A model generated the notes under the pieces. It was given only the letters and a program-made list of their open reading frames with translations. It was not told the origin of the DNA and did not search any database. Source: Apostichopus japonicus (taxonomy: Eukaryota > Echinodermata > Holothuroidea > Aspidochirotida > Stichopodidae). Taken from it: a DNA stretch of 64,000 nucleotides. Positions within the stretch are counted from its first letter, which is position 1. Every line of letters starts with the position of its first letter. The stretch lies in assembly GCF_037975245.1 (NCBI RefSeq), contig NC_092562.1, forward strand, positions 17,497,521 to 17,561,520. Direction: 5' to 3'. The translations under genes were made by a program, and so were the position numbers. This document shows, piece by piece, positions 1 to 64,000 of the stretch.

Positions 1-1297
1 TATCTCAGTCCAAACAGTGGCGCGATGGCTTGGCGCACTGTACGAGCTGATGATCGAGACTCTCTTTTGCATCCCTGGTTCGAACCCCGGGTGATGACGT
101 CTTTTGCCGATCTTTTACAGCAAGTGCCTACACGGGGAGCTGTAAGTATTAGTTAATCCACCTAATATCTCAGTCCAAACAGTGGCGCGATGGCTTGGCG
201 CACTGTACGAGCTGATGATCGAGACTCTCTTTTGCATCCCTGGTTCGAACCCCGGGTGATGACGTCTTTTGCCGATCTTTTACAGCAAGTGCCTACACGG
301 GGAGCTGTAAGTATTAGTTAATCCACCTAATATCTCAGTCCAAACAGTGGCGCGATGGCTTGGCGCACTGTACGAGCTGATGATCGAGACTCTCTTTTGC
401 ATCCCTGGTTCGAACCCCGGGTGATGACGTCTTTTGCCGATCTTTTACAGCAAGTGCCTACACGGGGAGCTGTAAGTATTAGTTAATCCACCTAATATCT
501 CAGTCCAAACAGTGGCGCGATGGCTTGGCGCACTGTACGAGCTGATGATCGAGACTCTCTTTTGCATCCCTGGTTCGAACCCCGGGTGATGACGTCTTTT
601 GCCGATCTTTTACAGCAAGTGCCTACACGGGGAGCTGTAAGTATTAGTTAATCCACCTAATATCTCAGTCCAAACAGTGGCGCGATGGCTTGGCGCACTG
701 TACGAGCTGATGATCGAGACTCTCTTTTGCATCCCTGGTTCGAACCCCGGGTGATGACGTCTTTTGCCGATCTTTTACAGCAAGTGCCTACACGGGGAGC
801 TGTAAGTATTAGTTAATCCACCTAATATCTCAGTCCAAACAGTGGCGCGATGGCTTGGCGCACTGTACGAGCTGATGATCGAGACTCTCTTTTGCATCCC
901 TGGTTCGAACCCCGGGTGATGACGTCTTTTGCCGATCTTTTACAGCAAGTGCCTACACGGGGAGCTGTAAGTATTAGTTAATCCACCTAATATCTCAGTC
1001 CAAACAGTGGCGCGATGGCTTGGCGCACTGTACGAGCTGATGATCGAGACTCTCTTTTGCATCCCTGGTTCGAACCCCGGGTGATGACGTCTTTTGCCGA
1101 TCTTTTACAGCAAGTGCCTACACGGGGAGCTGTAAGTATTAGTTAATCCACCTAATATCTCAGTCCAAACAGTGGCGCGATGGCTTGGCGCACTGTACGA
1201 GCTGATGATCGAGACTCTCTTTTGCATCCCTGGTTCGAACCCCGGGTGATGACGTCTTTTGCCGATCTTTTACAGCAAGTGCCTACACGGGGAGCTT
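1..1297. repeat. Tandem array, 8 x 165 bp, tRNA-like unit
   Basis: Units begin at 1, 166, 331, 496, 661, 826, 991 and 1156, a constant 165-bp step, and look identical by eye. The array ends at 1297, where a new sequence takes over, and it probably extends left of the window. Each unit holds a hairpin with GCGC arms that resembles a D-arm and A box, and about 50 bp later the strong pol III B-box-like string GGTTCGAACCCC. The acceptor stem does not pair and the T-stem has mismatches, so this is a tRNA-derived (SINE-like) satellite rather than working tRNA genes. The near-identity implies recent amplification or homogenisation. Confidence 0.9.
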
Positions 1298-1853
1298 AAT
1301 TGGCCTAATATCTCAGTTTCAGTCAAATTATATTCGACGACATAGTGAATTATCAAAAAAAATTACAGCCCTTTAGGCGTTCCATAGGAAACGATTTGAC
1401 AAGTCTATGTTCCTATGGTAGTATACGCCCAGTCATGTGGTCTCTTAGTCTAGATAGAAGTTTTCACTAGCTAAACGCTACCCATCACCGCATAGCTGAC
1501 AAGTTGGCCTTTCATGGCACTATCAATTTTCCGTATCATGACCATGTAGATTTTTTGCTTTCCGAGCCGGAACTTTTCGTCACTTGTAAACAAACCTCTT
1601 CACTCATTGGTAAACAAATTTCCTACGCTGCTCCTGGGAGGCCTTAAGGGGTCTAAAATTGCCTCAATTGACCCAATTTTCTCACCACATGTACTTCAAT
1701 TGATGCTTTTCAACATGCAAGCCATAAAAAACTAGATTATGATTGATAACAGGTCACAAAAGATGTTCCCCCGCTGCTTTTTGGCACTTTTCCTGAAGGC
1801 GAACAATCGGGCGGATTGATATAGACTCTAATAAGAGTATGCCACCATAACGC
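1298..1853. other. Unassigned flank of the array
   Basis: A partial echo of the unit start (CTAATATCTCAG) occurs near 1305, then unique-looking sequence with no supportable gene. Confidence 0.5.
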
Positions 1854-1862
1854 GGATCGCAA

Positions 1863-2723
1863 GGAAGCCACTAAATACTAACCCGCGTAGCGGTTCGGTT
1901 CATCGGTAAGGATCCCGAGCGAGAATGATCTCACCAGACGTCACAGTCTTGCATAACTACGTAGATGCACATGTTGTACATTTCACGTGTATAGTGCGGG
2001 TACGAGCTCATGTAACAGGTACGAATTGCCGGGCCAAGTCCCGCTCGCGAAAGAGGGGAAAATAGGAGACAAGTAGGCCTACACAAATATATCCAAACGT
2101 TTCACGGTTTATTCTTGACATTTTAAGTTAACAAATGTATATAAGAAAGCTGCAATAAAGTACTGTTGTATTTATCTTTATATCTCAAGTATAACAGGTC
2201 TCACAAGTTATTACATAGAATCAACTAACCTCCTAGACCTGGTTGTGTACAAATATCAAATTTAAAAGCTGCAAAATTCACTTCAAACGTTTAGATCTAT
2301 CTTTAATTCAAATAACAGGTCTCACAAGTTATTACATAGAGTCAACTAACCTCTAAGACCTGGTTGTGTACATATATCATTTTAAAAACTGCAAGTACCG
2401 TTTAAAACCGCTATTATATCTATCTCTATCTCGTAGCAGGCCTCACAAGTTGTTACATAGAGTCAACTAACCTCCAAGACCTGGTTGTGTACATATATCA
2501 TTTTAAAAACTTCAAGTACCGTTTCAAACCGCTATTATATCTATCTCTATCTCGAGTAGCAGGTCTCACAAGTTATTACATAGAATCAACTAACTTCCGA
2601 GACCTGGGCAAAATAACGTTATTCGGGAACCGAGAGCGCCGAGCACAGTTGCACCCGAAACCGAGTTCCGAGGGCACTCGAAATGGTCCGACCCGCTGTA
2701 GGGGTTAGTATTTAGTGGCTTCC
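1863..2723. mobile_element. Nonautonomous MULE-like TIR element with 9-bp TSD
   Basis: The left end reads GGAAGCCACTAAATACTAAC and the right end is its inverse complement. The terminal inverted repeats are perfect for 22 bp and imperfect to about 38 bp. The element is flanked by the direct 9-bp repeat GGATCGCAA at 1854-1862 and 2724-2732. A 9-bp target-site duplication with GG-starting TIRs is typical of Mutator-like elements. No transposase reading frame is visible in its 861 bp, and the interior is mostly tandem repeat. I infer a nonautonomous MULE. The TIR and TSD are directly visible; the superfamily call rests on TSD length. Confidence 0.8.
2185..2612. repeat. ~125-bp internal tandem repeat (about 4 units)
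   Basis: Blocks starting near 2195, 2312, 2437 and 2564 share ACAGGTCTCACAAGTTATTA-like sequence (with point changes) followed by CAACTAACCTC and GACCTGG. The periods are about 117-127 bp. The repeat lies wholly inside the MULE-like element. Confidence 0.8.
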
Positions 2724-2746
2724 GGATCGCAAAGTTACCAACCTGA

Positions 2747-3051
2747 AGCTATCCCAGGATTCATCACAGGATTCATCCCAGGATTCATCACAGGATTCAT
2801 CCCAGGATTGAGATTCATCACAGGATTCATCCCAGGATTAAGATTTATCACAGGACTCATCCCAGGATTCATCAGAGGATTTATCCCATGATTCAGATTC
2901 ATCACAGGATTCATCCCAGGATACATCATAGGATTCGTTCCAGGATTCAGATTTATCCCAGGATTCATCACAGGATTCATCACAGGATTCATCCCAGGAT
3001 TCAGATTAATCCCAGAATTCATCCCAGGATTCAGATTTATCACCAGATTCA
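2747..3051. repeat. 12-bp minisatellite, unit ATTCATCCCAGG
   Basis: Twelve-base units alternate between TTCATCACAGGA and TTCATCCCAGGA types, with occasional 6-bp extra AGATTC or AGATTT steps. It starts just outside the right TSD of the MULE-like element. The long reading frames it gives on both strands (Asn-Pro-Gly-Met repeats and Ile-His repeats) are repeat artefacts. Confidence 0.9.
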
Positions 3052-3650
3052 TTCACCGGAGTTATTAATGCAGCGGGATGTTCGTCGAAAAGTTCTTTCA
3101 TTTTCATACTTCGTGACGCACATTGGGGGGGGGGGGGTGGAAAAATGAAGTCACCGAAGCTCCAGGAGGAATTGTCAGGAGCAACTCATTAGTTTATCAC
3201 AACAGAATGACTTGGCCTTTGAAGAGAAATTTGGCTAAAATTCGCCAATTGTTTTCGTTAATCGGATAATACATGGACTGGTTCCACGAAATCCCATTCT
3301 GTGCACTGGTGTACTGCAGCTATAACAATGTAGCGTTTAGTTCCATTTCGTGGTAAAACTAAAGACTTTTTCTTGGTGACTTATCTTTAAACTTATAGTA
3401 CCATATGGCGATTTATGGAGTATTTGGAATCATCAAACGTTGTATTGCATAAGGCTGGTAGGCTCATGATCTTGATACTTCCAGAGGTTCAACCAACTTT
3501 CCCAGCAGTTGCTGTGGTAGGTAAGAATTATTTAAGATGAATGACTTTGTTTATTTATTTCCAACCACTAAGTAACCAAAGAGTCTTTAAACATGCTTTG
3601 TTTTCGTCTAGTTATAATCAGTCTTCTTTGCACTCATTACTTTGCTAGGA
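3052..3650. other. No gene seen
   Basis: Contains a poly-G run near 3126-3138 and otherwise unique AT-rich sequence without supportable coding signal. Confidence 0.4.
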
Positions 3651-4617
3651 TATATAGTGAAGGTTTCATAATTGACACACTCCCGCAATTGACGCACCTC
3701 CAAATAGATTACTAGTGCGTTACAGAAGGGAACCTAAACTTTTTGCAGCGAAGCAGAGTTATATATTCCATGAATTTGAATCCATTACAGATATGTGCTG
3801 ATCAAATTGTGTTTTTTTAAAAGCCTTCCCCCAGTTTTGCAAGTTTCTTGGTATTTGAAAATGTTACTCCCTAAAAATAACCAAAATTACCTTAATATGA
3901 TACCACTACTCTCTGAGACTGACCTGTCAGAGCTTAGCAGCTCAGAGCAAAGCAAACAGCATCAAAAGTCAATAAATGTATACTTAGGCCAACATTACAG
4001 TTAGCTTATTGATGAATGCGTCAGTGTAGGCGGGGGTATGAAAGAACTTGACACGGAATACATTTTGTGGCCTAATTCTGCTTCAGTGTACGATGCGTAG
4101 TCACAAAAAATAAATACTTTGAGATCATTTCAACTTTGAGGAACTACACATATAAAAATCTCATACAGTTGAGTGATTTGTACTTTTCGTTGATAAACAT
4201 TATTAATCAAATCATTAAAGGGTGTGAAGACTCATGCAAAAAGAAACGTCTAATGCCGGTAATCTGACCTAGTTTCGAATGAGGTGTAACAGAAGTGTTA
4301 GACACCACTATTGATCCTAGAAAATACACACACACAGCTTGCTACCATCGGTAATTGGACACAAATGTACAGTCAGTATGTACAGCTGCGGTCAATACCC
4401 ACAGCACAGTGTATAAACGATACAGCGATGGACATCTTAGGTCCGGCTAAAAAATAAATAACAAGGTATCATGTTTCATTTTTGTCTGCATTTTGTAGCT
4501 ACACAAACAAAAGGTCACTTGCAAGCAACATAAAGTTAACTTTTTCAGATGGCTGCACTCGGTCTGGGGGGACTCTTCAATGCCTTTTAGGTGCGTCAAT
4601 TATGAGCCCACCATGCT
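3651..4617. mobile_element. TIR/MITE family 'GACGCACC', copy A (long)
   Basis: The left end carries CATAATTGAC followed by a second GCAATTGACGCACCTCC. The right end has GGTGCGTCAATTATGAGCCC, its inverse complement. The interior matches the copies at 27778 and 44304 (for example TTTGAATCCATT, TATGAAAGAACTTGACACGG and GAGGAACTACACATA). Relative to copy C it carries about 360 bp of extra sequence, roughly 4221-4585, just inside the right TIR. No transposase is visible. Confidence 0.7.
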
Positions 4618-6756
4618 ACTACTGCGCAGATTGATAACATTTGTCTCAATTAACAAGTTTGCCCTTGGAAGCTAAAGAAGTAAAGAGTAAATATTTGATT
4701 GTTCATCTTGTTAGAGATTCCTTTAAAAGACCTACTGTACTATGTTGGCCCCAATTTTAATATGTTCTTTCGCTTTGTGAATGTATATTGTTACGTTGGG
4801 GTGTGCTCCGGCTCAATTAGTTTGGGCTCCGTTATTAAATAAGTATAATGAACAACAGATAAAGAGAAACTCCAGACATAGATATAATTGTATAGTATAT
4901 GAGCTTTATTGCTGGAGTGTATCTGAAGTACAGTCTCTGAAGTCTGGAATCTTAGTCTTTTACATATTAAAAAACAACAGTACAGTATTTAAGTCATTTC
5001 AACTTCCTGTGAGGGGGCAATAACCTCTCTGTGACATAAACTCTTGGTCTTACTTATAATTACTAAGGCACATGGAGATGACTATGACTAACCTTATTTG
5101 TAATACACATGAGATGCAACAGGTTGTCATCTGTGTTTAAGCATGAGTATTTCATGGAATTAAGACAAAGGGGGCTTCTACGAATATGATGTGGGTGTAG
5201 GGTGAATATGTCATGAACAGGAAGTAAGCAGTTACTCTTAAGACAAAGAGGCATGGAAGCAAATGTTTAAAGTAATATGATGGGGATATGACTACATACT
5301 ACATTACAATATGCAAAACTCCATGGCAATGGTTTTAGAATGGCATATTCAGCAGGAACTGCTTCTTGTGTAAATATCTTGGTTTTACCATCATTAGCTA
5401 TGTGGCCTTAAGAAAGTAAACTTAAGCAGACTTAGAAAAAACAATAAATGTTGTTTCTTGGCTGATTAGGTAAATAATTCAATGAGAGATTGAGCACAAA
5501 GTATTTGCAGTGTTAATTACCCCCTTATGAACTGACATGACATTCACAGCAACAACCAGCCTGCAAGTCAGATCCTACGGGAGATGAAAACGCCTTGAAA
5601 TGCTACATGTTAATTTCATCTCAAACCGAAGAGCAAATTCGCAAGTTCACTGTCATAGCACATGGTAGAACAACTTTTGATTTTCTCGTTAAATGTCACT
5701 CCCTGAGCGGTGAGCAACATCATATAGCAACCTATTTGTTGCCAAGAGTTTCAATGTTTTTCTAATTTTATGATGTTTTTACCTAATACTAATTGAATAG
5801 CATATTATGATGTTAGGTAAGTGGTTGTCTGGTTGATCAACTTCAAAATATAATCATACTACATAAGCCAGCTTCCTAGGCTAAATAATGTTTATCATTA
5901 ATTGTGACAAAAATGTTTTAAAAAGGAAGCACTGCTAGCTAACATGTTTGTTACTTGCAATGGTACACTGGGAATGCAATAGGGCACAAGAAACTAGGGT
6001 TGCAGAAAATTAGGCAGACATGACATGAAATGCCCCTTACAGAAATTGACACAAATTATGCAGCCTTGCATCCAATGATAATCATTTGAGTCAACAAATC
6101 CACTGTCTCTGATTTCCTGGCTATGAGTCTTATCTGTCTAAGAAGGTATAAATCTTTCTTTGGAATGACAGTAACATAATATTTAATCACTCTGCAAAGA
6201 AGCCAACTCTGAAGTTATCCCAGCATAATTAAAAAGTGGTCTTGCCTGGCCATGCAATTTGTGTACACAAGAGTGATAAGCACCCAGCTTTACAGCTGGA
6301 AGTGTGAACTCCAATATCAACTTTCTGCTGAAAACCAGAGTTGTGGCCTATATATCAGGAATTCAAGAGTGTTCAATTCTGTAAGGGTCACTTTCATAGC
6401 ATGTGTAGTATAATTGCACTAGCCTAGTTCTCTGTGTTAGGGAGAGTTGTGCGGTATGTGGTTACTGTAAGTGAAATTCTTACAGTGTGGACACTGGCAT
6501 TTGAAGTTACTTGTGTTCACAAAATGGTTAACACTTGGGAATGATTTAAACGGCTTGAGTTTACATGGTTCTATTGCTTTTGATTTCTCTTTTGCTAACT
6601 GTTTCGGCAATTTTACAAATCTGTTCAGGTGATGCAGAATTTATTTTGCAGTTGGTTCAATTCCACCAACAGAAATGACTCAGCCATACAGTTTCAAGAA
6701 GGAATACAAAGACATAAACATGTATATACCGATAACCGACAGTGAAACAGTTAGTT
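4618..6756. other. Unassigned AT-rich sequence
   Basis: No exon-like segment, TIR pair or tandem array that I can support. The short reading frames here lack codon structure or recognisable motifs. Confidence 0.4.
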
Positions 6757-7374
6757 TCGCACATGGGCGGCAATCATGAGGGAGGGGGGGAGGGACGGGG
6801 ACAAGTCTCCCCCAATATTTTAGGTAGGGGATATAGTATATAATATCCCACCAATATTTGGTGGCATAGTTTATTTTGTGTGGCTATGAATAGAAAATAA
6901 TGCGTGACATTATTTATCCAAATCATATTTGGCGGTGGCGAAACCTTCATCCAACACATGCTGCATGAGGTAAGTGACACTTTGAGGTCGTTTCTTTGAT
7001 CTGTGACCGTATAGTTGCCACTCATCATTATTATCATGTCTGTACATCTATTGTGTATGAGTGTACAGTAAGTATCTGTTCGTACACTCATATATATGAT
7101 CCACATCGATATGGGTTCCCTATTTAATTTCTTTTTTATGTTTTTACGATATTGTTAGTAATTTCAAAAGAGAAAATGCTGAAGATGCAATTTACAAGGC
7201 CTGGGAAGTGCCATTTACAGCGATCTGGGAGGCATTTTCAGCCAAAATTTTCTTGTACGCTTCGCTCCAAAAATGGTGGCGCTAAGCTTAGATAGTTTTC
7301 AATGCCGTATCTACGGCTGTGATAGTTTGCCTACAGTTTCGCCCCTCCCTTGGCAAATTCCTGGCTACGCGCCT
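6757..7374. mobile_element. Degenerate DNA-element relic related to the hAT-like MITEs
   Basis: The right half (7195-7370) shares an ordered series of motifs with 36640-36800, 37080-37200 and 50760-50880: a GGCC-GGGAAGTG-type segment, CGATCTGGGAGGC, GTACGC and GGTGGCGCT. It ends in CTGGCTACGCGCCTG. The left edge, CATGGGCGGCAATCATG, may be the decayed partner end. No open frame. Confidence 0.5.
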
Positions 7375-7454
7375 GAAACCGAAACAAAGCGAAATTTTGT
7401 TCCCCGCTTAAATTGGGCTTAGTGATGAAATTTGATAACCAAAAAAAAAAAAAT

Positions 7455-7456
<2 letters not shown>

Positions 7457-7519
<63 letters not shown>
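7457..7519. repeat. (AT)n microsatellite
   Basis: Uninterrupted AT dinucleotide run after an A-tract. Confidence 0.98.
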
Positions 7520-7523
<4 letters not shown>

Positions 7524-8084
7524 AAAGAGAAAATGAATCTCTAAATTTATTGGTGTTTAGTGTACATGCTGTACACTCGTCTTTCTTCTGACGCAGTAGT
7601 TTGATTTGATTTATTTATTTGTTTTTCACGTGTAAATTTACAGTGTGAAGGAAGTCTTCCAAAAAGCGTACAACAGCTTAACAAACAGTTTGGTTGGTTT
7701 GGTTGTTTAGTTTCCGTGCACAGGTGCTATGTAGTCACCGCTTTTCTTAGCAAGTTTTTTTTTTTTTTTGTATATCATAATGTCACGTGACAATACAGGC
7801 TGCTATGCTGTTCTCCAGCTCCTTGGGCGTGACGAAAGCAGCATGTTTGTTTCATGACGTAAAATCCAAACGAATAAGCCATGGCACAATAATCATTTAA
7901 AACGTGCTAAACTTATATAATGTCGAAAAAGTAGGCCTATATAGAGCAAATTTGATTTCCAATCCGATGTCTATAGTTACAGATTTTGTCAATTATCTAA
8001 ATGACTGAATCAAGGATGTAATGTATATATTTAAATTTAACAGGAAACCCGATTGCGATGCTCCCTAATGCTAAAAATTTGGAC

Positions 8085-8185
8085 GGGTCGGAGATTGATA
8101 GGACGGGAAGCGATAGGACGGGGAGCGATAGGACGGGGATCGATTGAACAAAGAGCGATTGGACGTTGAGCGAGTGGACGGGAGA
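8085..8185. repeat. 15-bp minisatellite, unit GATAGGACGGGGAGC
   Basis: About six 15-bp steps are visible (GATAGGACGGGAAGC, GATAGGACGGGGAGC, GATAGGACGGGGATC, GATTGAACAAAGAGC, GATTGGACGTTGAGC and so on). Units diverge toward the right edge. Confidence 0.85.
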
Positions 8186-8213
8186 AGCTCTGTGCTCCCT
8201 CTGTATACTATGC

Positions 8214-8246
8214 TCAACGAGGTAAATGAATCATTTACCTCGTTGA
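8214..8246. repeat. 33-bp perfect palindrome
   Basis: The arm TCAACGAGGTAAATGA, one spacer base, then the exact inverse complement TCATTTACCTCGTTGA. Function unknown. Confidence 0.95.
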
Positions 8247-8505
8247 CTATGCTTTACGTAACATCGTTCAGGCTTAATTGTATAACGTTATTTTCAATTT
8301 ACTGCGTAGTAGTGTCATTCTTTTTATTTTCTTGACACCAGTTTGTTTTGATACTCCTAACTATAATAAAAGTTAAATACGGGGTACCGTTTCGAGACAA
8401 ATGTTGGTTATTTCCTTTCTACGTTGTTATTAAAGTTTAACAACTAACATGAACATTGATAGTGATTTTGTTTTTTGTAGGAATGAACATGATCAACCAA
8501 CACTC

Positions 8506-8655
8506 TACCGTGCGTTTATCACACGGATAATGCAGGAACGGGAGCTCAACGCTATTGTTGGATGAACTACATACAGTACAGTAACTCTATACGGCTTCGT
8601 GCATTACTTGCGCCATACACCCGTTCGTGCATTATCCTGCGATGAAAACACGGTA
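8506..8655. mobile_element. 150-bp TIR element
   Basis: The left arm (TACCGTG ... GGATAATGCAGGAACGGG) and right arm (inverse of TACCGTG ... GGATAATGCACGAACGGG) are inverted repeats of about 36 bp around a 75-bp core. The outer TA could be a TA target duplication. Likely a miniature inverted-repeat element. Confidence 0.65.
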
Positions 8656-9794
8656 CTGAGACTGTTTTGGCTAACATCTAGTTATTTTAAAATGGTAACA
8701 TTTGCCCAAACTGTGTTACGTTAACCCGCGGATAGTTGAAATGAGCATGTTTCTCCTGCTTTAAATGAGTTATTTAGTCATGCTCATAATACCTGAGAGG
8801 TTTCACGTGACCGTGCATGCTGGTTTATACTCCATACTTGGGTAGTATGCTATAAACATTATGCGAGGGACAGGAGGACCGAGGTGTTTTGGGGCCTTCA
8901 CAAGCATTATTTAATTATTGTAGAAATTACGGTGGCCCAGATGAGACATGGAATTTTCGAACGTTTCATGTCATATGTATTACCTTCTTTAAACTGTCAA
9001 AGTTTTGAGTGTGTGACTTTCTATAGAAGAAAAGAAATAAGATCGCAAATTAGATGTATTGTGTGGTGAATGAAACGAACATTGATCATTTGTTTGCCAA
9101 ACACTCTTCTGCTAATACAATGGATCCAGTTGAATGATTTAGTACTGCCGTGTAGTAAATCCCTCGTTGACGAGTAACAAATAGAAACCTAGGCTTTGTA
9201 CTCATTTCCCCCATTTTTCTAAGTGAGCGGAGGTATGTCGGTGCATGTGGTGGGGCAGTAGCCCTCTCTGCCCTCCTGTGTACGTAAGTATATATGTGGT
9301 TGTAACGGCACCCCACATTTGGGGTATCAGAAATGTCGATGTTCAAAAGCTGCGAATATTTACCGGACATTCGCTGAAATGTTAACCATATTCAAGTTTT
9401 TTTTTTTTTTTCTACCACTCATCCATTTCCTTCCCGTGAAAATTCACCCTGATAGAAAATTAATATGTTGTTGTAAAGTTAGTGGCGCTATTTGTATTTG
9501 CCTAAATAATAATTGCCAAGGACATCTCTTTCTCTTTTCAATCAAGTTGGTTTGAAAAACTCACTGTGAAAACAAACTCTCCTATTTGTTTATTTGAAAT
9601 CTCGCTATGAATATCAGTCATTTAGACGGTTGTAGAAGCGAGATGTGTGAAGTAACTTTAACTCCATCCAAAAAAATTAAACAAATACCGCCATAGCACC
9701 CAATGATCGATTACCATTTCTCTGTGACGAAAACTGGACCGAATTTGCTTGATGTGGGGTTTTCGAACTTCAACTCGATCTCGAAGAGAAGAAA
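8656..9794. other. OXSM upstream region, no other gene
   Basis: AT-rich sequence with a T-run near 9398. A CCAAT string lies at 9700-9704, about 95 bp before the OXSM start codon. No TATA box that I would defend. The transcription start cannot be placed from sequence alone. Confidence 0.35.
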
Positions 9795-9939
9795 ATGAAG
9801 AAGACCGTAGTCGGGCCTGCATCTATATTTCTCTTCTGTAGCGCGAAAAGAACTTTAAATATTCCATTTAGAAGCCAAGGTAGCTCGAGTGGTATAGTGA
9901 GTGAAAGTGGTAGAGTGAGGGTTGGAGTAACAGGAATAG
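9795..9939 (+). CDS. OXSM: OXSM exon 1 (start and presequence)
   Basis: ATG at 9795 is the first in-frame ATG after the in-frame TGA at 9750, and has A at -3. It encodes residues 1-48 plus one base: basic, Ser-rich presequence then the first KS strand [10 protein letters not shown]. Donor GTAAGT at 9940. Confidence 0.9.
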
Positions 9940-12900
9940 GTAAGTGGATTGTCATATTATCTCAATTATGAAGGTTACAGAGTTGTGCATGTACTAGATT
10001 CGCGACTAGGCCTAGCCTACTTAGATTGCTGTGTAGTAATAGCATGGTGTACGGTACTGTAACTTCGCGTGTTCCCTAAATTCGCGTTACTGTGTTATAC
10101 ATATGTAGTTGCACAAATAGTCAAATTGTAACCACTTTCATTCATAATTTCAATATACAAAGCATGAACAAATGCAGCCAAAACAAGGTATCATCAATTT
10201 TGTGATCTGAGACACTTTCATGGATTATTCCACAGAGTCAGGGAAATTTTTCCTTGCTTTGAGCAGTTTGACTCCCAACCTTTACAAGTATAAATTTTCT
10301 ATTTCCCGCGGAATCTGATCAACTAATTGATGAAATCACATAGCTGAATTGAAAGCACTAAGCCACCGAGCAAAGTAAGCTAGATGATAGATCGTGATCG
10401 CAGTTATCTTTTAAAATAACTTTAATGCTATTACTAAAGCGAATTTACAGTATAGGCCTACCATCATCTAGTATTTCTACCGGGAATTTACTGTCTTGGA
10501 TCGAGAATTGGCTTGGTAATAGGAAACAGAGGGTGGTAATTAAAGGCTGTGCTTCTTCTTGGCAGGACGTTACTAGTGGGGTTCCACAATGGTCTGTAGT
10601 GGGTCCCTTGTTGTTTGTTGCTATATAAATGACATCGACGGAGATATTTTGTGTATGTACAGCTAAAAAGTTTGCTGATGACACCAAATTGTATTCTGAG
10701 GTCTCTTCCAAAAACTATTATAAGAAGTTTCAAATGGATTTGTATCAGGTTTTTTCCCGGTCTCAGGGGTGGCAAATGCTTTTTAATATTGATAAATGCA
10801 ATGTAATGCACATTGGTAGTACAGTAACCAAAAGTTTATATACAATCTTAACGGTGTGGAGTTACAGTAGGTCTCTGTTGAAAGAGACCTAGGTATCTAC
10901 ATTGACTCATCTCTACAACCTTCTAAACATTGTCTTGAAGCTGCTAAAAGAGGTATATAATAGGGTTTTAGGTATGATCAAGAGGAACTTCAGTTTTCTG
11001 AAAGAGGACATCGTAGTTAGGCTTTATAAGCAGTTGATTAGGCCTCATCTGGAGAATGCTGTGCAGGCTTGGAACCCATATTTTGCTAAGGATAAGGAAA
11101 TACTTGAAAAGGTCCAGGGGAGGGCTACTAGGATGATTAGTTCCTTAAAGAGTGTTCCTTAGTATAGGCGGTGTTCTGTTGAATCTCACCACACTAGAGC
11201 TTAGGAGGTTACGTGGGGACTTGATCCAGGTTTTCAAGATTGTGTATGGTTTCGACAATTTATCCTTTACAGACTTTTTCATGTTTGCTAACAGTAGTTG
11301 TACCAGAGGTTATTGTCTTAAACTCCATAAGTCACATAGTAGGATTAATATTCAGCATAACTTTTTTTCTAATAGGGTTGTGAATGAGTGGAATGGTTTG
11401 CCTGAGAAAGTTTTACTTGCAAGTAGTGTCAATGGGTTTAAGAATGCTTTGGACAAGCACTTTAAGCATTGTAATCGGGTCTGAGTGTTTGTGTCTTCAG
11501 TTTTTCTTTTCTCTCTCTATAGGGTCCTTGATGGGGACTTGAGTGTCCCTCCTGATCCTTTTTTTCTACTAAACTAAACTAAACTAGTATTAGTAACCAG
11601 ACCCTGGAAGTGGAAATCATCACAAAGGATCACAAGGACTTAAATCAAAGCCCCCCCTCCAACACCCCCCCCCCCTTTCAGCACAAGTTTTTATCTGGTA
11701 TAAGAAGCTTTATGATCTTGGTGGAACTTCGGGGAGAATGTCAGACATCTCTTACCAAACCATGATCAGATGGTCACAGCTAAAAAGATAAAAATGCAGG
11801 GTAGTCTGCAATTTACAGTAGGTTAACACTGATAACTTACAGTGTCCAATTACAGTACAAAGTAATCACTTACCTGAATGTTATGATGACCAAACTTGTC
11901 AGAACTTGTTCATTTTTTGTTGTTGTCTGAAATCATTATTTTCATACCATCACAGTCTCTTGTGAATAATTTATATCTTCCAGGAGTTGTAACACCATTG
12001 GGGATTGGTGTCAGCAATGTATGGTCAAAATTACTTCAAGGCAAGAGTGGCATTGGATTGCTGAGTGGAGAAAAATATGAAGGAATACCAAGTAAAGTAG
12101 GTAAGATGTTTGAGGATGAAAGAACTGAACCATTTATTTCGTTTTCATGTCTTTTGTAGGTAGCCAAAACAACTTTGGCAAATCTTTTCACTGGTCACTG
12201 AGTTATTAGTATCCTCGATAGTTTGCAAATCGTGTTTAATCAGAATTCATGTCTATAATCAGTATGAAATCATGTTTGTCAATATTTACATTTCTACTCA
12301 ATGTAAATTTTTCGACAAAAAACGTTTTGTTATCAGTGATGATAATACCGGAGAGAATACCGTAGAGAATACAATGTGGTGTGCCACAAGGCTCTATTCT
12401 TGGTCCATTGTTTTTCATCCTTTATATCAATGACATTACCAAAGTTTTTGGTAAAGTTAAAGTTGTTTTGTTTGCTGACGACACAAATATCTTCTTCGTA
12501 CCACAATCGAGTACTTTATTTCATACTGAAGTATCAACTGAATAAAGACAAGTTCAGGGACTGGTTTGCTGGCAACAAATTATCATTGAATATTGATAAA
12601 ACAAACTATATAGTTTTTAATACTTCTTACAATTTTACATGGAATGCTGATATAACTATGGGCGGTCAACGACTACAACAAGTCAAAAGCACTAGATTTT
12701 TAGGCGTTTATATAGATCATAAACTTAAATGGTGTGAAGACATTACAACTGTCTGTAAAAAAGTTGCAAAAAACACTGGTGTTTTAGCTAAGCTTAAGCA
12801 TTATCTGCCACAACACATATTAAAGATTCTCTACCAGACATTAGTCCTGCCACATATTACGTATTGTTGTAACATATGGTGTGGTACTAGATATACCAAT

Positions 12901-15900
12901 CTGAATCCCATTTATATTACGCAGAAGAGAGCAGTCCGCCATATAACACATGCCAAACCACGGGACCACACTAATCATTCAAGGTTGTTAAAAACTGATG
13001 ACATTATTCGGGTTAATCTTGCTACATTTGCTTATAAGGCATGGAATGGACTGTTACCAAATGCTTTTAATGACTACTTAATAAGTAACAGTGATGTTCA
13101 TCATTACAATACCAGATTTTCAGGCAATGCACATTATAACAGATATAATTCTACAATGGGGATGTTATCACTAAGGGCACGTACAATCAAAACATGGAAT
13201 TCTCTATCAGACAATATTACAAATAAACCTTCTGCAAAATCATTCAGAAGAAACTTTATTCAAAAAATTATTGCATCTTATTAATTGAACATGTTCATTT
13301 TTTCTTATATATTTTGTTTTCTTTTTCCTTTTCTTTACAGGTAGTCCTCTACTTTGTTAAGCCATCTGAAGGTTTTTTAGAGGACTTCCTATCACATTAT
13401 ATATATTCACGTGATGAAATAAAATAAATCAATCAATCAATTAATCAATAATTGTTTTATCAGTATTACCTTAGATCTACATATATGCTCTCAGCAAAAT
13501 GAGCATGACTAATCCGTTCGATATCATTCATCTGGACAGTAAAATATTTCTGTTCCCAATATTGCTTGGTGTGGTTTATATACGTAATTATTATATTTAC
13601 ATTTTTAATCTGCATTTGTTATTCGATTATATTTAATGTGCTTTTATCAATATTATTTGATGCTTACCAACAGCTGGATTGGTTCCAAGGGGCGAGGGCG
13701 ACGGCCAGTTTCATGCTCCGAGTCACCTTACGAAAGCTGTGAGTACAGTATGAGTGAAATTGTGTAAAATTTATCCCAATTTAGCCTTTTGTTGAACTGA
13801 GATAGTACAATCTTAAGTCACATTTTTTTTTGGGGGGGGGGGGGTTACTAGTAGGTGCCCCCAGTTTAGCTCCTGATATCACCATTTACAATATCAAAAC
13901 CATCAAATTATCTACTTTTTAAAATATTTATATTCAACCTATACATGTACAGGCATATTTTTTTGGTAGGCAACAACGAAACAAATGTCATTGCAAATAA
14001 ACTTAGCTATCCAAAAATGTGGCTTTAAATGATAAAGTAACAATGATTGATTGTATCTACAACATATTTATTTACAAACCAGTTTTCTTGAACTTTGGAA
14101 AGAGTCTTTCTTACTAAATTTATGAGATAATAGTTTTAATCCAGGCAGATTATTTAAAAAACACAAAAAACTATCAGCTATTAGTGTACAGTAGCCTAGT
14201 TACAAGGCTGAAAGTAAGGCTTGGTCAGGGCAAGGCCATTGGGCCTCTTTGTTATAAATTTGGGAGGGCCCCAAGGTCATCAAATAGGGCACCAAGGTCA
14301 AACATTGTTTGGTAGTAGGGCACCAAGGCCAAAAACAATTATGTTGCTGGACAGTCAGAGAAACATCAGTATTAGCTTTATGTGATATTATGAATATGAA
14401 GCAGAACACATAACACATACTATTGGTTGGTTCAATCATGTTTTAACTCTGCTAACATAATGTAAAAATCACTAAGTATGCAAACATATATATGTGACTC
14501 ATAGTTTGATATTAACTGATCTTTATCTTGTGGAAGTTTATTTCGTGGACTTCATTTTGTAAAATGGTTTTATTTATCTACTTGGAATTGCATTCAAGTG
14601 AAAGGGCACAGCTGCCAAATTACAGCCAAAGAATTTGGGCAAGACAGCCGTTGTGACCTTCCACGATGGGTGCTTTTGTAGGCTATCGTGGAGAAATACA
14701 ACAGCCTTTGTTTACTTCCAGCACTGAATTATGTATTTGTCCAGTTGTATCTAGCCTTGTTAACATTGCATACAGATAACAACCAGTATTTTAATTGCAA
14801 CTCTTTGGACCAGGAGACAGCACTCTGCCGAGGTTTTACTACAGAACTTCAAAGTCATAAACTGGGTGACTCTTGAGTGGAGTGGGAATTGGTTATTGTA
14901 AAAAAGACAACTGTTTATAAGAAGGATGATGAAGATTCTGAAAATCTCTTGCTTTTACTTATCCTGTAGGAGTTGAAGATAGCAGAAGATGTGACTCAGT
15001 TCGCTCTTGTTGCCTCAGAGGAAGCCCTCTGTCAAGCCAAATGGAAACCGACATCAGATCAAGATAAACTGGACACAGTAAGCTATTGATTTTGAGTGAA
15101 CAAATGTTGAATATGAGAAAGAAAAAGATCAAAATATAAAATAGAAGAAATAAACAATATAAAAGAGAGAAAAAAATAAAAGCACTCAATCTGAGTAGTT
15201 CTGCAAACTCTTTAGTTGCTTTTTCTTACCTGTCTTAATTCAATTAAATTAGCCCATCTCTAGGGCAAGCTTTTGACCAGTACTTCGATTGTATGCGATG
15301 ACCAAATTTCTGTTTGGACAATCACGTAAGCTTTTGAGATCATCAGGTGAAGGACTTGTTGTTTACATCATATACAGATTGCATTGTAAGTAAATACTGT
15401 ACCTTCAAAATAGTAGATTGGCATCGCCCCATCACCTTGGAGGAACTGAAATTAAACAAAAAATAGTAGTAGGCCGTTGATCCACTCAAAGTTAAATTTT
15501 AATGGCCCAAAGCTGGTGTTCTATTCACCAAACCCAGCTCTCCTGCCATATACACCTTGGTTGTTGTTTTTGCTACCTTTTTTGGGCATCAATATTTGTT
15601 TGGACCATCAAGAAATACAATAAGAATTTTTTGTCCAAGGGATAACCTGAAAGAATCTTTAAATATCTTGTCCAATTGGTTATAATAATGATTCTGTTTT
15701 GTAGGGTATGGCTGTTGGTGTCAGATTACCAGGACTCCAGGAAATTGTTGACACTGGTAGAACACTAGAGACAAAGGTAAGTCATCTGTTTTGTTCCATT
15801 TTTCTTAATGAAAAGAAATGATTTTGATTTGCATCAATCTAGAACATGTAGTGAACAACACTTACTGGTCAGTTATACGTTTATGTGTTTAACAAATAAA

Positions 15901-18900
15901 TAAAGAGTCCAGTCACCAGAGGGCAATATTTGTCACTATGTCAAAGTGTATTTGTTGCCAAACTTCAAAGTAGTCTTACCAAGATATCTTTACAAACAAA
16001 GTAATACCAATATAACAGGACACGTCTTGTCTTTATATACTCTAAGTAATAACTGCCTCCTAATCCGTTCCAAACCCTATTTAAAGAAAACATGCGCAAC
16101 ACGCACCATTCAAACAAATCATGCACCACACACATCCCAAGCAACACGCACAACCGACACACGCATAAACATTGTTAACACCGTCACACACGCACAGTTG
16201 ACGCCAACATTAATTCAATCACACATTACAATGTGATAGAACTTGAATGGATCAGCATGTGTAAGGGAACAAGGAAGGATTTGCAGGTTTTTCTTGTGGG
16301 AGACATTTTGGTTTGTATAAACTTATAGAACTGCAGTCATTTTTGCAGCATAGCCTGCCAAAAGTTGAGACATTCTCTTGTTCTCTCCCCCACCCCCCTT
16401 TATGCCATCCCTGACAATGTCTGTATTTCTTTATAGATTACTGTATCATCATTACCTGTGACAATAAGTTCAGCACATAGTGCAGAAAGAAAAGACTTTA
16501 TTCTCCTCTTCTCTCTCCATGATACCAATTAGTGTCCCCCATTAAGTCACTGTATCATTACCAGTGACATTAGTTTAAAGAACCAGTGACATCCTTTAAT
16601 ATAACCTTTTGTTTTCCATTTGTCTACAGGGGTACCGCAAAGTCAGTCCTTTCTTTGTGCCAAGGATCTTACCTAATCTCACAGCTGGACACATTGGCAT
16701 CAGGTATGGCTTCCAGGTAAGAGTGATGTACACAGAGAAAGGAAGGAATCAGAAGGGGACAATCAAATAATCCCTTCTGCTGTGCTCTCCCATGTGGTTA
16801 TTTGGCCTCTTTCCTATTCAGATCTATAAAGAATCCATGCTTGAGATGTATCGAATGTCTCCCTTCATTAAATCTTCTGTTTTCGTTTAGAAAAAATAAG
16901 ACATGTATTACTTGTTGCCAATTTTTGCTATAATACAAAATCGACAGGTAGAGGTTGTACCCATCGCCCTTACCTCTCCACGATGGTACTACTCCTCTCC
17001 CTCCTCAACAGGGCCCCTTCCCCACCAGATTACTATGTAAACTATATATCTCATAGATCTGTTATGTACACATCTGTCATGACCTATATGAGAACTCTTG
17101 CCCCTCTACATAACGTAGCTGCTCCTTCCATGCACCCCCACCAGGTGAGACCCATCTGCTAACACCACTGGTAGTATCTGGAAGTTTTCTCTAACTGTTT
17201 TTTTATTCCTTTATTCATAGGGACCTAACCACTGTGTGTCGACTGCATGCACCACAGGCTGTCACGCAGTTGGTGATGCCATGAGGTTTATCCGTAATGG
17301 TGATGCCAAAGTCATGGTAGCAGGAGGAGCGGAGGCCTGCATATGTCCGGTAGCGATGGCAGGCTTTTCAAGGTATTAAGAAATGCAAGTGATTGTTTTT
17401 TTCCTCAAGACTAGTATCAGACTTTTCTTCTTCTGTATCTGTCAAAAGGAAGAAAACAAAATCTAACAGATAGAAATGTGAAGATGGCAAAACATCTTTT
17501 TCTTTGCTGAAACCTGTTAAATAGTTATATCTTCACAAGTGATCTGTTTTACCAACAAATTTTATCCTTAACTATTCATAAATATTGTAACTCCAACGAG
17601 CCGTCCCTGAAAAACCCATCATCGCCTACAGACGACCACGCAACCTACGAGACCTTCTTGTACGTGCTGCTGTTCCACCTCTAACTTCTAACCCCACACC
17701 CATTCAGCATGGTACCTTCAAATGTGATCGTACTTCGAGATGCATCGTCTGCAGCCACCACATTGTTGAATCCAATTCCATCACCAGCCACAGCATGCAA
17801 CTCACACACAAGACTAAGGGTCACATCACTTGCACTACCACCAATGTCATCTATCTGATCTCTTGTAGAGTTTGCGGCATCCAGTATGTTGGCGAAACCA
17901 AAACCACCCTCAAGAAGCGATTCTATGGTCACAGATCCACAGTCAACACCATGAAGACTGAGACCCCAGTTGGAGAACATTTTAACCTTCCCAACCATAC
18001 CATTAACGACATGTCCCTACAGGGGATTGAATCCTTAGGTAGCCGTCCTGACCTAGTACGTATCAGCAGAGAGAGGCTCTGGATGCAACGCCTTCGTACC
18101 ATTCAACCTCATGGGCTGAACATTCAGGAAGGACATGACTAACTTTCCTCTGTTCCCTACTCCTTCTCCCCTTTCTCCCTCCCCCCCTTTCACTCTTCCT
18201 CTCACAGCTCTCTTCCCCTCCATTCTTCTTCACACCTTTCTGTCTTTGTCCCTCTCCAGTTTATTCCTTACCCTGTGCCTTTAATCCTCTCTTTGTCCCT
18301 CCACAGTTTATCTCCTTCCTCTCCTCTTCTCCTGTTGCGTTCTACTTATAATCCCCTTTCATCCATCTCATTGTGTTCACCGTGCTCTTTAACCTGTCTG
18401 TATTCTGTGCGTGTTTTTGTCCCCTCTGTTACTGTAACTTGTCATTTAGCCTCTGAAGAAGATCCTGCTAGGATCGAAACGTCAGGCCAACTTACTTTTA
18501 CACATAAATATTGTTATTATTTTGTCAGAAAAAAAATGACTAAGTGAAAGTGTTACATGATAATAACAATGTATTCATGTCATGGTTAAGGATCAAATAA
18601 TAATTTATTATTTATCACAGTTTTGTCTGTGTGGCATGCCTTAGCAAATGTTTCAGCTAGACAATAACTGTCTTTATATTCTCAGAAGTAAATGCTGATA
18701 TAAGGAAACAGATTCGATGGAATTTATGAATATACTTGTTGTGCCCATATGTTAGGATGTTATAGTAATCTTCTACAGTAAACTATATTTAACAGCTCTT
18801 TGGATGATTAACATATAAAAACATGTGACAGCAAAGAATACAAATGTGCTGCCCTCTGAGTAGACATTTAGGATCCTTGGTCAAAAACTTTGATCCCTTA

Positions 18901-21900
18901 TCATTTATATTTCCCAGGGCACGTGCTCTCAGCACCAAGTATAATGACAGACCACAAGAATCTTCCAGACCTTTTGATGCAAGGAGAGATGGTTTTGTGA
19001 TGGCTGAAGGGGCAGCAGTTCTCACATTAGAGGTTTGGTCTGCTAAGGTTAATCTGATCAATCAAAAATAGACATATTTAGATGGTTACAATTGTCAGTC
19101 AACAATTTGCCTGTTGAAATATGGATTTATTTTAGCTACTAGTAGTATGTGTGTCTGCAAGATCAAGGGTAGGGACAGTTTATAGTGGGGGTGGGGGTGG
19201 GGGAGCGGAGGATGGATGTTGCTTAGTGGCAGGATTCCATGATCGATTAGATCAAAGTATTGTTTACTTGTACAAGGCACTTTAGCTCAATTGCCTCTTA
19301 GCAACCAGGTGTATAAACAGGGACTTATGTATATAGCTTGTGTATATAGTTGTGTGCACTGGATTGTGGCTGCATCCTTTGGGATACTCTATAAAGGACC
19401 CATAGATGTGGTGCTGTGTAATGCTCAGACAGCAACGTGCTGAATTGTTCACAGCTTGTGTGTCTTGGTTTGACAGTTTAACCATTGAAAGTTATTTGAC
19501 AGACCTGTCAACCCCTAAATTTGTAAATCTGGAGAGATTTGAAAAGACAAAACCCAGGGGGTTGGTACCTGAAACCAGGAGATTTTACAAACTATTGTAA
19601 AGCCCAGTAAGACTCTGAGTGTTGGAATGTCAGGTATAGGAAAGCCATTGATACAAATAAACAATCAATTTGTAAACTTTAAATTGATAATTTCCTTTCT
19701 TATCTGACTCTTTAAAGCTAACATTTGTCATGTTTTCTCTCACTTAGGAGTGGAATCATGCGGAGAGTAGAGGGGCAAACATTCTAGCAGAGATACTCGG
19801 CTGCGGTCTTTCAGGTGAGGTTGAACAACATTTGTAGCAATAAAAGGAATCTTGTTAGAATAATAGATGATAACAAAGTGCTGTGAATCAAACAGAATAA
19901 ACAAGGACAATGGGATATTTTGCTAGAAACATAAAAAAATCAAAATCACAAGGGAGTCTAATATCAACAAAGCTTTAGTTTCTCAAAAGACTCATCTACA
20001 ACTTTGCCATTTTTTGTACAAAAGAATTTTACTGGTTCCTTTTTTCTATTGGAATATTTACAAATTTATTTGATGGTCACATGTATATTAATTTATTGCA
20101 CAATTATTGTTATATGTGTTTTCTTGTTTCTTTTGAGAACTAAAGTACTCATTTTCAGTATTCTCCCTGTAAAAGTCTAGTTTGATATATGCAGATGCTG
20201 GAAATTCAATGCTAATGGTACCAGTAAATAAAGGACCATATTTCATGTTCTACATTGGTTTACCACTTACAACTTTACATTTAATGTAAACAAATGAGTT
20301 AACCTATGATACATTGTCCTGTGAAGTCTAGTTACTACTGTCCCAAGCTCTGCTAGTTTTGTAAATTAAACTTTTTCCCATCCAATGACAGGTGATGCCA
20401 GTCACATGACCGCCCCTAGGGGAGATGGATTCGGTGCACGACGATGCATGAAGGCTGCCATGAGGGATGCACGTGTCAGAGTCGAGGATGTTGGATATGT
20501 TAATGCTCATGCAACTTCAACACCTCTAGGTAAGGTGAAAGTATTGTAACATTCAGGTAGTGGGTTTGACACCCAATGAAACAGCAGTTACATTCCAGTT
20601 TGATGTTTACCATTTAAAGGGAGTAGTCATTAATAAATGTCAAATATATTAGAAATGTTGAAGTAAGTTTAAAATTCATTGCAATTGTTAACATCAAGAT
20701 CTGATCACATCACAAAGATGGAGGGGGGATGGGGTTATTGGGTTGGAGAGAATCACAGCACTGAGTTAGGGTAGTTTGGTTGGAAAGAGAGTTGTGCCCT
20801 TTATTTGATCAAATTTCCTGTTTGCTTGCTGCAAGTAGTAGTTCTTCCCTCCTGTCCTGCCCTCCAAACTGTTTACTGCTTTAACCAGTGGCTGCACTTG
20901 GTGAATGGATTTCTTAATATTTTGAAGTACTCCATTAAATTTAACAGATTTGAGAAGTCCAATTCATTTCCTGGAAAATTTGCTAGTACTCTAATGAGAG
21001 ACTAAGTTTTTTATGCACCCAATGGGGCAATGATTGGTTATAGAGTTTGAAACATTAACTGTATATTTATTGCTCCCGATGGTACCGTAATAAGTTGTCA
21101 TACATTTTTAAGGGACATTTTACATTTGCAGATTAATTTTTGGTGATTTTGTGAATTACCAGATGAGAAAGATTATAACTCTGGATACTAAACAAATTGA
21201 CCAGAACATGTTCATTAACAATTACATTCAGATTTATATCTCATATTATTGTACAGAAAAAAAACAACATAACATACGGCACAGTAATAAAATAACATAG
21301 TATGAAAATAGTGATTCTGTTAATAAGGCTAGTGACCATAGAACCAAAAAAAAAATAGTGAAGAATGATAAGAATCTCAATTCAACAAAAGATATTTACA
21401 AAATATAAGGAAAGAAAAAAACAGGACAGAGAATAAGCTGAAAAGTAATAAAAAGGAAATAAGAAATAAGAAAGGGATAGAACGCAATCAGCAAAAGAAC
21501 AAATTCACAAGAGATGGCCAGGAAGAAGAGTAGCTCACAAATAATTGCTTAAAATTTTAACCCAATGAACCCAAATGACTGTTGATCTCTTCTAAAAGAA
21601 TGAGGTATCCGAGCAGATTTAACAGAAGGAGAAAGTGGCTGCCACATGGTAATTGTTGAGGTGTAATTTGCCATGCTGATTATTTGTGACAGGTAACTGT
21701 CAAAATATGGTACAAATGGGTATGATCAGTACCAGATTATGCAATGGGAAGATCAGATCAGTGCTTAAGGCCCCCCAAATTCAAGGGGCTTGAAAGGTGA
21801 AGCATCCCCCTGAGGTCACAGACTGCTGTGAACACTGCCAAGAAAGACTTCTAGTTTTGGGTTGTGCATTCACACTTTAATGGGGATGTGGAAAGAATAT

Positions 21901-22900
21901 GGTGCTGAAGGATCACCAGAGGTTGTTAATGTGGCACTGGGTGATAAACAAGTATTTCATCACTTCTCCTACAGGCGATGAAATTGAGAATCAGGCAATC
22001 AAGTCTGTCTTTGGTTCCCATGCCAACAACCTGGCTGTGTCTTCCACCAAAGGAGCGACGGGTCATCTGTTAGGTGCTGCTGGAGCATTAGAAGCAATAT
22101 TCACTGTACTAGCATGTCAACATGTAAGTGATAATAAGCTTAATTATCTTCCGTGTTAAAATATAATTTAAATCTACACTTCTAATTGAGCATCGATTGC
22201 TGGTTGGAGTGTTAGCTCAGTGGTTAGCGCCGGTGCCTTTCAATCATAAGATCCTGAGTTCGAGTCACTCAAAGATTAATTTATGTCGTCCAGTTACAGA
22301 GTTGTTGACAATTGACAATTCATAATCATGGACATTAAATATGAATGTAAGAGACTGACTTCGGTCAGCTTGCGGATGGCTTCTTCGCGAGTTCCTGCTT
22401 GGCGGAGGATCTAAACTACATACATACATACATACATACATACATACATACATACATACATACATACATACATACATACATACATACATACATACATACA
22501 TACATACATACATACATACATACATACATACATACATACATACATACATACATACATACATACATACATACATACATACATACATACATACATACATACA
22601 TACATACACCCATACATACATACATACATACATACATAATCTTTAGTACCACTGTGAAGTTATTTAAACTATTTCTACTCCTCCCTAAAGTATTTTTTTA
22701 TTTTCATCTCCAATTTTCCTCTCTTCCAGGGTCAGCTGCCTCCAACAATTAATCTAGAAGAGACAGACGATGAATTTGATCTGAATTATGTGCCTAATAA
22801 ATCTCAGGTTTGGCTGGGAGATGGTAGACAGATTGGACTCACAAACTCTTTTGGGTTTGGCGGTACCAATGCCTCTTTATGCATTGGAAGCGTCAGATGA
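9795..22900 (+). CDS. OXSM: 3-oxoacyl-[ACP] synthase, mitochondrial (complete, 12 coding exons)
   Basis: Beta-ketoacyl-ACP synthase of mitochondrial type II fatty acid synthesis, which condenses malonyl-ACP with an acyl-ACP (the lipoate-precursor pathway). Coding exons: 9795-9939, 11984-12100, 13674-13738, 14970-15077, 15705-15776, 16630-16716, 17221-17372, 18918-19032, 19748-19814, 20392-20529, 21975-22123, 22730-22900. These join in frame to 1386 nt, 461 residues plus stop, close to the usual length for animal OXSM. The thiolase-fold triad is present: Cys208 in STACTTG, His349 in [11 protein letters not shown] and His386 in [12 protein letters not shown], with Lys381. The C-terminal SFGFGGTNA motif is also present. 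The N-terminus (K2, K3, K18, R19, R26, Ser-rich, no acids until E37) fits a mitochondrial presequence. All introns are GT-AG. The intron size comes partly from TE insertions in introns 1, 2, 7 and 11. Family call is from motifs; single-gene FabF-type, not the FASN KS domain, because the protein is free-standing. Confidence 0.97.
10420..11586 (+). mobile_element. CR1-like LINE 3' fragment in OXSM intron 1
   Basis: Broken reverse-transcriptase frames in order: [35 protein letters not shown] (motif B), [14 protein letters not shown] (catalytic FADD, 10665-10710), NIDKC-VMHIG, then the CR1-type C-terminal region ([39 protein letters not shown]). Several frameshifts and stops break it. The 3' end carries the short tail repeat CTAAACTAAACTAAACT. 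Lacks the 5' part including the endonuclease. Almost the same sequence recurs at 24305-25287 and, inverted, at 23500-23830. Confidence 0.93.
11984..12100 (+). CDS. OXSM: OXSM exon 2
   Basis: Encodes [20 protein letters not shown] and onward, the conserved N-terminal KS segment. Acceptor ends CTTCCAG; donor GTAAGA. Enters in phase 1 and leaves in phase 1. Confidence 0.95.
12290..13450 (+). mobile_element. L2/Crack-type LINE 3' fragment in OXSM intron 2
   Basis: RT motif [21 protein letters not shown] followed by [12 protein letters not shown] (catalytic FADD near 12470). A frameshift follows, then a long frame to the stop at 13284 ([40 protein letters not shown]). The 3' UTR ends in a TCAATCAATCAA tail. 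5'-truncated. A fragment of the same 3' end lies at 52395-52490. Clade call is from the C-terminal motifs. Confidence 0.88.
13674..13738 (+). CDS. OXSM: OXSM exon 3
   Basis: Begins after CCAACAG and encodes [20 protein letters not shown]; donor GTGAGT. Only 65 nt, and it lies 0.2 kb after the L2-like LINE in intron 2. Confidence 0.93.
13739..14969. other. OXSM intron 3
   Basis: A G-run at about 13830-13845 and a short tandem of AGGGCACCAAGGTCAAA-like units at 14275-14335. Otherwise unique-looking. Confidence 0.5.
14970..15077 (+). CDS. OXSM: OXSM exon 4
   Basis: Encodes 36 residues ([20 protein letters not shown]...), matching the helix before the KS active-site domain. Phase 0 on both sides; donor GTAAGC. 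Confidence 0.93.
15705..15776 (+). CDS. OXSM: OXSM exon 5
   Basis: Encodes [20 protein letters not shown] and onward, ending in an in-phase TK; donor GTAAGT. 24 codons, phase 0. Confidence 0.93.
15777..16629. other. OXSM intron 5
   Basis: A CA-rich low-complexity stretch at 16090-16235 (CACGCACAACCGACACACGC). No TE recognised. Intron 4 (15078-15704) is likewise unremarkable. Confidence 0.5.
16630..16716 (+). CDS. OXSM: OXSM exon 6
   Basis: Encodes [20 protein letters not shown] and onward, the conserved KVSPFFVP region of mitochondrial KS proteins. 29 codons, phase 0. Confidence 0.96.
17221..17372 (+). CDS. OXSM: OXSM exon 7 (nucleophile Cys208)
   Basis: Encodes [20 protein letters not shown] and onward. 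The catalytic Cys codon is 17248-17250. Continues through [20 protein letters not shown] and ends in phase 2 within an Arg codon. Confidence 0.97.
17591..18540 (+). mobile_element. Penelope-like element, 3' part with GIY-YIG endonuclease
   Basis: An open frame runs from about 17591 to the stop at 18142: a linker with Cys/His clusters ([15 protein letters not shown]), then a GIY-YIG-type nuclease core, [19 protein letters not shown], with the conserved downstream Arg in [10 protein letters not shown]. This order (linker, then GIY-YIG at the C-terminus) is the hallmark of endonuclease-bearing Penelope-like elements. The RT part is missing (5' truncation). After the stop comes a CT-rich 3' region (18150-18330) and a hammerhead-like motif at 18449. 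It sits in OXSM intron 7, same strand as the gene. Confidence 0.9.
18449..18487 (+). ncRNA. Hammerhead-ribozyme-like motif
   Basis: Parses as stem I GCCT, core CTGAAGA, one extra A, stem II GATCC with loop TGCTA and GGATC, core GAAA, then CGTC and AGGC, which pairs with GCCT. Helix III would be the self-complementary ACGT, so it could form only between two copies. Penelope-like elements are known to carry hammerhead motifs. The extra A between core and stem II is atypical, so activity is uncertain. Confidence 0.45.
18918..19032 (+). CDS. OXSM: OXSM exon 8
   Basis: Encodes [20 protein letters not shown] then [19 protein letters not shown]. The exon end is fixed by frame and homology, and the donor there is GTTTGG, weaker than the other donors in this gene. 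Confidence 0.92.
19748..19814 (+). CDS. OXSM: OXSM exon 9
   Basis: Encodes [20 protein letters not shown] followed by LS; acceptor CACTTAG, donor GTGAGG. Leaves in phase 1. Confidence 0.94.
19815..20391. other. OXSM intron 9
   Basis: AT-rich; no gene, TE or array recognised. Intron 8 (19033-19747) has only a G-rich run near 19186-19206. Confidence 0.45.
20392..20529 (+). CDS. OXSM: OXSM exon 10 (His349)
   Basis: Encodes [20 protein letters not shown] through [11 protein letters not shown]. Supplies the first catalytic histidine in [10 protein letters not shown]. Phase 1 in and out. Confidence 0.96.
20530..21974. other. OXSM intron 10
   Basis: An A-rich strand bias between about 21255 and 21560. 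No RT, TIR pair or tandem structure found. Confidence 0.45.
21975..22123 (+). CDS. OXSM: OXSM exon 11 (Lys381, His386)
   Basis: Encodes [20 protein letters not shown] then [20 protein letters not shown]. Supplies the catalytic Lys and the second His. Donor GTAAGT, phase 0. Confidence 0.97.
22206..22417 (+). mobile_element. tRNA-derived SINE in OXSM intron 11
   Basis: The head GGAGTGTTAGCTCAGTGGTT contains a good pol III A box (TAGCTCAGTGG). Forty bases on is the B box GAGTTCGAGTC. The T-stem pairs poorly, so it is not a tRNA gene. A body of about 140 bp follows, ending GGCGGAGGATCTAAA, then the (CATA)n tract acts as the tail. Same strand as OXSM. Confidence 0.75.
22418..22638. repeat. (CATA)n microsatellite
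   Basis: About 55 tetranucleotide units with one CACC interruption near 22607. Ends about 90 bp before OXSM exon 12. All long frames over it are artefacts. Confidence 0.98.
22730..22900 (+). CDS. OXSM: OXSM exon 12 (C-terminus, stop)
   Basis: Encodes [20 protein letters not shown], then [20 protein letters not shown] and stop TGA at 22898-22900. An ATTAAA at about 23023 is a possible poly(A) signal, not proven. Confidence 0.97.
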
Positions 22901-23499
22901 CAGTGGTCTATGATTGTTCATGTCTTTGATGGACAAGGGAAAGAACAGACGAAGGCAATTTAAGATGTTAATTCTTGATCTGTCGTGATGAAATATCGAT
23001 GTTCGATGAAAAGTAATATCCAATTAAAGGAATGATTACAGCTATGACTATTTAAATTTTATTAATATGAGATTTAAAGAAGTCAAATGGGAAGATGACT
23101 GATGATATCACCCTTTGATATGTCAAATTTACCACTTTTTACGTTTTTGTTATCAAATTTACAAACCAGTTAAAGCAGAATTTTTGGATGTTCTTGTAGT
23201 CTCACTTAGCATCTGCTTATTCATGAATATAATTGTGCATGCATATGTTAAAATTGTTGTTTTGACATGTATAAGGCCTTTAAATTTGAATTGTTCAAAG
23301 TGTACTTTGTGATGTTGTGTAAGTGCAACATTTTACATATAATCCTGTGTCTTAAACAGTGTTTCATATTCGGTCGCTACTGCAGCAATATTAAAGGCTT
23401 TACTATGCATTGAGCTGCATATCATTGTCAGACATATTACATATATAGTTACCTTTCCAGTCCTTACTCCTGAATTGAACAGCATATTAGGCTAGTTAA

Positions 23500-23830
23500 G
23501 GTTAGTAGAAAAAGGATCAGGAGGGACACTTAAGTCCCCATCAAGAACCCTATAAGAGAGAAAAAACACAGAAAACACAAACACTTAGACCCGATTACAA
23601 TGCTTAAAGTGCTTGTCCAAAAGTTTTCTTTAATCCATTTTTACTTCTTGCAAGTACAACTTTCTCAGGCAAACCGTTCCACTCATTCACAACCCTATTA
23701 GAAAAAAAAGTTATGCTGAATATTAATTCTACTTTGTAACTTTTGGAGTTAACGTCAATGACCTTTGGTACAACTACTATTAGCAAACATGAAAAAGTCA
23801 GTGAAGGATAAATTGTCAAACCATACAAAA
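23500..23830 (-). mobile_element. CR1-like LINE 3' end, inverted
   Basis: The - strand frame contains [20 protein letters not shown], followed by the same 3' UTR as the CR1 copy at 10420 (inverse of AGGGTCCT...GGGGACTTAAGTGTCCCTCC). Truncated on both sides and frameshifted. Confidence 0.88.
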
Positions 23831-24304
23831 TGTAGGAAACTGTGTTAATAACTGATGGAGGAGAGATGTGTAGGTTTGAGTGAATATACCATATGCCGAA
23901 TGTCTACTTAGAAATTACATTAAAACACCGTGATGACATTCGTATCAACTGGTTACATTGAACTTTTTTTCTAATAAGCTTTATGCTCTATTGAAGTTTT
24001 TTTAGACGAGAAGAACACAATGAATGTGATTGAGAGAGAGAGCAAGAGAATAAAATGTCATTTTGGTTTTTTGTTGTTGTTCATGTCTATGTTACTGGAA
24101 TGCTATTTTCCATTAATTAATGCCTATTAAGTGTCCAGTGTCCTGGAACTTTTTCACATCCAGGACAATTTGAAGGTGAAATAATCTGAGACAAATTGCG
24201 CTAAAACAGAATTGATGGTAATTGCAACATATTTACATTCACAAGGGCAGGGCTATGATTTTATATTTAAATCCGTAAAAATATCAAACCTACACCATTA
24301 CGAT

Positions 24305-25287
24305 AAGAATGATCCATCCTTTGACACATTGGTGTGAATTCGACGGAGATATTTTGTGTAAAGCTAAGAAGTTTGCTGATGACACTAAATTGTATTCTGA
24401 GGTCTCTTCCAAAAGCTACAGTATTATGAGAAGTTTCAAATGGATTTGGATCAGGTTTTTTCCTGGTCTCAGGGGTGGCAAATGCTTTTTAATATTGATA
24501 AATGTAAGGTAATGCACATTGGAAGTAGTAACCAAAAGTTTACATACAATCTTAATGGTGTGGATTTAGAGGAGGTCTCTGTTGAAAGAGACCTAGGTAT
24601 CTACATTGACTCATCTCTGCAACCTTCTAAACATTGTCTTGAAGCTGCTAAAAGAGGTAATAGGGTTTTGGGTATGATCAAGAGGAACTTCAGTTTTCTG
24701 AAAGAGGACATCGTAGTTAGGCTTTATAAGCAGTTGGTTAGGCCTCATCTGGAGTATGCTGTGCAGGCTTGGAACCCTTACTTTGCTAAGGATAAGGAAG
24801 TACTTGAAAATGTCCAGAAGAGGGCTACTAGGATGATTAGTTCCTTAAAGAGGGTTCCTTATTATAGGCGGTTACAACTGCTGAATCTCACCACACTGGA
24901 GCTTAGGAGGTTACGTGGGGACTTGATCCAGGTTTTCAAGATTGTGTATGGTTTCAACAATTTATCCTTTACTGACTTTTTCATGTTGGCAAACAATAGT
25001 TGTACAAGAGGTCATTGTCTTAAACTTCAAAAGTCGCATAGTAGGATTAATATTCGGCATAACTTTTTTTCTAATAGGGTTGTGAATGAGTGGAATAGTT
25101 TGCCTGAGAAAGTTGTACTTGCAAGTAGTGTCAATGGGTTTAAGAATGCTTTGGACAAGCACTTTAAGCATTGTAATCGGGTCTGAGTGTTTGTGTCTTC
25201 AGTTTTTTCCCTCTCCTATAGGGTCCTTGATGGGGACTTAAGTGTCCCTCCTGATTCTTTTTTCTACTAAACTAAACTAAACTAAAT
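24305..25287 (+). mobile_element. CR1-like LINE 3' fragment
   Basis: [14 protein letters not shown] (catalytic FADD at about 24372-24383), then after a frameshift an intact 248-codon frame 24440-25186 covering the RT thumb and C-terminal domain ([52 protein letters not shown]). Tail CTAAACTAAACTAAACT. This copy is less damaged than the intron 1 copy and they are very similar, which suggests fairly recent activity of the family. Confidence 0.93.
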
Positions 25288-26283
25288 TTGAGATTTTACA
25301 CTCACACACTGCTGATCCAGTTCCAAGCTATTCACTGTTAAAATATGCTAAACCTCCGATATGTTCCTTTAAAGGCTAACTTGATGATGTTATCAGCTCT
25401 TCTAGAACAGGCTTTAATGTTAAGTTTTGTTAACCCATTGCTTTACATAAATTCTCACTCAACCAAAGCATGTTCCTTTAACTTGATATTAAAACAACAA
25501 CACCCTTGCACCCATTGAAAGAAAATTAAACACCATCTTTCTATCCAAAAGTTGACAAATTTGTACTACCACTGTAAACATGTCATTTGAGACAGGTAAA
25601 TATCTTTTTGTGATTTTGTGCTGGATCTGAGGAACTCAGCTAAATGGATAAAGTATTAGACTAAATAGTCTTGTCACTCTAAACCGATGAACCTCGGCAA
25701 ATTAATGGGTCGTTCCCGTACAAATTAAAAGTGGCATAAAAAATCTAGCCTGGTCTGATAGCACTGTTTTTCAACCATTCACAACAAATTAACTGAGGTT
25801 TGTTAAACATTGTTTCTAAAGTCATCTTTTTTATGAATTTTTCCTTCATGTCTTTCCATTGTAATATAGCTTGTAAATCTATTGCAATCAAAAACTTTAA
25901 CCTTTTTTTTTACATTTTATAATAATACTCTGTAACTACTGTAGTTGATACAACAATACTAGACATTTCACTAGTAGATGGGTTATAAATAATAATAATA
26001 AAAAAATTGACATTTCTGACATTACATAAGTTAGGGAAATCATTAAATGTTCTTAGATCTCTGTCTGTGGCTCTGACTCCCTCCCACCAAGAAAGTGTTA
26101 ATCCCCCACCCCCTCCTATCACCAAAAGCAATCCGTTTTCGCCCTTAAAATTACTGGCTATCGTTGACTCATTCGAGTCTTCAAATGTAACATGCATGAT
26201 CTACACTTTATGCAGAGTTCTTACGTCTACATGGCTTGTGTATTCCTATCTAGTAATTTTCTTTCATACTCTTTTATGGACAG
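25288..26283. other. No gene seen
   Basis: AT-rich intergenic sequence downstream of the CR1 tail. Confidence 0.4.
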
Positions 26284-26675
26284 AACCACCTATGGTGTCC
26301 ACCATGGAACAGCTCACCGAGAGACCTCCAGAAGACTTAAATTTGGAAGAGACTTGGGAAGATGACGAAACATCAGACAGAGACAATAAATTGGAATCCC
26401 AAGCCCCTGTAGCCGATTCAGATCCCTACTCTAGTCTCATTATGGACATGAAAGCCTCCATCTCACCTCCGAGTTAAGTACAGTCTAACTCTTACCAGAT
26501 CAGGAAAGGCTTACCAGACGATAACCTCCTGAAGGCAGAAGAAGACAGAAAAGTTTGTTCCAATTCTGGTAGCGACGTGCCGAACGCTTCATCGATCCAA
26601 AATGACAAGCTGATGGAAGTTTCCACCGAAGGGTTTAGAAATAGGACTAAAGTTGAAGAAGAATCGGAAAGTGAT

Positions 26676-26682
<7 letters not shown>
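26284..26682 (+). pseudogene. Orphan exon-like acidic reading frame with one internal stop
   Basis: A pyrimidine-rich stretch ends in a possible acceptor (GGACAG, 26278-26283). The frame then reads EPPMVSTMEQLTERPPEDLN, LEETWEDDETSDRDNKLE and on to ISPPS and a TAA at 26475-26477. The same frame then stays open for another 66 or so codons ([20 protein letters not shown] ... VEEESESDS) until it runs into an AT microsatellite. Acidic, Ser/Asp/Glu-rich, no domain I recognise. It could be a terminal exon ending at the TAA, or a decayed exon. No partner exon identified. Confidence 0.4.
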
Positions 26683-26772
<90 letters not shown>

Positions 26773-26791
26773 ATATATATATATATATATC

Positions 26792-26824
<33 letters not shown>
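26679..26824. repeat. (AT)n microsatellite punctuated by TCGA
   Basis: AT runs broken four times by TCGATAT/ATCGAATAT steps. Confidence 0.97.
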
Positions 26825-26827
<3 letters not shown>

Positions 26828-26920
26828 TGGTATTTGTGTTTACTTCAATGCATGGTAGCTGGGACTTAGGTTTACCTCGGGGATAGGTTTACCTGACACC
26901 GGGTAAACCTAAGTCTAGGG
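26825..26920. repeat. AT-linked repeat with 14-bp hairpin
   Basis: After the AT run, CATTGGTATTTGTGTTTACTT resembles the inverse of 45811-45865. The perfect arms GACTTAGGTTTACC (26863-26876) and GGTAAACCTAAGTC (26902-26915) form a hairpin. Confidence 0.7.
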
Positions 26921-27299
26921 TCTTCTTGTTCAATCAATTTCACTTCCTTTGAGGAATGATTATTTCGAGTTAAGAGAAAACCTCATAAACTTTTCAATTC
27001 CGAAGTTACAAAAAAAAAATCGTTCATTTAAAGGGTAAAATTTCCCCTCAAAAGTGGAGGTAATTCCGAAGGGTATATAACAGAATTACGAACATGGTAT
27101 ATATGTTGATCCCAACTTTACACCTCGATTTTGACCAAATGCGGCTGTATATAGTTCCGAAACTTACAGGTTCCTCTAATTACACTGAAATCTTCGTGTT
27201 TGTACTTTTTCTTCCATTAATTTGGGATATTTAAGAAAATAAGAGTTTCTATTTTAACTGGCAAATTTACACGTAACGAAACAACGCCCCCATATCTAA

Positions 27300-27485
27300 G
27301 CAGTTCTTTCTGTGTTCGGTGGTAGGGCAGTCGATCGTATCGTATCGTTGCTATCCCAATAGCCTACATTCAACGTTACTCTATGTGGGCCTAGCCATGT
27401 AGTCTACAAAGGAAAGTGCCGCAGGTTACCGTAAACGTTGCCCATTTGAAGTTGGCTTTTGGAACTTTGGTGGAGTATATGCATT
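27300..27485 (+). promoter_or_regulatory. CpG-dense possible first exon
   Basis: CpG frequency is visibly higher than in the surrounding AT-rich DNA, and the segment ends in a consensus donor GTAAGTAAA at 27486. No open frame of note. Candidate 5' UTR exon only. Confidence 0.2.
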
Positions 27486-27777
27486 GTAAGTAAATTCCTT
27501 AAAAGTGTTCCGGATATATTAATAACATTTAGAGTAAATACCTTCATGCTGAACACAAATAAAGTAAGACCATGGTTAGAGTTAGAGTAGACTAGCCTAG
27601 GCCTAACGTTAGCCCTAAATTGGACCTATCAGTATTACTGGCTATGGTAAATCACAGCTGCCTGCTACTGTCTTTGCTGATACTCGGAATATAAAATGTG
27701 ATATATAAATTAAAGTATATACTTGTAACAGACTGGTCAACCTACACATTTTGCAGCCTGGTGATCTTCCAGATCTT

Positions 27778-28250
27778 TTAAAGTAAAGGCTTAATAATTG
27801 ACGCACCTCCAAATATTACTAGGCCTACTAGTAGCATACTACTATTACTATACTAGCCTACTACTACTGTACTGTAGCTAGTACTAGTAACTATACAGCA
27901 GGCAACCATAACGTTTTGCAGCCAAGCAGAGTTAAATATTTCATGAGTTTGAATCCATTTCAGGTATATGCTGATCAAATTGTGTTTGTGCATGTTTTGG
28001 GGCATTTGGAAATCTTACTCCCTAAAAATAACCAAAATTACCTCAATATAATACCACTAATCTCTGGGACCTGACCTTTCTGAGGTTAGAGGCTCAGAGC
28101 ATAGCAAACAGCATCCAAAGATAATGGATGTTTACTTAGGCCCTTCACTACAGTAAGCTTATCGACAGATGTGTCAATTTAGGGGTATGAAAGAACTTGC
28201 ATTCGTGCGATGCAATTTTGAACCATTTCACGAAATATAAATCTTTGGGT
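27778..28250. mobile_element. 'GACGCACC' MITE, copy B (right end missing)
   Basis: Starts with TAATAATTGACGCACCTCC and follows copies A and C through TTTGAATCCATTTCAGG and ATGAAAGAACTTG. No right terminal inverted repeat is found. Confidence 0.65.
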
Positions 28251-31200
28251 ATGTCTCAATCTCTCTGCCATAAAATAAGGCAGTCAGAAAGTCACAACTC
28301 CACAAAAACAGATACACAAGCAAACGGAACACTACAGTAAAAGAAAGGGCCTGATAGATTCCATAAACGAGTTACAAAAGTAAAAAATGTGAAAACGTTT
28401 GCCGTCTCAGTACAATATTCATCCCCACAATATTCTCTATATGTGTTAGTGTGCATCACTTAGCCCTGTGCGTACAGTAGTAGTGGTGTGTCATTGGTTC
28501 TGATTCAGAGAACTAAGTCACACAGGGCCTCAGTGTAGCAGTGTACAACAACTTTTTGTAACATGAGTTTTTTCCCCCTGCACCTACTGTATGGGATGAA
28601 TCATGGCTGAAGGTAAACAATTGAGTATTCATTTTAGAATAACAACGCAATCATGGCTAAGTAATTTAGGCATTTTGATATTAACGTTATGATGTGGGTA
28701 GTGTTAATAGTGCTGAAGTAATAGCTTGATCAAAAGTATTCCTCAAAGTCCCACAATGCCTTCACAGGGTGACCTACTGTATAGTCACTTGAGCACTTAG
28801 GAGTTTTGCGAAAAGAGCAAATTACTTGTCCAAAATTGCTAGGTTTGATCCAGTTTTACGGAGTCCCATAACAAAAAAACACAGTCTGTGATATATCAAT
28901 GGAAAAGTGTAAAGATTCAATGTAACATATTTGAAAGGATTAGAGTATGTTGAAAAACCACCAGCTATGCATTTTAAGGAAATAAACAGTACCTCATTGA
29001 ACCTTGCATTGTGTTCACACTAATGAGTTATGAAATTGTTATCAGTGTCTTCATCATTAAAAGCTATTAATTAGGTTGATCAATGGTCTCACATATTAGT
29101 GCAATCACAGAGGTTAAATTTCAATCAGGTTATAATGCCAAGGGAATCCAGACCTACTTCATAAAAAAAAAACAAATTCATGGCTCCTATAAAAATCATT
29201 CATGATAAAAACCAGCATACATACATTATGTGCAACTAAAGCAGTTTCATATTGGGTATCATGTCCAAATAAAAGCTCTTGATTGTATTCAGTTTTCATA
29301 CTTTTAAAAATGACCATCTGTGTGCAGTAATTTGGTGTTAGTAAGTAACATCAAAATGCACAAGACTAATGTTCAACAGGCACTAGATAGTTCTCATGTC
29401 CATAGCACAAACCAGGGAGTTGTTCCATTACAACTCCCTGCACGAACAGGCTATTATGATCAGAGTTGTTATGGAACAAATAAAACTCCCTTGTATGATG
29501 TTAGCACTGTACTGTGTGACAAAACACTTAAATGCATACATGTGGTAACATGTTGCTATGATCCGATACTAGCTGGTTGGGTGTATAAATAGATCACCAT
29601 TATGCAAACTGCACTGCACATGGTTTCCATTATGTAATGTTTCATTTTATGAATTTGTCAATCTGACATGTATGCTACTGTACAGTATATGTGTAGGCTG
29701 CATGTACAACTTATTGTATCTTAATAATATACAGCAAAAAACTATTGAGAACTGTGATAAACAACATTTTCAAAGTGACAGTTGGGGATCTAAAAAGACC
29801 ACTGAAAGCCTTCTGTAGCGATATAACATGATACTAAACATTATATATCTCTGCAAGCTAGTGTACCCTGCTTTGAGATGTATGGTTTAAATAAGGTTTT
29901 CACAAGTTTGCCCTGTTGACCCAACCAGCCTAGCCCTAGACATACCAATAAATAGATCTATCCATGCTTCAAATTGAGTTTTCACAATTTGACCATTTTT
30001 ACCTAAATTTCCTTTGACCTTCACCAAAAACAATAGGCTTCTTGTACTTGTGATGCATCTATACATACATACTGTACCAACTATGAGATCTGTCCAATAA
30101 AGCTTATTGTCATGAAAAACTGTGTTAACAAGCTAGGATCACAAACACAGTACTCCTACCAATGCACACGCACACATATGCCATCGTGAGTGGAAAGTTT
30201 CAACATCATTGAAACCAAACATTAAAAATGAACTCAGTCATAATGCCAAAGTCTGTGTTCACGAGTAGTTCTGAGCTTAAACCCCAAATGATACGTTGAG
30301 GGACTAAATGTACCGGTATACATAGTCTAGGGTGCATGCAATTTTTAAGTAAATGAACTGCATGCGGGATGAGGCATTGAACCATGCATGAATACTCAGT
30401 CAATCCCTTGAAGTGATTGCATGCTAAATTCCTGGGTACAACTTACATACCAAATAATAGATCAATATTCAAACTTAGTAGTGTGGCATTTTTCTCAATT
30501 GTTGCATATGCGGTTTCCATGAAAAAAGTGATAGCTAAATTAACTAAACTGACATGAATATTGGACAACATGTACACTAAGTATTGACATCAAATAGGGA
30601 ACTGCACTGTCAAGACTTCCACCTGCAATTTATGAAACAATTATCTGGACTTATTTATGTTCATTCTCTTGTCAGAAAAGATGGCTTAAATTTGGCACAA
30701 TTTGAGGAATGCATGAATGCAGAATGAGAACACCACAGCAGATATGCTCCACTTTATTGCAAGAAGTACAGGGCTGCAATTTCAAGGTCAACACAGGATA
30801 TCAAAATACTGTACAGTAACTTTGAGCTGCTGGTTCATGCTGACCATGGGATGCAGCGAGAAATGGCTTATATGGAAATAAGGAGCTTCCACAAGCATAT
30901 ATTGCAAACATCCCCAGTTGTCTTTAATATTCAGTAAGTATTGACTGTGAGATATATTTTAAATCCCTATGACCTGAAGTTAGTTTTCTAAAGTCTTCCC
31001 TTTAATATCCTCTAAGTCTGATCAACACACACTATACAAAATATAAATTTACTGTACTAAGTTTCAACACGAACAAAGATGATGAAAATTTGCTGTTTAT
31101 TTTCAAAAACTGTAAACGATCTAAGGCAACGGCTAACAAAGTAATGTAAGAAAGGCTTTCCACTTCCCACCAAGTCCACTGCCAAACCTTTTGTTTTACT

Positions 31201-31989
31201 TTGCTACTTCCACCATCATAGAATGTTATCAGAATTGAAATGACTTTATGTGTAGTCTTTGAAAACCAAATGTACTGTAAATCTGCCATCTGGCAGGCTG
31301 GAATGAATTGTAGGTGGGATTGTGAAGCAAAGACTTGAGGTGTTAACACACCATCACATTTTAACCTTGATTATGATGTGTTTATTTGTACCTTTTGCAA
31401 CAATGTCAATATCAAAATGTGAGGCTTTAAAAAAATATTTACATGGAATGTACTTCAGTGAAACTTTGACATATGATTGAAATGTTGTTTTGGTTTGTTG
31501 TAAGTTAACAAGAGCTGGTGGAATTTCTCCACAAGAGAAGGAAGTACTGTCATCAATAAAATCTACAGACAGAAGAATATTTTTACTGAAGATCAAAATT
31601 TTCAATGAAAGGAAAGGCTTTCGATTAAAATTGGACAAACAACTTCTGTAGATACAATGAGGACTAGATTTATATGTCATTGCTTGGAGCCAGGTACAGT
31701 GCATTCTATGAGTTTGAATTTTTCTTTTTAGTTTCTGGACAGGTATATGACATGCAGTGTACAAATTAAAATTTGTTAATGAATTTTCTTCCTTCACAGC
31801 ATCATAAAATTTATTATTAATAATCCATTTATACAAATTCTTATGTTGCTGTATTTGAGAATAATTTTCGTTAGTAAAACAAAGATTTGAATCATATTCA
31901 TTGCATTAACTATTATTCATGTAACTCCCTTACTTCACTGTACTGTATCAAATAAAACATTGTTTCACCAATCCATTATTCCAGTTGTT
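28251..31989. other. Unassigned AT-rich sequence
   Basis: No coding signal I trust. A small palindrome, GGGAGTTGT with ACAACTCCC, lies at 29415-29440. The 160-codon - strand frame at 31836-31354 has no recognisable motif. Confidence 0.4.
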
Positions 31990-33346
31990 ATACTGCTGGG
32001 AGGGGAGACACCAAGGTCTTTTAATACTTCAGTTACCCAATTAATGCTAACTAGATGCTCAATAATGCTTCCCACAATGGGGATGTTGGGTCTAGCAAAC
32101 CTTAAGTCTAGTGGACCCTCAATGTAATGGGCATCCCCCCCCCCCCCATGTTGGTACTGCATGTGGTATACTTTTGTTAGTGAAACTAAGAGTTTCATCC
32201 TAGTCATTACATTGAGGGATGCTCTTTATTAAACTCCCTTACTTCACTGCAGCGTATTGGTAATCAACTATTCTAGTTGTAATGTTGCTAGTACTGTATT
32301 GAGAATCCTTTTGTTAGTGAAACGAAGAGTTTAATGCTATCCATTACATTTAGGAGTACTCTCTAAGTGTCTACCTTCACAACATCATATAATAAATTAT
32401 TAACAATCCATTATCTCTTTATATTTATGGCAGAGCTGTAGTCGAGTCCAATTAGCCAGAGCCCGATCCAAGTCCGAGTCCATCTGGTTTGAGCCAAATA
32501 CAAGACCCCTCAAGTCCGAGCCGACTCCAGATACCAAAGATCACCTTTGGTAAAAATTCTTGAACTGTTATGATAATTATGCACCCAGGAGGAAATTTAC
32601 CTCATGCTATAATTTTTTCGGACCAGATAAGTGGCAGCAAGCTCTTCCTGGTTCATAAATGTTATAAAACTACTGGGAGGGGAGTCACCAAGGTCCTTCA
32701 ATACTTTCAGTTACCCAATAAATGCTAACTAGACGCTCAATAATGCTTCCCACAATGGGGGTGTTGGGTCTAGCAAACCTTAAGTCTAGTGGACCCTCAA
32801 TATAATGGGCATCCCTCTTGTTGGTACTGCATGTGGTATCCTTTTGTTAGTGCAACTAAGAGTTTTATCCTAGTCATTACATTGAGGGATGCTCTTTATT
32901 AAACTCCCTTTCTTCACTGCATCGTATTGGTGATCCATTATTTCAGCTGTAATGTTGCTACAGTAGTACTGTATTTGAGAATCCTTTTGTTAGTGAAACG
33001 AAGAGTTTAATACTATCCATTACATTTAGGAGTTAACTTTTTAAGTCTGTACCTTCTCATCATCATATAATAAATTATTAACAATCCATTATCTTTTTAT
33101 ATTTATGGCAGAGCTGTAGTAGAGTCCAATTAGCCAGAGTCTGAGCCAAGTCCGAGCCCACTTGGTATGAGCCAAATCCAAGACCCTTCAAGTCCGAGCC
33201 GACTCCAGATATTCAAATATGATCACCTTTGGTAAAAATTCTTGAACTGTTATGATAATTATTCACCCAGGAGGAAATTTACCTCATGCTATAATTTTTT
33301 TCGGACCAGATAAGTGGCAGCAAGCTTTTCCTGGTTCATAAATGTT
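31990..33346. repeat. Two-copy tandem duplication, unit ~677-683 bp
   Basis: Unit 1 is 31990-32663 and unit 2 is 32664-33346. Both run from GGGAGGGGAG-CACCAAGG through GGGTCTAGCAAACCTTAAGT and GGCAGAGCTGTAGT to CCTGGTTCATAAATGTT. There are scattered substitutions and a poly-C difference near 32140. Within each unit a shorter TTTTGTTAGTGAAAC block also recurs. Confidence 0.85.
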
Positions 33347-36257
33347 CAGCCCGGGCGCTCAACTTTCAAACCATGCAGGGAGAGGCAAAATCATATTCAA
33401 ACCACGACCACCGCCAGGTTAGAACATGCTTGTGAGAACCCTGCTCTACTAAAAGTGATATTCTAGTTACATTTAGGATTGCTCATTAAGATTTTCAAAT
33501 CATAATCATTGTCATGGTTGCTACTTTTTCTGATGTCATCATCATTTGTGAATTATTGTTATTGTTGCCATGTTACATTTGCCAGTATCAATTTTGCTTA
33601 TTGTTCTCTCAAAATTGCAGAGTAGAAGGAAGAAATGTTAGCTAATGGTTATTATACCATATGTTCTTGGTCTCTAAATTGTTTACGCTGAGGTCAGTAT
33701 GAACAGAAGTGTTTATAATTTAGTTTTCCTTTCTGTTAAAGTATTTTCTGAATCATTTCATTAATTTTATATTTATACTGGAATTTTCAGTAGGTGTTGG
33801 CTTCATTGAGGGTCAAAGGCTACTCAAGGTGAGTAGAGTAACATAGAGCATCTAACTCAACAAGGAAAAGTTGGTAGTCATATGTAGTGCATATAGGTTT
33901 CTGACATTGAGTACTATTCTATAAATTTGTACAGTATAGCAGAAGCCCATGTGATATAACTAGATATCTGAAACTGAAAGCCATGTTAACATGATAGTTC
34001 AATATTGGAATGATGAATGGAAGTTTGTATGCAGGTGTATCATGTGCTGAGTGCTCTTAGCCAAGTCAAAGGTTATTTGAGGCCAATATAGGTAAAATCT
34101 GAAAACCTTCATGATCCCATACTATCTAGTATCTTACTAGTAGCTGCTTTAATAGCTGAATCTTAGGGCAATTAATATATTTATCAGAACAAGTAATGTA
34201 CCTCAAAAGACTTCTTAAGCTCTTTTGAGCCCCATTCAATATTTCAGTGTATTAACTTCATCATTCTTTTAACAAATTTACTCCAAATTGCTAGTTTCAT
34301 GTTCTGGCAATGAACCTTTGTCATATCATGTTGCATGAGTGCTGTAACTGGTTTACAAGCTTGCAAAAGTCTTAAAAGGAGGATAGGGTGTTGGGATAAA
34401 TAGTTCAAAATAATATTACCAAAATGGTACCATATTTTGCTTTTCATTTTTCCCATATGTTGCCACTGCTTGAATAAGACTAGTTGATAGGACTTTTTGT
34501 GAGCTCCACCTTTGACAACAAGGTACAGTAGACTTCAACTGCATCTTGTTGGCAACATCCTAGGAAAGTTTCAATAAACACAGATGTTTCTCTAAATGAG
34601 GAATCTGTGAACATTTCAATACTGCGAGTCTTTATTGGACATTTCAGCAGGAGGCAATAACCAATTCTGCTACCGTTACATACTGTAGGTCCTTCATAAA
34701 ATGCCACTTAAAGAACTGTATTACTTCCTTGGGAAGGTGAATTTTGTTGTCAAATACAACATCTGTCAAATATTTAGTTTCCCAACCTGTCCAACTCCCC
34801 CCCCCCCACCCCTCCATTTATCCCGAGTAGTTTACAGAAACTGGGACAGAACATTGTTTTGTGGGAAACAAGGTTAAATAATGTTGTTTGAGGTATTGAG
34901 CATTTATCTATATGTCCCTTTGGAATCTAGATAGGAGGAAGTAGCAAACAATGCAAGGAAAACATGAAGTTCAAGTGGATGCTTTAATTGCTTTTACCCA
35001 AAACATTGCTATATTCATTGATAAATATAATCCACTTCAAATTCAGTACCATTATACAACATGCAAAAGAGTTATGATATTGATGTACTTTCAGAATTTA
35101 GACCATTGCAGGGGAACAAGTTTAACATTGGTTTTTAATTTGACTGTATGTAGAAAACACACATAATGAACCTCAGATACAATGTCGTGTAAATACATAT
35201 TACTGCTAGGAGCTGTTTAACAAACAGTGAAAGAAAAATTTATTACTTGACTATCAAGAGATTCGCAGAACTCCACTCCTTCAACAATATTTACAGTGGT
35301 GCAGACTTCAAAGCAGTGCAAGGGCAACAACTGCCTATCTCTTTAAGAAATTTCCAAGTGCTTTCATTTCTAGCATTTGCATATGTTCAAAAGAAAAATG
35401 ACAAATTAAAAGATGTGGTCTTTTCAACATGTTACCACATCTCCCCCCCCCCCCTCTCTCCCCCATCAAAAAAGTATTGCATGTACAGCAGTAACCCTTT
35501 TTGTACATGTGCAATATATGGGGCAGAGCCTTATTCATGACTTGACCAAGCCCTTTATCCATTTGAATAGCACAAGTTATGTCAGTGGTATTCACATCAA
35601 TGCCTCATAGAAAATGTGCCTCATGGTCAATTTTCTAGCTGATAGCATGAATGAGAATGAGCTGAAGTTGTAGAAGTTGCTTTGTTTATATATTTCTGAA
35701 AGTAACATGAAATTTCATATTGATTTTTAATGAAAATATTTGCATTTATCAGTAATAAACAGAAATAAGACATAATGATTTCTGCTATAGTGTCTTATCT
35801 CTGCCTCTTATGTTAAAATTGGGTTCATTGGTTGGTCCTTGTACTTCGAACATATTGCTCCCTAACTCAGCAAACCCATATTCGATCTGAAGATGCTAAT
35901 TCAGACAGCTTACTGTTCTAGCAAGTTCTCGACCAATTATATTGATGAATTTGCATCTGGATGAATTTGCACTGGATGAATTTGAATCATGCCAACTATG
36001 TAAGGAGCCATTTCTTTAAACCTTGCAAGACTGGTCTATAGAGTTTCAGCTAATTTAATACAAGCCGATCCATGAAGAATTCAAATACTGTGTAATCCTA
36101 TCCTACTTCAAAGGTGTACGTGGTCGAAAGGTTTCCTAGTAAAATTACTGGTCCTTTCAGATCTGCAACTTCATCTTGAGAACTTCTTTTTGGTCACATA
36201 GTAGCTTGAAACAATTGAAAGTTGGAAACAGTACTTTGAAGATATGTGCTTCGGCAC
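33347..36257. other. Unassigned sequence
   Basis: Homopolymer C runs at about 34798 and 35443. No gene, TIR pair or array recognised. Confidence 0.4.
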
Positions 36258-36265
36258 CAGGTACC

Positions 36266-36818
36266 CAGTGGCGTAGCCACGGGGGGGGGGGGGAGGGGAG
36301 GGGGGGGGGAGACAGCCCCATGAAAGCTTGTCGCCCGCCCACTGGGATTTTGGGTGTCGAAAAAATTACATGTGCGAAAAATATATCATTCATTGGTCTG
36401 CATGGTATCGAATCTCCATGATGACCACTCATGAACGACCCTTCGACCGCGGACCGGCGGTAGGCTATAGTTGCTGAAAAACCTGACGTTACATAGCGCA
36501 TAGGCCGAGATATGTCATGATATTTCAAAGCAGATTGTCTTTTTTCTTCTATTTCTCTAAACTATTTGATGACCATATCAAGACATGGGGATCTCAAAAT
36601 AAAGGATGTTGTGAAACTTTAGAGCAGCTTACAAGGTCTGGGAAGTGTTATTTCCAACGATCTAGGAGGTCTTTATAGCTGAAAATTTCCCGTACGCTGA
36701 GCGCCAACCCATGGTGGCAATCCACTCAGGTAGTAACAAGACGCCCTCCCAGGAATTGGTCAAGCCCCCCCCCCAAGCGCCCACCCCCTCCAATGGAACA
36801 ATCCTGGCTACGTCACTG
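36266..36818. mobile_element. hAT-like MITE with 8-bp TSD
   Basis: The left end CAGTGGCGTAGCCACGG and right end CCTGGCTACGTCACTG are inverse complements (CAGTGRCGTAGCCA). They are flanked by the 8-bp near-perfect duplication CAGGTACC (36258-36265) and CATGTACC (36819-36826). CAGTG ends plus an 8-bp TSD fit hAT. 553 bp, no transposase. Confidence 0.75.
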
Positions 36819-37013
36819 CATGTACCACAGGTTTATCTGATATCAAAGTGAAAGCGGCTTTCCACAAGAATAAAGAAAGCATATCTACATTTTTGTGTAA
36901 CACCTACACAACTCAATCCCCACGCAAACAAGACTACCTACGTATACAGTTTTCATTGAGGATTCCAATAATTCCTGCAATTTCCTACCAATAACATATG
37001 GAAAGTCACTCCT

Positions 37014-37395
37014 GTTATCGTGGAGGAGCTAGGGGTATTGGTAAGAGGGGGTGAGAATGGTCTGTATGGGCGCTTTCGACTTTATCTAAGCGGAGCGCCA
37101 CCACAGGTTGGCGCAGAGCGTACAGAAATCTTTTGAGTAAAGATACTCCCTATATGGCCGGAAATGACCCTTTCCGGGCCTTGCTAATTTGCAGATAAAC
37201 GAAGAATAAATAGGTGTCATCGCCAACAAAATGTGACAAATGTCAATAGGTAGATGAGAGCGCCATAAAAAAGTCAATAATCGTAGTCAATAAGTAAAAA
37301 AAGTGATAAATAGCTGAAAAGGGCGCCAGCAGTCCATATGAGTCCGTTGGGGGGGGGGGCATCCGCCCCCTGACTGTATTGACGCTCCGCCACTG
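37014..37395. mobile_element. hAT-like MITE, copy 1 of a second family
   Basis: From TGGAGGAGCTAGGGGTATTG to GACGCTCCGCCACTG. The interior TTTCGACTTTATCTAAGCGG is shared with the copies at 39125 and (inverted) 50573. No clear target duplication. Confidence 0.65.
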
Positions 37396-38094
37396 TTGAG
37401 AGCTCAGTGTAAGAAAAGAAGGGGGAGAGGGACGGTATTTTTTAACGGTTTGGGTGAGCGTCTGCAATGATTCGTAATGACATGTTATCGCAAGCGTTCA
37501 ACATGCTCAAATAAAAAGAATGAATGAGGAGGAATTCATATCACTTTTTAATCATTTTCTTGAAACAAATTGAGCGAATTGATCGCTAGTAATCTTGAAA
37601 TTGGTTTTATCACGGTCATTGTCATGTTTCTCATATGTACCTTTCTCATATAAAAGAATTCTGTACGTAATGTTATCAGAAATACTTTTAAAATGACACC
37701 AAAGAGATTAAAAATTCTTATCGAATTTGTTAATAATATTGTCTTTTAAGAGACACCGTAGACACGTTGCTCGGTTGGGTTTACTGCAATAGTGGCAAAT
37801 GGAGACCAATATCCGCACTTAGTGGACCTAATGTTATAGTCGTGCATTGACCTTGAACAGAGGGGCCTACCGTGAAAACGTACGGAAAATTCATCCTTTT
37901 ATATCTCAGCGAGACAATTCCACTGGATACAATAATACGACTCAAAAGTCCTTAGATGTGGTCATCATAACAATCACAATAAAAGATATGTATGAAAAGC
38001 AGATTAAAGATATGATGGAAACTCAAATGTGGACCAAAAACACGATGTCCCTACGGATGCTGTTTAGTGACATTTACATAATTTGTGTGTAGTA

Positions 38095-39020
38095 GGTTCC
38101 GTAGCTCTTTTGTGGAAAAACTTTGTAATATGCTTAAATTTGGTAGTTCATCCATGCTTTAGATTAATGAGAGACATAGATCATTACGTTTTATGAGGAG
38201 GGAGGCTATTTTTAAAAATCTGGGTAATAGGTACTGTAACTCTTTTCTTGGAGAAAGCTTGGAATATGCGGATAAGGAAGAAAGTTTCGAGTTCCTCCCA
38301 CGCATTAGATAAATGAGGGACCTAGTTCGGCACGCTTTGCGAGGATATCTCATATATTATGTGTAAGAGAAGCGGTGATTGTAAGAAAGGGAAGGGGAGA
38401 ATGGGGGGGGGGGTAAATGATGTAACCAGGGGGACCTAATAATTTTTCCTAAATGAGATTTAAAAAATTCATTAATGTAAGTAAATTTCATTACTGCCTG
38501 CTCTCGCTGATTTCTTTTAACCCTATAGAGCGGAGTGTGTGAGGTGAAGAAGGGTAGGGCAGGATGGGGGAGGGATGATAAATGACGATGTAACCAGGGG
38601 GCTGATAATTCGTTCAATAAGAGATTTGAATATATATATATATATATATATATGTAAGTTTATATCATTACTGCCTGCTCTCACTGATTTCTTTCAACCC
38701 TAAGTTACGCTTATCGGAAGACTATACGCCGATAATACAATTCTTTAACAAGGAGATGCTTCTAATTTATTAAACTGTGTAACTTTCACTAATCTATTTG
38801 GAAAAAATGCTTTTAAGTTGAAAGACTCAGTAAGGATCAATTAAGTAGAACAAAGATCGTTGCGTGCTGCGTGTAACGATGAAGTTTCCTACATTGGGAT
38901 GGAAGAGTATCAGGGAGTGTAAGATTGAGTGGGAAGTTAAATGACGGTGTAACTGAGAAATTAAAAAAAAAAATCTTAGTGATAAAATCATTATTGCTTG
39001 CTCTTTGCTGATTTAACATT
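38095..39020. repeat. Diverged tandem duplications (~130 and ~170 bp)
   Basis: A GTAACTCTTTT...AATATGC...ATTAGAT-AATGAG block occurs at about 38095-38200 and 38230-38330. An AAATGA-GATGTAACCAGGGGG to CATTACTGCCTGCTCTC block occurs at about 38390-38520 and 38575-38700, with a weaker third at 38935-39020. Confidence 0.6.
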
Positions 39021-39124
39021 AGAATAAGTGTCTCTAATCATTAGATATTCCTTTAACATACGAGGTTCGGTTGGGGAGGGGGGGGGGGATACTAGACGGA
39101 TTGACGGGGAAGAAGATTGGGAGC

Positions 39125-39454
39125 CAGTGGCGGAGCTAGGGATATTGGTCAGAGGGGCGAGAAAGGTCTGTACGGGCGCTTTCGACTTTATCTAAGCGGA
39201 GCGCCACCACAGGTTGGCGCAGAGCGTACAGAAATCTTTTGAGTAAAGATACTCCCTATATCGCCGGAAATGACCCTTTCGGTATAGGTGTTATCGCCAA
39301 CAAAATGTGACAAATGTCAATAGGTAGATGAGAGCGCAATAAAAAAGTATATAATCGCGAATAAGTAAAAAGTGGTGAATAGCTGAAAAGGGCGCCAGCT
39401 TCCCATTTGAGTCCGCCCCCCCCCCCGCCTGACTGTATGGACGCTCCACCACTG
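39125..39454. mobile_element. hAT-like MITE, copy 2
   Basis: CAGTGGCGGAGCTAGGG at the left and the inverse of CAGTGGTGGAGCGTCCATAC at the right. The interior is almost the same as 37040-37390, with a short deletion. Confidence 0.7.
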
Positions 39455-39732
39455 CCTGTTATGACATTAGAAACAAATACTGATATGAGATGAGTGTGGT
39501 ATATACCTACTGACGACTGATAACAGTATTATAATGCATGTTCTAGCCTTTTGAAATCGTATGAATCTAGCAGACAACATACAGGTACCGTCTGGTACCA
39601 TTATCCGTTTTGAGTGCTATTTAGGGGTTCTAGGACAAAATCCCCTGGACAATATCCCCCTGACCCATACAAAGCCTGCCTGCAACAACCAGGGATGGCC
39701 CAGGTGTGACAGTCAAGGCATGGGACATTGCA

Positions 39733-40345
39733 CTGGTTAGGGTAACGTTCAGGGGATTGGTCAGGGGACTTGTCAGGGTACTAGTGAGGGTACTGGCGAG
39801 TGTAACTGTGAGGGCTCCTGTTAGGGTACCTGTGAGGGTACCGGTCAAGGTACTGGTCAGGGTACCGGTCATCATACTGGTCACTCTACCAGTCAGGGTT
39901 CCACTCAGTGTACTGGTTAGGGTACTGGTCAGGATACCAGTCCGGATACTGGTCAGGGGACTGGTCGGGAGATCATTGAGGGTAATTGCGAGGCTACCTG
40001 TTAGTGTGGCCATGGGATATAGCTCCATGATGTGACATTTAAGGGACCGGTCAAGGTACTGGTCAAATTACTGTTTATTGTACCAGTACTAGTAAGGGTA
40101 CGTGTCAGAGTATGTGTCAGGGTGCCTTTCAGGATACCAGTTGGGATACCGGTCGAGGTACGGGCCGGGGTACAGTCCAGGGTACTGGTCAGGGAGGGGT
40201 ACCGGTGGGGGTAACTGTCAGGCTCACTATTAAGGTACCGGTCGGGGTATGGTCGGAGTACTGGTCCGGGAACCACTGAGAGTACCAATGGAAATACTGG
40301 TGAGGGTACCGGATGACGGTACTGGATGACGATACCGGGGACCGG
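39733..40345. repeat. 12-bp minisatellite, unit GGTCAGGGTACT
   Basis: Successive 12-mers such as GGTCAAGGTACT, GGTCAGGGTACC, GGTCATCATACT and AGTCAGGGTTCC, with an interruption around 40015-40050. Both strands give long Val/Leu- or Thr/Leu-rich frames that are artefacts. Confidence 0.92.
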
Positions 40346-40376
40346 GATGACGCATTTTTGTAAAGAATTGATGGGA

Positions 40377-40488
40377 TTTTTTATAGCTTGGGGAGATTTT
40401 GGCTTGGGTGGATTTGGTCCTAGGGGGATTTTGGCTCTGGGGGATTTTGTCCTAGGGGGACTTTGTCCGGGGGGATTTTGTCCTGTCA
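40377..40488. repeat. ~16-bp repeat GGGGGATTTTGTCCTA
   Basis: About six units that merge into the right TIR of the MULE-like element. Two inverted units at 39640-39665 form the left TIR. Confidence 0.85.
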
Positions 40489-40499
40489 CCCTATTTAGG

Positions 40500-43400
40500 T
40501 ATTACTATTGGACCAAAAACAGTATTAATGTCGGCACGAAACAAACGTTAAAGAAAGCTCAAATGTTGTTTGTCCATCTCTAACATCCCTGGTGGAACCA
40601 TGGAAATATTTGAAAATTGTCAGCACTGTGGCAAGTCCCCAGACATTTTGATATGTTACCATTATAGTTAACAAATTGGGTAAAGCCTGTTCAGGGAATG
40701 ATGATAAGCAGCCCCTCCACTTTTATGTGTTTGACAAAATACTATACACACTCAAAGCCAGATTTTTAAAGCAAAAAAATTATGGCTCAGGAACTAATGG
40801 TATACTGGCAGTTTTGAAATAAAATCGACAGTGAATATTACATGAATTGCATCAGAACATAATTTAAGTAATGTATAAATGCATGCGCAGTTGCAACTGT
40901 TCACTGTATGTTTATTTTTTTTCACTCCTCAGAGGAATACTGCTACAAACAGTCACAACAACAAACAATTTTCAATTGATCAGGAATACATCAGAAAGTG
41001 TCCCTTTCTGTTCACTACTGTACAGTATACTGTGTTGCTGACTCAAAACATAAACAGAGATAGAGGCAGTGTATGTGATTGCTTAAAATTCATCAAAAGT
41101 TGTTGACGATTTGTTTTTTTTAAAACTTCTACCCAGAAATCTGGCTTATTACCAAACACATACAGTAGTGGAGATTAGCATGATATTAAAGACGAGACAC
41201 AATACAAATTGTACAATCATATTCAAGCAGTTGATTGTATTTTCAATCCCAGTTTATATTTTCCACAAGATTTATTTCACATAAACCAGGATACTTGCAC
41301 TATTTCATGACCTCTCTCATACATGAGAAACATTTTGGGAACTAACTTATACCTCAAGTATTTATCTAGACTTACCAGTATAGGCTGTATCTAATACCGT
41401 AACCAATGCAAATTACCACAATATCATGGAGTTTCCATGCTTGGAGGGACAAAATTATACACAATACCCCTGGATTGCACAATTTCATACCTATAGTTAC
41501 AACTGTTGTGGTTTTACAGTATGTTTCATTGGGCTGCACTAGGTTTCCATGACATTGGTGCTAGTTGCATGTGCCTTTGCTGTATTCACTCCCCTCAATT
41601 TTGAGGGGAAATAATTTAATTTTGTTAAAAGAATAAACTGGTTCTTGGTGTAATAAAAGACCACAAGCTTTCAGTAATTAAGTCAGGCCTAACATTGTAA
41701 ACTTTTCCCATAGCATAACCCCTGAACCCCACTTGTAGAATTGTGAAACTGTGGTTCAGAAACAATGCAGTGTACCCCTGGAGATTTTGAGGGATAAAAG
41801 TTTGAAAGATTTTTATAATAGTAATCTGCTTAACAAATACCCTTAGTCCTGCACAAGTATCTGTGTGGTGGTTGTTGAAAATTACTGTACAATGGCTTGC
41901 TGATCTTGCTTGGAATACAAAATTAAAACATCTTAAAACATGAGAAATGCATTTAAGAACAGTTAAAGCAAGGTAAGGCAGCAAAATATCCAGTAACCTC
42001 AACACTTAAGCATCAGGACCACTTCAGTTGTATAACAAGTTCCATGTTCTTGACAAGCAGCTGCAAATGTTCCCTAATACTTACAAAAACATGTAGTGCC
42101 ACAATGTCACCAAACTAAAATATTTCAAGAAGTACATTGCAAAAGAATGAGTCCATTTATACAGTTAAATATGTAGAAGACTTCCCATGAAGTCATGAAG
42201 ACTGGTCTGCATTCTCTTGGTTCTGTCTGCTTGAAGCTTATAATATTAATTTCCTCTATCTTTTATATGGTGTAACAGTGTAACATATCCTGGAACTAGT
42301 TAGTTTTCTGTTACTGCTCTGCATTTATGTGAAGCAAATACTACATTACTGTGCCAATCCAACAACTATTCCCAGCAACTTCCTTACTCCATTGAAAGAT
42401 GTGCTGTGTCCCAGAGGATATACATGAGATGTGTGAATCTACTTCGCGATTTACAGGACATACTTTTGCTTTGCTTGGCATCGGCTTCTATGCAAGCTTT
42501 TAATTGATAAGCCCAACAAGGAGCTACTGTATACCACTATGTACAGCATGATGAAAAGCTTGGTTGATGATTGTATTCACCCCACTGTAAACTGTGTGAT
42601 AATCCTGCCTGGCATTTCTAATTAGAGCATATCCTTTGCTGTATTAGCCTGTAGATCTATCCATCTGTTGGTACGAAAAGAAAAACTTTCTCTTAAAGAT
42701 ATGCTGATGTGGTCCCAATTATAGCACGCGCAATATAGCTTGGAATGTTTTGCGATTACCGATTAGACCTCACATGACCTCACACTCTACAAATAAGAAA
42801 ACAATGAACTGCTTTACAAAACTAAATCTCCTGTAATTCAGCCAATATTTTAATCATCTCACAACCTTTCATATATACTATTTTCACTGTAAATTTCAAT
42901 TCGTTTATCCATCCCATTTTGGGCCCATTAATTCTTGATTCATCTTGCCTTGTATACAACATTACACATTTTATTTATGCAGCCATGCATTCAATTGGAG
43001 CTGAAACAGCTCCCTACCATAGCAAGTGCTTTTAAAAGTTGCAAGTCATTCAAGCTTTACCAATTGTAAAGATTTCAAAATTTAAATATACATGTACATT
43101 TTATGTGGACCTAGCCTGACAATTTGGTGTTGTCTTGCATTGACCTTTAAGATTAAAAACCAGAGAGTGGATATAGCTCTAGTGTAGTTAAATACTATGG
43201 ACATAGAGGAAAAGATACCACCACATTAACCAGATCATACAAAAGTTTTCATCCCTTCTGATTGTTTCTTTCTTCATTCCATAACTTTGGAATAAATTAC
43301 CTCAGATGTTACTCGTATTTGAGATAATAGAGTCCTATGGTATCAAGTTTATGCGATGTCAAACCTACAGAATATTAACTTACTTTTTGGTTAATTCAGA

Positions 43401-44303
43401 AAATATCTTCCATTTTGCTGTCAATGATGCAGTAGGTCACCACATCAGTCTATCCCAGACGGCATCTGTGCTCTAGCTATGACTGCTACCGTTCCAACAT
43501 TGACTTTTTCACTGCATGGCAGCTACATCGTACAGTGTTATTCCCTTGGATAGTGGGCTGTTGTCATTCATCTTGAGGTTGAGAATGTTGATCATCAAAT
43601 TTGTCTGAGAAAACATTAACAGTGCCAATCAAATAAATATCAAATGGTCAGAGTGTAGATGTGCATTATTTCAATTTTTTATTGTACACTTCTCTCCAAT
43701 ATATTTTGGGCCAATACAGAGCTCAGATCTTTAACACTGAATATTGCACATTTAGTCAACTTGGTATTACTTATGGATCTAAATAGACTTAACAAAATGA
43801 CTTACAGTATATGCAAGGGAGGGGATAGAAGGCTTTATCAAATTTTTGTGTTATATAGATTTTTGGAGGATGTTAACTTTTAATTAGGTGCACTCAGCTT
43901 TTGTAATAGTTACATTATGGAAATGTACTGACTCAATAACCTTTTGGATGCATGGCATTGTTATTTTGTACAAATTTTGGCTAGTTATAAATAAGACACT
44001 TGAAACACAATGCATCACTTGAGAGACTTAGATTAAAGGTATTCTGCATTGGCCCAAATTTGATGCTGGATTTTCAAGTATTATATCCTTTAACTGTTTT
44101 TATTGATACCCTCACTGGGATATTCAGACATCTTACAGTACAGTGGTGTTTAGAATGTCTGAGAATATTTTGGAGAGTAAAGACTTCCAAGAACTTTTTG
44201 AAAAGTTCTAGCAATTAGAGCATCTCTTATTCAATACAGGCTACTTGTAAGTTACATTTGCATGGTGACTTCAGTCTCTAATAATCTAGGCATAGCTACT
44301 GTA
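40500..44303. other. Unassigned AT-rich sequence
   Basis: Frequent CTGTACAGTA motifs, no defensible exon. The - strand 126-codon frame at 42005-41625 has no motif and no splice support. Confidence 0.4.
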
Positions 44304-44914
44304 CAGTATAGTAAAGGCTTCATAATTGACGCACCCCCGTAATTGACGCACCTTAAATTATTACTAGCAACGATGCAGCAGGCCACCTAAACTTTTTTGC
44401 AGTCAAACAGAATTACATATTTCATGAGTTTGAATCCATTTGAGGTATTTGCTGACCAAAGTTTGGTATATTTTAAGCTTTTAACACCCCTCCCCCCAGT
44501 TTTGCACGTTTTTTGGCCATTTGGAAATCTTACACCCTTAAAATACCCAACATTACCTCAATATGATAACACTACTCTCTGGGACATGACCTGTCAGAGC
44601 TTAGAGGCTCAGAGCATAGCAAACAGCAACTAAAGTCAATGGATGTATACTAAGGCCTACACTACAGTTAGCTTATCGACGAATGTGTCAATTTAGGGGT
44701 ATGAAAGAACTTGACACGGCAGACATTTTGTGGTCAAATTCTGCTCAATTGTACGGTGCATAAGCACAGAACCTTAAATATTTTGAGATCAGAACATTTC
44801 TGAGGAACTACACATATGAAAAACACATACAGTTGAGTAATTTGGATTTTTCCTTGATAGATATCATTGATCAAATCCTTAAGTGCGTCAATTGTAAGCC
44901 CACCATGCTACAGT
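44304..44914. mobile_element. 'GACGCACC' MITE, copy C (compact)
   Basis: Left end CATAATTGACGCACCCCCG plus a second TAATTGACGCACC. The right end, AAGTGCGTCAATTGTAAGCC, is its inverse. 611 bp; shows the short form of the family. Confidence 0.75.
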
Positions 44915-45309
44915 ATCTGGTCATGATTAGGGCAATGTACAGTAACATAAGTGTCCAGCAAAATCTAAGGCCATATATGATACATACATGCACAGTAGGC
45001 TAAGAAGTTAAGCTGACCTACTTGAAATCTAATTTCTCTGGCAGTTGGTATTAATTTGTAGCTCAAACTACAGACCAGTTTACCCTTGACCCAATGCTAA
45101 GGTAGTGTTAGGACTTGGACTATGGCCTAGGCTACAGCCGAACGTAGGCTAGGCCTTACAAGTTTTAGGCTAGAAGCTAGTCTAGACTATAGCATTGAAA
45201 TATGGATATGAACAAATAACGGATCTGTATGCAACAACGTTATAATATCAACGTTATTAATATCACCAAACTTTATTGACTAATCTCATGGACCTTACCT
45301 GAAGTTGTT

Positions 45310-45500
45310 GGTGAGACGTTTTCGTGTTAACGGTACTTTTTTAAGAAAAAGTCAACAAGGAAAGAACCTGGGCACGAAAACCAAACTACCCGGCGAACGA
45401 CTGACCCGATCTCAAGCCCCAGTCCCCTTGCATCGAGAGGGAACAGATACTACACATCATCTTATATTAGCCGAAACTGTTATTGGGTTGCATGCAATGC
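45310..45500 (-). promoter_or_regulatory. CpG-dense possible 5' exon on the - strand
   Basis: Read on the - strand, a CpG-rich stretch ends in CAACTTCAG followed by the consensus donor GTAAGG (45302-45297). No long open frame, so at most a non-coding first exon. The downstream exons were not found. Confidence 0.3.
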
Positions 45501-45656
45501 AGCCTACGGGTATGCTTTAGCGTTAGCCCTGAGGTATACAGTGTACACAGTGTAGAGCGTATACACTGAATACAGGCTACTTCCGCTGTCAAAAAACTAC
45601 GGATGCCTGTACGTCAGGTCAACTTATATACCAACTGGGGGATATACTTTGAGAGC

Positions 45657-45862
45657 AAGACTTAGGTTTACCGTAAGGGTTTGACCAATTGGATTTTTCC
45701 TTGCCAAATGACCCAAAAAGTAGGTAGCAACTTATAACGACTGATATGCAGTCCTAGTACCATAAGGTATACTGATGTAAAATTTCAAGTTGATCCAATC
45801 ATTTCACCTCAGGTAAACCTAAGCACCAACTTGGAGAAGTAAACGTAAATACCAATCCAGTG

Positions 45863-45911
<49 letters not shown>
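45657..45911. repeat. Inverted repeat plus (AT)n tract
   Basis: GACTTAGGTTTACC (45659-45672) and GGTAAACCTAAG (45812-45823) are inverse complements. An AT run at 45864-45911 follows. Inverted relative of 26825-26920. Confidence 0.7.
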
Positions 45912-45914
<3 letters not shown>

Positions 45915-46343
45915 AATTGTACAATTGTGCTATGAAACCAACTGTGGCTGGTCTGGAACTCGACCGAGTCGCCGGGAACACGATGCGTTTCGGTATTAGA
46001 CCAGGATCTATATGATCCGTAACTCATACAGTGAATCTAAAAATAAATTCCGCATGTGATTGGAGAATTGAGCACATCTCCTGTGAATATCATGTAGTGC
46101 GTGGGGGGGGGGGCAGGCGGATGCACCTATCACTTCTTGAGATTGTTCCAATCTGCGTGAAAATGCCCCACCACCCACCCCCCACAACCCCTACGCCCCA
46201 CCCCTCTTATCACTTCCCGATGGGTTACAAAACTTAAACAATAACCTTCGCCCGTAGTACCAAAACCTTGACAAAATCCGGCAGCACACCACTTCATCGA
46301 TAGATAACGAGTCTAGTGATCGGGCTGTGTATAAGTGATGCTA

Positions 46344-47568
46344 GAGGTCGTGCATATGGCAAGCCCTTTAACATTTACCTCGCAATTAGACTTAAGTCGA
46401 ATACATTTCACTTAAGTGGAATACATTCTACTTAAGTGAAATGTTATTCCACTTAAGTAAAATGTATTCAACTTAAGTGGAATTCAATATCCCTTAAGTA
46501 GAATTCCATTTCTCTTAAGTGGAAATGGACATTTCTATTTCACTTAAGTGGATATGCCTCCCACTTAAGTGGAATTGTATTTCACTTTAGTGGAAATGCA
46601 TTCCACTTAAGTGGAATTGTATTTCACGTAAGTGGAATACATTTCCACTTAAGTGGAATACATTTCCACTTAAGCTAAATAGCCCATCTATTTCACTTAA
46701 GTGGAATACAATTCCACTTAAGTGAAATGCATTTCCACTTAAGTGAAATACAATTCCATTTAAGTGGAATGCATTTCCACTTAAGTGGAATTGTATTCCA
46801 CTTAAGTGGAATACAATTTCACTTAAGTGGAATAATATCTTTTGCTCGTCAATTTCCCTTAAGTGGAATTCTATTCTGCCAAAGTAAAATACAATTCCAC
46901 TTAAGTGGAAGTGTTGATATGTGGCTTATATATAAATACAATTTAGGGTAATGTTCGGTAATGTTATTTTGGTAATGGTATTCATCTGGTACAAGGTCAG
47001 GTATGTACGTACTCACCTTGCACGGATGTTAAGTGCTAGCTGGATCCCGATGGACAGCCGATATTCATTGTGCACATATCGACACCACGTATCGCGGTAA
47101 GTTGTTTATAATGGCGCGCAAAGGCATGGGCAAAGTTTTGCGTTGAATGTACTAGCCAATCACATTCCACTTAAGTGAAATAGACTATCCAATCACATTT
47201 CACTTAAGTGGAATTGTATTCCACTTAAGTGAAATAGAAAGGAAATTCCACTTAAGTGGAATTGTATCCACTTAAGTAGAATAAAATTCCACTTAAGTGA
47301 AATGCATTTCCACTTAAGTGAAATACAATCCCCTTAAGTGAAATAGATTAAGCTTAAGTAAGATGCAGTGACAAGTTGATGAATTCAGCTTAAGTAAAAT
47401 ACAATTAAGCTTAAGTGGAATGGTATTCCACTTAAGTGAAATAGAATTCCACGTAAGTTAAATAGTATTCTGCTTAAGTGATATTGAATTCCACTTAAGT
47501 GAAATGTATTCGACTTAAGTCGAATTGCGAGGTAAATGTTAAAACGGCTTGCCATACGTGCACTGACC
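46344..47568. mobile_element. Foldback element built of CTTAAG palindromes
   Basis: The outer ends (left: AGGTCGTGCATATGGCAAGC; right: inverse of AGGTCAGTGCACGTATGGCA) continue as inverted repeats through AACATTTACCTCGCAATT and GACTTAAGTCGAAT. Inside are two arrays of the palindrome TTCCACTTAAGTGGAA and variants: about 20 CTTAAG cores at 46390-46915 and about 15 at 47163-47522. A roughly 245-bp non-repetitive centre separates them. TA dinucleotides at 46342-46343 and 47569-47570 may be the target duplication. No coding frame. Confidence 0.85.
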
Positions 47569-47927
47569 TAAATGGAGTGTAACCACTCCCGATTTTGCAA
47601 TTTCCCAAGATCAGGCCCGAAAAATCCCAAGACATTCCAAGAACACTGTGCTGTATGGATTTCTAGCAATATCCAGCGATATCTAGGGATGAATATCCCA
47701 AGATCTTACCTAAACTGAAGGCAGATAGAGAATCGAAACCTTCAGTGTACTGAACTTGAAACTGCGTCTTTCGAAATGAAAAGAATGTCGGGAATTGCAC
47801 AATAAACAAATCAAAGTTATTTATTTCAGTCTCATTTCAATTATTCGAATTTGTTAAGCAAACAGCAGATATCACATCATATAAGTGAGCATGAACATGG
47901 CGTTCCAGGATGAACAGCCTCTAAACC

Positions 47928-48112
47928 ATGGGCGCAGATCCTGGTGCGGACAGCGGGACGCGTCCCCATCAACTTTTTCAGTAGTGGGGACATGATATAC
48001 CGTGTCCCCACCAATTTGTCTTGACCAATAGCTGCATTTCAAGTTCCCCTGTATTGAACCTTGGCGCAGTTAGATCCAGCCCAGCCCCCGGTTCCTACGC
48101 CCTTGCTAACCA
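47928..48112. mobile_element. Short TIR element (GGGCGYAG ends)
   Basis: CATGGGCGCAGATCCTGG at the left; the right end is the inverse of CAAGGGCGTAGGAACCGG. About 185 bp, hAT-MITE-like. Confidence 0.55.
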
Positions 48113-48784
48113 CTGCGTCACAGCAACTGTTGAGAAATAATGCTATTTTTTCTTCAAAATGGAACCCAGGGAGATGTTCAAAATGCTGTACTTGTAAACA
48201 GGATAACTCAACACGTACACCTTTATTGAACTTCATATTTCAAATGGTCTTAAAATTGGCATTATTTTCAGTGATTAATACTACATGACTCTAGGTTTGG
48301 CAGTAACTTGTGAAAATGTTTCATAGTGAAAATAAAACAATGTCATGTAACTCATTAATTATTAAAGGGGTGGCAGAGCTGCTTTTCTTGCTCAAATTGA
48401 TCAAAGAATATGTCCATGTGCTCATACATAGAGCATCTGTATGTCTTTATTTCACATAGGAAGACTGTTCTCTCTGGGTATTGAAACATTTTGGAATATA
48501 AATTCTACATTTTTGAGTCCTTAAAAGATCTTAATTCTTTTGATTGCCTTGTTGCTAAAGTAATGGTCAAGGCAACGTTTCCTGAATCTGCATAGCTCAT
48601 GTCGCAGAGCGGTTGAAAACTATTAATATACAACAACCAGTTAAAACAACAGTATCAGGCAGTATTTTAGCACCCTCCGTTCCATTTTTGAAGAAAAAAT
48701 TACGATTAAAACATTGAACACTTCTATCGCTTAGCGTACAATTTCCGAGGAAACAACACCGTGAAACTGGAGAACATTTATGAA

Positions 48785-48955
48785 TAAGAAAGGTTTGATT
48801 TGTCTGCTTTGAATTAACGTATGACTGGCAAGATGCGTCGAGCGCTCTCTATCGGCCTCGTTTTTGGTCAGTTTGCAACTTCAGAGGAACAATAGAAACC
48901 CGAAAAAAACTTTTAAAACGAACAAAGGATTCACAAACCTTTGTTCTACGTAAAA
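48785..48955. repeat. Copy of the 51395-51562 segment with terminal hairpin
   Basis: GGCAAGATGCGTCGAGC and CAGTTTGCAACTTCAGAGGA are shared with 51436-51504. In both, a TAG stop in the same position is followed by a hairpin (here GAACAAAGG and CCTTTGTTC). Confidence 0.75.
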
Positions 48956-49035
48956 GATAAGCAGAATGAAAATAAAATAAAACTGTTAGCAAACTGCTTA
49001 TCCACTAGAGAGCCTGTGCAATAGAATGTGTAAAA

Positions 49036-49069
49036 GTTTCGATCCTAGCAGGATCTTCTTCAGAGGCTA
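49036..49069 (-). ncRNA. Second hammerhead-like motif (degenerate)
   Basis: The - strand reads AGCCTCTGAAGAAGATCCTG, CTAGGATCGAAAC, identical to 18448-18480 through GAAAC. It then diverges to TTTTAC, so the cleavage-site GTC and stem I partner are absent. Confidence 0.4.
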
Positions 49070-49085
49070 AAAAAATAAGATAAGC

Positions 49086-50460
49086 AGAAAGTTTGGTTTA
49101 TTGTAGATTTGTGTGTGCGGAATTAGCCCGATTGATACGGGAAAGGTGATTAATTTGCTCTAGGTGGGTTATGGTGCGGTTATCTATAATTATTTCGAAA
49201 ATCTTACCTAAGGCTGGGAGGAGACTAACTGGTCGATAGTTTTGAATTTTGGTGCGGTCTTTACTTAGTTTCGGTATTAAAATCTTTTTGGCGGATTTCC
49301 ATGGGGTTGGGAAATAACCCAGTGTAAGGAGTTCGTTAAATAGTGGGAAAATATGAGAGTTAATGAATATCGGAGGGGAGTTTTTAGGCATTTGGTCATT
49401 TATGTTGTCAGGACCAGTGGAGGATGCATGTTTTAGTGGCACTATACCAATTGTTTATATCTATTTTATTGAGCAGAGAAATGTTTTTGTTGAGACATCC
49501 TAATGGGTTGGTGTGAAAGCTTGTTGCATTACTGATAATTGTACGATCTATTTCGTGTTTACAGCTGATATCGTATGGGGGGCCATCGTATATATTGCAT
49601 ATACTTGTAAAGTACGATTCAATTAGCTTCATTTGGTCTTGAGTTTTTGTGATGAGGTTACCTACGTTATCTCTAAGGCCTTGGTCTGTTTTACCTGTGT
49701 TTGGTGTTGTAATGGGGTTAATGTTTTTTTTTAATTAAATTTTCCAAAAGTGTTTCGGGTTTTTATCATTAATGATTAAATCGCAGTTGTTTTGGACGCG
49801 GTTTTGTTCATCCGCCAATATTTGTCTGTTTATTGCTATTTAAGTTGGTTAATTTGGGTTTTTAGGGTTGGGTCTCGGGAGATGATATAAGTTCTACGTA
49901 GGCGACGTCTGAGTTTCATAAGTGTAAGAATATTCTTGTTTAGTTTTCGTTTGCTGTTTAGTTTTTAAGGGACAGTGTCTTTTGAAAGTATAGAAGATAT
50001 GATGGGCAACGCTGTCACAGTAATTGTCGATGTAATTTAGCTCGTTGTTTTGGTTGTTGTATTTTGGGAGTCTGTTTTATTGTAATTATACGTCAATTCG
50101 TTATTTGGTATGCAGTTGAGGTTAATGTCTAGCTCAAAAACGAGTGGAAAATGGTCACTGATTTAGTCATCTTCTAGGATTTGTATCGAATGTGTTTTAG
50201 TTGCGAGTAGAGGTGATTTGAGGTTATATGGGTAGTCAAGTAGTTCTGTAATATTGTTTATTGGGTTCATCCTAGGTTTGGTATTTTGGTTAATTATCGT
50301 TAAGTTGTATTAATCACATATTTCTAAGAGAGACTTGCTTTTTTTCAGAAAAAATGTGGTGGGCATTTACTAGGAGTTTTTTATCTTTTTATTAGAACAT
50401 TTTTTTTTTATTATATCGGTGGATATCCGGGGCTCATTTGGGGGACCATAATCATACCAC
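49086..50460 (-). mobile_element. Jockey-like LINE fragment, copy 2
   Basis: Parallel to 60240-61640 of the longer copy. The - strand frames include an RT N-terminal part (SKDRTKIQNYRPVSLLPALG) and a linker region (CKHEIDRTIISNATSFHTNP). Many frameshifts. Its 3' end is cut at 49086, next to the Penelope-like hammerhead fragment. Confidence 0.85.
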
Positions 50461-50572
50461 CAAAGTGTCCATTAGCTATAGGTTGCATTGAGGGTGTGTT
50501 ATTCTTGCGTCAAATGGCGTACCATGGAAGGGGAGGGGGAGGGGGTTGGGTGGTCTATCTGGCAGTGGCGGA

Positions 50573-50932
50573 GCGTCCATACAGTCAGGGGGGCGGATGC
50601 CCCCTGACGGACTCAAATGGACTGCTGGCGCCCTTTTCAGCTTTTTACCACTTTTTATTTATATGCGATTATCGACGTTTTTAATGCGCTCTCATCTACC
50701 TATTGACATTCGCACATTTTTTTTTTGGCGATGACACCTATTTATTCTTCATTTATCTGCATATTAGCAAGGCCCGGAAAGGGTCATTTCCGGCGATCTA
50801 GGGAGCATCTTTATTCAAAAATTTCTCTACGCTCCGCGCCAACCCGTGGTGGCGCTCCGCTTAGATAGTGTCAAAAGCGCCCCTACAGACCATCCTCGCC
50901 CCCCTCGACCAATACCCCTAGCTCCGACACTG
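50573..50932. mobile_element. hAT-like MITE, copy 3 (inverted)
   Basis: CAGTGGCGGAGCGTCCATAC at the left and CCCTAGCTCCGACACTG at the right. Inverse orientation to the copies at 37014 and 39125, and retains the GGCCCGGAAAGGGTCATTTC segment. Confidence 0.7.
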
Positions 50933-51162
50933 CAAAAGACCCGATAGAAATACGTATTCTTTATAAGTGCACAATTTTGAAAAACCCCTCTTTTCAGCCC
51001 CCTCTCATGTCCTCTCTGAAACACCCATCAACATTGAAATAAGACTTGGAGTAGAAGACACCCTTGTCTTTGTTATACACAAATTTCGTGTAATTATCTG
51101 ACCGGGAAAGTCTTGTTGTTTATAGGCCTATGATTTCTACAGTTTTTCATAAATCATATATC

Positions 51163-51725
51163 AGGTTTTTTGCCCCCCCCCCCCACCCGCACGCCCCCAC
51201 ACAACACCCAATTCCAAAATAAACTTCAGATTCGTAATCAGCGTGTCGCGAACTACCAGAAAAGATACACATTTATCGCCTTTGCGACAAAAAGTGTTTT
51301 CACCTAAAAAAACCGTAAGGGGTACGTACCTCTTGCAGTTTTTTGCCAAAATTGACCCATTTATTCATAAATGTCAAGATAAAACTCAAGATGACAAACA
51401 AAGGTTTGATTTGACTGCTTTGAAATCACGTATCACTGGCAAGATGCGTCGAGCACCCTCTTATGACACTTATTTCGCTCAGTTTGCAACTTCAGAGGAA
51501 CAATAGAAAACCGAAAAACTTTTAGGGACAACAAAAGGTTTTATAACCTTTGTTCGTCGTAAAAGTTTTTCGGTCTTACTTTTCTTTGAGGTGAAAAAAA
51601 AATTGTCGCAAAAGCGATAAATGTGTATCTTTTCTGGTAGTTCGCGACACGCTGATTACGAATCTGAAGTTTATTTTGGAATTAGGTGCTGTGTTGGGGC
51701 GTGGGGGCAAAAAACCTGATTTGCA
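51163..51725. repeat. Large imperfect inverted repeat
   Basis: The arm 51163-51310 (AAACTTCAGATTCGTAATCA, GCGTGTCGCGAACTACCAGA) recurs inverted at 51585-51725. The loop of about 270 bp carries the frame ending QFATSEEQ and a second hairpin. Confidence 0.85.
51510..51574. repeat. 65-bp near-perfect hairpin
   Basis: ACCGAAAAACTTTTA ... AAAGGTT, a TTAT loop, AACCTTT ... TAAAAGTTTTTCGGT. Only a few unpaired positions in the arms. Confidence 0.9.
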
Positions 51726-52394
51726 GTTTTGCCAAAACTGACCAAAAATCGATCCAAAATCGATTTCGCCCAAATGACGTAACAGGGGGTAACCGATGCT
51801 CAGGAGCCCAAATTTGCAACTCCCAGGTCCATATCTGCTTCCGTGCGGGAGATACGTGGTCCCAAAGGAATCTGCATAGCCCTCCAAAAGATTTTATTGA
51901 TAAGATCCAAAGTACTATTTTTGATTTATTTCGAACGGGAAAACTGATAAAGTAAGGAAAATTACTATGTATAACCCCATTGAAAAGGGGGGTTTAAAAA
52001 AATATATGTTCACAGCTTTGTTGGTGCTCTCAAAATCTCTTGGGCCAAGCGTTATTGTAATAATGCCAACACGGGGTATTGGAAGCTCTTTTATTTCATT
52101 CCTCTCTGTCGCCGTCCGGTAAAGAGTTGCTTTTTAATTATAATTTTCATGACCAGGATATTTCCTGTATTTAAAAATACCTTCATTGGACAAATTTGTA
52201 TGGTTTTGAGTAAGCTTAGCTACCTTTAAGAAACCATCGGAAATTGGGTGTGCAAATCCCGAATAATTTTATTAGAATTGATAATACCATTGTTTATGAC
52301 AAAAAGCTTTTACGACGCCGGTTTACTGTTTGTTAGGGATATGTTTTTGCTAGATGGGAAGCAATTGTCCAAATAATGCTTTTCTGACCAGTCT

Positions 52395-52490
52395 TCTACA
52401 TTGTTAAGCTATTGTATGCTTTATAGAAGACTTCCTTTCACATTGTATATTTGCACGTGAGAAAAAACAAAATAAATCAAATAATTAATA
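52395..52490 (+). mobile_element. L2-like LINE 3' tail fragment
   Basis: ATTGTTAAGCTATTG ... AGAAGACTTCCTTTCACATT ... TGCACGTGAGAAAAAAC ... AAATAAATCAAATAAT parallels the 3' end of the LINE at 13340-13450. Confidence 0.7.
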
Positions 52491-52850
52491 ATTATTTCTA
52501 AACATTTACGGTGGTTAGTGTTATGTACTTAGAAAGTAAGACAAACTCTCTGTCTAGAATTCAACTCCCAGAGGAGGTATTGTTTTGGTATTTCTTTTCC
52601 TCATTTTGCAGTTAAAATATTAGAAAAGCCTATCATTTCTCAATTAACAGTTACTGTGGCGAAGTTGTTATGTTGTATAATTTTGCATATTTATTATTGT
52701 TTTGTACAATGAAATTGTCAATAAACTGAAAAAAATGAGACATACTCCTTGTCTTGAATTCAAACACCAGAGGATGCATTTGATTTTCTATTTATTTGCC
52801 TTCTAATGTTGTGAAGATTAAATATTAGAAACGAGTATTCAATCTCAACA

Positions 52851-54870
52851 GTTCTCGTGGCGCAGTTGGTAGTGCTCTGGACTGGAGAGACAGACAAACT
52901 CCATGTCTCCGGTTCGAACCCCAGACAGCATTTTATATTTTGCTCTTTTCCTGATTTCATTCTGGACTATGAAGTTTAAATATTAGAAACGAGCATTATT
53001 TCTCAACAGTTCTAGTGGCGCAGTTGGTAGTGCTCTGGACTGGAGAGACAGACAAACTCCATGTCTCCGGTTCGAACCCCAGACAGAGCATTTTATATTT
53101 TTGCTCTTTTACTTATTCCATTCTGGACTTTGAAGTTTAAATATTAGAAACGAGCATTAATTCTCAACAGTTCTAGTGGCGCAGTTGGTAGTGCTCTGGA
53201 CTGGAGAGACAGACAAACTCCATGTCTCCGGTTCGAACCCCAGACAGAGCATTTTATATTTTTGCTGTTTTACTTATTCCATTCTGGACTTTGAAGTTTA
53301 AATATTAGAAACGAGCATTAATTCTCAACAGTTCTAGTGGCGCAGTTGGTAGTGCTCTGGACTGGAGAGACAGACAAACTCCATGTCTCCGGTTCGAACC
53401 CCAGACAGAGCATTTTATATTTTTGCTCTTTTACTGATTCTATTCTGGACTCTGAAGTTTAAATATTAGAAACGAGCATTAATTCTCAACAGTTCTAGTG
53501 GCGCAGTTGGTAGTGCTCTGGACTGGAGAGACAGACAAACTCCATGTCTCCGGTTCGAACCCCAGACAGAGCATTTTATATTTTTGCTCTTTTACTTATT
53601 CCATTCTGGACTTTGAAGTTTAAATATTAGAAACGAGCATTAATTCTCAACAGTTCTAGTGGCGCAGTTGGTAGTGCTCTGGACTGGAGAGACAGACAAA
53701 CTCCATGTCTCCGGTTCGAACCCCAGACAGAGCATTTTATATTTTTGCTCTTTTACTTATTCCATTCTGGACTTTGAAGTTTAAATATTAGAAACGAGCA
53801 TTAATTCTCAACAGTTCTAGTGGCGCAGTTGGTAGTGCTCTGGACTGGAGAGACAGACAAACTCCATGTCTCCGGTTCGAACCCCAGACAGAGCATTTTA
53901 TATTTTTGCTCTTTTACTGATTCTATTCTGGACTCTGAAGTTTAAATATTAGAAACGAGCATTAATTCTCAACAGTTCTAGTGGCGCAGTTGGTAGTGCT
54001 CTGGACTGGAGAGACAGACAAACTCCATGTCTCCGGTTCGAACCCCAGACAGAGCATTTTATATTTTTGCTGTTTTACTTATTCCATTCTGGACTTTGAA
54101 GTTTAAATATTAGAAACGAGCATTAATTCTCAACAGTTCTAGTGGCGCAGTTGGTAGTGCTCTGGACTGGAGAGACAGACAAACTCCATGTCTCCGGTTC
54201 GAACCCCAGACAGAGCATTTTATATTTTTGCTGTTTTACTTATTCCATTCTGGACTTTGAAGTTTAAATATTAGAAACGAGCATTAATTCTCAACAGTTC
54301 TAGTGGCGCAGTTGGTAGTGCTCTGGACTGGAGAGACAGACAAACTCCATGTCTCCGGTTCGAACCCCAGACAGAGCATTTTATATTTTTGCTCTTTTAC
54401 TGATTCTATTCTGGACTCTGAAATTTAAATATTAGAAACGAGCATTAATTCTCAACAGTTCTAGTGGCGCAGTTGGTAGTGCTCTGGACTGGAGAGACAG
54501 ACAAACTCCATGTCTCCGGTTCGAACCCCAGACAGAGCATTTTATATTTTTGCTCTTTTACTTATTCCATTCTGGACTTTGAAGTTTAAATATTAGAAAC
54601 GAGCATTAATTCTCAACAGTTCTAGTGGCGCAGTTGGTAGTGCTCTGGACTGGAGAGACAGACAAACTCCATGTCTCCGGTTCGAACCCCAGACAGAGCA
54701 TTTTATATTTTTGCTGTTTTACTTATTCCATTCTGGACTTTGAAGTTTAAATATTAGAAACGAGCATTAATTCTCAACAGTTCTAGTGGCGCAGTTGGTA
54801 GTGCTCTGGACTGGAGAGACAGACAAACTCCATGTCTCCGGTTCGATTCCCAGACAGAGCATCATGTCCA
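52851..54870. repeat. 13-unit tRNA-like satellite, 161 bp
   Basis: Unit starts (GTTCT-GTGGCGCAG) at 52851, 53009, 53170, 53331, 53492, 53653, 53814, 53975, 54136, 54297, 54458, 54619 and 54780. Each has an A-box-like TGGCGCAGTTGGTAGTGCTC and a B box GGTTCGAACCCC. The T-stem does not pair well, so tRNA function is unlikely. The linker comes in three types, and the ACTGATTCTATTCTGGACTC type recurs at units 4, 7 and 10. First and last units are more diverged. Confidence 0.92.
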
Positions 54871-54949
54871 GACAGAGCCTTTTACTTTTCTACCCTCTGG
54901 AGGGAGTGGAAGTATAAATATAAGAAACGAAGTTTCTCCAGAGGGAACC

Positions 54950-55019
54950 GAAATGGTGTAATTGGTTATTCCATCGTTCAGTAAGTGATTGGTTTGGATT
55001 GCATCGGTTCAAGTCCCAG
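54950..55019 (+). repeat. Degenerate tRNA-like sequence
   Basis: GGTGTAATTGGTTATTCC (A-box-like) then GGTTCAAGTCC (B box). No foldable acceptor seen. Confidence 0.4.
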
Positions 55020-55270
55020 GTGAGTATTTGCAAAAGGAGTTCTGACAAGTGGATGAGGTGAATCCCGAAGGTGGGCGGCTCCTCCTCCTGACAGGTGGGT
55101 AAGGCGAGTACCAAGGTGAGAGGGGGTGAAGGTGTGGACAAGGTGAGGTGGCCGCCCCCTCTCCCTGACAAGGTAAAGGCGCGGACAAGTGGAGCTCGCC
55201 GCCACCCCCCCCCATGACAAGGTTCACTCGCGGACAAGTGGAGTTCGCCGCCACCCCTCCCCCCCTGACT
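55020..55270. repeat. GC-rich minisatellite, ~50-bp unit
   Basis: Blocks TGACAAGG...GCGGACAAGTGGAG-TCGCCGCCACC at about 55169 and 55216, and a diverged longer one at 55090. Confidence 0.7.
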
Positions 55271-55377
55271 AGCTAATCGGTAGTCGGGGGGAGGAGTAGT
55301 GGAGAAAATGTTTTATAAAAACGACTAAGTCCAAACAGCAGCATCTTTAAATATTTGTAAAGCTTTAGAAACTAGAG

Positions 55378-55450
55378 GCCCATCTAATGGTCTAGTGGTA
55401 AAGACTTTTGCTTTTGCATCTCAAGGTCCCTGGCTCAAACTCAACCTCTG
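55378..55450 (+). repeat. Degenerate tRNA-like sequence (SINE head)
   Basis: The A box TGGTCTAGTGGTAAAGAC is good; the B box GGCTCAAACTC is poor. Not a functional tRNA by eye. Confidence 0.45.
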
Positions 55451-56999
55451 CTTTTCCTTTTACAATACTCATGTAAAAGGAAGAGAAAAAAAAAGGAAGT
55501 AAAAAGAGTGATACTTTGAAATAACTTCTTTTTTTTAATGACAAATCAGTTCATGGACAGGATATACCTTCATCCCTCCCACCACAGTTAATACCCTTCA
55601 ACTACCTGTCCAGAAACAGGTTATCCCTCATCAAATTATTATGCAAATACTAATCAAAACATGCAATACATATTTCATAAACATTCTTAGTGATACCTGC
55701 ATCTACTATTGAGATGGTTGGGTGACAACAGACAGTTATTTTCTATAATGTTTCTATTATTTATAATATCAGCCTGGAGGGCAGTTACTTAATGATACTA
55801 AGCAGTCACATGTACATATGGGATAAGCCTATGGCCTTTTTACTTCACACCAGGTGGCTATCCAATTCACACCAGTACTTTCTTTTTGGACATTTTTTTT
55901 TTAAACATTTGGAAGACCATTTCAACATGAGGGGAAAAAGAATTGATTTCTCCTAGATAAAAATAATAACCCCATCTTACTTTAGCCAGACAGGGCTTGA
56001 ATCCATAGGTTTGCTTGACAACAAGTTCCCAACAAAACAAAGGAGTTGGCCTTCCATGGCTGATTGATTATTCAGTTTACAATACCATGGCACCCCTGCT
56101 ACCATAAATAAAATTTTCTTTAACTTTCATTTATTAACTAAACCTGATTTTGAATTAATTTTAGATAACTTAATTTTTACATTTTTTGCCCTCCAGTTTG
56201 AAAAAGGAAACGATACTACCATAGCACAAACAACATATATGTGGAAAGGTTGCTCCCTTTCATTGCTGTCTCAATCACACACCCCCCCCCCCCGCTCCGA
56301 CTACCACACCCCAAATTATATACACGAAGAGTGCATTATTGAAAGTTTCTTTAAATATAGCCTTTTCATGCAGTAAACCTGTGCTGCTGCAAACTGAAAA
56401 TTCAATTCAAAGATTCTCCCTCTTCACTTTCAACACTTTCATTTCTCCTTCTCTATCCTTCGCCTCACCACCCCCCCCCCCCCACCCCTGGTCCTTCCAA
56501 CTATCATCCATAACTCCTGCCAATATCAAATTCAGTCACCTTAACATCCCCCCATAAAGTGTCAGTCAGTCAAGCACCACAATGTTTGTAGACCAAGAAA
56601 TCAACACCCGAAACTCATTTTTAAAACTTTAAAGCCCCATCAAATAAAGATGCTGTTTTTTTCTTCTTTTTCTCTAAACAAGATAAACACACAAACACCA
56701 AATCCAAAATATATAAAATTCAAATTCCCATTTTGAATATTCTTCAAATTTTGTTTGCCAAGCCACGTTAAAAAAGTGAGTGTTATTCTTTTTGGCCTTC
56801 CCCCATCTTTGTGTTTGCATTGCAACAAGGTGTAGTTTTCTATACTAAAAAAAACAAATGAAATCAAATAAAACTTAAATAAAAGATGATTACAGCACAT
56901 GCAGGAGAAGAGTGAGAGCCCTCCCAAATACTACCGGCTTATGTATACAAAAGACCTTTTTTCCGAAATCCTTTTTCCGACATCGTGGCAAATCGAGAG
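55451..56999. other. SRP68 downstream region / possible 3' UTR
   Basis: Poly-C runs near 56283 and 56470. No separate gene recognised; the portion next to 57000 is expected to hold the SRP68 3' UTR. Confidence 0.4.
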
Positions 57000-57298
57000 T
57001 TACTTTTCACCCCCGCTCCACCATCCACGCAGGAACCCACCCAGACCCCCCTGCAGGGACGATTTATTCTGTTCCAGTTTCTCGTCCAAGGAGGGTAACT
57101 CTATATGGTTCAGAGCTATGTCAAAGAAGAGCGGTTTGCACGGTGACGGCTTAAAGTCCAGTGGAAATGTGGTGAAGTTGGGCTTGGCGGCCAGGTCCGG
57201 CTGGTTGGCGTTGTACCAGTCAAGCCATTCCGCCAGCGGTCGATTGTCCTTCAGACCGAGTTGCGCCATTCCTTTGCTGATGGAAGGTTCATTGGAAT
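57000..57298 (-). CDS. SRP68: SRP68 terminal coding exon
   Basis: Signal recognition particle subunit 68, part of the SRP that targets nascent secretory chains to the ER. Read on the - strand, an acceptor TTTTCAG precedes SNEPSISKGMAQLGLKDNRP, then LAEWLDWYNANQPD and the hallmark C-terminal CKPLFFDIALNHIELP followed by LDEKLEQ and a Gly/Trp-rich end before TAA (57002-57000). The FFD-ALNH block is characteristic of the SRP68 C-terminus, which contacts SRP72 in other animals. The exon enters with two bases completing the Asp codon begun by the previous exon. An apparent upstream ATG in the same frame lies in the intron. Confidence 0.9.
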
Positions 57299-58489
57299 CT
57301 GAAAAATGAACGCAGAGAGGTTCTTGGTAAGCCATGGTTTTTTTTTTAAAGTATTCTTGGGTGGAGGGTATTTTCTATAGGTGAGGATAATCCGGAGGGT
57401 GGGGGAAGTCAATTCAATTAACTGTGAGAAACGTCATTGAATTAGGAACCACCTAAGGCCTATTGTCATCTTTGTAGTAAGTTTGTCACCTTGAGCTACG
57501 TTACAGTTCATAAGTAGGGGGGGTATATTCGAGTGGAATTTGGGATTCGAATCCCCGAATAGAGAAAGTTTACAAAAACTTGTTAATTTGCAGTCATTTT
57601 TTGTTATTGCTGTCACAAACAGAAATGGATACCCACTTTCTATTATTTGTAGATGACAGAGACTGGTTCAATCGCAGTCTACAAGGCCAGATAAACTCTT
57701 TATATTTTGGCTTTCAATTTCTTTATTCTGACAAATTTCGATAGTACAAAAAACAGCAGTTTTGATCGGGCTTTTGATACTTCCTTGTGATCCCTGGACA
57801 TCATACATTCAGCTACAAGCAAAAATAACTGTTGTCTGTCCTGTCCACCACAATAATCCTATTGTAATATTTTCAGACCCTAAGGGCTAATAGGTCTCTT
57901 CCCCCCCCCCCCCCCAAAAAAAAGTGTGAAAAGGGACGGTGCTGCTTCTAACCAAATGAATCTTTTCACTCATTGTTTAACCAAAGAGAAAAATTTGGGA
58001 AAGAAAACAACAGATTATTAATATAAAGGCCATATTTCTCTGAATCATTGTCTATGCTCTGATGGAATACATTTGTTCCAGTAGCAGGGTTCAATTCCCA
58101 GGTTCCAAATGGACATGGCAGTTTAATCTGCATTTTCCTGACGATCAGACCCAAAAGAGAACATCGATATGTATCTCCACCATTATCCCAAAGAAGAAAC
58201 CTTTCAGAAACTCAAGGGTACTAAAGGGATTTCTTCCTTTTAAATTAACCAGGGTCCTACACAAAATTAACAGGGTAGTAACATGATGGTCTCTGCCTGA
58301 TTCCCCCTCCCCCCACCCAATTTCTTTTCTTAATTTGTTGGTATTCATCCTTTCATATATAGTCCATCTTGCATTTTGCCTTTTGAAAAACAAGAATCCT
58401 TAATCTTCATCCAAAGCAGCAAAAAGTTTCTTTCTTAACACAGTAAATTGAATATTATTATTAATATTATATTACTATTAAGTACATAC

Positions 58490-58568
58490 CTAGAATGGAG
58501 GCCACCTGAGCAGAGTACTTCAAGCCGTTGATATCTTGTGCAAGAGTGTCCAATTCCTCTACCTCCAC
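58490..58568 (-). CDS. SRP68: SRP68 penultimate coding exon
   Basis: The - strand acceptor AATCAATAG precedes VEVEELDTLAQDINGLKYSA and QVASIL, with donor GTATGT. 79 nt; joins to 57298 in frame as ...SIL-D-SNEPS. Upstream exons lie beyond the Jockey-like LINE and past the window's right end. Confidence 0.85.
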
Positions 58569-58639
58569 CTATTGATTAAATGAAACCAAAATCTAATCAT
58601 GATGTCTTCAACATTAAGTTTTTAGGTTGTGTCACTACC

Positions 58640-58772
58640 CGACAAGCCCTATAGGGTTTTTTAGTACACTTCCTTTCCCAAGTTTTGTTTCTTATCTCCT
58701 TCTATGTCATATGTCATACTTATGTTAAAATAGAACAAAAATCAATAAATGAAATGAAATAAATGAAATTAG
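58640..58772 (+). mobile_element. LINE 3' UTR fragment in SRP68 intron
   Basis: AAGCCCTATAGGGTTTTTTA and ACTTCC, then a tail AATAAATGAAATGAAATAAA. Layout resembles the 3' end of the L2-like element at 13360-13450. Confidence 0.5.
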
Positions 58773-59602
58773 TTACCTTTTTTTTTAATTCGAGTAAAAG
58801 TTTTGTTTTTGTTGTTGTTGATATCAAAACAAAAGGAGTTTAACCCCTGGTCGACCTGGCGAGAGGTCCTACGGGGGATAATAAGTTTGTTTTTATAGAA
58901 TAGACATTTTTTTTTTTTTTTCTTGGAGAGGTTGTTTATGTTCAGTCAGGGAATTGCTGGTAAATGAAGTCTTATATATTTACATAGGACAGGATAGCCA
59001 TAATCATACCCGAGGTCAGAGTCGAAGAGTCAATTAGGGAGGGATTTCTAAAGGAGAGGAACTTTTTAAGTACTGAGAATTGTGGAGACGGAGTGGTTTC
59101 TATTGTTGGGTAGGGAGTGGTTGTGTTTTCTATTGTTTGGTAACAATATAATCTGTATATAAGTATACTTGGGCCTAGACCCATTTTGGAAAGGATTTTT
59201 TTAATGGAATGAGACTTTAAGTAGTAACAATTGTGAATACAGAAAGGGTTTGATTTTTGGGTAGTGAGTTGTTGCGACTTTGTATTTCAGGGGGAGGTCT
59301 TCAATCAAAGGGTCGTTCTCGAGGTTGTTTTTGTATAACTTGGTGTTGAATTCTTCAAGTCGGGTGAAAGTAGATTTTGTGTTTCCTGCACGGAGAACGT
59401 ACAAAGTAGCAATATAGGTAGGGATTTTGAGTGCGAGTCGATAAGCTGTGGTGTGGATTCTGTTTAAAATTTGTTTATTGGGATTAGAGATGGTAAGCAG
59501 GGAGATTCTCCCGTAACTGAGAATCGGTTTTACTTTGGGTTTATAGATTTGAATAATTGTTTTCGGAGGGAAGTTATATTTGTGTGAGAGGATTTGAATG
59601 GA

Positions 59603-60700
59603 TTAAAGTTGGAACCAGCAGCGTCCTGCAGTTCTGTTACAAAGTAGATTAAACGATAATTTGCTATCGAAAGTGGTACCAAGGAAGGTTGCATTAGGAG
59701 TAGCAGTGATTGAGGTGTTGAAAAGATTAACTTTGGAAATATGGTTATGGTATTTTGAGTTTATTATGGAGAAATTGGCTAGGTTAGATTTTGAGGGATA
59801 TATTTTTGTTCTCCACATCGAGCACCAATTTTCGAGATGTGTAATTGCTCTTTTAATATTTAGTTCCGTCATATAGATATTTTTACTGGTGCTCCAAATG
59901 GCTATGTCGTCAGTGTACTGACTATAGTTGCATTCAGATAGAGGGGGGATGTTCAAATCATTAACAAATAGGGTGCAGGGGAGGGGACTGAGAACAGCGC
60001 CCTGTGGAGTACCTGCACCAAGTGGAATAGGTTTTGATTGTTGGTTTTTGTAGCATATTTTGGCATTGCGCTCACTAAAGAAAGAGGAAAGAAGTCTGGT
60101 GTAATTGGAGGGGACATTAAAGTTAAGTAGTTAAATTCTTATGCCGTTGTGCCAAGTTTTGTCGAACGCCTTTTCGGCATCAAGGAAGAGGGCAGTGGTA
60201 TCATGTCTTTTTATGAAGCCGATGCGAATTTCTTTTGAATGGTGGAAAGTTTGGTTTATTGTTAATTTGTGTGCGCGGAATTAGCCTGATTGATACGGGC
60301 AAAGTGATTAATTTGCTCAAGGTGGTTTATGGTGCGGTAATCTATAATTCTTTTGAAAATCTTACCTAAGGCTGGTAGGAGACTAATTGGTTGATAGTTT
60401 TGAATTTTGGTGTGTCTTTACTTAGTTTCGGTATTAAAATCATTTTGGCGGATTTCCACAGGGTTGGGAAATGCCCCAGTCTAAGGAGTTTGTTAAATAA
60501 TGGGAAAATATGAGAGTTAATGAATATCGGAGGCCGACGGAGGGGAATCTTTTAGCATTAGGTCATTTATGTTGTCAAGACCAGGGGAGGAGGCATTTTT
60601 GCATATTCAGTGGCACTATACCAATCATTTATATCTATTTCTTTGAGTAGAGGGATGTTTTTGTTGAGACATCCTTAGAAGTTGGGGATAAAGCTGCATT
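59603..60700 (-). pseudogene. LINE ORF2 reverse transcriptase
   Basis: The N-terminal RT region parallels 49098-49442. Motif B GTPQGAVLSPLP and LFVNDLNIPP lie near 60030-59940; the catalytic box QYTDDIAIWS is at 59920-59891. Frameshifted. Confidence 0.88.
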
Positions 60701-61600
60701 ACAGATAATTGTACGGTCTATTTTGTGTTGGAATCTGTTATCGTATGGAGGGCCATCTAAGATATTGAATATAGTTTTCAAGTATAATTCACTAAGCTTT
60801 ATTTGGTCTTAATTTTTGTGATGAGGTTACCTACTTTATATCTAAGGCATTCGTCTGTATTACCTGTGTTTGGGTTGTTATGGGTTTATGATATTTTTTT
60901 AATTTTTCCAAAAGTGTTTTGGGTTTTTGTCATTAATGATTGAATCGCATTTGTTTTGGATTCGGTTTTGGTCGACCGCCGATATTTGTCTATTTATTTG
61001 TTTTTTAGGTTGGTTAATTTAGGTTTTTAGAGTTGGATCTGGGGAGATCATATAGGTTCTATGTAGGCGACGTCTGAGTTATTTAGTGTAAGAATATTCC
61101 TATTTAGTTTTGGATTTCTGTTTTGTTTTTAATGGGCAGTGTTGTTTGAAGGTATTAAAGATATGTTGGGCAATGCTGTCACAATATATGCCAATGTAAT
61201 TTAGCTTGTTGTTGTGGTAATTGGCAATAGTGTTGTTTGTTATGATCCCTTTTTAAATGTCCAGTCTGTTTGATTGTAATTATACGTTCATTCGTTATTT
61301 TGGATGCGACTGAGGTTTATGTCTAGCTCAAAAAGGAGTGGAAAATGGTCACTGATTAGGTCATCTTCTAGGATTTGAATCGAATGAATTTTAGTTGCAA
61401 GGTGGTTTGAGGTTATGGCGTAGTCAAGTAGTTCAGTATTATTGTTTATTGGGTTTATCCTAGTTTTGGTATTTTGGTTAATTATTGTTAAGTTGTGTTT
61501 ATCACATATTTCTAAGAGGGATATGCCTTTTTCAGATATTTTGGTGCTACCAAAAATGATGTGGTGGGCATTTAAATCTCCTAGTAGTATTGTATTTTTA

Positions 61601-61963
61601 TTACAACTTTTTTTGATTGTGGATATGGGCTCCTTTGGGGACTATAATAGCTAATAATGTGGAGAGGTTTATTGTCTCTTTCGAGTACAATTTCAATTGT
61701 TTGGGTTTGTTTGGGAGGAGGGTGGCTTTGAGGTTGTTTTTTTCAGCAATAAGTACTCCTCCCATAGAGCGAGAGATATCGTGTCTGAAAGTTTGGTAAC
61801 CAGGGATGCTAAGGTGGGAATTTTTATTTAGTTTAGTTTCGTTTAACGAAATGATATCCGGGGAGTGGTTGGCGAATATAGTAAGTAGGAGGCTTAATTT
61901 TGGAAGGATACTGTTGATGTTTAGGTGGAGGAACTTGACCGAAGGAGGGAGTGTGCTTGTCAT
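61601..61963 (-). pseudogene. LINE ORF2 N-terminus, APE-like endonuclease
   Basis: MTSTLPPSVKFLHLNINSIL, then SPDIISLNETKLN (catalytic Glu motif) and SMGGVLIAEKNN. Frame breaks downstream. Confidence 0.85.
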
Positions 61964-63109
61964 GTAGGTGATTGAGGAGGGCTAAATATTGAAAGATGGT
62001 GGAGACGTTCCATAATTACAGTTTCTGGGATATTTAAGTTTAGTGCTAACACGGTGGCGTAACTGGCAAGGTCGTCAGATTTAATATTAATGTTGGCTTT
62101 TTGGAAGGTGTATTGTACTAATTCAATTACAAAGGTTGCGGTATTAAGTTTTTTTTTCAGTGACGATTTTATTTCTTATTTCAATTTTAGGGGTAAAATT
62201 GGTTACATTCGCGTAGGTTCTTCGTTCTTGTTGTTTGTTATTATTTTCAGTTTTAGCTTCTTTAAATTTTGGGCATCCTTTGTAAAGGGCGACATGAGTC
62301 CCTGAGCAATTGGCACATTTTGGGTTTTCTTTTGGTTTGGGACAGTCTTTAACTCTGTGGTTTTCGTCACATCTGAGACATCTGGTTTGATTTTTGCAAG
62401 TATGGTGGGTGTGTCCAAAGAGTTGACATTTGAAACATTGAGGGATTTGGGGGGTTCGTGGTATTCTTCTGTTTTGTGTTTAGAGTATCCTAAGTAGAAA
62501 CCATGTTTGATTAGGGATTGTTGAGGCTCTTGTTCTTCAAACGTCATTTTTACTTTCCAAGTTGTATTGTTTGTGGCATGACTAATGAGTCTTTTAGTTT
62601 GTATTGGGGTGTATTCTTGGTCTTTGAGTTCTTGTTCAATATCTTTGATTTGAATTTCAGGGTTTATGCCACAGGCTACTACGGAGAAGTTTCTTTGTCA
62701 TACCTTTTGGGGGATTCTTGGTTTGGGGTTGCCTAGTTTAGTCTTTTGAGTCCATGGTTTCAGGAGGATATTTGCAGATTTAGGGTCATGGGGGTGATAA
62801 GGATGTCGTTACTACGAAGACGGTTTATATTTGAGATCATGGCATTTGGTTTTTCTTCATTGATTAGTTTAGCAAGTGTTTATTGGATTTTTTGATAGTT
62901 CTGGTAAGATTCCTGATACAATGATTGTTTGAGCGGACTTTTTGGTGGTTGGTTTGGAGTTAGGAGATGGGTTTATTTCAACGTAGATTGGACGTTGTCT
63001 TTTTCTGCTATTTTTGTACTGGGATCCAGTCATTAATGTCTACGTCAAAATCAGAGAGGTTTAGGTTTTCGACTAGGGGGGCGGTTATAGGTGGGTAAGG
63101 GGTTGTCAT
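61960..63109 (-). pseudogene. LINE ORF1 (Gag-like) with three zinc knuckles
   Basis: Starts ATG (63109-63107) MTTPYPPITAPLVENLNLSD. Three CCHC knuckles lie at 62437-62273: CFKCQLFGHTHHTC, CLRCDENHRVKDC and CANCSGTHVALYKGC, typical of Jockey/I-group ORF1. At least two single-base frameshifts (near 63025 and in an A-run near 62150). Ends TGA at 61962-61960, overlapping the ORF2 start as ATGA. Confidence 0.85.
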
Positions 63110-63462
63110 ATTGGCAAAACAGCCCCTCCCTACGGGTTTTAAATGGCTTCTATACAATGAAATTGATCATAAACTTCACTTACCAGAAAGAATTAGTCTC
63201 CAGCCTAAGACGGCGGACGGAAAGAATAGGAACTCCTTTTGAAGAGACACACTATGAATTGAAAGTGTACTCGGCAGCGTTGTGTTGGTATCCAAGGACG
63301 CGTACGTTTTGTAAATGGCGAGTAAGTCATAGAGTGAAGGATGATGGGGTGACGCTATGTCAAAAAGCTAACTGTTGACCAACATAATCCACAGAACCCT
63401 AAGAAAAGGAGAGGAATGCAAAAGAACTTAGCCAGTTTTCTTCAAAGTAAGTCTCGTACATT

Positions 63463-64000
63463 TAGCACAAAACATTAAACACTAATTAGCAACTAATTCC
63501 AACAAATTTTAGGCTGTGATTGAAACTTTACTGGTGGAAACATAATTAAATATATATTACATTTTTATGAACCTTTCTTTCTTATGACTAACCTTGACTG
63601 TATATTGCAGCTTTCCAGCTTAGCTGGTGTTTTTCCACCAAATCAGCTCATCTTTGAGTTTTCTGATCTTGACAACAATCAACTGTCTTTTTAATTCACC
63701 ACAACCCAGACCACACTAATTGGCAACTCTTTCCAACAATCTAAGGCAACAATCATCAATTTAACACAACCAATACTAATTACAAAATGATTCCAACAAA
63801 CTAAGGCACAGGGTCTCATTAATTTAGCACAAAACATACCACACTAGTTAGCAAATCATAACAATAAACTAAGGCAAAACTTATAAATTTAATACAAACA
63901 CACCACACTAACTACCAACAAATTATCACAGTACTCCTCTTCAATTTAGCACAAACAGACCACACTAATTAGCTACTCATTCCACCAAACTAAGGCACAA
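63463..64000. repeat. Diverged tandem repeat, ~58-65 bp
   Basis: CACACTAATTAGCAACT, ATTCCAACAAACTAAGGCA and AATTTAGCACAAAC recur at about 63712, 63776, 63841, 63903 and 63961, with a partial unit at 63463. Continues past the window end. Confidence 0.75.

Follow-up and report, generated by a model that had tools for sequence, protein, structure and literature searches.

Elements of the IS3EU group, as far as the available excerpts of the published accounts go, have TA...TA ends and usually generate a target site duplication (TSD) of 6 bp (PMC10045372), and those of rust fungi are described with a terminal inverted repeat (TIR) of over 30 bp, TAYGG...CCRTA ends and again a 6-bp TSD (PMC12730594). 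Fungal IS3EU families with a TET/JBP gene are reported also to carry an alpha-kinase gene, in opposite orientation to the transposase (PMC10045372, PMC12730594). Foldback elements, for their part, are mostly assigned to Mutator, with exceptions; FB, Tetris and Tm1 are each described as having an outer TIR, inner tandem repeats and a middle domain and as occurring in non-autonomous copies, and the study of Tetris reports that its autonomous copy was not found (PMC4079207). Galileo has foldback-like arms with tandem repeats that contain multiple transposase-binding sites, which have been proposed to give binding specificity (PMC3688188).

The element considered here lies in a window of 64 kb (the whole stretch of DNA analysed, C2:17497521-17561520 of a 671.6-Mb genome in 35 contigs, which by its size, introns and repeats is probably that of an animal). 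It is very probably an IS3EU-type DNA transposon, a non-autonomous foldback whose arms are palindromic arrays that, judged from their sequence, are most likely bound by dimers of the transposase. Its features, in positions of the window, are as follows.

46355 to 47556, no strand: whole non-autonomous foldback element, 1202 bp, with boundaries set by independent copies and empty sites
46349 to 46354, no strand: left copy of the TSD, CGTGCA
47557 to 47562, no strand: right copy of the TSD, CGTGCA
46355 to 46385, plus strand: left TIR outside the array, 31 bp
47525 to 47556, minus strand: right TIR outside the array, 32 bp
46386 to 46910, no strand: left arm of 23 palindromic units, mostly at 20-21-bp steps, with irregular steps of 29, 27, 36 and 42 bp
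47165 to 47524, no strand: right arm of 15 palindromic units
46911 to 47164, no strand: centre, a type-1 centre (see below) that is shortened and reversed, the 83-codon-frame stretch being absent
45864 to 49889, no strand: larger repeated stretch enclosing the window copy, common to the other class-A loci fetched (see below)

The layout that had been proposed from the letters alone, of about 35 near-palindromic units in two mutually inverted arrays around a unique centre, is borne out: 38 units, of which the left array has 23 and the right one 15, lie within five substitutions of TTCCACTTAAGTGGAA, the centre measures ~250 bp and 35 exact CTTAAG fall between 46391 and 47519. Clustering of this hexamer is also evident, there being 49 in the 64-kb window against 19.6 expected and a maximum of 30 in 100 shuffles. 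Likewise, the left arm does fold on itself as a single strand, with z = -26, a value which is due to the palindromes themselves. The span of 46344 to 47568 given in the earlier note is too wide, the element proper running from 46355 to 47556; its termini are TATGGCAAGCC...GGCTTGCCATA, with CGTGCA on either side, and the apparent inverted repeat beyond it (AGGTC-GTGCA) is a nearly palindromic host target together with its duplication.

Further tandem repeats and mobile sequences share the window with the element. A 161-bp repeat occurs 12.8 times at 52812-54862, its copies being 97% alike and having a tRNA-like stretch containing GGTTCGAACCCC, which we take to be B-box-like, and no tRNA was called in this repeat by ARAGORN (bacterial code). 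A 165-bp repeat at 1-1296, in 7.9 identical copies, has a tRNA-like GGTTCGAACCCC stretch too. Fragments resembling non-LTR retrotransposons lie at 59200-62700 (minus strand) and 49087-50452, with an endonuclease match (PF03372, E 2.9e-5) just under the cut-off and a reverse-transcriptase-like frame recognised by eye; 49087-50452 and 60245-61648 are 81% alike. A Pfam scan of ten open reading frames of the window gave nothing bearing on the element, and Rfam gave no match.

A lack of other copies and of shared ends had been named beforehand as the outcome that would reduce the locus to a one-off local expansion. The 26-bp end is multicopy genome-wide, with 318 exact occurrences (149 + 169) against none for a reversed-pattern control. 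Adjacent plus/minus end pairs, 1.4-3.9 kb apart, number 34 and take up 68 of the 100 ends listed, although the flanks of at least one (C2:18661896-18665094) show that it is not a single element. From 40 loci fetched (L033-L072), 40 two-ended elements were obtained, L047 yielding two and L043, with one recognisable end, being left out. An exact 6-bp TSD is present in 35 of the 40 (nine of ten class-A and 26 of 30 class-B copies) and absent in five, a count biased towards a match at three loci where one element is nested inside another (L047, L049 and L052), for which the end pair sharing a TSD was chosen. The TATGGCAAGCC terminus stands at both ends of 37 of the 40 copies, as it does in the two large relatives described below; in other words, these have the TA...TA (TAYGG...CCRTA) termini of IS3EU/GingerRoot elements. 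From 25 independent TSDs a target consensus of YGnnCR is obtained, G2/C5 being present in 45 of the 50 symmetrised positions.

Class A comprises copies that share their flank with the window, as 28 of the 42 matches of the first genome search do. At the ten of these 28 loci that were fetched, the sharing extends past the element, wholly or in part, over 45864 to 49889 at mostly 94-99% similarity (one flank, at L042, is 87%). Since the flanks beyond the element are common to the fetched loci, class A is counted as one insertion, which we infer to have been multiplied within a larger repeated stretch.

The comparison of filled with empty sites that had been suggested for related genomes can be made within this genome itself. 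At all 40 places scored, the sequence follows the joined flanks of the window copy without an intervening insert; the search gave 568 candidates at first look, at 84-92% identity, with a joined-flank query that by design favours empty copies. Each of the ten empty sites fetched has a single target copy at the insertion point, CGTGCA in nine and CGTGAA in one. The tandem units of 20-21 bp might by themselves bring to mind a one-off local repeat or satellite expansion, which is refuted by the 318 exact ends, the TSDs and the empty sites and can for practical purposes be dismissed. The earlier suggestion of a foldback transposon is, conversely, upheld by the shared multicopy ends, the 6-bp TSDs, the empty sites and the existence of transposase-bearing relatives.

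As would be expected of the foldback class, with its mobile copies built of inverted tandem-repeat arms around a middle domain, CTTAAG arrays are found in all 33 profiled elements. Two arms around a centre are the usual layout; in L045 a single array runs through without a break, L047b has four arrays and L063 an extra 0.9 kb after the second array. With these three left out, the other 30 sort by centre into type 1 (16 copies, centre usually ~650 bp) and type 2 (14 copies, centre ~740-930 bp), the window copy being type 1 with a shortened centre. Type-1 arms range from 244 to 843 bp, the number of units differing between copies. All 14 type-2 copies, and L063, have a third recognisable end; in L054, for example, this is the terminal repeat, present once more on the inner edge of one arm (element position 534).

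Type-1 centres contain an 83-codon frame, with 120 matches in the genome, many of them fragmentary or with stops. Selection on this frame finds no favour in its substitutions, which look neutral (5 synonymous versus 14 non-synonymous, ratio ~0.8, p 0.59, over the first 73 codons of 13 copies, one of them with a stop). Copies of the frame come back every 173-228 kb in C19:31.00-32.36 Mb, every 170-203 kb in C20:0.28-1.24 Mb and every 159-194 kb in C4:10.53-10.89 Mb, and do so less regularly in C12:15.0-16.3 Mb (110-327 kb) and at the beginning of C21, C14 and C11. Such recurrence points to tandem segmental repeats of very large size, some of them near chromosome ends.

A transposase is lacking from the window copy itself. 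Two complete large relatives, with the same ends and arms, do carry one: a 22,667-bp element at 12.28 Mb of C1 and a 21,419-bp element at 5.81 Mb of C16. Both are flanked by exact 6-bp TSDs (CGGCCG in C1, GGTTCG in C16) and have palindrome arms at both ends, of 21 and 15 units in C1 and of 23 and 20 units in C16. They are ~97-98% alike over most of their length, and the similarity begins no more than 2 bp from the left terminus and stops at the right one. A tandem array of ~160 bp lies inside the large relatives (L074-L080), its length unlike between the C1 and C16 copies. Between the type-2 arm of L054 (1-534) and the left arm of C16 the identity is 97.4%; the type-2 centre, compared with 20.5 kb of C16 (the last 2.6 kb of the element lying outside the comparison), matches only at the ends and arm units.

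Directly inside the C16 arm is exon 1, the sole divergent relative of the 83-codon frame, to which it is 38-40% identical; in C1 this exon is broken by ~1.5 kb. Downstream exons of C16 match rva_4 (PF24764, integrase core) with E 2.7e-76 and 9e-9, and there are weaker matches, below curated cut-offs, to HTH_7 (1.8e-4) and to the IS481 transposase (1.5e-4). The C16 relative accordingly has a DDE transposase such as IS3EU/GingerRoot elements have (IS3/IS481-related), with a link to IS481 that is a single match below cut-off. By eye, and in an unspliced reading of the C16 exons, the putative D, D and E residues stand in WHMDG, RSDHG/RSDQG and QRIERLW. For these exons no match to rve (PF00665) was listed at E up to 0.1, no solved structure was similar to exon 4 and its AlphaFold model has a pLDDT of 45. 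The last exon of the C1 relative is 97% identical to that of C16, the other 88 of the 90 exon-4-like matches being at most 63% identical. Convergent with the transposase, both relatives also have a 362-codon frame, which in C16 resembles the last third of a HECT domain (PF00632, E 1.1e-11). Contig C17, with 5.5% of the genome, holds 26 of the 66 distinct exon-4-like (rva_4) places.

Among 120 exon-1-like and 90 exon-4-like matches, the two kinds lie within 50 kb of each other only at C16:5.81 Mb, and a transposase belonging to the type-1 lineage was not found. It may have been a transposase of the C1/C16 type, rather than a closer one, that moved the type-1 lineage of the window copy. A further candidate partner, the top match to PF13683 (the best one of 88, at L073 on C4), was set aside; it is a 383-aa integrase, presumably Gypsy-like, with apparent flanking repeats and no matching ends. 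In viral contigs there was no match to the element end or to unit pairs and no relative of the transposase, and in phages no match. Prokaryote contigs gave 24 loci with CACTTAAGTG pairs, which were rejected, having at most five CTTAAG per 1.2 kb and flanks that are unrelated by eye; these unrelated pairs (L001-L024, in Bacteroidaceae and other prokaryotes) stand at 20-23-bp steps and in some genomes at several places.

An assignment to another superfamily, be it Mutator-type foldbacks, Galileo/P or some further group that makes 6-bp TSDs, has in its favour that a foldback anatomy typifies Mutator foldbacks as well as Galileo (PMC4079207) and that Polinton, as described, likewise gives 6-bp TSDs (PMC10045372). 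It is nevertheless very improbable, given TSDs of 6 bp, where those of Tetris are of 8-10 bp, together with the rva_4 transposase exon, the weak IS481 match and the IS3EU-like termini. Moreover, the four C16 exons scanned, a set that is possibly incomplete, contain no match to THAP, the Galileo/P trait, or to MULE, that of the Mutator foldbacks.

The arm units are constrained at the level of single bases. In a profile of 328 unit middles with distinct contexts, picked only by the position of their neighbours, positions 1-2, 6-11 and 15-16 carry 1.7-2.0 bits, positions 5 and 12 ~1.4 and positions 3-4 and 13-14 ~0.7; the middle of the spacer carries 0.5-0.8 bits, its edges 1.4-1.5. When the C16 left arm is set against the L046 arm, which is of type 1 and 78.6% identical to it, differences over 20 gap-free units number 0/200 in the core, 59/120 at the flexible positions and 38/97 in the spacer (core versus spacer, Fisher p 9e-22). 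The same contrast recurs in the other comparisons with C16, for the left arm of the window copy (core 8/220, spacer 31/107), another type-1 arm (2/160, 26/76) and the right arm of the window copy (3/100, 13/48), all these counts being read with the proviso that reference units were chosen by CTTAAG and that the aligner favours core on core. Positions 4 and 13 are complementary in 240 of the 328 units, where shuffles average 148 and reach 172 at most, whereas 3/14 and 5/12 (129 and 248 of 328; shuffled means 156 and 256) are without palindromic covariation; shuffles and Fisher tests alike count the units as independent in spite of their relatedness.

In type 1 the pair most often present at 4/13 is C-G (428/620), and in type 2 (225/575), C16 (17/43) and C1 (14/38) it is T-A, fractions which indicate a change of preference and no clean switch. 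The outermost unit shows a compensated change, being TTCGACTTAAGTCGAA at the right end of the window copy (TTAGACTTAAGTCGAA at its left) versus TTCTACTTAAGTAGAA at the four C1/C16 ends. The left arms of the window copy and of C16 also share irregular steps of 29 and then 27 bp, in the same order, with 7 and 7 units between irregular steps in the former and 8 and 5 in the latter; the arrays therefore look inherited, with some units gained or lost.

It is in this light that two other explanations of the arms have to be weighed. The first is that the arrays are kept by copying alone, through slippage, hairpin-templated repair or gene conversion, and serve no binding function. Palindromes do fold strongly, and unit number does vary, both in the length of type-1 arms and between the irregular steps; conversion should, however, homogenise the spacers too, and these differ where the core does not (38/97 versus 0/200), while the shared 29/27-bp order makes much of the array look inherited, such that this explanation is improbable. 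The second, somewhat less improbable but still unlikely, is that the arms are arrays of sites for a host transcription factor, used for expression or chromatin targeting and not for transposase binding. The half-site, CCACTTAA, resembles, we believe, the sites of NK-2-class homeodomains; half-site constraint and dyad symmetry would suit any dimeric binder and the array adjoins exon 1 in the C16 relative. Against this, inverted copies stand at both ends, including the end far from the transposase gene, and the commonest 4/13 pair is unlike between lineages of one genome, which is unexpected for a shared host factor.

The preferred reading is thus that of arms bound by the transposase, for which the multi-site arms of Galileo provide a precedent. 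In this regard the base-level constraint supports the protein-binding array of the earlier note as a role for the arms, with binding as such a prediction from sequence. A DDE transposase like that of the 21-23-kb relatives would cut at TATGG...CCATA and insert the element into a 6-bp target, with a preference for YGnnCR, which would then be duplicated. Each arm would present near dyad-symmetric 16-bp sites, spaced by about two helical turns, most likely bound by dimers of the DNA-binding (helix-turn-helix) part of the transposase, and many weak contacts would sum to specific end recognition and synapsis. The core constraint, the 4/13 pairing and the step pattern are what one would expect if dimers bound along a single face of the helix. 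More tentatively, and as a possibility that we do not favour outright, the arms could be an avidity code, ~36-43 near dyad-symmetric sites per element for a multimeric transposase, in which the 4/13 preference shifted through both arrays at the lineage split while the DNA-binding part co-evolved, so that a single genome would now contain two distinct recognition systems.

The foldback design would hereby be extended to IS3EU, and here, unlike in the study of Tetris, transposase-bearing full-length relatives stand beside the non-autonomous copies. Two array dialects within one genome offer a testable case of a short-site transposase gaining specificity by repetition, and also a case of transposon lineages changing their recognition code; the HECT-like second gene is a further lead.

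With respect to known systems, the earlier remark that the design belongs to no standard family needs dividing. Foldbacks with tandem repeats in inverted arms are a known class (PMC4079207), and to that extent the statement fails; it holds for the IS3EU literature searched, in that the open-access texts and excerpts gave no IS3EU foldback, palindrome-arm or HECT-carrying IS3EU element. Repbase and closed papers were outside this search, and an earlier description is therefore possible. As far as the accounts seen describe them, Mutator-type foldbacks (FB, Tetris, Tm1) are like the present element in outer TIR, inner tandem repeats, middle domain and non-autonomous copies; the TSD differs in length from that of Tetris, and the C16 exons scanned gave no match to a Mutator-type transposase. 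Galileo, of the P superfamily in Drosophila, is alike in its long foldback-like inverted repeats with tandem repeats, and unlike in its THAP-domain P-type transposase, the present elements having another transposase and short, near dyad-symmetric units. The likeness to IS3EU/GingerRoot, on the descriptions available, comprises ends of the TAYGG...CCRTA type, a 6-bp TSD, a TIR of over 30 bp and an integrase-like DDE transposase; what sets the present elements apart from those described is that either end has an arm built from 15-23 palindromic units and that the large relatives have a HECT-like second gene.
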